A stretch of 64,000 nt of DNA from Hyunsoonleella flava (GTDB lineage Bacteria > Bacteroidota > Bacteroidia > Flavobacteriales > Flavobacteriaceae), in assembly GCF_004310325.1 (NCBI RefSeq), contig NZ_SIRT01000001.1, positions 682,001 through 746,000 on the forward strand, in the 5' to 3' direction. The notes under the pieces are model-generated. The model was not told the origin of the DNA, ran no database searches, and was given only the letters and a program-made list of their open reading frames with translations. The position numbers and the translations under genes were made by a program. Shown in pieces: positions 1 to 64,000 of this stretch (position 1 is its first letter; each line of letters opens with the position of its first letter).

Positions 1-1415
1 TAATTTAAAGCGTATACATCTCCTTTTATTTCTGTGTCTATGGTTTCCGCAAGGAACCCCTGTCCATTTACGTCTAAATTGAGAGATACTTGCCCTACTT
101 TAGGGTCCTCAATAAAAGTGCCTAAATCAAACGTATCTAGTACCATTTTTCCTTTGTAGGATGCATTATCAATATCGTTTATTTTGGTAATATGAAGATC
201 GGATTTAATAAATCCTAGCTCAGTATTCATCCTAATATTGGCATCCACCTCCGAAGCCGTAATCTGCGAGTTTCCTGTAATTTTAAATTTCCCCAATCTA
301 TCAAAAGACGACGGAATTGCAGCACCTAAAACATTAGGCAATAACGCCTTTAAATCCTTGTAGGTTGAAGTGAGGTTTGAGAATTTACCATCCATTAAAA
401 AATCATTGGATGCCTTACTAAATAGGTTTTTAAAATTAATATCACCATAAACTAAAGTATTGCTGCTTGTATTTAGCTCAAGATTTTCAGCCTTTAGATC
501 ATTAAGAGTACCGGATAGATTTACACTAAAGGTAGTTTCTTGGTTTTTTCCAAATTCATCGTAAAATGTATTTAATTCATCCATTAACACATTTGAATCC
601 TTAAAAGAAGCTTCAACCAAAACTTTATCCGTAAAAAACTGCAAGTCTTCTCTTTTGTAAAAGAATTTTAGATCGCCTTTTAAAACAGAATTATCCGTTT
701 TTATTTCCAACGCATCAAATGTCATACTTGATAGCGTATACTTAAAATTGGTCATTAAGTTTTTAACAAAAACTCCCCTACTATCCTCAAAAGACAGGGT
801 GTTTATCCGTGTGCTAACATCACTCCCTCTAATTAAAAAATTGGTCGCGTTAATATTTAAACTATTTAATTCCAACACCTTTGTGGTTTCTCTATTTTCA
901 TCCAAAAGCCTAAATGTGCTGTCGTAAATGGATACGTCACTGGAAGACAACAAAAAGCTACCATCACCTTTTTTAGGATTATCCCCTTCTAGTTTTGCTA
1001 CAAATATGTCAAGGTTGGTATCTTTATAGCCTTCGTAGGTTTTAATATTTAATATCAAATCCATAACATCTATATCACCAAATACCAATTGACCATTAAC
1101 TAAGTTTGAAAAGCTGAGTATGGAAGTATTCAACTCTTGGATACTAATAAGTGTATCTTGCTTAAAATCCTCAACATAAATTTGCTTCAGTTCTACATCA
1201 CCATTAAACTGAAGGCCTACTTTTTCAATATTAATATTAGTTTTAAATTCTTCGTTTAGGCGTTGTGTAGCGTAATTACCTAAACTTGTTTGTACCGATG
1301 GAATAGAAAGGATAAGCACCAAAATAACAAAGAGCAATAACACTATTGCAATAACTTTGTATAATATTTTAAGTGCTTTTTTAATCTTGTACTTGTTTAA
1401 AATTAGTTTATCAAT
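1..1415 (-). CDS. TamB-like translocation/assembly module protein, N-terminal part (runs off left edge)
   Basis: The minus strand is open from about 1427 to the window edge and translates into a long, low-complexity beta-rich protein. An N-terminal basic stretch is followed by one hydrophobic helix (codons near 1320-1375). Further down, repeated strands such as the VGQVSLNLDVNGQGF-type segment near 60-115 are typical of the AsmA/TamB superfamily. TamB-like proteins span the periplasm and serve outer-membrane protein or lipid transport. The gene is divergent from tsaD, a common flavobacterial arrangement. The start is odd: no ATG, GTG or TTG lies in frame between the stop at 1430-1428 and the hydrophobic helix. 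ATT at 1415 is the best available start, unless there is a frameshift near the 5' end. The C-terminal TamB domain lies outside the window. Confidence 0.75.
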   Translation of the reverse strand, partial: MDKLILNKYKIKKALKILYKVIAIVLLLFVILVLILSIPSVQTSLGNYATQRLNEEFKTNINIEKVGLQFNGDVELKQIYVEDFKQDTLISIQELNTSILSFSNLVNGQLVFGDIDVMDLILNIKTYEGYKDTNLDIFVAKLEGDNPKKGDGSFLLSSSDVSIYDSTFRLLDENRETTKVLELNSLNINATNFLIRGSDVSTRINTLSFEDSRGVFVKNLMTNFKYTLSSMTFDALEIKTDNSVLKGDLKFFYKREDLQFFTDKVLVEASFKDSNVLMDELNTFYDEFGKNQETTFSVNLSGTLNDLKAENLELNTSSNTLVYGDINFKNLFSKASNDFLMDGKFSNLTSTYKDLKALLPNVLGAAIPSSFDRLGKFKITGNSQITASEVDANIRMNTELGFIKSDLHITKINDIDNASYKGKMVLDTFDLGTFIEDPKVGQVSLNLDVNGQGFLAETIDTEIKGDVYALN

Positions 1416-1539
1416 AAACCATAAAACTTAGCTTATTTAACATTGAAATAATGCCTAGTTTTGTATTTACGATTTTTTAAATGAAAACGGATGTAAATTC
1501 GATTTCAAAATTAACAATTATTGTGCCTAATATTCAGTA

Positions 1540-2562
1540 ATGGCAAAACAAAATATTTATATTCTTGGAATTGAATCCTCATGCGATGACACATCGGCTG
1601 CTGTAATACAAAACGGTAAGGTTTTAAGCAATGTTGTGGCTAGCCAAAAAATACACGAGGCTTATGGCGGCGTAGTACCAGAATTAGCTTCTAGGGCACA
1701 CCAACAGAACATTGTGCCCGTGGTAGACCAAGCTCTTGAAAAAGCGGGTATTTCCAAGGAAGATTTAAGTGCCATTGCATTTACAAGAGGCCCAGGGCTT
1801 ATGGGAAGTTTGTTGGTAGGTACTTCTTTTGCAAAATCTTTGGCTTACGGCCTTAATATTCCATTAATTGATGTAAACCATATGCAAGCGCATATTTTAG
1901 CACATTTTATTGAAGAAGAAAATTTTAAAAAACCACCTTTTCCTTTTTTGGCGATGACCATCTCAGGCGGACATACACAAATTGTGAAAGTAAATAACTA
2001 TTTTGATATGACCGTAATTGGTGAAACCATTGATGATGCCGTTGGAGAAGCTTACGATAAAAGCGGGAAAATTTTAGGGCTGGGCTATCCTGCTGGCCCT
2101 GAAATTGATAAACGCGCGCAATTAGGAAACCCAAAAGCTTTCCCATTTACTAAACCTAAAGTGGATGGATTAAATTTTAGTTTTTCCGGCTTAAAAACTG
2201 CTATTCTATATTTTATTCAAAAAGAAACTAAAGCGCATCCAAATTTTATAGAAGAAAATTTAAACGATGTTTGCGCGTCCATTCAATATACCATTATTGG
2301 TATTTTGATAGATAAACTGAAAAAAGCGTCAAAAGAAACGGGTATACATCATATTGCAATTGGTGGCGGTGTTTCGGCTAATTCTGGTATACGAAAAGCT
2401 CTGAAAGATGGCGAACAAAAGTTTGGTTGGACCACCTACATTCCAAAATTTGAATACACCACCGATAATGCCGCTATGATAGCTATAGTTGGATATTTGA
2501 AATTTCTTGAAAGTGATTTTGCAGAACAGGATGTGATGGCTTCTGCAAGGTTGAAAATATAA
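1540..2562 (+). CDS. tsaD: tRNA N6-adenosine threonylcarbamoyltransferase TsaD
   Basis: TsaD transfers the threonylcarbamoyl group from threonylcarbamoyl-AMP to A37 of tRNAs that read ANN codons, working in the cytoplasm with TsaB and TsaE. The 340-residue length is normal for the family. The ASKHA-type N-terminus GIESSCDDTS is at residues 10-19. The metal-binding HMQAH (H114, H118) and the SGGHTQ motif are present, as is a late GGGVSAN nucleotide-binding loop. The ATG start follows an AT-rich leader and is divergent from the TamB-like gene. Nothing suggests damage. Confidence 0.97.
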   Translation: MAKQNIYILGIESSCDDTSAAVIQNGKVLSNVVASQKIHEAYGGVVPELASRAHQQNIVPVVDQALEKAGISKEDLSAIAFTRGPGLMGSLLVGTSFAKSLAYGLNIPLIDVNHMQAHILAHFIEEENFKKPPFPFLAMTISGGHTQIVKVNNYFDMTVIGETIDDAVGEAYDKSGKILGLGYPAGPEIDKRAQLGNPKAFPFTKPKVDGLNFSFSGLKTAILYFIQKETKAHPNFIEENLNDVCASIQYTIIGILIDKLKKASKETGIHHIAIGGGVSANSGIRKALKDGEQKFGWTTYIPKFEYTTDNAAMIAIVGYLKFLESDFAEQDVMASARLKI

Positions 2563-2672
2563 ACCAGTTTGCAATGAAAATAAGTTGTAAACAACCAATT
2601 CTTAAAAACTTCCTGCAGTTGAAAACATATTGTTTTGTTTAAAATTTATTTTTGATAAAACTTAAACTAAAC

Positions 2673-3311
2673 ATGAAACAACACCTACTTACATTCGTTT
2701 TTTTATCCGTTTTTTTCCAAATATCCGCTCAAGATGAAACAGAAGCAGCACTTGCCGATATTGAAACTCAAGAACAAGCCAAACAATTCATAAAAGATAA
2801 ATATGCCTTCAACAGTAAAATTTTTACTTTTAATGAAGAAAAACACAAGTCCCAACTAGCAAAAGCATTATTTCAACTGGAAAAGGGCAACGTAAAAACA
2901 GAAAAAGCAGCAAACGAAAAAACCATTTACAAAATATTAGAAAAGACCACAAACACCTATTATCGCGTGAACTATATCTTTTTAGATGGAAACACCTACA
3001 ATCTGGAAAGTATCGATAAACTGAGAGAAAATCTAATAGAAAAGCATAAAAACGGTATTCCATTTAGCACACTAGCTAATCAATATTCCATGGATGAGAA
3101 TGGCAAAAAGGGAGGAGATACGGGATGGTTTACCTTAGGAAGTATGCCTACTGAATTAGAGAATGCCATAATTTTAGACAATCATGGTCTTGAAGATATT
3201 TACTCTGTTGATATTCCTTCAAAACAGTGGTATTATTTGGTATTACAATCTCATGAACCAAAAGAAATTTCAGAAATAAAAGTTTTAAAAATTGTAGAAC
3301 CTTTAGATTAG
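2673..3311 (+). CDS. Secreted parvulin-type (PpiC) peptidyl-prolyl isomerase
   Basis: This protein of about 212 residues begins with a typical signal peptide ending at ...QISAQ. A TTG seven codons upstream keeps the frame open, but the ATG at 2673 gives a clean signal sequence and is preferred. The C-terminal half carries the PpiC rotamase signature: FSTLANQYSMDENGKKGGD followed by GWF. Parvulins help fold periplasmic and outer-membrane proteins by isomerising peptide bonds before proline. The gene abuts rsmE with no gap, so the two are probably co-transcribed. It has one rotamase domain, unlike the larger SurA or PrsA proteins. Confidence 0.85.
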   Translation: MKQHLLTFVFLSVFFQISAQDETEAALADIETQEQAKQFIKDKYAFNSKIFTFNEEKHKSQLAKALFQLEKGNVKTEKAANEKTIYKILEKTTNTYYRVNYIFLDGNTYNLESIDKLRENLIEKHKNGIPFSTLANQYSMDENGKKGGDTGWFTLGSMPTELENAIILDNHGLEDIYSVDIPSKQWYYLVLQSHEPKEISEIKVLKIVEPLD

Positions 3312-4016
3312 ATGCAACTTTTCTACAGCCCAGACATCAACGAAAATTCAAAAGATTTTTCCTTTCCTAGGGATGAAAGCAAGCATATTGCCAAAGTGTT
3401 GCGCAAATCAGTTGGTGATGTACTTAAAATCACTAATGGGAAAGGTTGGTTATTTACTGGAGAAATCACTTTAGCCACCCAAAACAAATGTTTGGTTTCT
3501 ATAATTTCAAAAACATTTCAAAAACAAAAAGATTACACATTACATTTAGCTGTTGCTCCAACCAAAATGAACGACCGCTATGAATGGTTTTTAGAAAAAG
3601 CTACTGAAATAGGTATCGATACCGTAACACCTATCATCTGCGACCATAGCGAACGTAAAATGATTAAACCTGAACGTTTTAAGCGTATTTTACAATCTGC
3701 CATGAAGCAATCTTTAAGTTGTTATATGCCAAAATTAAATAATGCCATTACGTTTAAATCATTTATGGAAAACGAATTTAAAGGCGATTTGTTTATTGCG
3801 CATTGCGAGGAGACTGACAGGAAATCGTTAAAAAAACAACTAAACCCAAAAACCGATGTTACCATTTTAATTGGACCCGAAGGCGACTTTAGCACAAAAG
3901 AAATAGAATTGGCTTTAAATCATAATTTTATTCCAGTAACTTTGGGCGGAACAAGATTACGCACAGAAACCGCAGCTATTGTAGCGTGCCATTCTGTTGC
4001 TTTTGTTAATGAGTAA
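3312..4016 (+). CDS. rsmE: 16S rRNA (uracil-1498-N3)-methyltransferase RsmE
   Basis: RsmE methylates N3 of U1498 in 16S rRNA using S-adenosylmethionine. The 234-residue length fits the family. The C-terminal SPOUT knot motifs are visible: an ILIGPEGDFSTKE segment, then LGGTRLRTETAAI close to the end. The N-terminal PUA-like domain includes the HIAKVLRKSVGD segment. The start codon directly follows the stop of the parvulin gene, which fixes the start. The next gene begins five bases after its stop, giving a compact plus-strand operon. Confidence 0.95.
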   Translation: MQLFYSPDINENSKDFSFPRDESKHIAKVLRKSVGDVLKITNGKGWLFTGEITLATQNKCLVSIISKTFQKQKDYTLHLAVAPTKMNDRYEWFLEKATEIGIDTVTPIICDHSERKMIKPERFKRILQSAMKQSLSCYMPKLNNAITFKSFMENEFKGDLFIAHCEETDRKSLKKQLNPKTDVTILIGPEGDFSTKEIELALNHNFIPVTLGGTRLRTETAAIVACHSVAFVNE

Positions 4017-4020
4017 TATT

Positions 4021-4662
4021 ATGAAACTAATTTTTTCTTTCATCTTTTACCTGTTGTGCCTTGCGTCGTTTTCCCAAGAACTGGCCGTTTTAAAGTACAA
4101 AGGTGGAGGCGATTGGTATAGTAATCCAACAGCGTTGCCAAACTTGATAAAATTCTGTAATGAAAACATCAAAACGAAAATTACAGAACAACCGGAAACT
4201 GTTGAAACAGGAAGTACAGATATTTTTCAATATCCTTTTTTACATATGACTGGTCACGGTAATGTGTTTTTTACTGAAGATGATGCTGAAAATCTACGTA
4301 ATTATTTGATTTCTGGTGGTTTTCTGCATATTGATGACAACTATGGCATGGAACCATTTTTAAAAAAAGAGCTTAAAAAAGTATTTCCTAATAAAGATTT
4401 AGTTGAAGTACCTTCTAGCCACCCAATTTTTAATAGTGCTTATAAATTTCCAAACGGTTTGCCAAAAATTCATGAGCATGATGGCAAGCGTCCACAAGCT
4501 TTCGGTATTTTTCATGAAGATAGATTGATACTGCTTTTCACCTTTGAAAGCGATTTAGGCGATGGTTGGGAAGATCCCGAAGTGCATAATGACCCTGAAG
4601 ATGTAAGACAAAAAGCATTAAGAATGGGTGCTAATATCGTGAAGTATGCTTTTGAGAATTAA
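4021..4662 (+). CDS. DUF4159 domain secreted protein
   Basis: A protein of about 213 residues with a signal peptide (starting MKLIFSFIFYLLCLASFSQE), followed by one DUF4159 domain. Characteristic segments are KYKGGGDWYSNPTALPNL, the LHMTGHGNVFF segment, GGFLHIDDNYG, and a DGWEDPEVHNDP stretch near the end. The frame is open upstream to 3997 inside rsmE, but the ATG at 4021 gives the signal peptide. DUF4159 proteins are widespread in Bacteroidota and their function is not established. The fold resembles a class I glutamine amidotransferase. Context shows only that it is co-transcribed with rsmE. Confidence 0.85.
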   Translation: MKLIFSFIFYLLCLASFSQELAVLKYKGGGDWYSNPTALPNLIKFCNENIKTKITEQPETVETGSTDIFQYPFLHMTGHGNVFFTEDDAENLRNYLISGGFLHIDDNYGMEPFLKKELKKVFPNKDLVEVPSSHPIFNSAYKFPNGLPKIHEHDGKRPQAFGIFHEDRLILLFTFESDLGDGWEDPEVHNDPEDVRQKALRMGANIVKYAFEN

Positions 4663-4677
4663 ATAGTACTTTTGAAT

Positions 4678-4884
4678 ATGAGGCAATTCAAATTACGTTA
4701 TAAGCTTTTTGCAATATTAATTGCATCAATTTTTATTTTTAATTCTTTAGTACAAATAAATAGCCATACATATTCAACGGGCTTCTCTAATATCCATATA
4801 CACTACCCAAAAGGGGTTACTTGCTGTTTTGGAATTCCTTCTCACATGAGTTATGAATGCGGAAAACCCTTTCATTTAGAATAG
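4678..4884 (+). CDS. Small hypothetical membrane-anchored or secreted protein
   Basis: A 68-residue reading frame with a basic N-terminus (MRQFKLRYKL) and a hydrophobic helix (about residues 10-25). A short polar tail follows, rich in His, Cys and aromatic residues (two adjacent Cys and one further Cys). An in-frame TTG lies two codons upstream of the ATG at 4678. I do not recognise a family. Its position 15 bases after the DUF4159 stop suggests it may belong to the same transcript. It may be a real small protein or a chance frame. Confidence 0.45.
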   Translation: MRQFKLRYKLFAILIASIFIFNSLVQINSHTYSTGFSNIHIHYPKGVTCCFGIPSHMSYECGKPFHLE

Positions 4885-4897
4885 TCATTTACTTATA

Positions 4898-5074
4898 ATG
4901 AAAGAACTTTTAATCATGTTTGTCGAACTATTTTTTGAAATTGATTCAAATAACGATTTATCACCTAGAAAATTATGTAAAGTAGTTTTAAAAGTCTTGC
5001 TCTTTATTATTTTTTTAATGTTCTGTTTATATTTACTTCTAGGACATAATAAATCCATTACCATTTCGCGCTAA
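4898..5074 (+). CDS. Small hypothetical single-span membrane protein (58 residues)
   Basis: A 58-codon frame opens with ATG at 4898, only 13 bases after the previous small frame ends. It encodes an acidic N-terminal stretch (ELFFEIDSNNDLSPRKL), one strong hydrophobic segment of about 20 residues (residues 30-48), and a basic tail. It fills most of the gap before the TrmH-type methyltransferase gene. No family is recognised. Support is limited to codon continuity and a clear transmembrane pattern. Confidence 0.4.
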   Translation: MKELLIMFVELFFEIDSNNDLSPRKLCKVVLKVLLFIIFLMFCLYLLLGHNKSITISR

Positions 5075-5095
5075 AAACAAAGCGTTCTTTTTATA

Positions 5096-5596
5096 ATGCA
5101 ACTCACCCACTACAATACAAATTTCCAAAAGAGAATATTTCCCATTACGTTGATTTGCGACAATGTTACAAACGCACCAAACATTGGTAGTTTATTTAGA
5201 ATTTCAGATGCTTTTGGTATTGAAAAGCTTGTACTCTGTGGAAAACACATTCCGTTAGGAAGGAAGATGACTAAGACTTCCAGAGCTACTGAAAAGGTAG
5301 TAGATTTTCAAATTGAAAACTCAGCTTTAGAAATTGTTAAGCAACACAAAAAATTAGGTTGTGAAGTGATTTCCTTGGAAATTACAGGTTCTAGTGAACC
5401 TCTTCATCAAATTTCATTCTCTATTGAAAAACCTATTGTTCTAGTGGTTGGAGATGAGAATTTCGGGGTTTCAGAAGACATCTTGAAATTATCGGACAAG
5501 ATAGTTCACATTGACATGTTTGGTCAAAACAGTAGTATGAACGTTGTACAGGCCACCAATATCGCTCTTTATGAGATCACAAAGCAGTTAAGGTAA
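5096..5596 (+). CDS. TrmH/SpoU family RNA methyltransferase
   Basis: A 166-residue SPOUT methyltransferase, about the minimal length for the catalytic domain alone. Motif 1 is NAPNIGSLFRISDAFG (residues about 26-41), with the catalytic Arg. Motif 2 is VVGDENFGVSEDIL. Motif 3 is IDMFGQNSSMNVVQATNIA near the end. These SAM enzymes 2'-O-methylate ribose in tRNA or rRNA, and the exact target cannot be read from the sequence. The start lies just after a short AT-rich spacer. A second, different SpoU enzyme is encoded at 7919-8377. Confidence 0.9.
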   Translation: MQLTHYNTNFQKRIFPITLICDNVTNAPNIGSLFRISDAFGIEKLVLCGKHIPLGRKMTKTSRATEKVVDFQIENSALEIVKQHKKLGCEVISLEITGSSEPLHQISFSIEKPIVLVVGDENFGVSEDILKLSDKIVHIDMFGQNSSMNVVQATNIALYEITKQLR

Positions 5597-5648
5597 AATC
5601 TCTTTACTTCCCTTTCATGCTTACAACTTCATTGTTTATATTTACTTC

Positions 5649-6737
5649 ATGAATTCAAACACCATCGCCAACGGTATTTTAAGAGCCATTGCCATTATTT
5701 GCGGTATCGCACTTCTACTTTATTTCCTTTACCAAATACAATCGGTTATAGGTTATATTGCCATTGCAGCGGTTATTTCTCTTATTGGCAGGCCTATCGT
5801 CCTGTTTCTAGAGCGTAAATTGAAATTTAAAAATACTATTGCAGTCGTGGTAACCATGACACTTTTATTAGGAATTTTTATTGGGCTAGTAAGTTTGTTT
5901 ATTCCGCTAATCATAAAACAGGGGCAAAATTTATCACTTTTAAATATTGAAGAGCTTCAAGGTAATATCGAAAATCTATACACCGAAATTGTTACCTATT
6001 TCGATTTACATCAAATTGACGTGGAACAATCACTGAAAGAGTCAAATTTATTATCAAAAATAGATTTTTCACTGATTCCAAATTTCTTGAATTCAGTAAT
6101 AGGTGGTTTAGGGAGTTTCAGTATTGGCCTGTTTTCAGTACTTTTTATCTCTTTTTTCTTTTTAAAAGACAGCAGGCTGTTTGAAAACAGCATTTTAACG
6201 TTAATTCCTGACAACAAGGAAAGTCGTTGGAAAACATCATCTACAAAAATTAAAGATTTACTATCTCGTTACTTTGTGGGCTTAATTTTTCAAATATTAA
6301 TCCTCTTTATTATTTACATGATTGGGTTGTTGATTATTGGCGTCGAAAACGCCGTGGTAATTGCTTTCCTTTGCGCACTTCTAAATTTAATACCCTATGT
6401 TGGTCCAGTTATTGGGGCTGTACTAATGATTACACTAACAATGACCAGTAATTTAGGTGAAAGCTTTAGCGACATCATTTTACCCAAAACCTTTTGGGTG
6501 CTTCTTGTTTTTGCTATCGGTCAACTGGTTGATAATTTTGGAAGTCAGCCCATCATTTTCTCAAAAAGTGTAAAATCACATCCGCTGGAAATCTTCTTGG
6601 TCATTCTTATTACTGGAATTTTATTTGGTGTTATTGGTTTAATAATTGCCGTACCCGCTTATACTGCCATTAAAGTCATTCTAAAAGCGTTTTTATCAGA
6701 AAATAAAATCGTTAAAAAACTAACTAAAAACTTATAG
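5649..6737 (+). CDS. AI-2E family transporter (PerM/YdiK-type permease)
   Basis: A 362-residue integral membrane protein with about seven or eight hydrophobic helices. An N-terminal pair of helices is followed by a short soluble stretch (about residues 95-150), then a C-terminal helix block. The segment LNLIPYVGPVIGAVLM is a hallmark of this family, and it is followed by GQLVDNFGSQPIIFSKSVKSHPLEIF. Family members have been linked to export of autoinducer-2 or to sodium/proton antiport, so the substrate is uncertain. The next gene starts seven bases downstream. Confidence 0.88.
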   Translation: MNSNTIANGILRAIAIICGIALLLYFLYQIQSVIGYIAIAAVISLIGRPIVLFLERKLKFKNTIAVVVTMTLLLGIFIGLVSLFIPLIIKQGQNLSLLNIEELQGNIENLYTEIVTYFDLHQIDVEQSLKESNLLSKIDFSLIPNFLNSVIGGLGSFSIGLFSVLFISFFFLKDSRLFENSILTLIPDNKESRWKTSSTKIKDLLSRYFVGLIFQILILFIIYMIGLLIIGVENAVVIAFLCALLNLIPYVGPVIGAVLMITLTMTSNLGESFSDIILPKTFWVLLVFAIGQLVDNFGSQPIIFSKSVKSHPLEIFLVILITGILFGVIGLIIAVPAYTAIKVILKAFLSENKIVKKLTKNL

Positions 6738-6744
6738 TTTTAGT

Positions 6745-7929
6745 TTGAATAAGTTAATTTTAAATACTGAAATTCAGGAATTTATAAAATCAAATATTGA
6801 ATCAGACTTAAATTCAATACTTTTAAAAGGCACACATTTTGAAGGCATAGAAACTTCTGAAATTGTTAATCAAATTGAAGCTAAAAAACGATGTAAAAAG
6901 AAGCTTCCATCTTGGTTTCAAAAAGAGTGTATTTACTATCCGAATAAGCTTCATATAGAACAAACATCTTCCGAAGTCACTGCAAAATACAAATCAGAAT
7001 TACTCCAAGGAGAAACTATAATCGATTTAACAGGAGGTTTTGGTGTTGACTGTTATTACTTTGCAAAACGCTTTAAAAATGTCATGCATTGTGAAATAAA
7101 TAGTGAATTATCATCCATTGCAAGACATAACTATTCTCAACTCAATGTCAAGAATGTTCAGGTTAAAAATACGGATGGTATTGCGTTTCTTTCCGAAATA
7201 AAATCCCAATTCGATTGGATTTATTGCGACCCATCAAGACGGCATGGTACAAAAGGAAAGGTATTCTTCCTAAAAGATTGCTTGCCTGATATTCCAAAAC
7301 ATTTAGACTTACTATTTCAACATTCAAACCACATCTTAATTAAAACCTCTCCGCTACTGGATATTTCTTCAGGCATAAATGAACTAAAATACGTGAAGTC
7401 CATTCATATTGTAGCTGTTAGCAATGAGGTAAAGGAATTGCTATGGATTTTAGAAAAGGAGTTTAAAGGTTCCATTTCAATAAATACTGTCGATATTAAA
7501 AGTGATGCCGTTGACAGATTCAATTTTAAATTTGAAGACGAAAAATCAACTGAACCCAAGCTTAGTATGCCTCTAAGCTATTTATATGAGCCAAATGCTG
7601 CCATTTTAAAGTCTGGTGCATTTCATCAAGTTTCACACCAATTAGATGTATATAAATTACATCCGCATTCTCACTTATATACTAGTGAAACCTTAGTGGA
7701 TTTCCCTGGAAGAATTTTTAAAATTGAAACTGTAATTCCTTATAATAAAAAAGCCTTCAAAACTTTAAATATCGATAAAGCCAATGTAACTACAAGAAAC
7801 TTCCCAGACAGGGTTGAAAACATTCGGAAAAAATTGAAAATTAAGGACGGTGGTGATACTTATCTCTTTTTCACAACCAATATCGAAGGCAATAAAATAA
7901 TCATTGCTTGTAAAAAAGTTAAGATCTAG
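6745..7929 (+). CDS. Class I SAM-dependent methyltransferase with THUMP-like domain
   Basis: A 394-residue protein with a SAM-binding loop IIDLTGGFGVDCYYFAKRF around residues 92-110 and a catalytic-type motif WIYCDPSRRHG around residue 155. A C-terminal THUMP-like region follows. Bacteroidota carry many such proteins, annotated as THUMP-like domain methyltransferases. A role in RNA modification is likely but unproven. The start codon is TTG at 6745; the sequence MNKLILNTEIQEFI matches the usual family N-terminus and no ATG is available there. The 3' end overlaps the convergent SpoU gene by 11 bases. Confidence 0.85.
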   Translation: MNKLILNTEIQEFIKSNIESDLNSILLKGTHFEGIETSEIVNQIEAKKRCKKKLPSWFQKECIYYPNKLHIEQTSSEVTAKYKSELLQGETIIDLTGGFGVDCYYFAKRFKNVMHCEINSELSSIARHNYSQLNVKNVQVKNTDGIAFLSEIKSQFDWIYCDPSRRHGTKGKVFFLKDCLPDIPKHLDLLFQHSNHILIKTSPLLDISSGINELKYVKSIHIVAVSNEVKELLWILEKEFKGSISINTVDIKSDAVDRFNFKFEDEKSTEPKLSMPLSYLYEPNAAILKSGAFHQVSHQLDVYKLHPHSHLYTSETLVDFPGRIFKIETVIPYNKKAFKTLNIDKANVTTRNFPDRVENIRKKLKIKDGGDTYLFFTTNIEGNKIIIACKKVKI

Positions 7930-8377
7930 GCTTATCGATACCTCTATCATACATTACAATACTTCCAGCTACGGAAACATTTAAGCTCAATTGAGATTTA
8001 AACTTTACCAAAAAATGCGATTTTTCGACAGCTTCTTTTGACAATCCGTGATCTTCTGCACCTAACAAATATACACAGCGCCTTGGATGATGAAATGTTT
8101 CTAAAGGTTCGGCTTTGTCAGTAAGCTCTACTCCTACTAACCTCGCACCTTTGGGCAAATTATTGTAAAACTCCTTAAACGTATCATAATGGAAATACGG
8201 TATAGCCTTAACGGCATTGTGGGTATCGCAAGCCTGTTTTGCATATCTATTCCCAATGGTGAAAATAAAACTAGCACCCAAATTCTGAGCTGAACGCCAT
8301 AGCACACCTAAATTTTCTGGTGTCTTTCCATTTTGGATTCCGATACCAAAAAACTCATTTACAAAATTATCATTCAT
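7919..8377 (-). CDS. SpoU/TrmH family RNA methyltransferase (tRNA ribose methylase type)
   Basis: A 152-residue SPOUT-class SAM methyltransferase. Motif 1 is GKTPENLGVLWRSAQNLG (residues about 17-34). Motif 2 is YLLGAEDHGLS. Motif 3 is LSLNVSVAGSIVMYDR near the C-terminus. It lacks an N-terminal substrate-binding extension. It most resembles small tRNA 2'-O-methyltransferases, but the target nucleotide is not decidable here. It is convergent with, and slightly overlaps, the THUMP-like gene. Confidence 0.88.
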   Translation of the reverse strand: MNDNFVNEFFGIGIQNGKTPENLGVLWRSAQNLGASFIFTIGNRYAKQACDTHNAVKAIPYFHYDTFKEFYNNLPKGARLVGVELTDKAEPLETFHHPRRCVYLLGAEDHGLSKEAVEKSHFLVKFKSQLSLNVSVAGSIVMYDRGIDKPRS

Positions 8378-8548
8378 GAGGTTAAAAATAAAAAAGATAC
8401 AATTGTATCAAGCAATGTTATCTAAAATCAGCTCGCAACAAAATTACTACTGCAACCTAAAAAATCTTAAAATATTGAAATACTGACTATTATCATCTAA
8501 TTTTTTCATAAATTTTCTTAAATTTTATTCAATCCAAAATATATAATT

Positions 8549-8995
8549 ATGAAAAATATATTAATACCCATAGAATTCGACGAGATGGCTCAGAAATTAA
8601 TAGATATGGGCACTACTTTGGCTGAAAAATTCCATTCAAAAATTTGGCTGATTCATATTGCAGCACCAGAGCCTGATTTTGTACAATACACTAGTGGTAC
8701 CAGGCCGAATGATGAAAGAGAGGCCAGAGCTGAAGTATTAAAAAGAGAACGAAGGTTAATCCAGAAATATTCTGACGCGCTTAATGAAAAAGGCATATCA
8801 TCTGCAGCTTTAATGGTGCAAGGGCAAACCATTGAAACCATCATGGAAAAAGTTGAATCGTTAAATATCGATTTGATCATAACTGGAAACAATAAACATG
8901 GTTTTATTTTCAAGTTTTTTTTAGAAAGTGTTTCTGATAGTATTGTTAAAAAATCAGATATTCCAGTTTTACTGGTTCCTGTAGAAGAAAAATGA
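8549..8995 (+). CDS. Universal stress protein (UspA family)
   Basis: A single-domain UspA protein of 148 residues. It starts with the hydrophobic strand KNILIPIEFDEMAQKLI and ends with SDIPVLLVPVEE, the normal first and last strands of the fold. The ATP-loop region reads ITGNNKHGFIFKFFLESVSDSIVKKS. USPs bind ATP or act as stress-response dimers in the cytoplasm. It is preceded by about 170 bases of AT-rich intergenic DNA and followed by the hairpin at 9008-9033, so it is probably a single-gene transcript. Confidence 0.9.
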   Translation: MKNILIPIEFDEMAQKLIDMGTTLAEKFHSKIWLIHIAAPEPDFVQYTSGTRPNDEREARAEVLKRERRLIQKYSDALNEKGISSAALMVQGQTIETIMEKVESLNIDLIITGNNKHGFIFKFFLESVSDSIVKKSDIPVLLVPVEEK

Positions 8996-9007
8996 CAGGT
9001 AAAGCAA

Positions 9008-9033
9008 AATCCCCACCAAGGTTGGTGAGGATT
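9008..9033. terminator. Bidirectional hairpin terminator between convergent genes
   Basis: Arms AATCCCCACC (9008-9017) and GGTGAGGATT (9024-9033) form a 10-bp stem with one wobble pair and a six-base loop. It sits between the universal stress protein (plus) and the T9SS protein (minus). On the minus strand it runs into a modest T-rich tail. A second near-perfect palindrome, 20 of 22 positions, lies at 9050-9071. Confidence 0.55.
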
Positions 9034-9079
9034 CGTTTAACCTCTACAGGATTCAAACTTAAGCTTGAATCTCTGCGAT

Positions 9080-9925
9080 TTATTGCTTTAATAATTTTTT
9101 ACTTACCGATAGACCTCTTTCGTCAATAATTTTAACAATATACAAGCCTGAAGATAAATCACTCATGTCGTATGCGTTAGTGTCTACTTTAGAGATATTT
9201 TTTACTTTACTTCCTAACATATCATAAAGCGATACATCAGAAATCTTAATATTGTTTCTCGTTTCTACTCTAAAACTAGATAATGAAGGGTTTTGATATA
9301 TTGAAATGTCATTTTCTAGTTTAAATTCATCATTACTTAAAGGATTTGAATCTAAAATTTGAATCTGATCTATGTATCCTGCTATTGTACCTCCAGTATC
9401 AAGCACCTGACCTGCTGGGACATTTTCGAACCCCATATCTGGATGAATTGATAGTCTAAATAATGTACCGTGTGTAAACGATGTTGATCCTGTATCATTG
9501 TCTTTTATTTCAAAAACAATTTCTTGCCACTGATTGGGAGTGGTATAGGCGTTTAAAGCTCTAACAGTACCTGTTCCATTTGAGTTATCATCAGGTGCAT
9601 CAAAACGAATTGCTAAATCTGGTTGTGCAGGATAATATACCATCATACTTACATATTTGGTTTCGGTATCAGAGATAGCTAAATCTGGAGTAACATTAAC
9701 TCCACCAATAATCCACCATTGCGCCCCCGTTCTTTTAACCTCCATACAATTAGCAGTAGTATTGATACCTGAAGGGTCTGGATTGGCAACGACAGCGGTA
9801 GTTATTCCTCCGGCATTTGAAACTAATCCACCAGCTCCAGATTCAAAATCATCCACCATGGTTTGTGCAAAACCATAAAAGGCGCAAAAACAAAAGAATA
9901 AATTAAATAATGTAGTTTTTTTCAT
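9080..9925 (-). CDS. Secreted T9SS cargo protein with beta-sandwich (carbohydrate-binding-like) domain
   Basis: A 281-residue protein. It has a signal peptide (start MKKTTLFNLFFCFCAFYGFAQ), a beta-rich domain at about residues 22-190 (begins VDDFESGAGG; contains WWIIGG and a W-Q-E-I-V-F strand), and a type A T9SS sorting domain at the C-terminus (LYDMLGSKV, DLSSGLYIVKI, final KKLLKQ). The beta-sandwich resembles carbohydrate-binding modules found in algal-glycan proteins; no catalytic residues are seen. It is led by its own copy of the 64-bp promoter module (9958-10021), so it is probably co-induced with the polysaccharide locus. It is likely a surface or released glycan-binding protein. Confidence 0.75.
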   Translation of the reverse strand: MKKTTLFNLFFCFCAFYGFAQTMVDDFESGAGGLVSNAGGITTAVVANPDPSGINTTANCMEVKRTGAQWWIIGGVNVTPDLAISDTETKYVSMMVYYPAQPDLAIRFDAPDDNSNGTGTVRALNAYTTPNQWQEIVFEIKDNDTGSTSFTHGTLFRLSIHPDMGFENVPAGQVLDTGGTIAGYIDQIQILDSNPLSNDEFKLENDISIYQNPSLSSFRVETRNNIKISDVSLYDMLGSKVKNISKVDTNAYDMSDLSSGLYIVKIIDERGLSVSKKLLKQ

Positions 9926-9957
9926 AATATCTATATTTTAGTTTGTTAATTATCCCT

Positions 9958-10021
9958 TAAATTTAGAAAAACCCTATTGGGTTTTAATGGATAATAATTA
10001 TCAAAACATAAACGATATTAC
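9958..10021 (-). promoter_or_regulatory. PUL promoter module, copy D (two 21-bp-spaced repeats plus -7 box)
   Basis: On the minus strand the distal repeat (10021-10004) reads GTAATATCGTTTATGTTT. The proximal repeat ends at 9987 (TTATTATCCAT). Exactly 21 nt later comes TAAATTTA (9965-9958), a TAnnTTTG-like -7 box. It is the weakest of four copies but keeps all the spacings. The ATG of the T9SS protein is about 32 nt downstream of the box. Confidence 0.6.
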
Positions 10022-10119
10022 TCTTTTTGATGAGATTAATGATTCTCAACATAAATTATAACCTTCTCCTAAACAGCAATATATGAAGTACTACATTAAA
10101 TCAATAATCCTAAACATGT

Positions 10120-10153
10120 AAAAAGCTATCTAAATATTCAGATAGTTCTTTTT
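10120..10153. terminator. Hairpin terminator downstream of GH16 gene
   Basis: GCTATCT (10125-10131) pairs with AGATAG (10140-10145) around an eight-base loop. It is flanked by an A-run on the left and TTCTTTTT on the right, so it can act on either strand. It lies just past the stop of the GH16 gene in the minus direction. It separates that transcript from promoter copy D. Confidence 0.55.
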
Positions 10154-10189
10154 ATTAATATGATGCGATTTTTTATTTAGTATAAAGAA

Positions 10190-11065
10190 TTAATCCATGC
10201 GCCAAACCCTAATGTAGTCAACTTTGGCTTCAGTATAATCACCTATACTTCTAGATGAAAAATTAGAATTTGCAGCACCACCAAAACTTGCTCCTGTTGA
10301 TATCCACAAAAACTCCTCTACATGAGGTACCCAAATACCTTGATATCTTGTTTTGAATTTACCATCATAATATACCTCTAGCATATCTTCATTCCACAAC
10401 AATCCATAAATATGATATCCAGAATGTATTCCTGGAGTATCATATTGCCTAGTGTTTGCCTTATGTGAAGCACCGTAACCATCAATATGCACTACGCTTT
10501 TAGTAAAATCACCAATCCAAGCAGATTCAAACACATCAATTTCCGCACCGTCATTTCCCGTGCCATCAATATTCCCCATGTTATCTCCCTGCAGCCACAG
10601 TGCGGTATGTGTACCGAAAAGTGTTTCTGCAATATCTATCTTAGCTTCGATGTATCCATATTTGAATTCAAACAAGTTATTGGTAAAAACACCACCGCAA
10701 TGCAACACATCATTAGCTACTTTTTTACTCTTAAGTATCAAATTTCCATCCCTATAACTTACATTTTCAGGCTTCCAAAACCACTGGTTAATGCCTATGC
10801 CAGGTCTAGCTGCCCTACTTCTAGCAGAATTATTCTTTGTCCATTTTGTGGGTTCAAACTTATCAAAGTTATCTTCGAACATTAGTATCCAATTACTTGT
10901 ATTTACAGAATTCAATAAAGGTTTAGAAACAGTATTAGTTCCATCATCGCCGTCATCAAATTGTTCGTCATTTGGGTCTGTTTTTTCATCGGAAGAACAA
11001 GACGTGCTTATAAAAATCGCAAAGCATAAAAATCCAAAATATAATACTCTAGTGATTTTTTTCAT
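10190..11065 (-). CDS. GH16 family endo-glycoside hydrolase, surface lipoprotein
   Basis: A lipoprotein of about 291 residues with lipobox cysteine at residue 23 (ISTSC). Next is an acidic linker (KTDPNDEQFDDGDD), then a GH16 beta-jelly-roll. The catalytic motif EIDVFE is at residues 175-180 (E175 nucleophile, D177, E180 acid/base), in the beta-bulge form used by laminarinases, agarases and endo-beta-1,3-galactanases. GH16 enzymes cut internal beta-1,3 or beta-1,4 linkages; the subfamily cannot be settled by eye. The longer frame reaches into the previous gene, and the ATG at 11065 is chosen because it gives the signal peptide. It is the last gene of a three-gene unit under promoter copy C. 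Confidence 0.88.
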   Translation of the reverse strand: MKKITRVLYFGFLCFAIFISTSCSSDEKTDPNDEQFDDGDDGTNTVSKPLLNSVNTSNWILMFEDNFDKFEPTKWTKNNSARSRAARPGIGINQWFWKPENVSYRDGNLILKSKKVANDVLHCGGVFTNNLFEFKYGYIEAKIDIAETLFGTHTALWLQGDNMGNIDGTGNDGAEIDVFESAWIGDFTKSVVHIDGYGASHKANTRQYDTPGIHSGYHIYGLLWNEDMLEVYYDGKFKTRYQGIWVPHVEEFLWISTGASFGGAANSNFSSRSIGDYTEAKVDYIRVWRMD

Positions 11066-11102
11066 TTTTATAGTTATTATTTTTAAGTAGGAATTATACA
11101 TA

Positions 11103-11807
11103 TTAAAGCTTAAAATGCCATATAGGTCCAGTAACAGTGCCTCCTTTATCATCTTTTACTACCACCTTCCAATAGTAAGTAGTATCTGCTGTATCCAAGT
11201 TTGCTCCAAAAGTGGTTTCAGTAGTATTTTCAGCCACTAAACTAAGTGCATCCTTATCCTTTCCAAAATATATATCAAAAGTAATAGGATCATTATCCAC
11301 ATCAGAAGCAGACCATTCTAAATTAATTGTAGCGGTTCCGCCATCTAAAATCTGACCTAAAAAAGGTGCAATTAAATCTGGAGCGAAAGGTAGGTGATTG
11401 CTACCCGGAACCTCTTCAGTGTAAAACTGTGCTGTCGGGGAATAGTCGCTTTCAACATTTTTTGTACTTCTGGCCTTAACCCTCCAGTAATACGCAAACC
11501 CCTTTTCTAGGGTGATAATTTTTGATAACGATGTTAGCACTTCGTCAACAACTTTATTAGTAAACTGATTATCCTTTGCTATTTCTAAAATATAGATGAC
11601 TGAGCTACCGTCTTCGTTTGACGATGCCTGCCATTCAAAATTTAAAACATTTGTGGTGCATAATTGGTTTTGAGATGGGAAAACCAAAACTGGTGACGTC
11701 GGTTTACTATCCGAAACTTCTCCACCACCTGGATCATCGCCACCACCAGATGAACAAGATGTACTAATATAGGCAACCAGAGCTAATATATATAAGACTT
11801 TTTTCAT
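11103..11807 (-). CDS. Lipoprotein with two fibronectin-III-like domains
   Basis: A 234-residue lipoprotein with lipobox ISTSC near residue 18, followed by a Gly/Asp-rich linker (GGGDDPGGGE). Two tandem Ig/fibronectin-III-like repeats follow at about residues 35-130 and 140-234. Each contains a W-x-A strand (NFEWQASSNEDG; NLEWSASDVDND) and a Y-Y-W-[RK]-V strand (YYWRVKA; YYWKVVVKDD). It has no catalytic motif. Sandwiched between a T9SS propeller protein and GH16 in one transcript, it is likely a surface glycan-binding or scaffold protein. The binding role is inference. Confidence 0.75.
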   Translation of the reverse strand: MKKVLYILALVAYISTSCSSGGGDDPGGGEVSDSKPTSPVLVFPSQNQLCTTNVLNFEWQASSNEDGSSVIYILEIAKDNQFTNKVVDEVLTSLSKIITLEKGFAYYWRVKARSTKNVESDYSPTAQFYTEEVPGSNHLPFAPDLIAPFLGQILDGGTATINLEWSASDVDNDPITFDIYFGKDKDALSLVAENTTETTFGANLDTADTTYYWKVVVKDDKGGTVTGPIWHFKL

Positions 11808-11818
11808 GACTTTTTCTT

Positions 11819-14800
11819 TTATTGCTTCACAATTTTTAGAGTTTTCGGGGTTTTAGAATCTGATACTCGTATAAAGTAAATACCCGATGGATATGCCTCC
11901 ATCTCCACATTTACCTTACCTCCTACAACAGGATATTGCTTTTTGGCCACCAGACCTGAAGATATGGAGTAAAGTTCTAAATTTACATTGGTTTTTGTGG
12001 TTTCAGGGATATGCAATTCAAACCGATCTACGACAGGATTTGGAAACGCTTTTAAACTTCCTGATGCATCCAAAACCTTAGTTAATTTTCCTTCGCAAGT
12101 TGCTTTAGATTCAATATTAATTACATCACCATCATTTGCAACAATGTTAAACGATGTATCATAAGTTTCTAGAACTTGTTTATTGTTTACAAACACTTTA
12201 TAAGGTGCAGTACCTGTTTCGATTTCAACGGCCACAGCACCTTGTTTTCCAGAAACAAATTTTCCAGTCAACAGGTCTGAAGCTTCAATTTTAAGACTAA
12301 CACAGTATTGATATGTTGTATTTGTAATTCCTATACATACATCATAAGTACCTGGATCTAAATTTGGAAGATTTAAAAGCTCGTTAAACGTATATTCAGT
12401 GCCTCCAATAGTTACATTATAATTATGCCTGAATTTTGTATCAATCTTTATTTGTCCGTTCTTACCTTGACAAGTTTCATCAATGGTTTCAATGGTAAAA
12501 TTATCGGGAGCCACATAAATCTCAGAAAAATCCTGATCTAAAACAAAATCTAAAACCCCACTACCATAAGTGGCAAATCTTACTGCATTTTCAGATTCAA
12601 TAAATTGTACATCTGTATAACCTACTGCGTCTGGAACATCTAATCCTTCCATTTTAAACCATTGGTCTTGCTGTACTGAATACACCCAAGCACCATCGAA
12701 TTCGCAAGAAGCAAAAACATATTGTCCATTTGGGGAGGCGTCTAGCTCCGTAATGCGTTCCACAGTCAATCCACTGTTATGACTTGTAAATGTTTGCCCG
12801 CCATCTACGGATATTAAAAAGTTATTTCCTTTCCCAGCATAGTACACCGTGGCTTCATCTATTGGGCTGGTAGCTATAACCTGTCTTCGTTTTCTATGTG
12901 AATCATCTTGTTGAGGCCAAGATCCACCTGAAACACTTGAAGCAGTAAATGAGCTACCTCCATCTGTTGAATACATCAATTGACCAGACTTTAACCCAAC
13001 ATACCATCTATTTGTGTTTAATTTTGAATAGCCAAAACTAGAAATAGGTCCACTAAACTGAAATGGGTGAATTTCTCTAACCACATCACTTCCATTGTAA
13101 ATAATTTTTTGCAATGCATTTCCCCATGGGATATAAACGGCATCTTCACTATCAATGGGAGATGGAACTAAACTAGTAGCTGCCCAATTCCCATAAAAAT
13201 CTGTTCGGGTTACTGTGCTAAAATTACCTCCATCGGTAACATCACTTCTACCTATAGTGCCGAAATAATACCAATACCAAGCAGATTCACCCCCATTGGC
13301 TATCGTTACTCTCAAAACATCCGTATTTGCCTCTCTCGCTGCGGGTATAGGTATGGTTTTATCATAGTCATTATCACCTGAAAAGCTTTGGGAGCCTCTG
13401 TCCTGATTTCCTGTATAAACAATATTGTATTTCTCACTTGTTTCAGCATCATAACACATTGTTGTCGGGTTACCTCTACTCACACTTACCCAAGAATTCC
13501 AATCTTCTGGCGATGTAGAATAATAAGTTCCAAAATCGTATCCCGATATGGTGAAAAATGTACCATCTTCTTTGTCATAGGTTTTGAAATGTTGTAAATC
13601 CCAAACATAGATATCATTATTGCTCAAAACGTGCTGATTTCTTGTCCAAGTAACTCCATAGTCTGTTGAAATCCATAATTCAACAAACCCCTTAAAGACA
13701 ATATTAGGTTGTGTTGGATGCACTTCTGCAATATTTCTTCCTGTGTCACTTGAAGTAACACTCTGTGTCCAAGTAGCACCTTCATCACCTGAATAAAAGA
13801 TTGTAGTATTACCGTAACTGATATAAAAATGCGTAGTTCCAGATACCGTAGTCCCTAGAACAGAATCAAGCGCTCCAACAGTAGTCGTAGGCTCATGAAT
13901 TAAAGAGAAATCAGTATCGTTTTCTCCCATTCTATATACATATAGTTTAGAATCACTCGCACGCCTTGCAAAGAGATATACATCTCTGCTGCCGTGAGGT
14001 TTTAGTATTTCAACATCAAAAGTGTTGCTTTTAAAACTAAGTGCAGAAGTAGTATAATTTAATCCATAATCTGTGGAAATATAAACATAGTCGTACCAGG
14101 CGTTACCATCAGCCGTATTTCGTCTAGCACCATGTGCTACTATGCGTTTTGATGTATTTTGCTTCGTTACTACCGTGGTGTAATTTGCACTACCTTCAAA
14201 AAAAGCGCCATTGGCATCGATCCATGTTCTGCCTTCATCATCCGAAAACTCCATACTGCCATTGCTTTTTTGATTAAGCAATCTAAAAGACCCGTCGGGC
14301 AGATTTACGCCATTAAATTTATCACCTTCAAAACTTTTGGTATGGTTTCTAAGTGACCATTTTACAGATGCACTTTCATCAATTTTGTAGATATGCCCAG
14401 CGAAAGATACAATGTACATTTCCTCATTAACAGGATCGTATAAAGAACCATCGGTCCTAAAACCACCTTCACTATATCCTGGGGCAGTTGTAGATGACAT
14501 ATTAAGATACTTCTGATCCCATGTTCCTGAAAGGGTACTATTTGCATAGAAGTACTTTTCTGGAGGCGGCATGGTCATATTTTGTTTAGCCGTTTTAAAA
14601 TAAGTTTCTAATTCCTCTGTAGTACTAAATTGAAAACCTGCTTTTTCTGCATTTATAAACCAAGTGTTGTATGCTTCTAAAGCATCACCCTTTAAATTCT
14701 GAAAATTAAACGACTTTGGTAAAGCTAGTGCATCCATAGCCATTTCATAAGCTATTTCTTCTGGAGTTTCTTCTTCATAATGCTCATGGTCTGCACCATA

Positions 14801-14911
14801 ATCATATTCTAAAACTTCCGAATTTTGCTTAAAATTAACTTTGAGTATATATAAAGATACCACAAGAAATAGACCGAAGAACAACAGCCTTTGGGTAGTT
14901 TTCTTTTTCAT
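11819..14911 (-). CDS. Large T9SS-secreted BNR/Asp-box beta-propeller protein
   Basis: A 1030-residue protein with an N-terminal membrane-type signal and a short helical region (residues about 50-120). A long beta-propeller region follows with at least six Asp-box (S-x-D-x-G-x-T-[WF]) repeats: SDDEGRTW, STDYGLNY, SGDEGATW, STDYGVTW, STDGGSSF and SVDGGQTF. Two small Ig-like domains and a type A T9SS sorting domain (LKAFPNPVVDRFEL ... YPSGIYFIRVSD ... LKIVKQ) close it. Asp-box propellers occur in sialidases, sortilin-type receptors and xyloglucanases; no catalytic set can be assigned here. It is first in a unit with the Fn3 lipoprotein and GH16, 26 nt downstream of promoter copy C. It is likely a surface glycan-binding or glycan-cleaving protein. 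Confidence 0.75.
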   Translation of the reverse strand: MKKKTTQRLLFFGLFLVVSLYILKVNFKQNSEVLEYDYGADHEHYEEETPEEIAYEMAMDALALPKSFNFQNLKGDALEAYNTWFINAEKAGFQFSTTEELETYFKTAKQNMTMPPPEKYFYANSTLSGTWDQKYLNMSSTTAPGYSEGGFRTDGSLYDPVNEEMYIVSFAGHIYKIDESASVKWSLRNHTKSFEGDKFNGVNLPDGSFRLLNQKSNGSMEFSDDEGRTWIDANGAFFEGSANYTTVVTKQNTSKRIVAHGARRNTADGNAWYDYVYISTDYGLNYTTSALSFKSNTFDVEILKPHGSRDVYLFARRASDSKLYVYRMGENDTDFSLIHEPTTTVGALDSVLGTTVSGTTHFYISYGNTTIFYSGDEGATWTQSVTSSDTGRNIAEVHPTQPNIVFKGFVELWISTDYGVTWTRNQHVLSNNDIYVWDLQHFKTYDKEDGTFFTISGYDFGTYYSTSPEDWNSWVSVSRGNPTTMCYDAETSEKYNIVYTGNQDRGSQSFSGDNDYDKTIPIPAAREANTDVLRVTIANGGESAWYWYYFGTIGRSDVTDGGNFSTVTRTDFYGNWAATSLVPSPIDSEDAVYIPWGNALQKIIYNGSDVVREIHPFQFSGPISSFGYSKLNTNRWYVGLKSGQLMYSTDGGSSFTASSVSGGSWPQQDDSHRKRRQVIATSPIDEATVYYAGKGNNFLISVDGGQTFTSHNSGLTVERITELDASPNGQYVFASCEFDGAWVYSVQQDQWFKMEGLDVPDAVGYTDVQFIESENAVRFATYGSGVLDFVLDQDFSEIYVAPDNFTIETIDETCQGKNGQIKIDTKFRHNYNVTIGGTEYTFNELLNLPNLDPGTYDVCIGITNTTYQYCVSLKIEASDLLTGKFVSGKQGAVAVEIETGTAPYKVFVNNKQVLETYDTSFNIVANDGDVINIESKATCEGKLTKVLDASGSLKAFPNPVVDRFELHIPETTKTNVNLELYSISSGLVAKKQYPVVGGKVNVEMEAYPSGIYFIRVSDSKTPKTLKIVKQ

Positions 14912-14936
14912 AATGTCTTAAGTTTAATTTGGAATA

Positions 14937-15000
14937 TAAAACTAAACTATAAACACCTTAAAAACATAAAAGATACTGCCCTAAACATAGACAAAACTAC
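14937..15000 (-). promoter_or_regulatory. PUL promoter module, copy C
   Basis: On the minus strand the distal repeat (15000-14983) reads GTAGTTTTGTCTATGTTT. The proximal repeat ends at 14966 (TATCTTTTAT), exactly 21 nt from the equivalent base of the first. Another 21 nt later comes TAGTTTTA (14944-14937), a -7-like box. The ATG of the propeller gene is at 14911, giving a leader of about 20 nt. Confidence 0.7.
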
Positions 15001-15249
15001 TTTATTAAAGCAAAACCTGTCTTAGGCTATACAGTTTGAAACCACTAGTGCTTTTGTTTGAATAATCAATGATAACAGTCTGAATTTTAGTTTTACATCT
15101 TCTTGAAGGTGTTTACCAGCGATTAATTACATTTTAAATAAAAAAAATAAATTAAGAGCCACACATAACATATACAAAATCACTCAATTTTATGTATGTC
15201 TGATTTACCTAGAATATATTAATGAAACAGAAATATGACTTTTTCGAAG
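15001..15249. other. Intergenic remainder without recognised genes
   Basis: Together with the promoter module this makes a 338-base gap between the hydroxyproline operon's last gene and the propeller gene. I see no open frame of note and no convincing hairpin terminator, only an A/T-rich run near 15138-15151. Confidence 0.6.
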
Positions 15250-16497
15250 TTAATACTCTCTATCGGGATGAAAAGCAGTAACATCGAGCGTTGTTTTCTT
15301 TTCTGAGATAAAGTCTGAAACCAGTTTCCCAGTCGCTGGCCCTAAACTCCATCCCATCATAGCATGACCTGTTGCGATAGTAAGGTTTTTACATTTTGAA
15401 GATCTTCCAATATAGGGCAATCCGTCAGGGCTACATGGACGCAAACCACATTTAGCTTCTAATTTTTCTTTGGAAGTGATATTGATATTATTATAATACG
15501 AGGTGCTCGCATCTGCTATAGCATTTACACGTACAGGATTTATTTTATGATTTACGCCTGCTAATTCCATAGTCCCTGCAAAACGTGTAAACCCATCCAT
15601 TGGTGTAACTGCAACTTTTGCTTCACATAAAATTGAAGGGATAGTAATTTTAGTATTACTTTTTACGTTAATACTATACCCTTTTCCCGCTTGGAGCAAT
15701 AGCTTTAAACCCAATTTATTATTAAGTTGTGGACTCCAACTGCCTGCTGCTAAAACGACTTCATCACACTCTAATTGTTGTTTGTCTGTTATAACTTTTG
15801 AAATGGTTTGACTAGTCATCGTAACATCAACAACAGTTTCGTTTTTTAAAATTGATACGCCATTTTTTTTTAAAAACAATAGCATATCTTGCATGAAATT
15901 ATTTGGTGTCATATGTGCATCAGAATGATAGTAAACAGCGCCTCTAATATTTAAGTCTACATCAGGTTCTAATTTTGAAACTGCTTCGGCTGATAAATGC
16001 TCAACCTTCAATCCCTCTTCTATACCACGTTTACCAACTTCCCACTCTTCTTCGCCTACCTTATCGGTTTTGTAGCACATTAAAAGTCCTTTTTTTTCAT
16101 AATGAAAGTTGAAGTCTTTGGACTTTTTTAAATCCTCATATAAATCTCTACTTAACAAATTAATATCTAGTAAAGGTTTAATTGATTGTTCTACTTTTGA
16201 AGCTATAGCCGATTTTTTAAAAGCCCAAGCCCATTTCATAAAATCCACATCGAATCTTGGTTTTATGTAAAGTGGACTCTTAGGATTGAACATCCATTTA
16301 ACACCTTTTGATAACATTCCCGGAGCAGCTAAAGCAATGAAATGACTAGGCGTGATGTAACCTGCATTTACATAAGATGCTCCTGAATCCATATTGGATT
16401 TATCAACAACAGTAACCTGATGACCTTCTTTTTGAAGATAATAAGCGGAACACAACCCAATAATTCCACCACCAATAATGATTACATGCTTACTCAT
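15250..16497 (-). CDS. FAD-dependent cis-4-hydroxy-D-proline dehydrogenase (DadA/DAO family)
   Basis: A 415-residue flavoprotein of the D-amino acid oxidase/dehydrogenase family. The FAD-binding motif is at the very N-terminus (VIIIGGGIIGLCSAYYLQKEG). The C-terminal end has ATGHAMMGWSLGPATGKLV, a typical second FAD contact. In hydroxyproline catabolism this enzyme oxidises cis-4-hydroxy-D-proline to 1-pyrroline-4-hydroxy-2-carboxylate. That specific role is assigned from its position seven bases downstream of the epimerase and from the presence of the other pathway genes. On sequence alone, a general D-amino acid dehydrogenase would also fit. Confidence 0.85.
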   Translation of the reverse strand: MSKHVIIIGGGIIGLCSAYYLQKEGHQVTVVDKSNMDSGASYVNAGYITPSHFIALAAPGMLSKGVKWMFNPKSPLYIKPRFDVDFMKWAWAFKKSAIASKVEQSIKPLLDINLLSRDLYEDLKKSKDFNFHYEKKGLLMCYKTDKVGEEEWEVGKRGIEEGLKVEHLSAEAVSKLEPDVDLNIRGAVYYHSDAHMTPNNFMQDMLLFLKKNGVSILKNETVVDVTMTSQTISKVITDKQQLECDEVVLAAGSWSPQLNNKLGLKLLLQAGKGYSINVKSNTKITIPSILCEAKVAVTPMDGFTRFAGTMELAGVNHKINPVRVNAIADASTSYYNNINITSKEKLEAKCGLRPCSPDGLPYIGRSSKCKNLTIATGHAMMGWSLGPATGKLVSDFISEKKTTLDVTAFHPDREY

Positions 16498-16504
16498 ACC
16501 AAAA

Positions 16505-17515
16505 TTAAATTACTTGAAAACCATGTGCATAGGGATCGTCTTCATCATCAATAATTATGGTGTTATACCCATAAATTTTTGCCCAACCTTGAATACTTGG
16601 AATAATCGCTGGTTTACCCGAGATAGAAGTTTCTGCAGTTACACGCCCAATAAATTTACTTCCTATAAAACTCTCATGAATAAATTTTTCTCCAATCTTT
16701 AATTTTCCTTTGGCATAAAGTTGTGCCATTCTTGCAGATGTTCCTGTACCACAAGGACTTCTATCAATAGCTTTATCGCCATAGAATACAGCGTTTCGGC
16801 CAGAGGATTTTGGATCCAATGGTGTGCCTGTCCATAATAAATGAGACACATTTCGAATCGTATCATCTTCTGGATGAATAAATCGATCAGGATATTTTTG
16901 ATTAATAGCTTGCCTTAATACTTGTGAATATTGAATCAGTTTACTTGCTGAGAAATCCTGAACACCTGAGAAGTTTTTTTGCGGGTCGATAATAGCATAA
17001 AAATTACCACCGTAGGCCACATCAAATATTAACTCACCTAGCTCTGGACATTCTATGGTTAAACCTGCGCCTGCTAAATAGCTTTTTACATTGGTCAGTC
17101 GTACCCAATCTACTTTATCACCAGTTTTTTGATATTCAATTTCCACTAAACCTGCTGGTGCTTCCATTCTAATTTTCCCAGGTGTTTTGGGCTGTATCAA
17201 GCCTTCTTCAATAGCAATAGTTATAGTACCAATAGTGCCATGGCCACACATGGGTAAACATCCAGAAGTTTCAATAAATAAAATTGCAAAATCGTTTTCG
17301 GGGTTATGCGGTGGGTATAAAATACTGCCACTCATCATATCATGCCCACGAGGTTCAAACATTAAGCCTTTACGAATCCAATCGAATTCCTTCAAAAAAT
17401 GCTGGCGTTTTTCACTCATGTTGGCACCTATCAATTCAGGTCCGCCGTGTTTTATAACACGAACTGGATTTCCGCAGGTATGCCCATCTATACAAACAAA
17501 AGTGTTTCTTGCCAT
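16505..17515 (-). CDS. 4-hydroxyproline 2-epimerase (proline racemase family)
   Basis: A 336-residue protein of the proline racemase superfamily. Both catalytic cysteines are present: C90 in PMCGHGTIG and C255 in DRSPCGTGTSARMA. This marks a racemase or epimerase, as opposed to trans-3-hydroxyproline dehydratases, which replace the second Cys with Thr. It interconverts trans-4-hydroxy-L-proline and cis-4-hydroxy-D-proline, the first step of bacterial hydroxyproline degradation. Its neighbours supply every later step, which favours hydroxyproline over proline as substrate. It lies 20 bases after the dehydrogenase gene and 7 bases before the oxidase gene. Confidence 0.92.
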   Translation of the reverse strand: MARNTFVCIDGHTCGNPVRVIKHGGPELIGANMSEKRQHFLKEFDWIRKGLMFEPRGHDMMSGSILYPPHNPENDFAILFIETSGCLPMCGHGTIGTITIAIEEGLIQPKTPGKIRMEAPAGLVEIEYQKTGDKVDWVRLTNVKSYLAGAGLTIECPELGELIFDVAYGGNFYAIIDPQKNFSGVQDFSASKLIQYSQVLRQAINQKYPDRFIHPEDDTIRNVSHLLWTGTPLDPKSSGRNAVFYGDKAIDRSPCGTGTSARMAQLYAKGKLKIGEKFIHESFIGSKFIGRVTAETSISGKPAIIPSIQGWAKIYGYNTIIIDDEDDPYAHGFQVI

Positions 17516-17535
17516 TTTTATTAAAATTTAGCGCA

Positions 17536-19059
17536 TCATTTTATAGCTTTTGGCAATAATTCCTTTGGAAAAGACTGGTAACTTACTGGACGCACCCAAC
17601 GTTTAATAGAGTTTGTTCCAACAGCTGTAAACCTAGAATCTGTTGATGCGGGATATGGTCCACCATGTTGCATGGATGGACATACTTCAACACCTGTTGG
17701 CACACCGTTAAAAATTAGGCGCCCTACTCTATCCTCAAGTGCATCTACAATGTCATGAAGTTGCGCATATTCATTTTCTTCTGCAATAATGGTTCCTGTT
17801 AGCTGACCTTCCAAACCGTTGATGATATCGATTAATTCTGATTCATCTTTTGCTTTTACTACCAATGAAAATGGTCCAAATACTTCTTGTTGCATTTTTG
17901 GATTTTCTAAAAAGTCTTTTCCTGAAACACTTACAATTTGAGATGGTGCGTAATTTGGTGCAACTTCATCTTCAATTTTAGCAACAGTCTCTGCGCCACT
18001 TTGAGAAGACACCGTTTCTCCATGAGATACATAACCTGCTTTAATTTTTGGATGCAACATGCATTGCGCTTCAATAGCTACAGTTTTATCCGCTAAATCA
18101 TTTATAAAATCTTGTGTTTTATCACCATCAATCGTTAAAAGTAATCCAGGATTTGTACAAAACTGACCTGTACCTAAAGTAATCGAACCCGCATACTGTG
18201 ATGCTAAAGCTTCGGATCTATTTTCAATAGCCTTAGGTGTAATAATTACAGGGTTTATACTTCCCATTTCGGCGAAAACTGGAATGGGTTCATCGCGTTG
18301 TGCCGCCAGATTGAATAAAGCCCTACCACCTCCAACACTTCCCGTAAAGCCAACTGCTTTAACTTTTGGATGTTTTACTAAAGCTGTTCCAACGTCAACA
18401 CCATTACCATTTAAATTTGAAAATACACCGTTTGGCATACCAGTATCTTTTGCTGCTTTAATAACTGCGCTCGCTACCAACTCACCTGTACCCGAATGCA
18501 TAGGATGCGACTTGACTATTACAGGACAACCTGCTGCTAAAGCACTTGCCGTATCACCTCCAGCTGTTGAGAATGCCAAAGGAAAATTACTAGCTCCTAA
18601 CACCACTACAGGCCCTAAGGGAATAGATGTTTTTCTTAAATCTGCTTTGGGTAAGGGTTCTCTGTCTGGTTGCGCTGCATCAAAAACATTATCGCGCCAA
18701 TCTTCGTTCTGAATTAACTCTGCAAAAGAACGCAACTGAAAAATGGTTCTACCACGCTCTCCATTAGCTCTTCCTTCAGGTAAGCCAGATTCCATCGTAT
18801 ACATATCAATCAATTCTTGATCTAATGCTAAAATTTCATCGGCTATAGCGTTTAAAAAAGCAGCACGTTTTTCTCCTGATACTTTTCTGTATACTTTAAA
18901 AGCATCCCAAGCTAAGTTTACAGCCTCATTTACTTCAGCTTCCGTAGCATCAAAAAACGATGTTGGATTCTCAATATTTAGTTTAGGGTTTACAGTTTTA
19001 TAAGTACTATTTCCTGCGGCTTTAAGCGTTTGCCCGATATAGTTTTTTCCAGTTGTCAT
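17536..19059 (-). CDS. Alpha-ketoglutarate semialdehyde dehydrogenase (2,5-dioxovalerate dehydrogenase)
   Basis: A 507-residue aldehyde dehydrogenase. The catalytic cysteine is C301 (GQFCTNPG), the general base is E264 (FAEMGSINP), and the nucleotide-binding segment is GFTGSVGGGRAL. The AEMGS and QFCTNPG forms are typical of the NADP-type ketoglutarate semialdehyde dehydrogenases used in hydroxyproline and sugar-acid breakdown. It would oxidise 2,5-dioxopentanoate to 2-oxoglutarate, the last step of the pathway, feeding the TCA cycle. The gene is 199 bases downstream of the deaminase gene and 20 bases upstream of the epimerase. Confidence 0.9.
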   Translation of the reverse strand: MTTGKNYIGQTLKAAGNSTYKTVNPKLNIENPTSFFDATEAEVNEAVNLAWDAFKVYRKVSGEKRAAFLNAIADEILALDQELIDMYTMESGLPEGRANGERGRTIFQLRSFAELIQNEDWRDNVFDAAQPDREPLPKADLRKTSIPLGPVVVLGASNFPLAFSTAGGDTASALAAGCPVIVKSHPMHSGTGELVASAVIKAAKDTGMPNGVFSNLNGNGVDVGTALVKHPKVKAVGFTGSVGGGRALFNLAAQRDEPIPVFAEMGSINPVIITPKAIENRSEALASQYAGSITLGTGQFCTNPGLLLTIDGDKTQDFINDLADKTVAIEAQCMLHPKIKAGYVSHGETVSSQSGAETVAKIEDEVAPNYAPSQIVSVSGKDFLENPKMQQEVFGPFSLVVKAKDESELIDIINGLEGQLTGTIIAEENEYAQLHDIVDALEDRVGRLIFNGVPTGVEVCPSMQHGGPYPASTDSRFTAVGTNSIKRWVRPVSYQSFPKELLPKAIK

Positions 19060-19258
19060 CGTTACTTATTTTTTAATGTTTTTTTTAATTTACTCGTTTG
19101 TAACCTACTTTTTTGATACTAGGTGTTTTTGCCATCAACACCTTAAAATAAAAACTTTTTCTCACAACCATTTCTAGAATTATGAGAAACGTGTTATAAA
19201 GTATTCATTTTACCTTTTGTAAAAACGAAGCTTTCTTATTTTTAAATATTTGAAAGCA

Positions 19259-20215
19259 TCAAGTTACTAAGTCCAGGACTTCAAGTCTTTCTTTTGCTAG
19301 AATATATCTCGCATGTACATCATCAATTTGCTGCTTGGTTAATTGCTTACCATAGGTTCGCAGCCCTCCAGCAACATCATTATGATGAATTCCCATAGCA
19401 AGTTTAAGATATTCCAAAAGCAGTGGTTGAGCATCCAGATACGATATGGAATTTAAAGCCTGAGAAATTTTGTTTGCTTTAGCCCATTCCCCATTTGAAA
19501 CATACTCTTGCATGGTAACACTTGCTTTTGGGAAGATACAACCTACACCTGTAATCCCACCACATGCTCCAGCAAGTCCTGCATGAACAGTGACTGTATC
19601 TACTCCTGCCAAAACTTTTAAATCTTTGTTCTCTAACATCAGCGTTTCAATAATTGAAACATCTATAGTCGATATTTTAAGCGCTGTTACTTTAGGAAGC
19701 TCAGAAAGTCTTAAAAGAAGATCAGTTGAAAGCGAATGATAACCAGCTGCGTCAGGATTATTATAAGGCATCACTGTTATACCCATTTCTGTTGCAGTTG
19801 CTTCCGAAAGCGCATAATAGTCATACATTTCTTTTTCAGAAGGAACCTCCTTAGTTTTTGGCGGCATAACCATGACGGTATCAACTCCCACTGTGGCAAG
19901 CCCTTCAATGATTTTGGCAAGTTCTTCCTTAGTTTCTGCTGAAGCTCCGCTGATTAACGGAACATTGTATTCTTTAGCAACCTCAGAAAGGGATTTGAGT
20001 AAAGAAAGGCGCTGTGTGTTACTCAAATAGCTATTCTCACCAAGGGTACCAGAACCTACAAGTCCGCTCATTCTGCTTCCGCCCTTTCCTTTAGTTTTTA
20101 AAATACCTGCGGCCTGTTTTTGTGTTGTATCAAAGTCAATTTCAAGAGCACCAGATTTTGACTCTTTCAACCATGTAAACACTGCAGGCATGACACCATC
20201 CCAATTGGATTTCAT
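19259..20215 (-). CDS. DapA-family 1-pyrroline-4-hydroxy-2-carboxylate deaminase
   Basis: A 318-residue class I aldolase-type protein of the dihydrodipicolinate synthase family. It has the GSGTLGENSYL loop, Y151 in the YNNP motif, and the Schiff-base lysine K180 in TALKIST. Family members act on pyruvate-type substrates; the hydroxyproline branch deaminates and decarboxylates pyrroline-hydroxycarboxylate to 2,5-dioxopentanoate. That role is assigned from the three adjacent pathway genes. It is the first gene of the minus-strand operon, divergent from an AraC regulator across about 130 bases. The 199-base gap after it holds an imperfect hairpin (about 19129-19152) of unknown use. Confidence 0.87.
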   Translation of the reverse strand: MKSNWDGVMPAVFTWLKESKSGALEIDFDTTQKQAAGILKTKGKGGSRMSGLVGSGTLGENSYLSNTQRLSLLKSLSEVAKEYNVPLISGASAETKEELAKIIEGLATVGVDTVMVMPPKTKEVPSEKEMYDYYALSEATATEMGITVMPYNNPDAAGYHSLSTDLLLRLSELPKVTALKISTIDVSIIETLMLENKDLKVLAGVDTVTVHAGLAGACGGITGVGCIFPKASVTMQEYVSNGEWAKANKISQALNSISYLDAQPLLLEYLKLAMGIHHNDVAGGLRTYGKQLTKQQIDDVHARYILAKERLEVLDLVT

Positions 20216-20238
20216 TTATTTATTCTTTTTAATAGTTA

Positions 20239-20267
20239 TAAAACTATATAAATATTACCATCAACAA
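20239..20267 (-). promoter_or_regulatory. Possible promoter of the hydroxyproline operon
   Basis: On the minus strand, TTG (20267-20265) is followed 18 nt later by TAGTTTTA (20246-20239), a loose match to the Bacteroidota -33/-7 pair. It lies 24 nt upstream of the deaminase ATG. The repeat pair of the 64-bp PUL module is absent here. Confidence 0.35.
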
Positions 20268-20346
20268 TACTACTAAATTATTCTTTTTTAATATTATATT
20301 ATCCATTTATTTAAATTACGCTTATATTTTGAGTATTTTTGTATTA

Positions 20347-21189
20347 ATGAAAGTACACCCTTTTAAAATACCAAAGCCAGAAAATAGCGCATTAATTTAT
20401 CAAGAAGATATTGAAGCTGTTTTTTATGATAAGTTGCATCAACATAATGAAATTCAGATTAGTTTTATAGAAAAAGGAAACGGAACTCTACTGGTAGGTG
20501 ATCATATTTCTAGTTATGTAGAAAATGATATTTTTATTATTGGCAGTAATTTACCACACGCTTTTAAAAGTGATAAACACGGTGCAACTGAATCTAAAAT
20601 GTTGAGTTTATTTTTTACTGAATCTTCTTTTGGTGATACGTTTTTTGAATTGAGTGAATTTAAAGAACTTAACCGTTTTTTCGTGAAATCTACAAAAGGG
20701 TTGGTTGTAAAAAGTAATAAAAGTGACATTATTGAATGCTTTAAAAAACTAAAAAAAGCCTCTAAATTAGAACGATTTATTTTGCTTTTAGAAATTTTAA
20801 AACGCATTGCTACTGCTAAATCTGAAACACTTTCCACGTTTATCTATGAAAAAACCTATTCTGATAACGAGGGTAATCGTATGCGTCATGTTTTTGAATA
20901 CACGATGACTAACTATCAAAAAGACATTTCATTAGAAACTATTGCAAATGAGGCGAATATGACCAAAAATGCATTTTGTAAATATTTTAAAAAACGAACT
21001 AACAAAACGTACGTTACCTTTTTAAATGAAATACGAGTTGAGCACGCCACAAGGCTCTTAGAACAACAGGTAGATTTACCTATTATTGAAATAGCTGAAT
21101 TATCTGGATTTAACAATTTATCAAACTTTAATAGGCAATACAAAAAAGTAAAAGGACACATTCCTTCCTTTGTTAGGAAGCGTGTTTAG
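20347..21189 (+). CDS. AraC family regulator, probably of the hydroxyproline operon
   Basis: A regulator of about 280 residues. The N-terminal cupin-like sensing domain contains HQHNEIQISFIEKGNGTLLVG. The C-terminal two-helix-turn-helix AraC domain contains ISLETIANEANMTKNAFCKYFKKRTNKTYVTFLNEIRVEHATRLLEQ, then EIAELSGFNNLSNFNRQYKKVKG. An upstream TTG is in frame, but the ATG at 20347 starts the cupin sensibly. Divergent placement against the deaminase gene suggests it activates the hydroxyproline operon in response to hydroxyproline or an intermediate. Its stop overlaps the convergent sulfatase stop by four bases. Confidence 0.9.
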   Translation: MKVHPFKIPKPENSALIYQEDIEAVFYDKLHQHNEIQISFIEKGNGTLLVGDHISSYVENDIFIIGSNLPHAFKSDKHGATESKMLSLFFTESSFGDTFFELSEFKELNRFFVKSTKGLVVKSNKSDIIECFKKLKKASKLERFILLLEILKRIATAKSETLSTFIYEKTYSDNEGNRMRHVFEYTMTNYQKDISLETIANEANMTKNAFCKYFKKRTNKTYVTFLNEIRVEHATRLLEQQVDLPIIEIAELSGFNNLSNFNRQYKKVKGHIPSFVRKRV

Positions 21190-22586
21190 TCTTGCTTTCG
21201 GTTTTTAAAGGCAGCACTCCAAATGTCTTTGTATTCTGGTGCTTTATTTTGCATAAGCTGTTTATGAATATGATAGGTGACATCCATCCAAGGTTTACTT
21301 TCATCCCATAATGGCGCTACTAGTTGTGTTTCCCAATTAGTGTATTGTGACTGAAGTGTTTCTAATGCTTCTCCATTTGTTTCTGAAAGATCATTGGTTT
21401 CGCCTAAATCTTCACTTAAATTATATAGCACAGTACCATAATTATTAAGATGAACCTGTTTTAAATCGCCCATTCTAGCAGCTGACTCTTCTAATTTTCT
21501 CCAAAATAAGGTCTCATGTGGATTGCCCCGATTTTCTCCTTTTAAATAAGGCAATAAGTCTTCACCATCTAATTCTAAAGTTTCTGGTTTTTCAATTTCA
21601 GCAGCACTTAAAGACGTTGTAAAAATATCCAAGGAAGATGTTAAGCCATCAAAAGTGTTATCGCCTTCAATCATTTTTGGCCAACTCACTAGAAACGGCA
21701 CACGGTGTCCGCCTTCAAATTTATTGCCCTTCCAGCCTTTTAATGGCCCAGTGGAAGATTGATTGTTATGAGCGCCTCCATTATCACTTAAAAAGTAGAT
21801 TAACGTATTATCCCGCTTACCTGTATTTTCAAGTGTTTTCAAAAGTTTACCAATATTTTCATCCAAACACCACGTCATACCTGCTAATTCTTTACGTGGA
21901 TGGTTTTTAAAGGTTTCTAAATCTTGCTCTTTCGCATGCATTGGCGTGTGTACCGCATTGTATGACAGATACATAAAAAACGGTTTATCTTTTGAAGCTT
22001 CTATAAATGTGACGGATTGATTTCCTAAAACATCTGTCATATACCCATCAAAGACAACACGTTTCCCATTATGCTGTAGCATTTTTTCTTTTGAAGGATT
22101 TTCTAATGGAAAATAAGAACGACTTCCCGCTAAAAACCCATAGAATTCGTCAAACCCTCGTTGGTTGGGATGGTCTGAAGCGTCCTCTCCCAAATGCCAT
22201 TTTCCCAAAGCATAGGTATTGTAGCCATTATTTTTAAAGACATCGGCTATGGTAACTACATCATCACTCAAACCAATTCCTCCTGTACCGTTAGCTTCAA
22301 AACCAAAACGCTGTTGGTATTTTCCCGTGATTAATCCTGCTCTTGACGGTGCGCAAACTGTAGCACTTACATGTGCATCGGTAAACACAACTCCGCTTTT
22401 AGCTAAAGCATCAATATTTGGTGTTTGTAAATCTTTGCTTCCCATAAAACCAAAATCTACATAACCAGCATCATCTATTAAAATAATGATAACGTTTGGT
22501 GGTTCGCTTTTTGAAACTTCTGTTTTTGTTTTGCATGCAGAAACAAAAACTAACATCAAAATACATATTAAGGAGAAGCGACTCAT
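21186..22586 (-). CDS. Sulfatase (S1 family, Cys-type), lipoprotein
   Basis: A 466-residue type I sulfatase with lipobox cysteine near residue 18 (FVSAC). The formylglycine site is C78 in CAPSRAG. The metal-binding N-terminus NVIIILIDDAGY and the ALGKWHLG segment are present, and the second metal site is near LSDNGGAHNN. It would hydrolyse sulfate esters from a glycan in the periplasm or at the surface. It is the last gene of the long minus-strand transcript, 15 bases after a GH2 gene. The substrate position is not readable from sequence. Confidence 0.92.
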   Translation of the reverse strand: MSRFSLICILMLVFVSACKTKTEVSKSEPPNVIIILIDDAGYVDFGFMGSKDLQTPNIDALAKSGVVFTDAHVSATVCAPSRAGLITGKYQQRFGFEANGTGGIGLSDDVVTIADVFKNNGYNTYALGKWHLGEDASDHPNQRGFDEFYGFLAGSRSYFPLENPSKEKMLQHNGKRVVFDGYMTDVLGNQSVTFIEASKDKPFFMYLSYNAVHTPMHAKEQDLETFKNHPRKELAGMTWCLDENIGKLLKTLENTGKRDNTLIYFLSDNGGAHNNQSSTGPLKGWKGNKFEGGHRVPFLVSWPKMIEGDNTFDGLTSSLDIFTTSLSAAEIEKPETLELDGEDLLPYLKGENRGNPHETLFWRKLEESAARMGDLKQVHLNNYGTVLYNLSEDLGETNDLSETNGEALETLQSQYTNWETQLVAPLWDESKPWMDVTYHIHKQLMQNKAPEYKDIWSAAFKNRKQD

Positions 22587-22601
22587 CTATAAGAATTATA
22601 G

Positions 22602-25829
<3,228 letters not shown>

Positions 25830-28634
25830 TTAGTTATATATATCTTCAGTAGAAAACTTACCTTGTTTTTTATCCAGTTTTATCTCTTTCAAATCTTGAA
25901 TAGTTACTGTTTTAGATGGTGAAAACGCATCACTAGCCATGTATTCCAATACACTATGACGTAATTGTCTTGCTACAGGTCTTTTATCTAAATTAGATAT
26001 TAAATCTATTGATGAAAACACCAATGTACCATTACCTACCTTAGCTTCAAACATATTTGATAAATGATGATTGGTTACAAAATTATCAATAACTCTAACT
26101 ATCGGCGTAACATCCAAATCGTCCGTAATAACAGATTTTGAATTAATACATAAATCCCACCACTGCCAATTAGTATGCGTATCTGTTGGAAAATCATTAA
26201 ACGCTGGGTGCTCCGTATCAACTAAAACACCCATTGTTGCAGGTTGATTAGGAAAATGAACAGGACTCCAAAATACTGGTACAAAACGCCCCTCAATACC
26301 TTTTAACGTTTTAAAATCAGAATTTAGTAACACCTTTCCACCTTTGCTAAGTGCTTGTTCTGCAACAGCATAAGATGATGTTACTATAATGTCTTTTTTA
26401 GATAACTCTACTTTTTTAGGATACACCCAAATGTTCCATGAGTTTTTATATTTTGTACCGTCTAAACTCACTTCAACTTTCAATTTCTTAGCAGTATCTG
26501 TATTCACTTCAAAGGTGATTTCTCCTAAATTGGTATTATTACCAATGGCTAAATTTACTTGCTGTATTTTAGAATTCGCAAGAGTATTACCAGCTTCATC
26601 TGCAATAGTCCAAGACATATTTTTATTATCCATTGGCTTAAAGAAATTAGATACCTCAATTAAGGCCTTAAATGTTTCACCGTTTTCATAAACCGCTTTT
26701 TCAAACCTTAAAAGAGGGACTAACTCGCTATTAAACTGACTAAATTCTTCTGCTGAAATCACACCTTTAGATTCCCAAAATGCATTTAGCAAACCTACCA
26801 ATGCCGTACCTTGTCCGGGGAAATCTTGTAATTGTAATAATTGAAACCCATCAAAACTCGGCGTTTTTAAAGCACGCTCTATTTCTTCTTTATAAAGAAT
26901 TGCTGCTAATTTTCCAGAATTATGTGTAAAATCTGGTGCTAAATCGAGTAATCCTTTTTTCTCTAAATCGTTTCTTACTGCGATTAAGTTTAGTGGTTCT
27001 AAAACACCTGTATATTTTTCGATTTCACTCATATCTGGATATACAGAATATTGTCCGATTTCATGTGATATTAAAGGCTTTGTTATGTGCTCGCTGGTAG
27101 ATGAGTAATCTGCATTAAAATGAGGTGCTTTATCATTAAAAATACCTTGTCCACGAACCCATCCTTTGTCCGTGTACTGCGTAATAAAGAAATCGTCCTG
27201 TGGTTGTGGTATTTTCCCCATTGTTGATTTTCTCCTGTGTGGCTGAAAAGAATAAACTGTAGTGATATACATGTGTCTATCATCTTTTGCTTTTAATTCT
27301 GCAACCATGCTGTTTAACAAGCTTTCATCACCTTCAAGCTCATTACCTAAAGCCATAAAAAGAAACGAAGGGTGATTGCCATAATCTTTGAGTATTTTTT
27401 GACCTTCAGCTCTTAAAAATTGTGTTGTGTTTTCATCTTCACCAACTTTTAAACTCCAATGTGGTAATTCTACGAGGTAGTAAAACCCAGCTTCATCTGC
27501 TGCTTCAAATGCTGCTTTTGGTGGGCACCAAGAGTGAAATCGCAGGTGATTTAAACCATACGCCTTGGCTTGTTTTATTAAGGTTGCCCATTCTTCTTTT
27601 TCCATTGGTGGATGCCCTGTTAATGGAAAAATAACACACTCTAAATTACCTCTTAAAAAAATACGTTGGTTGTTTAAGGTAAGGTCGCCATTATTATTTC
27701 CAACTACTTTATAACCAAAATCTGTACTTACATTACCTGTATTGGTAGTAACAGAGATAGTGTATAAATTCGGATTAAATTCATCCCACAATTCAAGACC
27801 GTCTGGTTTGTCTAAGCTTAATTCAAACAGGTTATCTGATGCTGCCGAAACAGCATGTTGCACATTGTAAACTTCTTCACCATTTAATTTTTGAATTACT
27901 ACCTCAACCTTATCTTCTGCGGCTGTTGGTTGTTCAAAAGTAACTTTTAGTGTTTTTAAATCTTTATTAGGATACACCTGAATGTTTGTTGGCTGGTTTG
28001 AATCTGAAGCTTCAAGTGACATATCACCTAGAATACCATTCCATTTAATTTGTGTATGATTCGTATATGCATGCGCCATATCCTGATTTACCTTATCTGG
28101 ATAGCGATTTCCTGCTACATTAATATTTGGAAATTTGTTGGAATTATCAACAACTACAGTTAGTAAGTGTTTTCCTGAGGAAATATTTTTTGGCAACTCA
28201 AAACTATGTTTACCAATTAAACTATTGGCAGATCCTATTTTTTCACCATTTAAATACACTGTCGATTCCCACAACACCCGTTCTAACTTTAAAGTGATGG
28301 TTTGTTGCTCCCAAGAACTAGGAATTTCAACCTCTTTTTGATACCAAGCTTTTCCAATATATTGATGCTTTCTTGCTAAATTAGACATCACGTAATTATT
28401 AATGGCGGGTTCCAATGTATTTGGAGTTCCTAAACCTGCATCATCTAAAGTTGCTGGCAAACTAATTGGTGTTCCTGCAAATTTATTAGCTGCCCAATTA
28501 TTATCAGCTCCAACGTTTGTGGAATCTAATTTTACTTGCCACGCTCCAGATAAATCAATGTGTTCAATTTTAGGATTGGTGCATGCGCTTAATATTAGTG
28601 CGACAACAATAATTACTGTTTGAAATAATCTCAT
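25830..28634 (-). CDS. GH2 family glycoside hydrolase with extra C-terminal domain, lipoprotein
   Basis: A 934-residue lipoprotein (lipobox LSAC near residue 18). GH2 sugar-binding and Ig-like domains precede a barrel with acid/base E432 (ALGNELEGD) and nucleophile E525 (ISHEIGQYSVYPD). The C-terminal 170 residues carry a separate domain with HTNWQWWD and PIVRVIDN motifs, and an EAKVGNGTLVFSSIDL stretch. That domain is shared with the GH2 at 35411-38254, and the two proteins are clear paralogs. The barrel motifs differ from LacZ, so specificity (galactosidase, glucuronidase or other) is open. It is probably periplasmic and outer-membrane anchored. Confidence 0.85.
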   Translation of the reverse strand: MRLFQTVIIVVALILSACTNPKIEHIDLSGAWQVKLDSTNVGADNNWAANKFAGTPISLPATLDDAGLGTPNTLEPAINNYVMSNLARKHQYIGKAWYQKEVEIPSSWEQQTITLKLERVLWESTVYLNGEKIGSANSLIGKHSFELPKNISSGKHLLTVVVDNSNKFPNINVAGNRYPDKVNQDMAHAYTNHTQIKWNGILGDMSLEASDSNQPTNIQVYPNKDLKTLKVTFEQPTAAEDKVEVVIQKLNGEEVYNVQHAVSAASDNLFELSLDKPDGLELWDEFNPNLYTISVTTNTGNVSTDFGYKVVGNNNGDLTLNNQRIFLRGNLECVIFPLTGHPPMEKEEWATLIKQAKAYGLNHLRFHSWCPPKAAFEAADEAGFYYLVELPHWSLKVGEDENTTQFLRAEGQKILKDYGNHPSFLFMALGNELEGDESLLNSMVAELKAKDDRHMYITTVYSFQPHRRKSTMGKIPQPQDDFFITQYTDKGWVRGQGIFNDKAPHFNADYSSTSEHITKPLISHEIGQYSVYPDMSEIEKYTGVLEPLNLIAVRNDLEKKGLLDLAPDFTHNSGKLAAILYKEEIERALKTPSFDGFQLLQLQDFPGQGTALVGLLNAFWESKGVISAEEFSQFNSELVPLLRFEKAVYENGETFKALIEVSNFFKPMDNKNMSWTIADEAGNTLANSKIQQVNLAIGNNTNLGEITFEVNTDTAKKLKVEVSLDGTKYKNSWNIWVYPKKVELSKKDIIVTSSYAVAEQALSKGGKVLLNSDFKTLKGIEGRFVPVFWSPVHFPNQPATMGVLVDTEHPAFNDFPTDTHTNWQWWDLCINSKSVITDDLDVTPIVRVIDNFVTNHHLSNMFEAKVGNGTLVFSSIDLISNLDKRPVARQLRHSVLEYMASDAFSPSKTVTIQDLKEIKLDKKQGKFSTEDIYN

Positions 28635-28667
28635 CGTATTTGGTTTAATCAGTTGAGTATTTAAATT

Positions 28668-30542
28668 TTATATAGCTTTTCTAAGTTCTTGACTTTGCAT
28701 AAAATCAAGGCAAGCGCTTTTTACGTGCCAATTGAGGTTTTCGTTTTTTAGCAATGCTTCAATTGTGGGTTCAAAGGGCGCCCTATCCTGAAAATAGAGC
28801 ATATAGTTAATGGACATTAAAGCCAAAGTCCAATTGTCACTTTTAGCAAAATTGTCTAAAATCTCTATAGAGCTCTTGCTTTTGAATTTCTTATACAACA
28901 TTGCCGAAATAGTGATAGCCACTGGAGGATATTCATCTTGAAGTGCCTCGTTTAACTCTTTTTCATAAGGCTCCAATAGGGATTTATCCTGAGACATTAA
29001 CCCAATACTTGCCCAATACCTAACCATATCGTCATTGCTTTTAAGCAAGTCTATTTGAGTTTTTGTAACCTCTGCTCCTTTTTTACCTGATAGTGATGCC
29101 ACTCTATAAATTTCCTTGAAATTATATTTGGTATCATCCAAACGATATGCATAAGCCTTTTGTGTTTCGGAGATGTTTACCATACTATATTCTGTCATAA
29201 ATAGCACATCTTTGGAGGCTAAAAGCGTGCTATCCATAAATTGTCTCATATCCTCTAAAACAGATTTATAATTTGGATTCTCTGCTAAATTATGTTCTTC
29301 CCAAATATCATTTTCAATATCATACAATACTTCATAAGGGCGCTCATCAAAAATGCGCGATTGGAATGCGTTGAGTTTATTATGATTTAAATCCTTACGC
29401 ATGTGCTTTGTGATATCGGCAATTTCAAGGTAATGAATGTAACGTGCTTCAGGGACAAACGGCATAAAGTTTCTGGAATACAAAAACCGTCCGTCGGTTA
29501 CACTCCTTACTAAATCTAGGCCATTATCTACCCTATCGGTTGAAAGTAAAAGGCGTTTATTATTTTCTTTTGAATTGTCACTGAAAAAATTGATGCCGTT
29601 CATATAGTCAGGAACCTCACCTCCCAACAAACTAATCATCGTTGGCCCTAAATCTTCAAAACTGATAAGGTCTTCCGTAGACTTTCCAATCTTCCAAGGA
29701 GACAAATGTTTGAATTTCTCAGGAAACCAAACTACAAATGGCACACGGTATCCCAAATTGATGCCGGTAGTCTTAGCTCTTGGAATCCCCTCACCATGAT
29801 CTGCATAAAAGAAAATTATGGTATCATCTTTTAGACCGTCATCTTCAAGCTTCTGCAATAACTCGCCTATTCTGTTATCCGTTAGTTTGATAGAATTATA
29901 TACCCTTGCAAATTGCTTGCGCATTTCTGGCGTATCGTTATAAAATGGTGGTATATCAAAAGCATCATCGGCAATTTTATCTTCCTCAGGTAAATGATCC
30001 CAAACATGCTTTTCATACTGCTCAAACGTCCACGACATAGTTCGCGACTGATGGGATTCAGCAAAATTGAATACCGAAAAAAACGGTTGCCCCTTTTCCC
30101 TATTCTTCCAAGTAGCTTTGTTTGAACTTTCATCCCATGCCTCCTTTATAAAATCTTTTTCGTTGGCAATATTATAGTCCGTTTTAGAATTGTTAGTAGT
30201 GTAATACCCTAATTGCTTCAAATAATAAGGAAAGCCTTTGATATCATCTGGAATTGGATACTGACTCCTTTGATGCCCTGTACCCATTTTAAACGTTCTA
30301 ACACCTGTAATTATAGTGGACCTGCTTGCGGCACAAACGGTTCCTGTGGAGAATGCATTGGTAAAACGTATGCCTTCATCCGCCAATTTATCAATAACTG
30401 GAGTACTTGCACTTTCGTTACCATAACAACCAATAAATTGCGGCGATGTATCTTCAATAGTTATCCATAATATATTTGGTTTATCTTGAGTTTTACAAGA
30501 TAAAATCGATAATAAGGATACGATGTAGAATAACTTTTTCAA
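28668..30542 (-). CDS. Sulfatase (S1 family, N-sulfoglucosamine sulfohydrolase-like) with HEAT-like C-terminus
   Basis: A 624-residue lipoprotein (lipobox ILSC at residue 16). The formylglycine cysteine is C70 in CAASRST. Its N-terminus NILWITIEDTSPQFIGCYGN resembles the N-sulfoglucosamine sulfohydrolase branch more than arylsulfatases. The last 130 or so residues form helical repeats that look HEAT-like (for example NDDMVRYWASIGLMSQDKS, PPVAITISAMLYK, NWTLALMSINYML). Similar sulfatases remove O-sulfate as well as N-sulfate, so the family label does not prove a heparan-like target. It lies inside the long polysaccharide-locus transcript. Confidence 0.88.
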   Translation of the reverse strand: MKKLFYIVSLLSILSCKTQDKPNILWITIEDTSPQFIGCYGNESASTPVIDKLADEGIRFTNAFSTGTVCAASRSTIITGVRTFKMGTGHQRSQYPIPDDIKGFPYYLKQLGYYTTNNSKTDYNIANEKDFIKEAWDESSNKATWKNREKGQPFFSVFNFAESHQSRTMSWTFEQYEKHVWDHLPEEDKIADDAFDIPPFYNDTPEMRKQFARVYNSIKLTDNRIGELLQKLEDDGLKDDTIIFFYADHGEGIPRAKTTGINLGYRVPFVVWFPEKFKHLSPWKIGKSTEDLISFEDLGPTMISLLGGEVPDYMNGINFFSDNSKENNKRLLLSTDRVDNGLDLVRSVTDGRFLYSRNFMPFVPEARYIHYLEIADITKHMRKDLNHNKLNAFQSRIFDERPYEVLYDIENDIWEEHNLAENPNYKSVLEDMRQFMDSTLLASKDVLFMTEYSMVNISETQKAYAYRLDDTKYNFKEIYRVASLSGKKGAEVTKTQIDLLKSNDDMVRYWASIGLMSQDKSLLEPYEKELNEALQDEYPPVAITISAMLYKKFKSKSSIEILDNFAKSDNWTLALMSINYMLYFQDRAPFEPTIEALLKNENLNWHVKSACLDFMQSQELRKAI

Positions 30543-30547
30543 AGTAT

Positions 30548-32059
30548 TTATTTTTCAAGAATTGATTTTAATTCCGCTTCCATTTTCGCAACAACTTCTG
30601 GGTTTTCATCTGCCATGTTTTTAGATTCTGAAGGGTCTTCATCTAAATTGAATAACTGTGGCTCTGGATGAAATCCTGGGTCAACAAATTTTTGAACAAT
30701 CCAATTAGGAACGGGCTTATCTTTGGGCATAATGTATTTCCAATTCCCCATTCGCAAGCCGTAAGTATATGCTTCTTCCAAAAGAAATTCACGTCCTTTA
30801 CTTGATTTTCCCAACCAAGCATCTATAAAATTCTTGCTATCAACACCATCATCCTTGGCTATCTTTTGATTGACTAATGATGCCAAAGAAGCATACAAAT
30901 CTACCTGGGACAACAGAGCAGAACTTGTACCTGCTTTAACCTCTTTAGGCCAATGCACAATTGTAGGCATTCGTGTTCCAGCTTCGTAAGCAGAGTATTT
31001 ACTACCTCTATACACACCACCAGGTTTATGGTCGCCTACCAATTCTCTGGCATAATCTAAATACCCATCATCTAAAATGGGACCATTGTCACTCGTGAAA
31101 ATCATCAAGGTATTTTCTAACAAACCTTGCTTTTCTAATGCTTTTGAAATTTGCCCCACACACCAATCCATTTGTGCTATCACGTCTCCACGTGGCCCCA
31201 TGGTACTGCTCTCCACAAATTTTATATTGGCAATTCTGGGTTGGTGAATATCGTGTAATGAAAAATACAAGAAGAACGGATTATCCTTGTTTTCATCTAT
31301 ATACGCTGTGGCTTTATCACTTAATACAAAAGGAATTTCCTCATCTACCCAGAGTGCTTCTTTTCCACCTTTCATATAGCCGATTCTGCTAATTCCATTT
31401 ATTACCGCACCTTGATGGTAGGGGTCCGTATGTTGTTTTAACAATTCTGGATGCTGAAATCCCCAAGGATAACCTTCTATTCGTGTACCATAACTTACCG
31501 TTATTGGGTCGTTAGGGTCCAGATTTACCACTTCTTGATTTTCAACAAATACACAAGGTACTCTATCACCAGTTGCGGGAATTAAAAAACTATAATCAAA
31601 ACCTACCTCCTCTGGACCTAAAGGAATTTTTTTATTCCAATCTATTTTTCCATTTCCTAGGCCTAAATGCCATTTACCAACTATACCTGTGTTATAGCCT
31701 GCTTTTTGAAGCATTTTTGGCAATGTCCCCATATTTGGATCGATAATCAATGGTGCATCACCTTCAAGAATATGTGCTTTTCTTCTAAAGGCATAACTCC
31801 CTGTTAATAGTGAGTATCGTGATGGTGTACATGTTGAAGCTGAACAATGTGCATCGGTAAAATTAAGTCCATTACTGGCCAGTTTGTCAATATGTGGTGT
31901 TTCCACTCCTATGGCGCCATTCACACCAATATCACCATACCCCAAATCATCAACATATATGATAACGATATTAGGGTTTGCCCTTTGTGCACACGCATTA
32001 AAAGCGATACAAATCAGGACAGCAAATACAGCACTTTTGAGTGGAGTTAGTATATTCAT
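30548..32059 (-). CDS. Arylsulfatase-type sulfatase (S1 family)
   Basis: A 503-residue sulfatase with a signal or lipobox region FNAC around residue 23. The formylglycine site is C77 in CTPSRYSLLTG. Metal ligands lie in IIYVDDLGYGD. The GIVGKWHLGLG and FTSDNGP segments are in the usual places. Length and motifs fit cerebroside-sulfatase-like arylsulfatases. It starts 12 bases downstream of the DUF5107/TPR gene and ends six bases before the next sulfatase gene, so it is part of the same operon. Substrate is not assignable. Confidence 0.92.
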   Translation of the reverse strand: MNILTPLKSAVFAVLICIAFNACAQRANPNIVIIYVDDLGYGDIGVNGAIGVETPHIDKLASNGLNFTDAHCSASTCTPSRYSLLTGSYAFRRKAHILEGDAPLIIDPNMGTLPKMLQKAGYNTGIVGKWHLGLGNGKIDWNKKIPLGPEEVGFDYSFLIPATGDRVPCVFVENQEVVNLDPNDPITVSYGTRIEGYPWGFQHPELLKQHTDPYHQGAVINGISRIGYMKGGKEALWVDEEIPFVLSDKATAYIDENKDNPFFLYFSLHDIHQPRIANIKFVESSTMGPRGDVIAQMDWCVGQISKALEKQGLLENTLMIFTSDNGPILDDGYLDYARELVGDHKPGGVYRGSKYSAYEAGTRMPTIVHWPKEVKAGTSSALLSQVDLYASLASLVNQKIAKDDGVDSKNFIDAWLGKSSKGREFLLEEAYTYGLRMGNWKYIMPKDKPVPNWIVQKFVDPGFHPEPQLFNLDEDPSESKNMADENPEVVAKMEAELKSILEK

Positions 32060-32071
32060 GGTTTACTTATA

Positions 32072-35000
32072 TCACGATTTAACACCTACAAGCGCCTGAT
32101 GAATACGAGCTGGAATATGTGATAAATTTGTATCTAAAACATTCTGTAAGGCATCTGATGCTTCTATATCATTTCCTTTGCCCAATTGCCCCAAACCAAT
32201 CATGTAGTTACAGTGAATTTTATTAATCACATTCAAGTCTTCTTCCCAAATCAATAAATCTGGTAAGGAAATAGCAAAATAATCCAGTTTAACCTCATCA
32301 TTCATGTGAGCTTTACCATAATTCAACAAATTGTCAAATCTTGTGTGTGCTTCCTCTGTTCTTCCTAGTTTTTGTAAAGCCAAACCTTGATAAAATATCT
32401 TATCTGGTTGTTGGTCGTTATAAAAAATTGCAGGACTAGGATCGCTTAATCCTTCAGAAGCTAATTCAAAATATGCTTTAGCTTTTTCCTCATTACCTAA
32501 ACCTTCATAAGCACAACCTAACCAATAATCAATATCATTTTCAACAGTGCCATGCAACTTTCCTTCTCCTAAATTATGTGGATAGGTCTTCGCTTGTACC
32601 AACAGATCAATAGCTTCATCAAAATTCTTTATGTTGATATATTTCTTAGCAAGTTCTGTGTAGCACGTTAAATATTGAAAAGGTACTTTACCTTCGCCAC
32701 CTTCCCAAGGATGGAATTGTCGCTTATCGATAAGTGATTTTGCTTTTTCAAAATCGCCTTTCAAATTATACAAAGCAATACGCTCTAAGTATAAATCATC
32801 CCTAGAGTTCGTCAAATCCATATATTGCTCTAATAAGGCTAAACGTTTATCAATTGAAACATTAATTTTCTTATATAGTTGGTCTAACTCCATCAACAAT
32901 CGTGCATCTGTATTATCCAACTCAAACGCTCTTTCTAAGTGTTGTTGTGCCAACTTTTTTTGATTGGTTTTGTTGTAATATAACAACGCCAAATTACGGT
33001 GCGTAATAGCAAAACCATCATCTAATTTAACTGAAGTTTCCCAACAGTCTTGCGCTTCTGTATACTGTCGGTTAGCGTACCAAAAATTTCCTAAATAGTA
33101 ATATGCTTTGGCATCGGTTGGGTTTGCTTTACAAGCTGCTTGTAATGCTAAAACTTCTTCTATTTTATTTGGAAAACAGTATGTGTCGGGCATTTGCGAT
33201 GCTTTTTTATAAGCCGCTAATGCACTAGCATCATCTCCGTTTTGAGTGAAATACCAGCCCATGAAGTAATGTACCATTGGATACACACTATCATTAGCAT
33301 CGGTAAGTACTTTTAATAATGAAATAGCTTCATCAAACTGACCAGCCATAGCGTAATCTAAAGAAAACTCTATGTAGTTATGGGCGTAGTTTCTAAGAAT
33401 ACTCTTAAATGCTTCCAAATCCTCATGCGCATTAGATAAAATATACTTCTCGAATAATACTCCAAAATTGAATTTATCAATAGCTAAAGAATCTTCTATG
33501 AGTTGCTTTGCTTCTTCAATTTTTCCGGTTTTTCTTAATAGAATAACTTTTAGGTGTCTCGCTTTATGGTTGTGCCAGTTTTTAATTAATGCTCTATCCA
33601 CAAGATCCAAAGCTTTTTCTAAATCCCCTCTAAAGCAATCAATTTGCGCCAAGTTGAAATAACCTGCATCTTGCCATTGTGCATTCCAACACGCTTTGAA
33701 GAAACTAGCGTATGCTTCCTCTTTTTTTCCTAAATAATTTAAAACTAGTCCTTTATTAAAGTAGGGCTCACCATCATAAGGATTAGGGTTATGACTAGTA
33801 AGCGTTTCAATAGCCGTGTCAAAATATCCAATGGCTTTTTCCAACTGCCCTTTGCGCATGTACCAAAGCCCCATGGCGTTATTGCAACGTACATCCTTTG
33901 GCGTACGTTTTAATGCTTCTTCGTAATAATCGGTTGCCACAAATGTAGCATGCCTATATTGCTCTAAGTGCAACCCTCTTAAATACAAGCCTTCAATAGT
34001 GTCAATATCTTCAGGTGCTTTTGCCGCTTTTGCAGGCTCTGGGATTTCATCAGACAAATCTTTATCCGGCTCCCAAACTACTAGCACTTTTCCTGAACTA
34101 TCGTTTACTGAAATTTGTAAATCATCAAAAGTGTTTGAACCAATATCGATACGTTTTTCAAAACCATCTTTTGGAGAAAGGTTTAATACTTCTTTATGCA
34201 ACACCTTTCCATCTGCCTTCAACGTAATTACACAATTATTGTAAGTAGAAGTCACATATACTTTAACTTGAGCTTTTCCATCAATCATTTCAAGGTTTAC
34301 CAATGCTTCTTTAGTGGCATTTTTAACTACGCCAACATTATAATATGGCATAAAATATTGCTTAAAGCTCTTCTCTTCGTATGGATGCATCCATGAGAAA
34401 TCAGGTTGATTATCGGTATAAACACCACACATTAACTCGATATATGGACCGTCTGAATCTGTTAAATTTCTGTCCCATGCTTTTCCAAATTCACCGTTAC
34501 CCCAAGTCCATTGCTTTTTACCAGGTGATACATTATGATCTGCAACATGAAGTAACCCTCCCTTTGAATCATTTTCATAACCACCCACAAAATCATATTT
34601 TGATGTGATGGCCATATAACTCGTTGGTACAGGAATATTTTTATATCTGGAAATATCGGTTCCTGGTGAATAATCTACCTTGTAATATTCGCCTTTTGCA
34701 ATTGGAAACTCAGATACATCACGTTTACCATGATCAAAAACTGCATTTACATCTGGTGGAAAAACAGACTGGTAATGATCGTTCACAGCTACCGCAGGAT
34801 TTGCCCACCATAAAAAGGTTTGCGGATGTGGCGTTCTGTTATATAAATGTGCCTTAATTTCAATGTAAGCTTTATCTGGATGCAATGTAAAACCAGCCAT
34901 ACCTTTAGTACGGAACATGCGCTCTAACTCACTTACCCAAACGGTTTTACTACCATCTTCATTTTCTTCTATATAAAAATCCGTTGGATCGTAGGTACTT

Positions 35001-35374
35001 GGTCTGTGGTGTTGTGGCCAGTTAAATTCTATACCTCCAGAAATCCACGGTCCTGTTAAACCTACAAGCGCTGGTTTAATTACATGATTATAATACACAA
35101 AATCGCGCTTTCTAATTTTATCATACGCTCTTTGAATTCTGCCACCCAAAGCTGGTAAAATCATCAATTTGATGTAATCGTTTTCAATAAATATGGCATT
35201 CCATTCTTTATCTACTTTAGTATCACTAATTTTTTCTATCACAGGATGCGGATACACAGCACCACTACTAGCTTGATATACACGCTTCTCTAAAAAAACA
35301 GGATATTTTTCAGGAGTTCCAACTTCATAAGTAGGAATGATTACTTTTTCTTCCCAGGCTTTTACAGTTTTCAT
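32072..35374 (-). CDS. DUF5107 and TPR repeat protein, large, probably cytoplasmic
   Basis: A 1100-residue protein with no signal peptide or lipobox. Residues about 1-330 match DUF5107: aldose-epimerase-like beta-sheet motifs such as LMILPALGGRIQRAYDKI, WISGGIEFNWPQHH and ELERMFR. A beta-rich linker follows. Residues about 460-1090 are a long array of TPR helices (for example AMGLWYMRKGQLEKAIGYFDTAIE). Such proteins recur in Bacteroidota polysaccharide loci without an established reaction. The mutarotase-like N-terminus suggests carbohydrate binding or catalysis. The lack of an export signal, amid exported enzymes, suggests it acts on sugars after uptake. Confidence 0.8.
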   Translation of the reverse strand: MKTVKAWEEKVIIPTYEVGTPEKYPVFLEKRVYQASSGAVYPHPVIEKISDTKVDKEWNAIFIENDYIKLMILPALGGRIQRAYDKIRKRDFVYYNHVIKPALVGLTGPWISGGIEFNWPQHHRPSTYDPTDFYIEENEDGSKTVWVSELERMFRTKGMAGFTLHPDKAYIEIKAHLYNRTPHPQTFLWWANPAVAVNDHYQSVFPPDVNAVFDHGKRDVSEFPIAKGEYYKVDYSPGTDISRYKNIPVPTSYMAITSKYDFVGGYENDSKGGLLHVADHNVSPGKKQWTWGNGEFGKAWDRNLTDSDGPYIELMCGVYTDNQPDFSWMHPYEEKSFKQYFMPYYNVGVVKNATKEALVNLEMIDGKAQVKVYVTSTYNNCVITLKADGKVLHKEVLNLSPKDGFEKRIDIGSNTFDDLQISVNDSSGKVLVVWEPDKDLSDEIPEPAKAAKAPEDIDTIEGLYLRGLHLEQYRHATFVATDYYEEALKRTPKDVRCNNAMGLWYMRKGQLEKAIGYFDTAIETLTSHNPNPYDGEPYFNKGLVLNYLGKKEEAYASFFKACWNAQWQDAGYFNLAQIDCFRGDLEKALDLVDRALIKNWHNHKARHLKVILLRKTGKIEEAKQLIEDSLAIDKFNFGVLFEKYILSNAHEDLEAFKSILRNYAHNYIEFSLDYAMAGQFDEAISLLKVLTDANDSVYPMVHYFMGWYFTQNGDDASALAAYKKASQMPDTYCFPNKIEEVLALQAACKANPTDAKAYYYLGNFWYANRQYTEAQDCWETSVKLDDGFAITHRNLALLYYNKTNQKKLAQQHLERAFELDNTDARLLMELDQLYKKINVSIDKRLALLEQYMDLTNSRDDLYLERIALYNLKGDFEKAKSLIDKRQFHPWEGGEGKVPFQYLTCYTELAKKYINIKNFDEAIDLLVQAKTYPHNLGEGKLHGTVENDIDYWLGCAYEGLGNEEKAKAYFELASEGLSDPSPAIFYNDQQPDKIFYQGLALQKLGRTEEAHTRFDNLLNYGKAHMNDEVKLDYFAISLPDLLIWEEDLNVINKIHCNYMIGLGQLGKGNDIEASDALQNVLDTNLSHIPARIHQALVGVKS

Positions 35375-35410
35375 ATTCTAATGATTTATGCTACACTAAC
35401 TATTAGTGCA

Positions 35411-38254
35411 TTAATACTTTAATAATTTCTTTATTTGGTCTATTTCTATAGTAGTTTCCGGATTAAAAGCATCACTAGCTGCATAACTTTTAAGGCTATA
35501 TAATAATTGTTGCGCTTCTAATCTTTCATCTATATTAGTGTGCAGGTCTATTCCAGAAAACAATAGTTTTCCTTTACCAACTTTAGCTTCAAAAATTAAA
35601 GCTGTTTTTCTATTTTTAAACCAATCGTCAATCACCCTAACTATTGGGTTTAAATCTGGCATTTCATCAAAAATGATCACATTGGAATTGCTCATAGCAT
35701 CCCACCATTGCCAATTAGAATGATATTCCGTTGGAAAATGTGCTAATGCCGTATGTTCAGGGTTACACAAAATACCAAGTGTATGTGGTTTTTGCTCTTT
35801 GGTCCATGAGGTATTCCAGAAAATACTTGAAAAGCCTATGCCAATGTCTCCACCGTATTCAGGCGCAATATCGCCTTTGGTAATATTCAATAATACGGTT
35901 CCACCATTATTTAAATAAGACATGGTTTTAGCATCTAGCTTATTGGCGACTCTATAATCAGTTTTACTTTTAATTGCAGGGTTTTCTTCAGGATACACCC
36001 AAATATCCCAACTGTTTTTAAAATCGTTAACCATCACCCTTAAAGTCAGTTTTTGAGGCTTATCTATTGATTTTAATGGCTTTTTTATACTTCCAAGTTG
36101 AATACCATTACCAATAGGAATCGTTGTTTCATTTAAATTGCCCTCATCAAAAACACTTCCGTCTGGTTTGGTTAAACTCCATTTAGGTATAACATTTTCT
36201 AATACATTTTTTCCGAAGTGTGCAATTTCAATGGTTGCAGACAATGTATCTGTATTTTTAAATGTGCGTTGTTTTAAACGTGCTAATGGTACTGTTTTTC
36301 CACTAAATGCTCTAAATTCTTCTGGAGACACATAGCCTTTTTCATCCCAAAATGCATCTAAAACACCTACTAAGGCTGTACCCTGACCGGGAAAATCATG
36401 TAAATCTAGTAATTGATATCCTGCCATTCCTTTTGTTCTTAAAGCTGCTTCAATATCTGCTTTATAACATAGCGTTTGCAACTTACCAGAGGCCATAAGA
36501 AACTCATCTGCCAATTCTCCCATACCATTTTCTTCTAAGGTTTCTTTAAAAATCTCGAAGTTTTTTGGCTTTAAAACACCTGTGTATTTTGACATTTCTT
36601 TGAAGTTGGGATACACGCACCATTGCCCCATTTCATGGCTTACATAAGGCATTGGCGTTTTATCAATAAACTTGCTCCAATCAAATTCGGTTTGGGGTGC
36701 TTTGGCGTTAATAATACTTTTTAGGTTTTCATTCCAACCTTGTATTCTAGGACCTCTATGATTGTAATAATCCATATTATCCAGATAAGGATATCCTGCT
36801 CCACTTGTATATAATCGTCTGTTATCTAGTTTTTTAAAGTGATTCACATACTTCGTTAAATAGTCTTTATGGTGCTTTCCACTAGGTTCATTTCCGTACG
36901 TCATTAAAACAAATGACGGATGATTACCGTAGGCATCAATAATAGCTTCACCCTCTTTGTACAACCATTTATCAACCGGATTACCATCGCCTAAATTAGC
37001 TAACCACGCAGATGCTTCGGCTTGGATATACACCCCCATTTCATCGGCAGCTTGAAATGCAGCCTTTGGCGGGCACCAAGAATGAAAACGTATATGGTTT
37101 AAACCATGAGCTTTGATGATTTTGAATATGCGTTTCCAAGAATCTACATCCGTTGGTGGATATCCAGTTTTAGGGAAAATGGCACATTCTAGCGTTCCTC
37201 TTAGATATATTGGACGCTCATTTATAGTAAAAATTGTTCCATCAGCTTTAAAATCGCGCATTCCAAAATCGATATTTTTTGTATCAACTCCTGCGTCAGA
37301 CTCTAAAGATATTTGCATTTCATAAAGATTGGGATCAAATTCGTCCCAAAGTTTTGGATTATCGCCCATAGGATATTCTAAAACAATCTCTTTATTCTTA
37401 TCAATTTGAATATCTTGTTTTAATGTTTCAATTAAAGCGCCGTCTGTTGATTTCTCTTTAGCTTGAAGCATTAATTGTCCCGTTATATTTCCTTCTGAAG
37501 TGTTTTCAATTTGAAGGACCACTTTTACGGTTTTGTTTGAAACATTGGGGTATAACTTTACATTTCCGATAGCTACTTTTGGTGCTGCGCTAAGTTTAAT
37601 ATCACCAACAATGCCATTCCAGTTACTTTGCGTATTATCTGAAATACTATGTGCATCTTTACCAACATCAATATCTTTTATGCGATTATCCACTCGGATA
37701 GAGATCGTATGTTCACCTGGGCTTAGTACAGCGCCTAAATCGTAATCATGCGAAGTAGCTAAGCTGTTTTGCATACCTACTTTTTTATCATCCACCCAAA
37801 CTGTAGATTCCCAATGTACGCGCTCTAAATGCAAATTGATGTTTTGGTTATTCCAATCTTCAGGAATAACTATTGTTTTTTGATACCAAGCAGCACCTTT
37901 GTAATCCTTTACAGGTTGTAACCAAAAGGGGATTTTTACATTTCCTTTTTGGCGGTATTTTTTCATCTTTGGATCTTTATACCACAAACTATCATTCCAC
38001 ATATTACCTGTCCAATTTGTATGTACGGTAATATCGTTTCCTTTACCATTTTCAGCCATAGAGCCTGGTAATTTTACAACATCATCTAAATTGATATTAA
38101 ACCAATTGTCTTGAATTCCAACATCTAAAGAATCTATTTTAAAGTTCCAGTCGCCAGCCAAATCCATTTCTTTTTGCTGAGTATCTCTACAAGCAGTTAG
38201 TGCAAGTAAGCACAGGCAAATAGTTAAGATATGTATGACTTTATAAAACTTCAT
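35411..38254 (-). CDS. GH2 family glycoside hydrolase with extra C-terminal domain, lipoprotein (paralog)
   Basis: A lipoprotein of about 947 residues (lipobox LTAC near residue 22) with a GH2 architecture. The acid/base is near residue 456 (TYGNEPSGK) and the nucleophile near residue 541 (VSHEMGQWCVYPN). It is a paralog of the GH2 at 25830-28634; both carry the NWQWWD / PIVRVID / KVGKGKLLFSGIDL C-terminal domain. It has a longer N-terminal insertion with WFNINLDDVVKLPGS and KIPFWLQPVKDYKGAAWYQK. The ATG at 38254 is chosen because it starts the signal peptide and leaves 13 bases after the SGNH gene; the upstream frame runs into that gene. Confidence 0.85.
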   Translation of the reverse strand: MKFYKVIHILTICLCLLALTACRDTQQKEMDLAGDWNFKIDSLDVGIQDNWFNINLDDVVKLPGSMAENGKGNDITVHTNWTGNMWNDSLWYKDPKMKKYRQKGNVKIPFWLQPVKDYKGAAWYQKTIVIPEDWNNQNINLHLERVHWESTVWVDDKKVGMQNSLATSHDYDLGAVLSPGEHTISIRVDNRIKDIDVGKDAHSISDNTQSNWNGIVGDIKLSAAPKVAIGNVKLYPNVSNKTVKVVLQIENTSEGNITGQLMLQAKEKSTDGALIETLKQDIQIDKNKEIVLEYPMGDNPKLWDEFDPNLYEMQISLESDAGVDTKNIDFGMRDFKADGTIFTINERPIYLRGTLECAIFPKTGYPPTDVDSWKRIFKIIKAHGLNHIRFHSWCPPKAAFQAADEMGVYIQAEASAWLANLGDGNPVDKWLYKEGEAIIDAYGNHPSFVLMTYGNEPSGKHHKDYLTKYVNHFKKLDNRRLYTSGAGYPYLDNMDYYNHRGPRIQGWNENLKSIINAKAPQTEFDWSKFIDKTPMPYVSHEMGQWCVYPNFKEMSKYTGVLKPKNFEIFKETLEENGMGELADEFLMASGKLQTLCYKADIEAALRTKGMAGYQLLDLHDFPGQGTALVGVLDAFWDEKGYVSPEEFRAFSGKTVPLARLKQRTFKNTDTLSATIEIAHFGKNVLENVIPKWSLTKPDGSVFDEGNLNETTIPIGNGIQLGSIKKPLKSIDKPQKLTLRVMVNDFKNSWDIWVYPEENPAIKSKTDYRVANKLDAKTMSYLNNGGTVLLNITKGDIAPEYGGDIGIGFSSIFWNTSWTKEQKPHTLGILCNPEHTALAHFPTEYHSNWQWWDAMSNSNVIIFDEMPDLNPIVRVIDDWFKNRKTALIFEAKVGKGKLLFSGIDLHTNIDERLEAQQLLYSLKSYAASDAFNPETTIEIDQIKKLLKY

Positions 38255-38267
38255 TCCGTTTAAATTC

Positions 38268-39011
38268 TTATAGTTTGAAATATTCAAAAATGGCATCAGC
38301 TACAAACTGATGTCCTTTTTGGTTAATATGATTATTCTGCGACATATACCCTTTTAGTGGTTGAATTTCAGCCAATGCTTTAAACATCGCATAACTGTCC
38401 ACTAATCCTACATTGTATTTTTTTGCCAATGCTCTAATTTGTGCGCTATGTTGTGCCAAAGGTGTTTCGTCCGAAGTAATATCTTCTTTTAAATCTGGTG
38501 TTGGTGTTAAGAGAATTACTTTCGTACCATATTCCAGCGCTTCCTGTATCATTTGTTCCCAAGCTACTTTTGCACGTTCTAAGCCTATGCTTCTATCATT
38601 TAATCCGTAATCAATAAAAAGTACATCTGGTTTATGATTTAGTACTTCATCTTTAAAACGTATTGCGCCCTGTTCAGCTTGTTCACCACCAATTGATGTT
38701 GTAATTGTATTTACTACAGAATACGGGTAAAAATCATTTACCTTTTTTAAGGTGCGGTAAGGGTAAGCATTCAATCTATCTAAAACCCCTCGTGTAGTGT
38801 AGCCCGTTGGAACGGAATGTCCATGGAACACCAAATTTATGGTACGGTTATTTGGCCACTTTACCATTAATTCTTTTTTAAGAGAATCTAGGTAATGTAT
38901 GGTTATCTCTTTTTTTGGGGATGAAACACCTTTAAGCTGTGCACAACTAAAATTGGTATACAACAAAAAAGCAATTCCAAAAATTTTATATGTCCTAGAA
39001 TTTAAAAACAT
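38268..39011 (-). CDS. SGNH/GDSL-type esterase, secreted
   Basis: A protein of about 247 residues with a signal region ending FSCAQ. The SGNH blocks are visible: nucleophile S66 in FHGHSVPTG, a GGEQAEQG oxyanion region, IDYGLND (the block III Asn), and NNHINQKGHQ with the catalytic His near the end. These hydrolases remove acetyl or other acyl groups from glycans. In this operon a carbohydrate O-deacetylase is the natural guess. The ATG at 39011 avoids the overlap with the transporter gene that an upstream in-frame start would create. Confidence 0.85.
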   Translation of the reverse strand: MFLNSRTYKIFGIAFLLYTNFSCAQLKGVSSPKKEITIHYLDSLKKELMVKWPNNRTINLVFHGHSVPTGYTTRGVLDRLNAYPYRTLKKVNDFYPYSVVNTITTSIGGEQAEQGAIRFKDEVLNHKPDVLFIDYGLNDRSIGLERAKVAWEQMIQEALEYGTKVILLTPTPDLKEDITSDETPLAQHSAQIRALAKKYNVGLVDSYAMFKALAEIQPLKGYMSQNNHINQKGHQFVADAIFEYFKL

Positions 39012-39021
39012 CACTAATGCA

Positions 39022-40422
39022 TTATTTATCCTTTGTAAATTCCATTTCAATTTCTTCCAAACTCTTTCCTTTAGTTTCTGGCAACTTACTTCTTATAAAT
39101 AGGAAGCCGGCAATACATATAGCACTATACACCCAAAATGTTCCTGAAGCGCCTAAAGCGTCATTTAGAATTGGGAAAGTAAATGTGAGCACAAATGATG
39201 CTATCCAGAGTGAAAACGTAGCTATAGACATAGCGACACCCCTTATTTTATTTGGAAATATTTCAGACAACACTACCCAGGTAATTGGGGCTAAAGACAT
39301 GGCATAAATAGCAATAGCGGTTATTACCAGCAATAATACTGGCCATCCAGTAAATTGAAAATAGTATGCGCCACCCAAAATGAGATACACCACACCCAAG
39401 CCGATAGAGCCCAATAACATTAATTTTCTGCGACCCCAACTATCTACAGTTCGCATAGCAATTAAGGTAAAAACTAAATTCACACTGCCCGTAATTACGA
39501 TATTAAATAGCATATCGCCCACGCTGTAACCTGCAGCAGTAAATATTTCTTCAGCATAATTAAAAATTATATTGATACCACACCACTGTTGGAATATAGC
39601 CAGTACTATACCTATGATTAAAATAGGTTTAATTTTTGGGTTTTTAAAATCTGAAAAATTGATTTTTGCGGTAGTACTTTCTTGAAGTGTTAATTTGATA
39701 CCCTTAACCTCTTCTTCAGCATAGGCATTACCACCAATTTTAGCAAGCACATTTTTAGCTGTTTCTGCCTCATTTATTTTCACTAAAAATCTAGGACTTT
39801 TAGGCACAATAAACATTAAAATAAAAAATAGTATGGCGGGAATAAGTTCTGCCCAAAACATCCAACGCCAACCTGTCTGTCCGTTCCATGATCCTAAAAT
39901 CATTTCAGGTGTGCTACTATCGGGAATAGCTTCAGCAATGAAAAAATTGGCTACTTGTGCAGCTAAAATACCGATAACCAATGTTAATTGATTGATAGCA
40001 ACAAATTGCCCGCGATATTTTGCAGGCGCAATTTCAGCAATATACATTGGAGATAATGTAGATGCCATTCCTATTCCTAAACCACCAATTAAGCGATACA
40101 TAATAAAAGGCGTAAAACTGTCTACATAGCCCGTTCCGAAAGCTGAAATAGTAAATAGGGCTGCAGAAAAAATTAAAGGCAATTTTCTCCCTAATTTATC
40201 GGCCACAATTCCTGAAATTACAGCTCCTAAAATACACCCTATTAAGGCACTACTCATTGCCCAACCTTGTAACGTTGGCTCTGAAGCAATATCAAAAAAG
40301 AGTTCGTAAAATGGTTTTGCGCCACCTATAACTACCCAGTCATACCCAAACAAAAACCCGCCCATAGCAGATACTAGCGCTAAAAAAAGAAGGTATTTAA
40401 AATTAAATTTTGTGTTTCCCAT
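39022..40422 (-). CDS. Sugar porter (MFS) monosaccharide transporter
   Basis: A 466-residue protein with about twelve transmembrane helices. It carries sugar porter family signatures: GGFLFGYDWVVIGGAKPFYE, the cytoplasmic loop DKLGRKLPLI, TVDSWGRRKLMLLGS in the second half, and the C-terminal PETKGKSLEEIE. It would import a monosaccharide, most likely with protons, across the inner membrane. Flavobacterial homologs carry xylose, galactose or glucose, and the substrate is not decidable here. It sits between a sulfatase and an esterase gene with short spacing. Confidence 0.92.
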   Translation of the reverse strand: MGNTKFNFKYLLFLALVSAMGGFLFGYDWVVIGGAKPFYELFFDIASEPTLQGWAMSSALIGCILGAVISGIVADKLGRKLPLIFSAALFTISAFGTGYVDSFTPFIMYRLIGGLGIGMASTLSPMYIAEIAPAKYRGQFVAINQLTLVIGILAAQVANFFIAEAIPDSSTPEMILGSWNGQTGWRWMFWAELIPAILFFILMFIVPKSPRFLVKINEAETAKNVLAKIGGNAYAEEEVKGIKLTLQESTTAKINFSDFKNPKIKPILIIGIVLAIFQQWCGINIIFNYAEEIFTAAGYSVGDMLFNIVITGSVNLVFTLIAMRTVDSWGRRKLMLLGSIGLGVVYLILGGAYYFQFTGWPVLLLVITAIAIYAMSLAPITWVVLSEIFPNKIRGVAMSIATFSLWIASFVLTFTFPILNDALGASGTFWVYSAICIAGFLFIRSKLPETKGKSLEEIEMEFTKDK

Positions 40423-40476
40423 TATAGTTTAGTTTGTTTGGTTAGTTAATTGGTTTGTTGTGAACTATTATTTTTA

Positions 40477-42099
40477 TTAATCTTTTATATTCAAACTACT
40501 GTCATACCAATTATTATTCGGGTCAAAATCTTTACTTAAAAAGTCTTTACGCTGTTTTTCCAAGCGCTTTAGCATATTGGCTTTACGTTGTGCCATCTTA
40601 GTCTTTGCCTTTGCAGCATCATATTTAGGGTAAGCATCTGGAGTGCTAGCATCAAGACTCTTCAAATGAGCATCCAACTCATTTCTTAAGTTTTGAGCTA
40701 TCTCTGGTTTATCTTGTGAAATATCGTTAGTTTCACCAAGATCTGTTGATAAATTATATAATTCATCATGCCCATCTTCCCAATAGTGGATTAGTTTATA
40801 ATTCTCTTTTCTGATAATACTTACAGGGTCTCCTCCTTGGTTTCCGTAGTGCGGATAATGCCAAAATAAAGGTCGTGTATCTAAAGATTCGCCTTTTAAA
40901 AGCGGCACTAAACTTACACCGTCTATAACTTGTTTTGGATCTTTTTCAGCACCGACCAAATCTAAAAGTGTTGGATAAAAATCAATACCTGAAACGGGGT
41001 AATCAATAGTTTCAGAAGCCTTCTTTAACATAGGTGCTTTAATTAGATAAGGCTCTCGAATACCACCTTCCCATTGGTAGCCTTTACCACCTCTTAATGG
41101 TGCATTAGTAGTTGAAAATGCATCGCCGCTAGCCACACCGCCATTATCAGATGTAAACATGACAATGGTATTTTCATCCAACCCAAGCTCTTTTAGCCTA
41201 TCCAAAACAATACCTACCGCATCATCCATAGACTCCACTAAGCCAGCGTAGATTGGGTTATCTTGTACATTTCTAATCGGCAATCTTGCTTCCATATCAA
41301 AACCAGATTCTGGAATACCTTGTGCCTCGGCTTTATCTCTATATTTCTTCCATTTCGCTTCGGTCGTTTCTATTGGTCCGTGTACTGCATAAAAAGATAA
41401 AAATGCGAAAAACGGTTCGTCTTTGTTCTCTGAAATAAAATCGGCAGTTTCTAGAGCCAAACGCTTGGTTAAATTCTCACCTTCATATTTATAATCCAAT
41501 TTTGGGTTTCTCCAAGGTGCGTAATAGCCGCCTTTAGGGCCTCCTACTTCCCAACCACCTATATTGACATCGAATCCGTTACGCTCTGGAGTATATGGCT
41601 CATCTCCCAAATGCCACTTACCTGCGAAAAAGGTTTTATAGCCATTTTGCTTTAGCGCTTCGGCTATGGTAACACTTTCTTCAGGAAGCGCATGTTCATA
41701 TTCTGGAGGCATCACTTTAGTATTATAATAATCACCCCACTTTTCTCCTGTGGCGGCACCGATCCAATCTGTGATACCATGACGCGCTGTGTATTGCCCC
41801 GTCATTAAGCTAGCCCTTGATGGACTGCATACTTGGCATGCCGCATAACCTTGTGTAAACTGCACACCTTCTTTGGCAATGGCGTCAATATTGGGCGTTT
41901 CATAATAGGTACTACCAGCATAACTCAAATCGTGTGCACCAAGATCATCGGCCAAAATAAATACGATGTTTGGTTTTTTAATTTCAGTTTCTTTCTTAAC
42001 GCCTTTGTCCTTGCAGCCACTAAATAAAGTGACTGCAAAGCAAAGACCATAAACTAAAACTAACTCAAATTCAACTAATTTGACTCTTAAAAAATTCAT
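40477..42099 (-). CDS. Sulfatase (S1 family, Cys-type), lipoprotein
   Basis: A 540-residue sulfatase with lipobox cysteine at residue 29 (LFSGC), metal-binding NIVFILADDLGAHD, and formylglycine cysteine C91 in CSPSRASLMTG. The FAGKWHLGDE and FTSDNGGVASGD segments support an intact enzyme. The last 40 or so residues are lysine-rich and probably helical (KAKTKMAQRKANMLKRLEK), a tail not present in the other three sulfatases. It starts 15 bases after the GH30 gene and ends 54 bases before the sugar porter. Substrate position is unknown. Confidence 0.92.
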   Translation of the reverse strand: MNFLRVKLVEFELVLVYGLCFAVTLFSGCKDKGVKKETEIKKPNIVFILADDLGAHDLSYAGSTYYETPNIDAIAKEGVQFTQGYAACQVCSPSRASLMTGQYTARHGITDWIGAATGEKWGDYYNTKVMPPEYEHALPEESVTIAEALKQNGYKTFFAGKWHLGDEPYTPERNGFDVNIGGWEVGGPKGGYYAPWRNPKLDYKYEGENLTKRLALETADFISENKDEPFFAFLSFYAVHGPIETTEAKWKKYRDKAEAQGIPESGFDMEARLPIRNVQDNPIYAGLVESMDDAVGIVLDRLKELGLDENTIVMFTSDNGGVASGDAFSTTNAPLRGGKGYQWEGGIREPYLIKAPMLKKASETIDYPVSGIDFYPTLLDLVGAEKDPKQVIDGVSLVPLLKGESLDTRPLFWHYPHYGNQGGDPVSIIRKENYKLIHYWEDGHDELYNLSTDLGETNDISQDKPEIAQNLRNELDAHLKSLDASTPDAYPKYDAAKAKTKMAQRKANMLKRLEKQRKDFLSKDFDPNNNWYDSSLNIKD

Positions 42100-42114
42100 A
42101 TTAAATTTTATATT

Positions 42115-43689
42115 TTATGAAGAACTACCTATTAACGTATTAACAGATCGTGCCATCAGAGTTATTTCTTTATTATTTATTTTTTCTAATTCTAAATTTT
42201 TGCTTGCAGAGGTAACATACATACGCTCTAATCTGCTATTTGAAATATTAATTGTTTTGTTTTTATATCCATAATTTATAGCAACAATTGCTAGTTCTGA
42301 TGTTGCTTCATCTAAATATGCCGATAACATAATATCTTTATACTCCTCTTCTATTGGCATTTCTCTTCCTTCTATTTTTGCATCAATTCGAACCATATCG
42401 GGTTTAATAAACCTTGAATAGTTTCCAAAAGCCCACAGAAGTTTTGAGTCATGAAAATCACCATCATATTTTATTTTTTCAAGATTAAATAGGTCTGATG
42501 TTTCACCAGAATCTAAATAAATTAATCCATCTTTATAGTCAGCATTTGTCAATGCCGTCCACCATTGCCAAGAAGTAGAATTTGCAAGCGTTAAATCTGC
42601 ATGTATCACTCTCGCTACATAAAGCGCTGTATCAATGCCTAAATCTCGTTTATTTCCGCTACCAATATCATCGGTGTTTTCAAGAATACAAAACTCACTT
42701 TGCCAGTAATCTAAATCATGTGTTTCTAATGTTTTATTTAGTTTCTTTCGAATTTGAACCAAACTATCGACTGGCCATGTTGTAAAATAACTATGACCTG
42801 AAATTGTATTTTTAACATGTTTTAGATTTTGAATTGCGTTGTTTTCACCAAAGAAATAATCAATTTGATTACCACGTTTAGGTTTATTATATGAAGAATA
42901 TAACCAACGCAAATCCGCCGCTTCTGCTAAAACAATTTCAGTATTCAAATCACTTTTTTCAAATTCTGTATTTAGCAAGTAGGCTAATTTTGCGATATTA
43001 TCATTGGTTGCAGGCGTACCTTCTTGCGTTTTTTTCTCCCATTCCCATTGTGGCTCGTTTATTGGACTTAAATACTCAAAGGATATATTTTCTGAATCAA
43101 AATGTTTTATTACTTCAACCATAAATTTGGCATAATCATCATATTTATCTTCCAAAAGGTTTAGCTCTCCAGTTGTTAAATCGCTATTGTAGCCTTTTCC
43201 ATTTTTTGTCCACTGTACAGGTGCTGAGATAGAAAAAGCCAGAAACCTTTCTACCCCATAAGACTTTGCTTTTTTTAGAAACCATTGCTGACCTTCTTGT
43301 TTATTCCAATCATAAAAGCCTTTGTCATCAATAAAAGATTCTGCTCTACGCCATTCGTTTTTTATATCTGAATCCATCCCTTGCTCTGCAGTACCAGCAC
43401 CAATGTAAAAACGCCATATAGAAAGCCCAATCCCTTTAGGATTTCCCTGAGAATCTAAATCTTTACTAAATAATAGTTCGGCAATACGTTCCTTCTTTTC
43501 ATTAGGCCAATTTTTACCAACAAACTGACATCGCCATGCGTCTGAAGCGCCAAAACCTTCTATCGTTTGAAATACTTGGTGCTTATCAATATTGATTTTT
43601 AATACTTCATCACTAGTACAAGAACTTAACAGGAATCCATAGGCAATAAAAACACAAACATGCATAATATTATTTAAAATGAGTTTCAT
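42115..43689 (-). CDS. GH30 family glycoside hydrolase, lipoprotein
   Basis: A 524-residue lipoprotein (lipobox LSSC at residue 24). It has a GH30 barrel starting at FQTIEGFGASDAW, acid/base E212 in PINEPQ, nucleophile E332 in YWQSEF, and a C-terminal beta-sheet domain. The pattern resembles endo-beta-1,6-galactanases more than glucosylceramidases. That specificity is an inference. It is the first gene behind promoter copy B (43752-43815), which probably drives the long transcript through the sulfatases and GH2 genes. It is a paralog of the GH30 at 45343-46965. Confidence 0.87.
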   Translation of the reverse strand: MKLILNNIMHVCVFIAYGFLLSSCTSDEVLKINIDKHQVFQTIEGFGASDAWRCQFVGKNWPNEKKERIAELLFSKDLDSQGNPKGIGLSIWRFYIGAGTAEQGMDSDIKNEWRRAESFIDDKGFYDWNKQEGQQWFLKKAKSYGVERFLAFSISAPVQWTKNGKGYNSDLTTGELNLLEDKYDDYAKFMVEVIKHFDSENISFEYLSPINEPQWEWEKKTQEGTPATNDNIAKLAYLLNTEFEKSDLNTEIVLAEAADLRWLYSSYNKPKRGNQIDYFFGENNAIQNLKHVKNTISGHSYFTTWPVDSLVQIRKKLNKTLETHDLDYWQSEFCILENTDDIGSGNKRDLGIDTALYVARVIHADLTLANSTSWQWWTALTNADYKDGLIYLDSGETSDLFNLEKIKYDGDFHDSKLLWAFGNYSRFIKPDMVRIDAKIEGREMPIEEEYKDIMLSAYLDEATSELAIVAINYGYKNKTINISNSRLERMYVTSASKNLELEKINNKEITLMARSVNTLIGSSS

Positions 43690-43751
43690 TATTACCTATA
43701 TTTTCTAAATAAAATTTTGAATAAACAATTGTATTACATGCTATTATATTT

Positions 43752-43815
43752 CAAAATTAAAACTATTATCTATAATAAAAATAGATGGTAAAATTTAAAA
43801 TATGGACAAAATCAC
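43752..43815 (-). promoter_or_regulatory. PUL promoter module, copy B
   Basis: On the minus strand the distal repeat (43815-43798) reads GTGATTTTGTCCATATTT. The proximal repeat ends at 43781 (TTTACCATCTAT), 21 bp from the first. TAATTTTG (43759-43752), a perfect TAnnTTTG box, follows after exactly 21 nt. The GH30 ATG lies about 62 nt downstream of the box. Confidence 0.8.
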
Positions 43816-43824
43816 TGTTCAATA

Positions 43825-45243
43825 CTAATTACTTTTCAATATAATTTTATAAATCTGATACAAACCTTGTTTATTAACATCAACAACTACTTCGTTATTT
43901 GTGGATAATTGAGCAGATGTTGACTGTGTGATGTAAGGTTCAGCTTTCGCTGTATCATTATAATCAAATGGTACAAACCGCTCTACTTTTTGAATGGAAC
44001 TAATATTAAATCCATTTACCTTAACTGCCACTTTCTTTCCGCTTTCCTTGCCGCCTGTGATATACAAAACCATCGTATTCGCATCCTGAAGTGCTGCTGC
44101 TAAATGAAATTTATCAGATGTTGTCTTTAGAGCTTTTCCACGGTATGAAGCGGCCATGTCTCCTAAAATCTGCCCCGTAGGAAATACTTTAGAGTAATTC
44201 CAGCTAGTTAAACCTAAACCAGGTATAGAAGTGTTGATTGGAGGCCAAAACGCCGCAGCCTGGGATCCTGCTCTTGCATATATTTGTATAATATCTGGGA
44301 TGATGTTGGCGGCTTCCATATACAAAGCCCTATCATTATAATCTCTGGAAGGCATCCACTCTGATAAATATTTGAAGTTCTTGTTTGGATTAAAATTATT
44401 TGCACAATCTTTAATACGCGCTTCTAAATCAGCTATATTATGAGTAGTTGTGCTATACCCCGTATAAGTATGTAGCGCCACACCATCAATAGCATTATAT
44501 GCCTTAGTGAATTTATTTTTCATTGTTGTAAATTCCTGTGGCTGCGTATAATCTCCATTAATCAATAATTTGAATGTTCTATTTGGAAACTCGCTCTCAA
44601 TATATTCTGCTATATCCATTGCCACCTGAACATACTTATCCAGTTTTTGAGCTCTAGAAACACCACCTGCAAATTGTAGCCACCACTCATTGCCTATTTC
44701 AACTAAACCATTACCTACATTAGAAACCGTAATAGCTTCTTTGGTTCTAGCTTTTAAATTAGCCATTGCTGTGTTCCATTGAGAAGAGCCTACAGTTGTA
44801 TTCATAGCTGCCGCGGTTGGTAGCACAATACTATAATTTGACACATTACTTTTTAAAGTTGTTACAGATGCTCCAGGTTGAGATGGCGTGTTATTCCATC
44901 CTGGTGTTGTGTTGCTTGTCCATGCATAAAACTCAGATTCCCAACCTCCTGGGTATCTTACCACAGTTGTTCCAATATTACCAAGTGTAGATGCAAAATT
45001 GGAAAAGGTATTATCTGGTATTTGACGCCAATCATTATTAACGCCAAAAATATCAGGATAAATATCTACGGCGTCGGTTGCATCAACAGACAAAGTAATA
45101 TCGGCATTTATATTTTCTATTGGATCATCGTCATCATCTGTATCATCAAATTGCGGATCGTCTGGATCTGTTCCATTATTTGTGCTACATGCCAGCATAA
45201 ATCCTATTAATACCAACGATAGTATTTTACTAGTCTTTAACAT
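43825..45243 (-). CDS. Clan GH-A glycoside hydrolase (arabinofuranosidase-like), lipoprotein
   Basis: A lipoprotein of about 472 residues with lipobox cysteine C19 (FMLAC). An acidic linker (TDPDDPQFDDTDDDDD) precedes a TIM-barrel domain. Clan GH-A signs are VVRYPGGWE (residues about 94-102), acid/base E186 in VEIGNEWW, nucleophile E295 in YLSEWMP, and a C-terminal beta domain. The RYPGG and GNE pattern recalls GH51/GH39-like enzymes, but I cannot place it in one family. The ATG at 45243 is preferred because it starts the lipoprotein signal. It is the last gene of the transcript that begins at promoter copy A. Confidence 0.75.
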   Translation of the reverse strand: MLKTSKILSLVLIGFMLACSTNNGTDPDDPQFDDTDDDDDPIENINADITLSVDATDAVDIYPDIFGVNNDWRQIPDNTFSNFASTLGNIGTTVVRYPGGWESEFYAWTSNTTPGWNNTPSQPGASVTTLKSNVSNYSIVLPTAAAMNTTVGSSQWNTAMANLKARTKEAITVSNVGNGLVEIGNEWWLQFAGGVSRAQKLDKYVQVAMDIAEYIESEFPNRTFKLLINGDYTQPQEFTTMKNKFTKAYNAIDGVALHTYTGYSTTTHNIADLEARIKDCANNFNPNKNFKYLSEWMPSRDYNDRALYMEAANIIPDIIQIYARAGSQAAAFWPPINTSIPGLGLTSWNYSKVFPTGQILGDMAASYRGKALKTTSDKFHLAAALQDANTMVLYITGGKESGKKVAVKVNGFNISSIQKVERFVPFDYNDTAKAEPYITQSTSAQLSTNNEVVVDVNKQGLYQIYKIILKSN

Positions 45244-45342
45244 TTTTTTTAATTTATTGGTAATTATTATTAAGAATTGAGGGCTAGCTATTTCTGTCAA
45301 GCTTATCTTGCTTAACTGAAATTTTTGCTTATTCTTTTCTAG

Positions 45343-46965
45343 TTATTTTAGTGTTGCTCTTAGGGTAACAATAGATTTACCTCGTATAACGATAGCATCG
45401 TGATTCACTACTGATCTTTTTAGATTGCTTGTTACCGAAGTGGTGTATGCTTCAAAAGAATCATTTAAAACCTCAAAACCATCACCATAATTCTCGAATG
45501 AAAGCTCTCTATTAGAGTCGGTGTTATTAATACATATAATCACCACCTCATTATTGGAAGTATTCTTATATCCAGAAATCATGAAATTTTCAACAGATGA
45601 CGTATCTCCATAATCTGGATCAATAACCTCAAACCTTACCATTCCAGGTCTTACAAATCGGCTAAAATTACCAAGTGCCCACAGCAATTTATTATCTTCA
45701 TAAGTACCATCTGTGTGCGCAGGACCATTAGAGTTTGGTTGATACAGGACAAGATTGAAACGAAACGGATGATCTCCAAATGTTGATTTGTTTAACGCCG
45801 TCCAAAAGCTCCAGCCTGTTGCGTCTCCAAAAACTAAATCAGTGTGAATAATACGGCTCATCCATAAAGCATAGTCTATTTCTTGCAATGTAGATACATC
45901 TTTTCCTTGCTGATAAGCAGTCCCTAAAAGACTGTATTCCGTTTGCCAATACTGTAAACCAAAACTAGATATGGATGTTTTTAATGATTTGCGTTGTCTC
46001 AAAGATTCATTAGTAGTGCCATTACTAAAATAACTATGTCCTGCAATATTGCTAGAAAGGTTTGGCAAGTCACCAATATAGTTAGGACTTGACGGACTAA
46101 AAAATGTACTAACTTGATTTACCGTATTTCCAGAACCTTCAAATAGATATTTTAACTGTGCAGCTTCAGGAATCATTATTTTGGCATTTACCCCCTTTTG
46201 AGTAAACACTCCATCTATTATTTTAGTAACTGTTGCTACTTCACCATTTGTTGCTCTTGTTCCTGATTGTTGTGCGCTTCCAACCTCTGCATTCCATTCA
46301 TATTGGGTTTCATTAAAAGGACAGACTGCTACCATATTAAACCCTTTATCTTCATAATTTTTAACAACATCAGCTAAAAAATTAGCATAATCATCATATT
46401 TGTCTGGATCACAATTAAAACTTGTAACATCTGGCGTGCTAAACACATAGCCATTTTTTGACATAAAATAAGGAGGTGCGGTAGCCCAAGCCGTAAACTT
46501 GTTTACGCCATACTCTTTAGCCTTTTGCATAAACCACTGCTCTCCAGCTTGTTTTGTCCAATCATAAGTTCCATCAGGACTTAAATAGCATTCCGTTTCC
46601 CTAAACCAATTAGAGGCAGAAAAACCACTATTTGCCTGATCTGCAGCACCATCACCAATTATAGTTCTCCATAAAGACAAACCTATGCCCTGAGGGTTTC
46701 CTTGAGCATCTGTTTCTGTACTGAAAAATAATTTGGCTACTTGGTTTTTTGTAGCTTCAGGCCATTTCCCGACCCACTGGTCTTGAAAACCACCTGAAGC
46801 TCCAAAATGATCTATCACTTGAAATGTATTATTTAAGTTTAACGCTATACCCTCCTCAGGTGTGTCAAATTTAGGATCATTCGGATCTGTTGCATTGTCT
46901 GAACTACACCCGAGCAACACACCAATACACAAAAAAGATAAAACGTATTTAAAAAACTTAAGCAT
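45343..46965 (-). CDS. GH30 family glycoside hydrolase, surface lipoprotein
   Basis: A 540-residue lipoprotein (lipobox LLGC at residue 20) with the linker NATDPNDPKFD. A GH30 barrel starts at FQVIDHFGASGGFQDQ. The acid/base is E219 in CPFNETQYEW and the nucleophile is E343 in YWQTEY; a C-terminal beta-sheet follows. Close relatives include endo-beta-1,6-galactanases, which would fit a type II galactan. Direct SusD proximity (17 bases) and the acidic linker suggest it faces the cell surface. It is a paralog of the GH30 at 42115-43689. Confidence 0.88.
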   Translation of the reverse strand: MLKFFKYVLSFLCIGVLLGCSSDNATDPNDPKFDTPEEGIALNLNNTFQVIDHFGASGGFQDQWVGKWPEATKNQVAKLFFSTETDAQGNPQGIGLSLWRTIIGDGAADQANSGFSASNWFRETECYLSPDGTYDWTKQAGEQWFMQKAKEYGVNKFTAWATAPPYFMSKNGYVFSTPDVTSFNCDPDKYDDYANFLADVVKNYEDKGFNMVAVCPFNETQYEWNAEVGSAQQSGTRATNGEVATVTKIIDGVFTQKGVNAKIMIPEAAQLKYLFEGSGNTVNQVSTFFSPSSPNYIGDLPNLSSNIAGHSYFSNGTTNESLRQRKSLKTSISSFGLQYWQTEYSLLGTAYQQGKDVSTLQEIDYALWMSRIIHTDLVFGDATGWSFWTALNKSTFGDHPFRFNLVLYQPNSNGPAHTDGTYEDNKLLWALGNFSRFVRPGMVRFEVIDPDYGDTSSVENFMISGYKNTSNNEVVIICINNTDSNRELSFENYGDGFEVLNDSFEAYTTSVTSNLKRSVVNHDAIVIRGKSIVTLRATLK

Positions 46966-46982
46966 ACTTACAACTTAAAAGA

Positions 46983-48563
46983 TTAGTAACCAGGATTCTG
47001 CGTTATTTTTCCTCTCGATAATTGAATCTCATCTGGCGGAATAGGCCAAAGGGTGTGAATATTAGGATCAAATAAAATTCCACTATTCTGCGGTTCAAGC
47101 AAGTTTGTTGTTTCAAATGGATCCGTACTTTCTTCTGTATTATATTTTACGAAAGATCCGTTAGGTCCCAATATTGAAGCGATTCTTGGCACGCCGTTTA
47201 TCTTTTGTCTTCTAATATCATAAAGTCTGTGCTGTTCTAACGCCAACTCTAAACGTCTTTCTTTCCAAATAGCGTCTCTCAAAGCGGCACCTGATAAAGA
47301 CATATTTGTGTCTAACTGCACCCTATCCCTAACTAGTTTTAAAGAATTTCTTGCCGAAGTTTCATCTCCATTAAAATATGCTGCTTCTGCATGGAACAAA
47401 ATAACATCTGCTAATCTTATATGCATATACTGTCCGGGAATTTGGCCTCTAGCATATGGCTCTGGTCTGTCTGCAACAGGCGTATAGTATTTTCTATTTG
47501 TTCTTCCTGATTTATTTTCATCTGGTTTGCCATCAAATTCTGTGACATCTGGATCGCCAAAAACAGGCTCGCCGTGTTTGATTATTGTAGACCGTAACCT
47601 AATATTATCTCCTTCACTTAAAAATGCATTTTCTAAATCACTTGTTGGTGAGCCCCAACCCCAACCACGGTCTCCACGACTACCGTTGGTAATAGAGAAT
47701 TGTCCTCCTACTTCACTAAATGTAGGGTTGTTTATAAATTCTATGGCAAATATAGATTCTACACCATGAGCATTACCTACTTTATAAAGATCTGCAAAGT
47801 CTGGCTCTAGACTATACTCGCCAGAATCCATAACCACTTTTGCCATAGCCTGTGCCTCGGGCCACTTTTCTTGATACAAGTACACTTTAGCCAATAAAGA
47901 ACGTGCAGCACCTTTAGTTACTCTTCCCAAGTCTGCAGCTGCATACTCGCTTTTAAGTGGTAAATCATTTATGGCCTCCACCAAATCTTGTTCTATAAAA
48001 GCATAAACTTCTTCTACTGAAGAACGCTCCTTATCGTTAATTGTGGGCTGTAAAATTTCGTTATACGAAGTAACTAATGGTACACCTCCAAAATTCCTAA
48101 CTAAATCAAAATAGAAAAATGCTCTTAAAAATTTGGCTTCTGCCAATAAGCGTTCTTTTTTATCTTTATCAATATCTACTCCAGGAATACGATCTAATGA
48201 AATATTAGCGCGGGTTATACCAATATAATGGCTTTCCCAAAACAGGACAAAATATCTTGATCCAGCGAATACATTATATTGAGAAATTCCAGTAATGTCC
48301 GGTCTTGGTTGACGGGTATTACCTGCCCAATTATCATCAGTCGCCATTTCATTAATTTGTCGTTGAAAATTAACCTGCCACCAGCTTTCACCATTTACCT
48401 TTCTGTAAATACCGTTAACGAATCGTTCTGCGTTTTCTGCAGTAGAAAAGAAATCATCTAAGGTTTCTTGACCACGCAGTGGTTGATCTAAAATTTCTTC
48501 TTTGTTACAGCTCACCATACTTAGGGCTGCAACCATAATTAAAAATAATACAATCTTTTTCAT
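46983..48563 (-). CDS. SusD-like surface glycan-binding lipoprotein (RagB/SusD family)
   Basis: A 526-residue lipoprotein (lipobox MVSC at residue 19) with the SusD N-terminal motif LDQPLRGQETLDDFFSTAENAE. The TPR-like core (AEAKFLRAFFYFDLVRNFGGVPLVT) and the C-terminal WKERRLELALEQHRLYDIRR are classic SusD elements. It covers the SusC channel at the outer membrane and binds the target glycan. It begins four bases after the SusC stop, the usual coupled arrangement. Confidence 0.96.
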   Translation of the reverse strand: MKKIVLFLIMVAALSMVSCNKEEILDQPLRGQETLDDFFSTAENAERFVNGIYRKVNGESWWQVNFQRQINEMATDDNWAGNTRQPRPDITGISQYNVFAGSRYFVLFWESHYIGITRANISLDRIPGVDIDKDKKERLLAEAKFLRAFFYFDLVRNFGGVPLVTSYNEILQPTINDKERSSVEEVYAFIEQDLVEAINDLPLKSEYAAADLGRVTKGAARSLLAKVYLYQEKWPEAQAMAKVVMDSGEYSLEPDFADLYKVGNAHGVESIFAIEFINNPTFSEVGGQFSITNGSRGDRGWGWGSPTSDLENAFLSEGDNIRLRSTIIKHGEPVFGDPDVTEFDGKPDENKSGRTNRKYYTPVADRPEPYARGQIPGQYMHIRLADVILFHAEAAYFNGDETSARNSLKLVRDRVQLDTNMSLSGAALRDAIWKERRLELALEQHRLYDIRRQKINGVPRIASILGPNGSFVKYNTEESTDPFETTNLLEPQNSGILFDPNIHTLWPIPPDEIQLSRGKITQNPGY

Positions 48564-48567
48564 AATT

Positions 48568-51500
48568 TTATAATGTTAAATTTAGTCCTAGTAAATATGT
48601 TTTTGATACGGGGTTTCTCGCAAAATCAACACCGTAACCATTAATGAGTCCTCCTGAAGCTACCTCTGGATCGAAACCTGAGTAGTCGGTTAAAGTAATT
48701 AGGTTCTGACCAGCAATATATAGCCTGCACCTTTGCATACCTTTAATATTAAAGTTGTACCCTAATTGCACATTCCGTAGTCTTAAGTAGGAACCGTCTT
48801 CAATAAATAAATCTGAAGGGTTTTGATAATTCCCATTTCGATCTAACTCAGTAAGTCGTGGAAATCTAGCACCAGTATTTGTTGGTGACCAAACTTCGTT
48901 TATCGTTCCTGCCAAAACATTTAAGTTTTGAGTACCTGCGCGATTATATTCAGTATTACCGTTGTAAATATCATTACCGAATGTACCATACCATTGCATC
49001 GATAAGTCAAACTTCTTATAATTCATGTTGATACCTAATCCACCATAAAAATCTGGAAAAGGGTTACCTATAGTTACTAAGTCTTCATCGTCTAATTGCC
49101 CGTCACCATTTTGGTCTACAAAACGTAAATCTCCAATTTGTGCATTAGGTTGTATAATAGTACCATCTTCAGAGGTATGCGAATTTAATTCTGTTTGATT
49201 TTGAAATATTCCAGCGGTTTCATAACCTTGAAACAAACCAACAGTTTGCCCTAGCTCTGTAATTTTTACAAACCTATTTCCTAAGGTAGGTCTTCGTTGA
49301 CCCAAGAGTACATCATTACCTGGAGCCAATTCTGTAGCCCTACTTTCGTTAGTGGAAATATTGAAATTTACACCTAACTTAAATTCGTTCCACTGTTTAT
49401 TATAGCCAATGGCCAAATCAACACCTTTAGATTCAAAGCTACCTACATTTTGAGCCACTACACCAGGTACACCCGTAAAGTTTGGAAGCTCCACACTGAA
49501 CAATAAATTTTCTGATACCCTTTCATAATATTCCGCAGATAGCGTTAAGGCATTGTTAAAAAAGCCCATCTCTAATCCAAAGTTTTTATCTCTCAATGTT
49601 TCCCATCTCAAATCAGGATTACCAAATCTACTTAAGAAATTAGATACCACAGCTTGACCGCCAAGAACAAAATTATCAGTACCAACACTGAAGAATTGAG
49701 AGTTAATATTAACACCTTCGTTACCTATTTCACCAATACCTACTTTCAAACGCAAGTTGTTAATTGTCTCACTATTAAAGAATTCTTCTGAGTCTACGTC
49801 CCATGCAAAAGAAACACTAGAAAAAATACCCGTTCTACCTTTCCTTGGAAATTTTGACGATTGGTCTACACGAACGGATCCATTAAAAAAGTATCTATCG
49901 TCAAAACTATATATAGTTCTAAACACACCAGATAATATGTTTGTTGTACCTCTGTTACCACCAACTCTAACGGTTTCTCCGTTAGCAGCATTTAACTCTC
50001 TTAAGTTTTCGTTAGTATTACTAGGCACACCATCTCTGAAACCATTTAAGTTACTAAAATTTTCTGAATCGTAAAGGAAACCGACTAGAACATTAAAGTA
50101 ATGCTTATCCAATATTGTTTTGTCCCAAGTAAGCGTATTGTTTATCACAAAATCAAAACTTTGATTCACTCCCTTATTTACATCATTAATCTCCCTTTGT
50201 CTGTTGGGACCAATAAAATACTCTGGATTAAAGTTTTGAAAAGTGTATGAAGAATAGTTCAAGCCAATTTGCGAGCTCAAAGTAAAGCTAGGTGTAATCT
50301 TATAGTCAAATTGTGTGTTTGAGAAAAAACCAAAGAAATCATTCTCGTTAAACTGTCTAGCTATAGCAGCTACGGGGTTTGGCACTAAATTTTGAGATAG
50401 CCCATAGATACTAAACTCATTACGTCCATCTCGCTCGCTTTGTGGAATAAAAACTGGGGTTAATGGATCTATACGCAATGCGTTAAACAACAAACCTGGA
50501 GTATTTTCCCAACGCTCTACCCTAGGACTAAGGTCTTGTCTTACGCTTATCTTATCAGATATTTTGAAATCAACGTTAAAACGTCCTGTTACTCTCTGAT
50601 ACCAACCTTTATCATAATTTGATTGTTGATCAAAAAAGCTAAGACTTCCAGAATATTTAATATTGTCACTTCCACCAGAAGCTCGTACATTAGCATTAGT
50701 TACTGGAGCATAATCTACTACTACTTCATCCCACCAGTCTGTACCTGCGCCAAAATCATCAGGATTGAATAACGGTGCTGTACCATCATTTGCTCTACGT
50801 GTATTAATTATTTCAATATACTCCTGAGCACCTGCTGCTTGTATTTTGTCCCAATTTTGGACACCATAATTTAAGTCTACGTTAACAGTCGCCTTACCAG
50901 ACTTACCACGTTTGGTAGTGATTAAAACTACGCCATTAGAAGCCCTAGAACCATAAATAGCAGAAGCTGCAGCATCCTTTAAAATTTGAATACTTTCTAT
51001 ATCCTGCGCATTAACGGCATTTAATGATGTACCATCTGGTTGCAATATATTATCTATTACGATTAGAGGGGCTTGTGTACCATTGAATGTGGTTATACCC
51101 CGAATAACAATTTGTGGAGAAGCACCTGGTGAACCTCCTGAGGACAACACCTGTACTCCCGCTGCTCTACCCTGAAGCGCTTCTGCTGGGTTACTCGCTA
51201 CCTGTTGAGAAATTTCTTCTCCTTTTACAGTTGAAATAGAAGTTGCTATCTTGTCTCGCTTTACAGAACCATACCCAATAACCACAACTTCTTCAAGTTG
51301 CGCGTTATCAACTACCATCGTTACATTTATAACACTTTGGTTATTCACAAGAACTTCTTGTGTTTTATAGCCTATGTAACTAAATACCAAAGTGGCGTTA
51401 TCAGCAACAGACATCGTGTAATTTCCATCAAAATCGGAAACAAACCCATTGGTCGTGTTTTTTTCAAGGATATTTACACCTGGTATTGGCTGTCCTTGCT

Positions 51501-51591
51501 CATCTATAATCGTCCCAGAAACTGTGTTTTGGGAGGTTGCCGTAAAACTTAAGCACAGCGTACTTATCAAAATTAAAACTAGTTGTTTCAT
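48568..51591 (-). CDS. SusC-like TonB-dependent outer-membrane receptor
   Basis: A 1007-residue protein with a signal peptide and a carboxypeptidase-regulatory-like domain (residues about 22-100, VSGTIIDEQGQPIPGVNILEK). The TonB box region is VVVIGYGSVKR and the plug domain contains AGVQVLSSGGSPGAS and IYGSRASNGVVLITTKRG. A 22-strand barrel ends SKTYLLGLNLTL. It imports oligosaccharides with its SusD partner. No extra STN or anti-sigma-interacting domain precedes the regulatory-like domain, so control is by another route, probably the AraC-type protein at 53704. Confidence 0.97.
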   Translation of the reverse strand: MKQLVLILISTLCLSFTATSQNTVSGTIIDEQGQPIPGVNILEKNTTNGFVSDFDGNYTMSVADNATLVFSYIGYKTQEVLVNNQSVINVTMVVDNAQLEEVVVIGYGSVKRDKIATSISTVKGEEISQQVASNPAEALQGRAAGVQVLSSGGSPGASPQIVIRGITTFNGTQAPLIVIDNILQPDGTSLNAVNAQDIESIQILKDAAASAIYGSRASNGVVLITTKRGKSGKATVNVDLNYGVQNWDKIQAAGAQEYIEIINTRRANDGTAPLFNPDDFGAGTDWWDEVVVDYAPVTNANVRASGGSDNIKYSGSLSFFDQQSNYDKGWYQRVTGRFNVDFKISDKISVRQDLSPRVERWENTPGLLFNALRIDPLTPVFIPQSERDGRNEFSIYGLSQNLVPNPVAAIARQFNENDFFGFFSNTQFDYKITPSFTLSSQIGLNYSSYTFQNFNPEYFIGPNRQREINDVNKGVNQSFDFVINNTLTWDKTILDKHYFNVLVGFLYDSENFSNLNGFRDGVPSNTNENLRELNAANGETVRVGGNRGTTNILSGVFRTIYSFDDRYFFNGSVRVDQSSKFPRKGRTGIFSSVSFAWDVDSEEFFNSETINNLRLKVGIGEIGNEGVNINSQFFSVGTDNFVLGGQAVVSNFLSRFGNPDLRWETLRDKNFGLEMGFFNNALTLSAEYYERVSENLLFSVELPNFTGVPGVVAQNVGSFESKGVDLAIGYNKQWNEFKLGVNFNISTNESRATELAPGNDVLLGQRRPTLGNRFVKITELGQTVGLFQGYETAGIFQNQTELNSHTSEDGTIIQPNAQIGDLRFVDQNGDGQLDDEDLVTIGNPFPDFYGGLGINMNYKKFDLSMQWYGTFGNDIYNGNTEYNRAGTQNLNVLAGTINEVWSPTNTGARFPRLTELDRNGNYQNPSDLFIEDGSYLRLRNVQLGYNFNIKGMQRCRLYIAGQNLITLTDYSGFDPEVASGGLINGYGVDFARNPVSKTYLLGLNLTL

Positions 51592-51646
51592 TTAATTTGT
51601 TATTTAATTTGTTTGGTTGTTTTTTCTGTCTGATTACGAAAACCCA

Positions 51647-53071
51647 CTATCTTTCCTTAGCAATAATTCTGTTGAGATGCGTATCAAATATGAATGTGTA
51701 ATCCTTGTTTAAGGCACTATCATCAAATACATAATTTGAACCACCTCCAGGAATTGTCTGAGAACGTTCGTCTGGATTTGTTCTCCAAAATGGCGCCCAG
51801 CCAGAAGTGTTTGCGTTGAGGATAAAACCATTAGCACCATTGTCGTTCGGCTGATCTTGCAGTGTAACATCTATAGTCCACAGATAATCATTATTTGCAT
51901 CCTGAGTAAATGGTTTCCCAGAATTAAAATGCCAACACTGTGTACTACCATCATTGTTATTAGTACATGTTGATGTTGTAGCATTGATATAAATACCTCT
52001 ACCTAATATATATACTTGGTCGAAGGTAGCATCAATTGGTGTGTAAGGTGTTACTGTATAACTTAAGTCTCTAACATCCATGGTGATTTCATAATAACCC
52101 ACATCTGGAAGAACTATAGGGTTCACAGTAGCGTCTTGCCCTAGCAATAGCTTTCCTGCTGTGTTTGGATCAGCTCCAAAAGTAAAAGGCTGAAAAGATC
52201 CTGCTTGCGGAACAAACCTCACCTCTGAATTTGCAGCAGATGAATAATATCTACCTGTAAAAACATATCCGTCTTCACCCGTAGCTTGACTGCCTTCAGT
52301 AGTAAAAGGTATTCCAAAAATATCTTGATTTAAAGCTGCATCATTTGTTTCGTCTGTTAAAAACATAGCTGCAAACTGTAAATCTGTTACAACATTAACA
52401 GATACAGAAGCCGAAGCTTCATTTCCTGTTACATCAGTTGCAGTAATATTAAAAGTATAACTGCCTGGATTTGTAACATCCAAACTATTGGTGTAATTAA
52501 AAGATGCACCTGATAGCGCTATTGTTTCATTTAAAATATCGCTTTCAATTTTTAATTCCGCCAATTCCCTATCTGCCAAATCAATGTTCATTTCTATTTC
52601 ATTACCAGCCCCCATTAGTACGGTAGCTCCGTCTACAGGACTGTTAATAGTGATGGTTGGCGCACTAATATCTTTATCTAAAGTAATCACAACATCCCTA
52701 GTATTGGCAACATCGCCTGCATTAGTAATCGTAACAGGTATAACGTGCGTACTAAATTCTTCGGCGTCATCTGGCACTTTAAACTTATACGATATTGTGT
52801 AAGTTTCAGGCATAGAATCCTTAACTATGGTCTTATCCAAAAACCAAGAATCATACTTAAAGTTTACAGTTTTGATTCCTGCAGGATCAGTTACTATTCC
52901 TTCAAAAAGAAATTCTTCCCCTGGCAGAGAAGATACTTCTTGCAATAGTGTTTGGAATTCTGGTGTAGAATCTACGCTGACTGAGTCGTCGTTATCGCAA
53001 CCAGCAATCAATACTAGTGCTAAAATTAGGCCCAAGCCTCCTAGCAATTTTAATTTAGTTGTTTTCATCAT
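51647..53071 (-). CDS. SusE/F-position outer-membrane glycan-binding lipoprotein
   Basis: A 474-residue lipoprotein (lipobox LIAGC near residue 25). Two Ig-like domains follow (residues about 40-130 and 135-225, the second with TITINSPVDGATV). A C-terminal SusE/F-like part contains VYILGRGIYIN, a Cys pair, PFTQDANNDYLWTIDVTLQ and an ending FIFDTHLNRIIAKER. It probably binds glycan at the cell surface. Unusually it lies upstream of susC, as the first gene behind promoter copy A, with a leader of about 190 bases. SusE-like genes usually follow susD. Confidence 0.75.
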   Translation of the reverse strand: MMKTTKLKLLGGLGLILALVLIAGCDNDDSVSVDSTPEFQTLLQEVSSLPGEEFLFEGIVTDPAGIKTVNFKYDSWFLDKTIVKDSMPETYTISYKFKVPDDAEEFSTHVIPVTITNAGDVANTRDVVITLDKDISAPTITINSPVDGATVLMGAGNEIEMNIDLADRELAELKIESDILNETIALSGASFNYTNSLDVTNPGSYTFNITATDVTGNEASASVSVNVVTDLQFAAMFLTDETNDAALNQDIFGIPFTTEGSQATGEDGYVFTGRYYSSAANSEVRFVPQAGSFQPFTFGADPNTAGKLLLGQDATVNPIVLPDVGYYEITMDVRDLSYTVTPYTPIDATFDQVYILGRGIYINATTSTCTNNNDGSTQCWHFNSGKPFTQDANNDYLWTIDVTLQDQPNDNGANGFILNANTSGWAPFWRTNPDERSQTIPGGGSNYVFDDSALNKDYTFIFDTHLNRIIAKER

Positions 53072-53703
53072 TTCCTATTTAGTTTATCGTTTTTTAATAC
53101 TTGTATATAGACATTTTTAATAATTTCTAAGTTGGTTTTTTAGTTGTAGAGACTATCAAATATTTTTTTGTAAACGTTCAGAATTAACAAAATTTAAGGT
53201 TGATAATAGTACTTTTACTAAACTGAGTGTAAAAAATTTATGATTTCTTCAATAGACATTATACAAATATAAAATAGATTATAGTCAGAGTGATAGACAA
53301 AAAAATCATAAACATGGACAAAAACACTTAACTTAATGATATTTTCATTATACTTGTGGTATTGGATATATTATTTCATGGATTTCAACAACTTTGATAA
53401 AAAAAATCGTACTACCTATATAGGAATAGGCATTATATAGAATGTAACTTTATAAATATTATTCATTACCATAAGAATTATATTTTGATTGTCGGATTAA
53501 GCGAACCATGGATAAAGATTTTCAATATTTAGCTTTTAAACATAGAACATCAAACTATATATTTAGAAAAAAGAAAGCAGAAAAGATATTTATTTGAGTA
53601 ATGTTCCTGACTTATTCAAATTGAGCATTCCACATACTTAATAACCGTCTAAATAAAATGGTTTTTCAAAAATTTAGCTTGGTGTCTTTAAAAACATATT
53701 ACA
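53072..53703. other. 632-bp divergent regulatory region between SusE-like gene and AraC gene
   Basis: No gene is seen. It holds promoter copy A (53264-53327) facing the polysaccharide genes, then a leader of about 190 bases to the SusE-like ATG. The right part up to 53703 would hold the promoter of the AraC gene. There are weak half-site-like words ATGGATAAAG (53508) and ATAGAACATC (53542), but they lack the 21-bp spacing. Confidence 0.7.
53264..53327 (-). promoter_or_regulatory. PUL promoter module, copy A (drives SusE-SusC-SusD unit)
   Basis: On the minus strand the distal repeat (53327-53310) reads GTGTTTTTGTCCATGTTT. The proximal repeat ends at 53293 (TTTTTTTGTCTAT), exactly 21 bp away. 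TATATTTG (53271-53264), a perfect TAnnTTTG box, follows after 21 nt. It is the strongest copy. The proximal repeat occupies the -33 region, as expected for an activator that contacts RNA polymerase. Confidence 0.82.
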
Positions 53704-54591
53704 ATGGATAGTGAATTTCTTCGTGAAGGTTTTCTGGGTCAAAAACTAATTGCTTTTCCAGAGGCAATCATAGATATTGTGAAGAGCAATCCTATTACTG
53801 AAAAATTCTATATAAGCGATTTGGGATATTACCCCGAGGCGCATAACCATTATAGATTTAGGGAAAATGGCGCCAATGAATTTGTGTTTATTTATTGCAT
53901 AAAAGGAAAAGGTGACATAACTATAAATAATTCAACCACAGAAATAGCACCTAACCAGCTTTTTATAATTCCAAAAAATGTTAAGCACGAATATAGAGCA
54001 GATAAAATAGACCCTTGGAGTATCTATTGGTTTCATTTTAATGGTACAATGGCTCCTGAACTTTATAAACGCTACCAAGCCACAAACTATATTAACTACA
54101 TAGATCTACCATTTTCAACTGATAAAATTGACTTGTTTAATAAGATATTCGACTTATTTGAAAGAAATTATTTGGAGAACCATATAGAATATGCGAACCT
54201 ACTTAGTTTGGGGTTCATTAGTTCTTTCGTTTATCATGATTCTGATTCCAGAACTGAAACAGACCAAAAGGATACACTGGTAGATCAAATAAAGAATTTT
54301 TTACTTTCTAATCTTGGAGATAATTTCACATTAGTTAACATAGCTGATAAATTCAACTATTCAAAATCATACTTACACACTAAGTTTAAAAGGGAAACAG
54401 GATATTCTATAATGGTTTTTTTTAATCTCAAAAAAATACAAAAAGCATGCGAATATTTGAATTATACAGATATGAGCATCAAAGAAATTAGTTATAAGGT
54501 TGGTTTTGATGACCCTCTATATTTCTCTAGAATTTTCAAGAATTTTATGGGGAAATCACCAAGGCATTATAAGCAAAGTAAACGGAAATAA
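53704..54591 (+). CDS. AraC family regulator, candidate activator of the polysaccharide locus
   Basis: A 295-residue protein. The N-terminal cupin-type sensing domain (residues about 35-110) contains VFIYCIKGKGDITINNSTTEIAPNQLFIIPKNVKHEYRAD. The C-terminal AraC DNA-binding domain (about 190-293) has FTLVNIADKFNYSKSYLHTKFKRETGYSIM and a second helix-turn-helix in IKEISYKVGFDDPLYFSRIFKNFMGKSPRHY. It has no membrane segments, so it is a one-component cytoplasmic sensor. It is divergent from the polysaccharide genes and sits beside the strongest copy of the 64-bp module. A mono- or disaccharide released by the pathway is the likely effector. Confidence 0.93.
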   Translation: MDSEFLREGFLGQKLIAFPEAIIDIVKSNPITEKFYISDLGYYPEAHNHYRFRENGANEFVFIYCIKGKGDITINNSTTEIAPNQLFIIPKNVKHEYRADKIDPWSIYWFHFNGTMAPELYKRYQATNYINYIDLPFSTDKIDLFNKIFDLFERNYLENHIEYANLLSLGFISSFVYHDSDSRTETDQKDTLVDQIKNFLLSNLGDNFTLVNIADKFNYSKSYLHTKFKRETGYSIMVFFNLKKIQKACEYLNYTDMSIKEISYKVGFDDPLYFSRIFKNFMGKSPRHYKQSKRK

Positions 54592-54724
54592 TGGGCTTAC
54601 CATACCGTTTTAAGCTTCCATTGTTTTCGACTTTATCTTGGTTTATCTTAACCGCAACAACATTTCATATCCTAGAAGTTTTGCGTATTGAACCTTAAAC
54701 TAAACTCCTTATGCATTCAAAATA

Positions 54725-54758
54725 AAAAAGCAAGCTCAAAATAAAGAGCTTGCTTTTT
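54725..54758. terminator. Strong bidirectional hairpin terminator
   Basis: AAAAAGCAAGCTC (54725-54737) pairs with GAGCTTGCTTTTT (54746-54758) around an eight-base loop: a 13-bp stem, with U-tract ends on both strands. It serves the AraC gene on the plus strand and lies past the duplicated tRNA 3' end on the minus strand. Confidence 0.85.
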
Positions 54759-54774
54759 ATCAACCTTATGCTGA

Positions 54775-54902
54775 TTTATTCGTGATCGCGACAGGATTGG
54801 ATGTCCTTAGCACTCCGTGCTGAAAATAGTTCAAACAAAAAAACGCTCAAGTACACTTGGCGTTTTTTATTTGAACAATTTATTCGTGATCGCGACAGGA
54901 TT
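54775..54902 (-). repeat. Duplicated tRNA-Arg 3' end (24-bp direct repeat at 54775-54798 and 54879-54902)
   Basis: The 24 bases at 54775-54798 are identical to those at 54879-54902. They comprise part of the T-arm, the 3' acceptor strand and eight bases beyond the tRNA. Both copies are followed, in tRNA orientation, by a different hairpin terminator. The left copy is a fragment with no tRNA body. Such duplications arise when a mobile element integrates at a tRNA 3' end, or when one copy of a tandem tRNA pair decays. Confidence 0.8.
54837..54868 (-). terminator. Terminator of tRNA-Arg
   Basis: An A-run and ACGC at 54837-54846 pair with GCGTTTTTT at 54860-54868. The inner stem (TCAAGT/ACTTG) has one bulge. 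In the tRNA direction it ends in a U tract and starts about 19 bases after the mature tRNA. Confidence 0.75.
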
Positions 54903-54960
54903 CGAACCTGTGACCGTCTGCTTAGAAGGCAGATGCTCTATCCAGCTGAGCTACGCGACC
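54887..54960 (-). tRNA. tRNA-Arg (anticodon TCT)
   Basis: On the minus strand the 74-nt gene starts GGTCGCGTAGCTCAG. The anticodon stem-loop is CTGCCTTCTAAGCAG with anticodon TCT, which reads AGA/AGG. The T-arm contains GGTTCGAATCC. The acceptor pairs GGTCGCG with CGCGATC, including one G-T pair, and the discriminator is A. The CCA end is not encoded. A spurious frame on the plus strand crosses it and was left out. Confidence 0.97.
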
Positions 54961-55117
54961 ATTGACATTTTAAACAAGATCCCATTTTCATGGGAAAGAT
55001 AAACATCAAATTTTGAATTAAATCAAAATGCTATCTTTTGCTTAAAAGCGGTGCAAATATAAAACATCTTCACTATAAAACAAGACAAATGTTTTTTAAT
55101 TTGACTTAATTTTTAGG

Positions 55118-56206
55118 TTAATCAAAGTAGCTAAAACTTTCACCTTCCTTAATCTTTAAAACCGATTCGTAAATCAATCTAATTACATTTTCTACATCGT
55201 TTTTATGTACCATTTCTACCGTGGTATGCATGTAACGCAATGGTAATGAAATCAATGCTGAAGCTACACCGCCATTACTATAAGCAAAGGCATCGGTATC
55301 TGTTCCTGTGGCCCGTGATAATGCCGAACGCTGAAATGGTATGCCCTTTTCTTCTGCCGTATCAATAATTAAATCACGTAGTTTCTGTTGTACTGCTGGT
55401 GCGTATGCCACAACAGGGCCTTTTCCTATTTCTAAATGCCCTTCTTTTTTCTTTTCTATCATTGGCGTTGTGGTGTCATGCGTTACATCGGTAACTATAG
55501 CAACATTAGGTTGAATAGTTTCGGTAATCATTTGTGCTCCTCGCAAACCTATTTCTTCCTGTACCGCATTGGTAATGTATAATCCAAAAGGCAATTCCTT
55601 TTTGTTTTCTTTTAAAAGACGTGCCACTTCGGCAATCATAAAACCTCCCATGCGGTTATCAATAGCGCGACATACAAATTTATCGCCATTTAAAACATGA
55701 AATTCGTCTGGGTAGGTAATCACACAACCTACATGTACACCAAGTTTTTCAACTTCTTCTTTATTAGCACAACCGCAATCAATAAAAATATTATCTGGTT
55801 TTGGCGGCTCTTCTTTAGACTTATTTCTTGTGTGTATTGCTGGCCAACCAAAAACGCCTTTTACAATACCCTTTTTGGTATGGATGTTAACCACTTTACT
55901 AGGTGCAATTTGGTGGTCGCTTCCACCATTTCTAATAACATAAATTAGGCCATTATCCGAAATATAATTTACATACCACGAAATTTCATCAGCATGCCCT
56001 TCAATAACTACTTTATATTTTGCTTTTGGATTAATAACTCCCACTGCTGTACCGTAAGTATCGGTTATAAACTCATCAACATAAGGTTTCAGGTAGTCCA
56101 TCCAAAGTTTTTGTCCGTCCCACTCATAACCTGTAGGAGCTGCATTATTTAAATATTTCTCTAGAAATTCTAATGATTTTTTGTTTAAAATCGATTGTTT
56201 CGCCAT
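55118..56206 (-). CDS. M42 family glutamyl aminopeptidase/endoglucanase-like metallopeptidase
   Basis: A metallopeptidase of about 362 residues. Metal and catalytic motifs are visible: IEGHADEISWYV (His and Asp), the AIDNRMGGF Asp, EEIGLRGAQ (catalytic Glu pair), TDVTHDT, and a late MHTTVEMVHKND with a metal His. M42 enzymes are cytoplasmic dodecameric aminopeptidases for short peptides. The ATG at 56206 gives the usual N-terminus; an in-frame ATG six codons upstream is less likely. It is transcribed towards the tRNA and appears to be housekeeping, not part of the polysaccharide regulon. Confidence 0.9.
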   Translation of the reverse strand: MAKQSILNKKSLEFLEKYLNNAAPTGYEWDGQKLWMDYLKPYVDEFITDTYGTAVGVINPKAKYKVVIEGHADEISWYVNYISDNGLIYVIRNGGSDHQIAPSKVVNIHTKKGIVKGVFGWPAIHTRNKSKEEPPKPDNIFIDCGCANKEEVEKLGVHVGCVITYPDEFHVLNGDKFVCRAIDNRMGGFMIAEVARLLKENKKELPFGLYITNAVQEEIGLRGAQMITETIQPNVAIVTDVTHDTTTPMIEKKKEGHLEIGKGPVVAYAPAVQQKLRDLIIDTAEEKGIPFQRSALSRATGTDTDAFAYSNGGVASALISLPLRYMHTTVEMVHKNDVENVIRLIYESVLKIKEGESFSYFD

Positions 56207-56310
56207 GTGTTTAAGATTTTGCACTAAAATAGCAATATATATGTTAAATGAATGTTTAAGAGCATGTAAATTCTTAATTTTGGAACCATAATTGCTCCAT
56301 GGACAATATC

Positions 56311-56994
56311 ATGAATTATTTAAAATACATAACCTTTCTATTTCCAGTGCTAATGGCTGCCCAAACAAGTGAGGTTGAAACTGATTCTACCGAGGTGACC
56401 TATATTGTGGTTGAAGGCGATTCCATACCAAAAACTGCCATAGATTTAGATGAAGTAATGCTTCTTCACAAATTAAAATTTGACAGCAAAAAAGACCGCA
56501 TCCGCTATTTGATTTTACGCCGAAAAACCATTAAGGTATACCCATATGCCAAAATGGCCGCGGAACGATTGGACTCGCTAACAAAACATTTAGCGAAGCT
56601 TACAAAAAAGCGACAAAAGAAACGCTACACCAAAAAGGTGCAGAAATATATAGAAGGGGAGTTTTCAGATGAGCTGAAGAAACTAACGCGTACCGAAGGA
56701 CAAATATTAGTAAAGCTAATACACAGGCAAACGGGACGCACTGCGTTTGATTTGGTGAAAGAACTCCGCAATGGCTGGCGTGCCTTTTGGTACAATACAA
56801 CCGCCAACGTGTTTGATATAAAATTGAAAAAGGAATACGACCCATGGAATGATAAGGAAGATTATCTGATTGAAGATATTTTGCAACGCAATTTTCAGAG
56901 TGGGCGCTTGGAACGACAGAAATCCAAGTTGGACATTGATTTCTACGAACTTACCGATAAATGGGTTTATAACAAATCTGAGACCCCTGAATAA
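56311..56994 (+). CDS. DUF4294 family secreted protein
   Basis: A protein of about 227 residues with a signal peptide ending LMAAQ and an alpha-helical, strongly basic domain. Landmarks are RRKTIKVYPYAKMAAERLD, TRTEGQILVKLIHRQTGRTAFDLVKELRNGWRAFWYN, and a late DIDFYELTDKWVYNK. These define DUF4294, a Bacteroidota-specific family of unknown function. A second in-frame ATG lies four codons upstream. The stop overlaps the start of the hemolysin III family gene by one base (TAATG), indicating co-translation. Confidence 0.85.
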   Translation: MNYLKYITFLFPVLMAAQTSEVETDSTEVTYIVVEGDSIPKTAIDLDEVMLLHKLKFDSKKDRIRYLILRRKTIKVYPYAKMAAERLDSLTKHLAKLTKKRQKKRYTKKVQKYIEGEFSDELKKLTRTEGQILVKLIHRQTGRTAFDLVKELRNGWRAFWYNTTANVFDIKLKKEYDPWNDKEDYLIEDILQRNFQSGRLERQKSKLDIDFYELTDKWVYNKSETPE

Positions 56995-57620
56995 TGCGTG
57001 TACAATCAGCTTTTGAGGAAAAACTAAATACAGCAAGTCATGCCATTGGTGCTATTTTTGGTGTTGTAGCACTGATACTATTGGCTGTTTTTGATACAAG
57101 AAAAACCGATTACAGTTTAACAAGCATCATTATTTATGGATTTTCAATAATTATATTGTTTAGCGCTTCTACATTCTATCATGCCGCAAAAGACGAGCGA
57201 AAGAAGCGGTTTCTTAGAGTGATAGACCATATTAGTATTTATCTTTTAATCGCTGGCACGTACTCACCCGTATTGCTTATCATGTTAGAACAAAGCTTAG
57301 GCTGGACTTTATTTTACATTGTTTGGGGAATTGCGGCATTCGGAGTCATTTTAAAAACGTTTTTCACTGGAAAATATGAAGTATTCTCTACCCTGCTCTA
57401 TCTCGCTATGGGCTGGTTGATAGTTTTTGATTTTACAACCCTATCCGATGTAATGCATAGTAACGGGATTCTGCTACTATTTGCCGGAGGGCTTTCATAT
57501 ACCGTGGGTATCATTTTTTATGTGATTGAAAAAATACCATACAATCATGTCATTTGGCACATATTTGTACTCGCTGGTGCTATTTTTCATTTCTTTATGA
57601 TATTTTTATATGTGATATGA
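56994..57620 (+). CDS. Hemolysin III family (PAQR-like) membrane protein
   Basis: A 208-residue protein with seven hydrophobic helices. Family motifs are EEKLNTASHAIGAIFGV at the N-terminus, FSASTFYHAAKDERKKRFLRVIDHISIYLLIAGTYSPV in the middle, and IPYNHVIWHIFVLAGAIFHF at the end. The conserved His and Asp residues of this family form a zinc site like that of PAQR receptors. Despite the name, haemolytic function is not established. Its stop overlaps the next start by four bases. Confidence 0.9.
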   Translation: MRVQSAFEEKLNTASHAIGAIFGVVALILLAVFDTRKTDYSLTSIIIYGFSIIILFSASTFYHAAKDERKKRFLRVIDHISIYLLIAGTYSPVLLIMLEQSLGWTLFYIVWGIAAFGVILKTFFTGKYEVFSTLLYLAMGWLIVFDFTTLSDVMHSNGILLLFAGGLSYTVGIIFYVIEKIPYNHVIWHIFVLAGAIFHFFMIFLYVI

Positions 57621-58111
57621 TATCGTTTACTGAAGCCATAGAAGAACATCACTTTAATACCATTGAAATACTAGCCAATAGCGTTTGGCACGAGCATTAC
57701 ATTCCCATTATTGGAAAAGCACAAGTAGACTACATGCTGAAAAAATTTCAATCCCGTGGTGCTATCAAACAACAAATTAAAGATGGCTATCACTATTTTT
57801 TGATGGAAACCCACGCATCCAATATCGGCTATCTATGCATCAAAAAGAAATCTAAAAGTTTGTTTTTAAGCAAATTATATCTCTTAAAAATCCATCGCGA
57901 AAAAGGTTTTGGTAAACAGGCGCTAGCATTTATTGAAACCAAAGCTAAAAACATGGATTGCAACACCATTAGCTTAACAGTAAACAAGAACAACCTTAAT
58001 TCCATGAAAGCCTATGAAAAAGTTGGGTTTAAAAACATAGGAGATATCATTATTGATATTGGTAATGGTTTTGTAATGGATGATTATAAGATGGAAAAAT
58101 CAATTGTATAA
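57617..58111 (+). CDS. GNAT family N-acetyltransferase
   Basis: A GNAT enzyme of about 164 residues. The acetyl-CoA loop is seen in YLLKIHREKGFGKQALAFIETKAKN (R/Q-x-x-G-x-G/A pattern), followed by ISLTVNKNNLNSMKAYEKVGFKN, the usual C-terminal strand and helix. The start at 57617 overlaps the preceding stop as ATGA, which indicates translational coupling; a longer in-frame start lies inside the preceding gene and is unlikely. The acyl acceptor is unknown. Confidence 0.88.
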   Translation: MISFTEAIEEHHFNTIEILANSVWHEHYIPIIGKAQVDYMLKKFQSRGAIKQQIKDGYHYFLMETHASNIGYLCIKKKSKSLFLSKLYLLKIHREKGFGKQALAFIETKAKNMDCNTISLTVNKNNLNSMKAYEKVGFKNIGDIIIDIGNGFVMDDYKMEKSIV

Positions 58112-58229
58112 CGGTTTTTATCATTCTGAAGATGCCGACTGAAGCATCAATAAAACATACGCTACCTATAGTTACTATGAATCTTCGCAGAAACTATACC
58201 GAGCAATATTGAAGGGCTATAAACAACAA

Positions 58230-58616
58230 CTAACCCCTAGCCTCAAAAATCTTCAAATAAATAAACGTTCCCATTTTTCTAGCCCGCCGTTTGGCGTTTT
58301 CAGCATAATCGCCTTCAAACAGCTCGTTAATAGTTTCAAACCATAAATTAAGCCAAATACCAAAGTGCATCTCGGTAATAGAGTGATTAAATTGTTTGTC
58401 AACCTTAATGTGTGCTGCCAATGGATCTCCAGAATAGCGGGTTTTTAAAAATAAGCTCGATTCCCAAAACGTCGTAAGTAATTCCAAATGTTCATCCCAA
58501 TCTTTAATAGTTTCATTAAAAAAAGGGCCTAAAGTTTCGTCTTCTCTAATCTTGTTATAGAATGAACTCACTAAAAGATAAACATCCGCTCTATTTTCTA
58601 TATCCTTTTTTGCCAT
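58230..58616 (-). CDS. Truncated hemoglobin (group III-like)
   Basis: A 128-residue globin of the truncated family. Helix landmarks are LLVSSFYNKIREDETLGPFFNE, the DWDEHLELLTTFWESSLFLK stretch, and a probable proximal histidine in ITEMHFGIWLNLWFETINELFEG. Group III globins of this length are common in Flavobacteriia and bind oxygen or nitric oxide. It is convergent with the GNAT gene and divergent from the DUF2520 gene. No operon partner is visible. Confidence 0.85.
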   Translation of the reverse strand: MAKKDIENRADVYLLVSSFYNKIREDETLGPFFNETIKDWDEHLELLTTFWESSLFLKTRYSGDPLAAHIKVDKQFNHSITEMHFGIWLNLWFETINELFEGDYAENAKRRARKMGTFIYLKIFEARG

Positions 58617-58707
58617 TACTCAAAAGTAAATTTTTTAAATCATATAATGCGATTAAAAAAATGTAAATCCTAAATCCTAAATCGTAATTCTTGCTTATTT
58701 TAGCATC

Positions 58708-59496
58708 ATGATTTCTGTAACGCTTCTTGGTGCCGGCAATGTTGGAACGCATTTATTTAAAGCTTTCAATAAAAACAATCAAATAACTGTAAAACAATGG
58801 TTTAACAGAAGTTTAAATTCCATTTCAAAATATAAAAATAATGTTAGTATTACAGATGATTTAAGCAATCTGGAAATCGCTGATGTTTACATTATTTCAG
58901 TGAGCGACGAAGCTGTTGCCGATATTTCAGCAGCATTACCTTTTGAAAACAGATTGGTGGTGCATACAGCGGGCAGCATTAACATCCACGATTTAGATAA
59001 AAAAAACAGACGTGGTGTATTCTACCCTTTGCAATCTTTCACCAAAACGGCAGATTTGGATTTTTCTGAAATCCCAATTTGTATCGAAACCCTTGAAAAA
59101 ACAGATTATCATGTCCTGAAGTCTTTAGCCTTAAAATTGGGTGGACCTGTGAAAAAAGTGAATAGCGACCAACGCAAAATCTTGCATTTGGCAGCCGTTT
59201 TTGTAAATAATTTTACAAATCAAATGTATCGTATTGCTCATGAAATTACAGAATCTGAAGCAACAGAGTTCGATTTACTAAAACCACTTATCTTAGAAAC
59301 TGCTAACAAAATACAAGATCTATCACCTTACATGGCACAAACTGGTCCTGCGAGGCGTAATGACCTAAAAACCATTAAAAATCACTTAAAACTTTTAAAA
59401 AACGAAGAGCATCAGGAGATTTATAAACTAATGACCAGATCAATCCAAAACACCCATGTTGCCTCAACGCGTGCAACGCGCTCCAAAAAAAACTAA
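58708..59496 (+). CDS. DUF2520 Rossmann-type oxidoreductase-like protein
   Basis: A 262-residue protein with a Rossmann N-terminus (SVTLLGAGNVGTHLFKAF). A DUF2520 C-terminal helical domain contains KILHLAAVFVNNFTNQMYRIAHEI and the GPARRNDLKTIKNHLKLL motif. Relatives resemble F420-dependent NADP reductases or pyrroline-5-carboxylate reductases, but the reaction is not established. It begins an apparent plus-strand operon: kdsC starts four bases after its stop. A short tandem heptamer (AAATCCT type) precedes it at about 58664-58690. Confidence 0.88.
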   Translation: MISVTLLGAGNVGTHLFKAFNKNNQITVKQWFNRSLNSISKYKNNVSITDDLSNLEIADVYIISVSDEAVADISAALPFENRLVVHTAGSINIHDLDKKNRRGVFYPLQSFTKTADLDFSEIPICIETLEKTDYHVLKSLALKLGGPVKKVNSDQRKILHLAAVFVNNFTNQMYRIAHEITESEATEFDLLKPLILETANKIQDLSPYMAQTGPARRNDLKTIKNHLKLLKNEEHQEIYKLMTRSIQNTHVASTRATRSKKN

Positions 59497-59499
59497 ATA

Positions 59500-60030
59500 A
59501 TGGAAGAGAAAAGTTATAAAGAATATTTAAACCATATTACCACGTTTATTTTTGATGTTGACGGCGTTCTAACCGATGGCACGGTACATATTACATCATC
59601 TGGCGAAATGTTGCGCACGATGAACATAAAAGATGGCTACGCCCTTAAAACCGCTGTTGACCAAGGATATAACGTTTGTATCATTTCTGGTGGCAGCAAT
59701 GAAGGTGTTGAAAAACGTTTAACAGGTTTAGGCATTACCGATATTTATTTAGGTGCTCACAATAAAATTGAGCAGTTGGATGATTATTTTAATCGTAAAA
59801 AATTAACTTCTGAAAACGTACTGTACATGGGCGATGATATTCCCGATTATCCCGTAATGAAAGGTATTGGATTACCCTGCTGTCCACAAGATGCAGTGCC
59901 TGAAATTAAAGCCATATCAAAATACGTATCACACAAAAATGGCGGTAAAGGTGCGGTAAGGGACGTTATCGAACAGGTTTTAAAAGTCCAAGGGAAATGG
60001 AATGGGAATTTTAGCGCTAAGTATGATTAA
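59500..60030 (+). CDS. kdsC: 3-deoxy-D-manno-octulosonate 8-phosphate phosphatase (KdsC, HAD family)
   Basis: A 176-residue HAD phosphatase without a cap domain. Motif I is FIFDVDGVLTDG (residues about 17-28), with the two catalytic aspartates. Motif II is IISGGSN. Motif IV is YMGDDIPDYPVMK. These match KdsC, which dephosphorylates KDO-8-phosphate during lipopolysaccharide core synthesis. The C-terminus has the usual GGKGAVRDVIEQVL. It follows DUF2520 closely; a CAGT-rich 52-base spacer separates it from the next gene. Confidence 0.92.
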   Translation: MEEKSYKEYLNHITTFIFDVDGVLTDGTVHITSSGEMLRTMNIKDGYALKTAVDQGYNVCIISGGSNEGVEKRLTGLGITDIYLGAHNKIEQLDDYFNRKKLTSENVLYMGDDIPDYPVMKGIGLPCCPQDAVPEIKAISKYVSHKNGGKGAVRDVIEQVLKVQGKWNGNFSAKYD

Positions 60031-60082
60031 TACCAGTTTGCAGTTGCAGTCTCAGTTTTCAGTTCTCGTTTAATAAATTAGA

Positions 60083-60418
60083 ATGAAGCGCAAAAGCAGA
60101 CGTATCAGTATTGGTTTTTGTTACATAGGTTTTGGCAACAAACAAAGTAATTTCAATCAGAAAAACGATAATCCGTTTGCAACAGCAAAAGACAGGCTCC
60201 ATAAGGCATCACATTATCATTTCAAGCTAGATTTTAAACATGAAAAACTATCAAAAGAAGACAAAGAGCTCATCAAAAGTAAAATTAGAAAAGCTGAAAA
60301 GTGCAAGATTGTCATTGCGTCTATTGTAACAGTTGTGGTTATTATTATCTTATTTTTTCTTTTGAGGATTTATTTGTTTAATACCATTGATAATAGAAAC
60401 ACACCGATTGTATATTGA
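60083..60418 (+). CDS. Hypothetical single-span membrane protein
   Basis: A 111-residue protein of unknown family. A basic N-terminal region includes FCYIGFGNKQSNFNQKNDNPFATAK. A charged stretch (KLSKEDKELIKSKIRKAEKCK) precedes one transmembrane helix at about residues 76-95 (IVIASIVTVVVIIILFFLL). Its stop overlaps the start of the prenyltransferase gene by four bases, so it is probably real and co-translated. Function unknown. Confidence 0.6.
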   Translation: MKRKSRRISIGFCYIGFGNKQSNFNQKNDNPFATAKDRLHKASHYHFKLDFKHEKLSKEDKELIKSKIRKAEKCKIVIASIVTVVVIIILFFLLRIYLFNTIDNRNTPIVY

Positions 60419-61323
60419 ATTTCTTAAACCTCATCCGCTGGAAGAATTTATTAATGATTGCCCTTGTGCAACTTTTAATTAAGTATGCACTTCTAGAGCC
60501 TTTTGGAGTAAACACAGCACTTGACGGACTTGGAATTACTCTATTAATTTTAGCTACCACAAGTATAGCTGCGGCAGGAAACATCATAAACGATATTTAC
60601 GATCAAAACACGGATGCTATCAACAAACCCAATAAAGTTATTGTTGGCAAATTCATATCAGAACAGGCAGCCTATAACGCTTTTATCATTTGTAATATTA
60701 TTGGTGTTGGCATTGGGTTTTACCTCTCACACCGCATAGGCAAAAGTCCGTTTTTTACCATTTTTGTTCTTATTTCTGCACTACTCTATATTTATGCGTC
60801 GTATCTTAAAGGCATATTACTTGTTGGGAATATTATAATTTCAATTTTAGTTGCTGCAAGTATTTTAATTGTTGGTCTGTTTGAGCTCTCGCCAACCATA
60901 ACAGTATATAACAGAGAAATTCAAATCACTTTTTTTAGAATCGTTTTAGACTATGCCATATTTGCTTTTATGATTAATTTTCTACGAGAAATTACAAAAG
61001 ATATTGAAGATGTAGATGGCGACCATAAAGTAGGCCACAACACCTTACCCATAGCCATTGGGCGCGAACGTACGCGTAATGTGCTAATTGCACTCAATTG
61101 TATCCCACTAGTAGTTATAATCATCTACACAATAACTAATTTGTACAAACAACAGCTAATGCTTATCTACTTTTTAGTAGGCATTATTGCACCGTTAATC
61201 TATATTTCCATAAAATTATTCGGTGCTAAATCCAAAGACCATTTTCAGCATCTATCAAACATGTACAAGCTAGTGATGCTATTTGGAATGCTTTCGCTAC
61301 TTTTATATGCGTTTACAATTTAA
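60415..61323 (+). CDS. UbiA-type prenyltransferase (geranylgeranylglycerol-phosphate geranylgeranyltransferase-like)
   Basis: A 302-residue polytopic membrane protein of the UbiA family. The first aspartate-rich motif is NDIYDQNTD (residues about 59-67) and the second is DVDGDHKVG (about 199-207). Eight or nine helices follow the usual plan. Flavobacterial homologs are annotated as geranylgeranylglycerol-phosphate geranylgeranyltransferases; the true acceptor could also be a quinone ring. The start codon is TTG at 60415, overlapping the previous stop; MNFLNLIRWKNLLM is the usual family start. Confidence 0.87.
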   Translation: MNFLNLIRWKNLLMIALVQLLIKYALLEPFGVNTALDGLGITLLILATTSIAAAGNIINDIYDQNTDAINKPNKVIVGKFISEQAAYNAFIICNIIGVGIGFYLSHRIGKSPFFTIFVLISALLYIYASYLKGILLVGNIIISILVAASILIVGLFELSPTITVYNREIQITFFRIVLDYAIFAFMINFLREITKDIEDVDGDHKVGHNTLPIAIGRERTRNVLIALNCIPLVVIIIYTITNLYKQQLMLIYFLVGIIAPLIYISIKLFGAKSKDHFQHLSNMYKLVMLFGMLSLLLYAFTI

Positions 61324-61328
61324 GACTG

Positions 61329-61922
61329 GTGCTCAAAGAAAAACTAAAAGAATACAATATCATTTTAGCCTCTCAATCCCCGAGGCGACAAGCCTTTTTT
61401 AAGGAATTAGGTTTAGATTTTGAAATCCGACTAAAACCCGTTAAAGAAGAATATCCGCCAAGGCTAACTCATTTTGAAATAAGCAATTACCTGGCGCAAT
61501 TAAAGGCACTTCCGTTTAAAGACGAATTGCAACCCAATGATATTTTAATTACCAGCGATACTATTGTTTGGAACGATAACACCGCATTGGGAAAACCAGA
61601 AGATGTCGATGAAGCAGTTTCAATATTAAAATCATTAAGCGACACCACGCACGAAGTAATCACCTCGGTATGTTTCACAATGACAGATTATGAAAAAACC
61701 TTGCACAACATCACCAAGGTTACCTTTAAAGCACTGTTAGATGATGAAATAGACTACTACATCAAAACGTATAAGCCTTTTGATAAAGCAGGCGCCTACG
61801 GTATTCAAGATTGGATTGGGCAAATTGGTGTCACCAAAATTGAAGGCTCCTATTTTAACGTTATGGGCTTGCCCGTTCATCTTGTGCATAAAACGTTAAA
61901 TAGCATTGCCGACCTGAAGTAA
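61329..61922 (+). CDS. maf: Maf-family nucleoside triphosphate pyrophosphatase
   Basis: A 197-residue Maf/HAM1-type enzyme that hydrolyses non-canonical nucleotides such as dTTP/UTP analogues to monophosphates. The signature IILASQSPRRQAFF is at residues about 11-24. The catalytic ITSDTIVW and the AGAYGIQDW segment near the C-terminus are present. The start is GTG at 61329, six bases after the prenyltransferase stop. It is intact and of normal length. Confidence 0.92.
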   Translation: MLKEKLKEYNIILASQSPRRQAFFKELGLDFEIRLKPVKEEYPPRLTHFEISNYLAQLKALPFKDELQPNDILITSDTIVWNDNTALGKPEDVDEAVSILKSLSDTTHEVITSVCFTMTDYEKTLHNITKVTFKALLDDEIDYYIKTYKPFDKAGAYGIQDWIGQIGVTKIEGSYFNVMGLPVHLVHKTLNSIADLK

Positions 61923-61951
61923 GTTTGTAATTTTATAAAAAACATAATACT

Positions 61952-62866
61952 ATGAAAGCCATTAGTTCATGTACTGTTATTATTTTAGGATTATTAATAA
62001 CATGCTTTGGATGCAAGGAAGAATCCACAAAAAAAGATACGCTAGCAATTAATTCATCTAACCAAAACGCAAAACCAGCACAACCTTTAAGCCAACAGTT
62101 TAAAGACTATTGGTACGCCGGAAAAGCCGAAATTTCGTCCTATAAACTTGAACAAGCACGCTATGGCGAAATGCGAGACGGCACCGCAGTTTTAATTTAT
62201 GTAACTGAAGATTTTCTACCCGAAATTCAGGTGAAGGCAGATCATAAAAGTGATAAAAATATTCCTGTTTTAAAGCTAAATGCCACTAAAAATTTCAATA
62301 CGGGCATTTATCCATACAGCATCATGCAAAGTACGTTTTACCCTGTGGGAAACAACCAACATGCCATTAAAGTGTCAAGTTCCATGCAAGAATGGTGCGG
62401 ACATGTATACGCGCAGTTAAACAATAAGGATAATTTTGAAATTATGTCCCACTCCTATTTTGAAGGAGAAGCTGACCAAAACTTCAAACTTGATAAAGCC
62501 ATTTTGGAAAATGAATTATGGACACAGCTACGCATCAATCCAAAATCCTTACCAACGGGAAATATTGCCGTAATCCCATCATTGGAATTTACTAGAATGA
62601 AACATATTGATATTAAGCCATATCAAGCGGATGCGACCTTAACAGGGGATACATACACCCTAAAATACAATAATCTAAACAGATCATTAATCATCACATT
62701 CAATCCAATGTTTCCATATGATATTTTAGGTTGGGAAGAAACGTTTCAAAGTGGCTCGCAAACCATGACAACAAAGGCCACCAAACTCAACACCATAACA
62801 TCGCCATATTGGCAAAAAAACCAGAACAAACACGAGGTTTTAAGAGATTCACTCAAATTAAATTAA
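61952..62866 (+). CDS. Conserved lipoprotein of unknown function
   Basis: A 304-residue lipoprotein (lipobox FGC near residue 21) followed by a short polar linker and a single domain. Landmarks are QFKDYWYAGKAEISSYKLEQARYGEMRDGTA, QEWCGHVYAQLN, and SLIITFNPMFPYDILGWEETF. Homologs are common in Flavobacteriaceae downstream of maf and sometimes inherit its name by neighbour error; nothing here resembles Maf. It lies 29 bases after the maf stop. Function unknown. Confidence 0.7.
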   Translation: MKAISSCTVIILGLLITCFGCKEESTKKDTLAINSSNQNAKPAQPLSQQFKDYWYAGKAEISSYKLEQARYGEMRDGTAVLIYVTEDFLPEIQVKADHKSDKNIPVLKLNATKNFNTGIYPYSIMQSTFYPVGNNQHAIKVSSSMQEWCGHVYAQLNNKDNFEIMSHSYFEGEADQNFKLDKAILENELWTQLRINPKSLPTGNIAVIPSLEFTRMKHIDIKPYQADATLTGDTYTLKYNNLNRSLIITFNPMFPYDILGWEETFQSGSQTMTTKATKLNTITSPYWQKNQNKHEVLRDSLKLN

Positions 62867-62917
62867 AATCTAAAAGTTTTGAATGTATATTTACTGCATA
62901 TTTAATGGCTTTTAAGA

Positions 62918-63469
62918 ATGATTGCAGAGTTTTTTGAAACGTACAGCATAGAACTTATACAAACCGGGTTTGTCATAGGAATTCTTTTCATTATTGCGCT
63001 CATCACTAACATCCTTATAAAAAAGATTGGACGCAAAAGTGGTATTAATGAGGCAAGAATAAGGTTGATGCGCAGATACGTGCTAGTATCGTTATTAATT
63101 ATCGGTATTTTAATCCAAGCCTTTGTATTTGGTGCCAAATTTGAAGACATCGCAGTCATATTCTCTTCAGTATTTGCCATTATTGGTATTGCACTATTTG
63201 CCATCTGGTCTATTTTAAGCAATGTAACTTCGGGCATCATCATGTTCTTTAATTTCCCATATAAAGTGGGCGATAAAATTTCAATACACGATAAAGATTT
63301 TCCTATCACGGCCATTATTGAGGATATTAGGGCGTTTCAGCTACATTTACGATTAGAAAATGGCGATTTGGTTACCTATCCAAACAACCTTATGCTACAA
63401 AAAGCAGTAACACTGGTAGAAAAAGATGCTATTGAAGCTGATAGTGATGATGGCGCAGATGCAGTTTAA
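62918..63469 (+). CDS. Small mechanosensitive channel (MscS family)
   Basis: A 183-residue MscS-type channel. It has three hydrophobic helices (about residues 12-35, 52-75 and 80-105). The pore-lining helix is followed by the conserved GIIMFFNFPYKVGDKISIHD and NGDLVTYPNNLMLQKAV of the beta domain. It lacks the large C-terminal cage domain of E. coli MscS, as do many short bacterial versions. It would release solutes under hypo-osmotic shock. Confidence 0.88.
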   Translation: MIAEFFETYSIELIQTGFVIGILFIIALITNILIKKIGRKSGINEARIRLMRRYVLVSLLIIGILIQAFVFGAKFEDIAVIFSSVFAIIGIALFAIWSILSNVTSGIIMFFNFPYKVGDKISIHDKDFPITAIIEDIRAFQLHLRLENGDLVTYPNNLMLQKAVTLVEKDAIEADSDDGADAV

Positions 63470-63480
63470 ATATTAAGCCT

Positions 63481-64000
63481 ATGCCCAGAAAAAGAGTGTA
63501 TCGATCCAAGAAAAAACTAGGACAAGCTCCTGGAAGCGTGGTGTATACGGGCGAACGCTCTAAACCTAAATTAGTACTCGAAGCCTTTGATTATACCAAA
63601 CAGAGCTGCACGGAAAAAGAACTCCAAAACATAGAGGAAAGCTTTGAGTTTAAACAAACAGCATCGGTTACCTGGATAAACGTTAACGGACTCAATTACG
63701 TTTCAGAAATTGAAAAACTAGGGCAGCATTACGAGCTACATCCCTTAGTTTTAGAAGATATCGTAAACATAGCCCAACGCCCAAAAATTGACGAATACGA
63801 AAACTACCTGTTTATCGTACTCAAAATGCTATATTATGATAAAAGCCAAAATATCGTTTCAGAGCAGGTGAGTTTTGTATTGGGTAAAAACTATGTGCTG
63901 TCCTTTCAAGAAGCCGAGGGCGATGTGTTTGATACCGTAAGAGACCGCATTCGTTATGCCAAAGGTCGCGTGCGCAACATGCAGTCAGACTATCTACTTT
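63481..64000 (+). CDS. corA: CorA-family magnesium/cobalt transporter, N-terminal part
   Basis: The frame begins MPRKRVYRSKKKLGQAPGS and runs past the window edge with about 173 codons visible. The cytoplasmic CorA domain is recognisable: TWINVNGLN, YELHPLVLEDIVNIAQRPKIDEYENYLFIVLKML and VSFVLGKNYVLSFQE. The membrane helices with the GMN motif lie outside the window. It starts 11 bases after the MscS stop. Confidence 0.92.
   Translation, partial: MPRKRVYRSKKKLGQAPGSVVYTGERSKPKLVLEAFDYTKQSCTEKELQNIEESFEFKQTASVTWINVNGLNYVSEIEKLGQHYELHPLVLEDIVNIAQRPKIDEYENYLFIVLKMLYYDKSQNIVSEQVSFVLGKNYVLSFQEAEGDVFDTVRDRIRYAKGRVRNMQSDYLL

Follow-up and report, generated by a model that had tools for sequence, protein, structure and literature searches.

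In Escherichia coli, AraC activates transcription from the operator half-sites I1 and I2, which lie upstream of the start, and its second HTH acts on the B-box. The half-site is given as TAGC-N7-TCCATA in the part of the source available to us (PMC4514859). Direct repeats with a 21-bp period are known under AraC-type domains, for AraC and as predictions for the hybrid two-component systems (HTCSs) of Bacteroides PULs, which share the AraC-type DNA-binding domain with the protein described here and for which the accessible text reports predicted direct repeats with a mean spacing of 21 bp ahead of PUL operons (PMC3878776). For a marine sulfated-galactan system, genetic work has revealed an AraC-family regulator, CgrA (ZGAL_3159) of the Zobellia carrageenan regulon, whose positive regulation was demonstrated by deletion; the portion of that article at hand describes no binding site for it (PMC5698469). 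As here, the gene is of the AraC family and stands in a marine flavobacterial sulfated-galactan locus, but the carrageenan enzymes, in the same portion, differ from those of our locus, and CgrA is likened by its setting, not by its sequence. In the open-access literature we found no marine flavobacterium with an operator described for an AraC-type PUL regulator of the one-component kind.

The window, i.e., the whole stretch of 64,000 nucleotides that we analyzed, from 682,001 to 746,000 on contig 1 of the Hyunsoonleella flava genome, contains four copies of a 64-bp module of operator and core promoter (P1 to P4) that is unique to this locus in the genome, conserved in relatives, and tied to the gene of an AraC-type protein, AraC1 (Table 1). 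Very probably, AraC1 activates through this module four units of a putative sulfated-galactan locus, 20 genes in all. What was known of AraC-type sites would lead one to expect the 21-bp direct repeats; less expected here were a half-site resembling that of AraC and an operator placed on the start codon of the regulator gene in relatives.

Table 1. Features of the AraC1 locus; positions are those of the window, and units were inferred from gene spacing
Feature	Position	Strand	Description
AraC1, proposed activator	53704..54591	+	295 aa; cupin-type ligand domain and double-HTH DNA-binding domain
P1, class A	53264..53327	-	51.3 bits with the 11-site profile; 29.5 bits with R1
P1 distal half-site	53310-53327	-	
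P1 proximal half-site	53289-53306	-	
P1 -7 box	53264-53271	-	TATATTTG; predicted start ~53259, leader of ~188 nt ahead of the SusE/F-like gene
P2, class A	43752..43815	-	45.3 bits with the 11-site profile; 31.5 bits with R1
P2 half-sites	43798-43815, 43777-43794	-	
P2 box	43752-43759	-	TAATTTTG; predicted start ~43747, ahead of the GH30 gene 42115-43689
P3, class B	14937..15000	-	19.8 bits with the 11-site profile; 27.7 bits, E 1.2e-5 with R2
P3 half-sites	14983-15000, 14962-14979	-	
P3 box	14937-14944	-	TAGTTTTA; predicted start ~14932, ahead of the BNR/T9SS gene
P4, class B	9958..10021	-	20.3 bits with the 11-site profile; 31.1 bits, E 9.9e-7 with R2
P4 half-sites	10004-10021, 9983-10000	-	
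P4 box	9958-9965	-	TAAATTTA; predicted start ~9953, ahead of the 281-aa T9SS protein
Predicted unit under P1	43825..53071	-	5 genes: SusE/F-like, SusC, SusD, GH30, 491-aa protein; gaps of 4-55 nt
Predicted unit under P2	21186..43689	-	11 genes: GH30, sulfatase, MFS sugar porter, GDSL, GH2, DUF5107-TPR, sulfatase, sulfatase, GH2, LacZ-type GH2, sulfatase; gaps of at most 54 nt
Predicted unit under P3	10190..14911	-	3 genes: BNR-like T9SS protein, Fn3/SusE-like, GH16
Predicted unit under P4	9080..9925	-	1 gene: 281-aa T9SS-sorted protein (Por_Secre_tail, TIGR04183)
Hydroxyproline-type operon, outside the regulon	15250..20215	-	FAD oxidoreductase, 4-hydroxyproline epimerase, aldehyde dehydrogenase, DHDPS family
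AraC2, the hydroxyproline operon's own AraC-type gene	20329..21189	+	20% identical to AraC1; apparently outside the regulon
Start-codon modules of relatives			L011 (same genome as L041), L030, L031, L034, L015, L016, L017, L022, L023, L024

The initial annotation had reported the four 64-mers with two invariant spacings, and all of them were found at their coordinates on the minus strand, with both spacings exact. Each module contains two 18-nt half-sites separated by 3 nt, which gives the 21-bp period, and, after another 17 nt, a box of 8 nt; this box lies 21 nt beyond the repeat when counting starts at the RTCYAT core. The distal consensus of that annotation, GTNNTTTTGTCYATGTTT, holds for the copies ending at 53327 and 15000 (no mismatch) and at 43815 (one), but less well for that ending at 10021, which has three mismatches and is equaled or surpassed elsewhere in the window at 15183 (two mismatches) and at 2697, 11052, and 24156 (three each). 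The second repeats of P3 and P4 are poor matches. P1 and P2 end in TAnnTTTG, the Bacteroidota sigma-A -7 consensus, and P3 and P4 in TAnnTTTA, as do most of their orthologues; P3 and P4 are thus a sub-class, which we call class B. The base directly preceding the module is A in all four window copies and in all 39 training sites of relatives, and this column, used neither for finding nor for training sites, is an independent check. Besides the modules, the minus strand has a further match resembling a module, though weaker (18.0 bits; 17.0 for the half-site), at 43656-43673, just within the 5' end of the GH30 gene of P2. A solitary distal-type half-site lies on the minus strand at 15166-15183, 183 bp upstream of P3. 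Comparable ones occur 148 to 188 bp upstream of P3 in G300, G307, and G308, and none was present in G299, G302, G306, and G002; with a weak half-site in just four of the eight genomes inspected, the idea of a looping site led nowhere.

A profile built from 11 sites of relatives ranked the four copies first to fourth in the window, while the 64-kb maxima of 50 Markov sequences averaged 10.0 bits (standard deviation, 3.6; highest, 21.4). The assertion that four such copies are very unlikely by chance was therefore upheld for P1 and P2, which score far above this null, but P3 and P4 are marginal with the 11-site profile and debatable on the window evidence alone. We scored the classes with two profiles containing no window sites: R1, from the class-A sites collected in relatives (23 out of 25, L037b and L030c being left out), and R2, from 14 class-B sites of relatives, leaving out the near-duplicates L079 and L098, the class-A-like L084 and L085, and L083 and L102, which have no upstream site. 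Scanning the 3.81-Mb, 63-contig genome at E 0.05, R1 found P1 and P2 only. R2 recovered P3 and P4, the next match in the genome having an E value of 0.029. Across 17 genomes, R1 gave 35 matches of at least 25.7 bits (next best, 21.4). All but one of them lie on the contig of the regulator within 37 kb (34 of 35); the remaining match, in a draft genome, is on a different contig. R2 gave 18 matches of at least 27.7 bits in the same number of genomes, all at mapped P3 or P4 positions (next, 24.2), although those other than the window's two are mostly training sites. The initial annotation had named as many matches within genes as upstream of them as a reason to abandon its reading; with only four strong sites in the genome, the scan gave no such reason.

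None of the 61 distinct modules of at least 24 bits in the window and in 38 fetched stretches of 16 other genomes overlaps an ORF of at least 100 aa by more than 20 nt, and the next downstream ORF begins within 63 nt for 40 of 59 modules and within 210 nt for 54. Since these stretches were picked around the locus and the scanning profile was trained on the same relatives, so that these counts are in-sample except for the window's four, the case for specificity rests on the genome-wide scans and a Gibbs search. The first sites in relatives had been found with a consensus derived from the window, and this circularity was checked by the window-free profiles, the Gibbs search, and the unused column at -1 of the module. 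The Gibbs search was run with no prior motif and no window sequence and without the near relatives G300, G305, and G308. Of its 20 class-A upstream regions, 16 yielded the module, and each of the 14 class-B regions yielded a 21-bp pair, 13 of these pairs being sites already mapped. The motifs carried 30.8 (class A) and 32.5 bits (class B) against 15.3 to 15.8 and 17.6 to 18.4 for shuffled inputs. Among the class-A misses, the input for GH30b of G307 came from upstream of the other GH30 and did not include the known site, and the GH30 genes of G302, G304, and G310 have no module at 24 bits before them.

The modules are kept before orthologous genes, and the conservation that the initial annotation had called for was thus found. 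A strict pattern allowing at most two mismatches gave 33 matches in 20 of 32 genomes, compared to 2 for the reversed pattern, and its two matches in the H. flava genome were P1 and P2. In relatives, the module stands ahead of orthologues of the SusE/F, second GH30, BNR-like, and 281-aa protein genes. Nine of the ten P3 orthologues examined (L076-L085) have a module of at least 15 bits (the match of L083 lies downstream of the gene), and nine of the ten P4 orthologues examined (L096-L105) have one of at least 10 bits; these counts do not include L086-L094 and L106-L114, which are weaker loci.

AraC1 has the Pfam domains HTH_18, HTH_AraC, and AraC_binding. Its residues 213 to 291 match PF12833 with 71.8 bits (cut-off, 33.6), the double HTH of the AraC/XylS family, and PF02311, a cupin-type ligand domain, is matched with 61.8 bits (cut-off, 21.1). 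With 295 aa and only AraC-type and cupin domains found, it is a one-component protein without the kinase or periplasmic sensor of HTCSs. Its AlphaFold2 model (mean pLDDT, 88.8; pTM, 0.73) matches full-length structures of the family poorly overall (TM, 0.29 to 0.34 by query), while the single domains match well: the fold search returned AraC-type DNA-binding domains and the ligand-domain folds of BgaR, a lactose-sensing AraC-family protein, and AraC, with TM scores by target length of 0.67 to 0.76 for BgaR and 0.61 to 0.68 for the arabinose domain of AraC. BgaR also matches AraC1 in sequence (E 6.8e-7 over residues 60 to 128), at only 18 to 22% identity. The BgaR-like ligand domain of the model, together with the sugar porter in the locus, suggests a galactose- or galactoside-type ligand. 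The nearest relatives of AraC1 found in named genomes are from Hyunsoonleella (81% and 79%).

The module keeps company with the AraC1 gene. Among 299 genomes of the family, 20 carry AraC1 (E 1e-60), and strong class-A matches by R1 occur in 9 of these and in none of the other 279 (Fisher P = 3.6e-12), or in 5 of 16 against 0 of 279 when four genomes with training sites are excluded (P = 2.4e-7), values that overstate independence because the genomes are related. The matches of at least 25.7 bits number 16, in the 9 genomes, and the best score among the 279 is 23.4 bits. These counts come from a scan with stricter filters; at E 0.01, 54 of the 299 genomes have some match, the weak ones being spread over carriers and noncarriers alike. 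No strong class-A match was found in 11 of the 20 AraC1-bearing family genomes; thus, the site either disappears or drifts together with the regulator. One R1 match, in G061, lies more than 1 Mb from its regulator.

Other neighbors come and go while the module stays. In G311, G152, G303, and G309, the same SusC/SusD pair does not adjoin the regulator, being different or absent, and modules are still present before other genes; GH30 is absent in 13 of 15 genomes with a distant regulator, in which the module still lies beside the regulator gene. The site thus goes with the regulator rather than with the enzymes. Of the 32 regulators scored, 10 have the whole module over their own start codon, facing the divergent gene (P ≤ 2e-5 given a Met-Asp start); 34 regulators were considered, two having no ATG in reach, and the start-codon sites of L034, L041, and L030 had been removed from the profile. 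Eight of 19 regulators have as their divergent neighbor an orthologue (67 to 88%) of the window's sugar porter, often the gene faced by the module, and L017 has a sulfatase orthologue in that place. The window's own AraC1 gene was also considered for a start-codon site and has none (P = 0.61). The proposal of one AraC-type activator for the whole locus is accordingly supported by co-occurrence and by the module staying with the regulator as far as AraC1 is concerned, but "the whole locus" was too wide, because the hydroxyproline operon and AraC2 carry no module: besides the four, the window has no site of at least 24 bits, and none at 15250-20215 or at AraC2.

We infer the following from the sequences. 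With the box at -12 to -5, where the -7 box was mapped in Flavobacterium psychrophilum according to the part of the source consulted (PMC9723704), the two direct half-sites fall at about -68 to -51 and -47 to -30, an activator geometry. A sugar-bound AraC1 dimer would occupy both half-sites, 21 bp or two helical turns apart, the proximal one spanning the -33 region and thus having the predicted -35 placement of an AraC-type operator, and would hold RNA polymerase at a promoter with a Bacteroidota -7 box. The SusE/F-SusC-SusD-GH30-unknown unit, the 11-gene sulfatase/galactosidase/porter unit, the secreted BNR/GH16 unit, and the secreted 281-aa protein would thereby be switched on, perhaps by galactose or a galactoside imported by the porter. 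P3 and P4 perhaps have a lower output, as their box ends in A and their proximal halves are weaker. For the same reason, the case for their control by AraC1 depends on where they stand, how they are spaced, and the distal half-site.

On another reading, P3 and P4 would belong to AraC2 instead, leaving only P1 and P2 to AraC1. Class B does differ in box and proximal half-site, and AraC2 with the hydroxyproline operon adjoins P3 in the window and in G300, G307, and G308. Yet the P4 site persists in genomes without AraC2 (at E 1e-40 or better), with 42.4 bits in G301, 40.0 in G304, 24.2 in G305, and 37.7 in G002; H. pacifica has P3 and P4 sites although its fetched locus lacks the hydroxyproline operon; the two classes hardly differ in the distal half-site; and the Polaribacter P3 orthologues L084 and L085 carry class-A modules. 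We rejected AraC2 on the persistence of the P4 sites and on the H. pacifica locus and consider its ownership of P3 and P4 very unlikely. It is also very improbable that another regulator reads the sites, such as an HTCS encoded elsewhere in the genome: this genome does have large ORFs (1,324 to 1,374 aa) with AraC-type HTH matches, and predicted Bacteroides HTCS sites average a 21-bp spacing in the accessible text (PMC3878776), but the module accompanies the AraC1 gene, even lying on its start codon, in genomes with different neighbors, and strong matches are confined to AraC1-bearing genomes.

That AraC1 binds but represses, the units being induced by its release, has a similarly slight probability. 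The proximal half-site at -47 to -30 might block polymerase, and the sign of regulation rests on geometry; this geometry is that of an activator, as both sites precede the -7 box and neither covers it, and the activation operator of E. coli AraC is arranged alike, the sequence and register of I1 having been seen in our scan of the ara locus (below). Chance likeness among AT-rich promoters with TAnnTTTG boxes, to which the 35% G+C content and the marginal scores of P3 and P4 with the 11-site profile might lend some color, is practically excluded by the null scans, the uniqueness in the genome, and the unguided recovery in relatives (30.8/32.5 bits, compared to at most 15.8/18.4 for shuffled inputs).

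Activation by AraC1 through the four modules, the reading that we prefer, resembles the arabinose system in several respects. AraC1 has a cupin ligand domain and a double HTH, as does E. coli AraC, and the module, like araI1-araI2 at araBAD, has direct half-sites that repeat every 21 bp and precede the core promoter. The distal half-site here, A-G-[T/C]-A-N6-TCYAT, shares TCYAT and the A-G of TAGC with the AraC half-site, but the A-box, TAGC in AraC, is mostly AGT here, and the C of TAGC occurs in 7 of 39 training sites. When the class-A distal profile was run over both strands of the 3,287-bp ara locus of E. coli, araI1 came out best and in register with 11.2 bits, compared to 7.4 for second place, 0.066 matches being expected at that score. 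It was also first when both half-sites were pooled; with the class-B distal profile it was sixth, and with the proximal profile it was not listed among the matches in this locus. In the proteins, 11 of 14 residues of the second-HTH segment and 34 of 102 residues of the DNA-binding domain are the same in AraC1 and AraC. On the other hand, AraC1 scores 107.8 bits against the NCBIfam AraC equivalog (PRK10572), under the cut-off of 208, and the system differs from that of AraC in its Bacteroidota -7 box, its PUL target, and the absence of arabinose genes.

RTCCAT reads ATGGAY on the opposite strand, a Met-Asp start, so a single site on the start codon would activate the divergent porter or PUL while blocking the gene of the regulator itself, which suggests a compact self-limiting switch. 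We tentatively raise the possibility, itself rather doubtful, that the AraC operator code (A-G-N8-TCCAT, a 21-bp period, and a near-unchanged second HTH) is common by homology to gammaproteobacterial AraC and the flavobacterial AraC clade, the start-codon operator being a self-limiting switch that was later scattered over PUL promoters. Should the resemblance to araI1 reflect homology, one could explore over what length of time an operator code persists. The analysis itself yields a site with its profile and candidate activator, as well as targets in 17 genomes. It also separates the genes that would act jointly on the polysaccharide (20 genes under four promoters) from uninvolved neighbors.

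The locus is a PUL, having a SusC/SusD pair (TIGR04056, 807.7 bits; cut-off, 368.25) and glycan-active enzymes. By gene spacing, the regulon comprises 5, 11, 3, and 1 genes in four predicted units. They encode two GH30 enzymes (PF14587), three GH2 enzymes (one over the LacZ-type cut-off), a GH16, four sulfatases, a sugar porter nearest XylE, the GDSL and DUF5107-TPR proteins, and two T9SS-sorted proteins. The co-occurrence of sulfatases with GH2, GH16, and GH30 points to a sulfated galactan as the substrate; in the PDB search, the best match of GH30 was an uncharacterized protein. The hydroxyproline operon, whose epimerase scores 587 bits (cut-off, 376), lies with AraC2 inside the PUL also in G300, G307, and G308, which hints at a hydroxyproline-rich glycoprotein, e.g., an arabinogalactan-protein, as food. 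A sulfated algal arabinogalactan-protein is a known bacterial food according to the part of the source available (PMC8406133), but the suggestion is a guess, as the PDB match of GH30 is uncharacterized and H. pacifica has the regulon without a hydroxyproline operon in the fetched locus.

Two further proteins of the locus deserve mention. The 491-aa protein (43825-45300, minus strand) has no Pfam or NCBIfam match, is conserved in the PULs, and has invariant GNEWW and SEW motifs; its model, of modest quality (pLDDT, 69.2), matches GH51, GH44, and beta-glucuronidase structures, suggesting an unassigned glycoside hydrolase of clan GH-A. The DUF5107-TPR protein (32072-35374, minus strand) is mostly 80 to 90% identical across other genera and is among the most conserved proteins of the locus.
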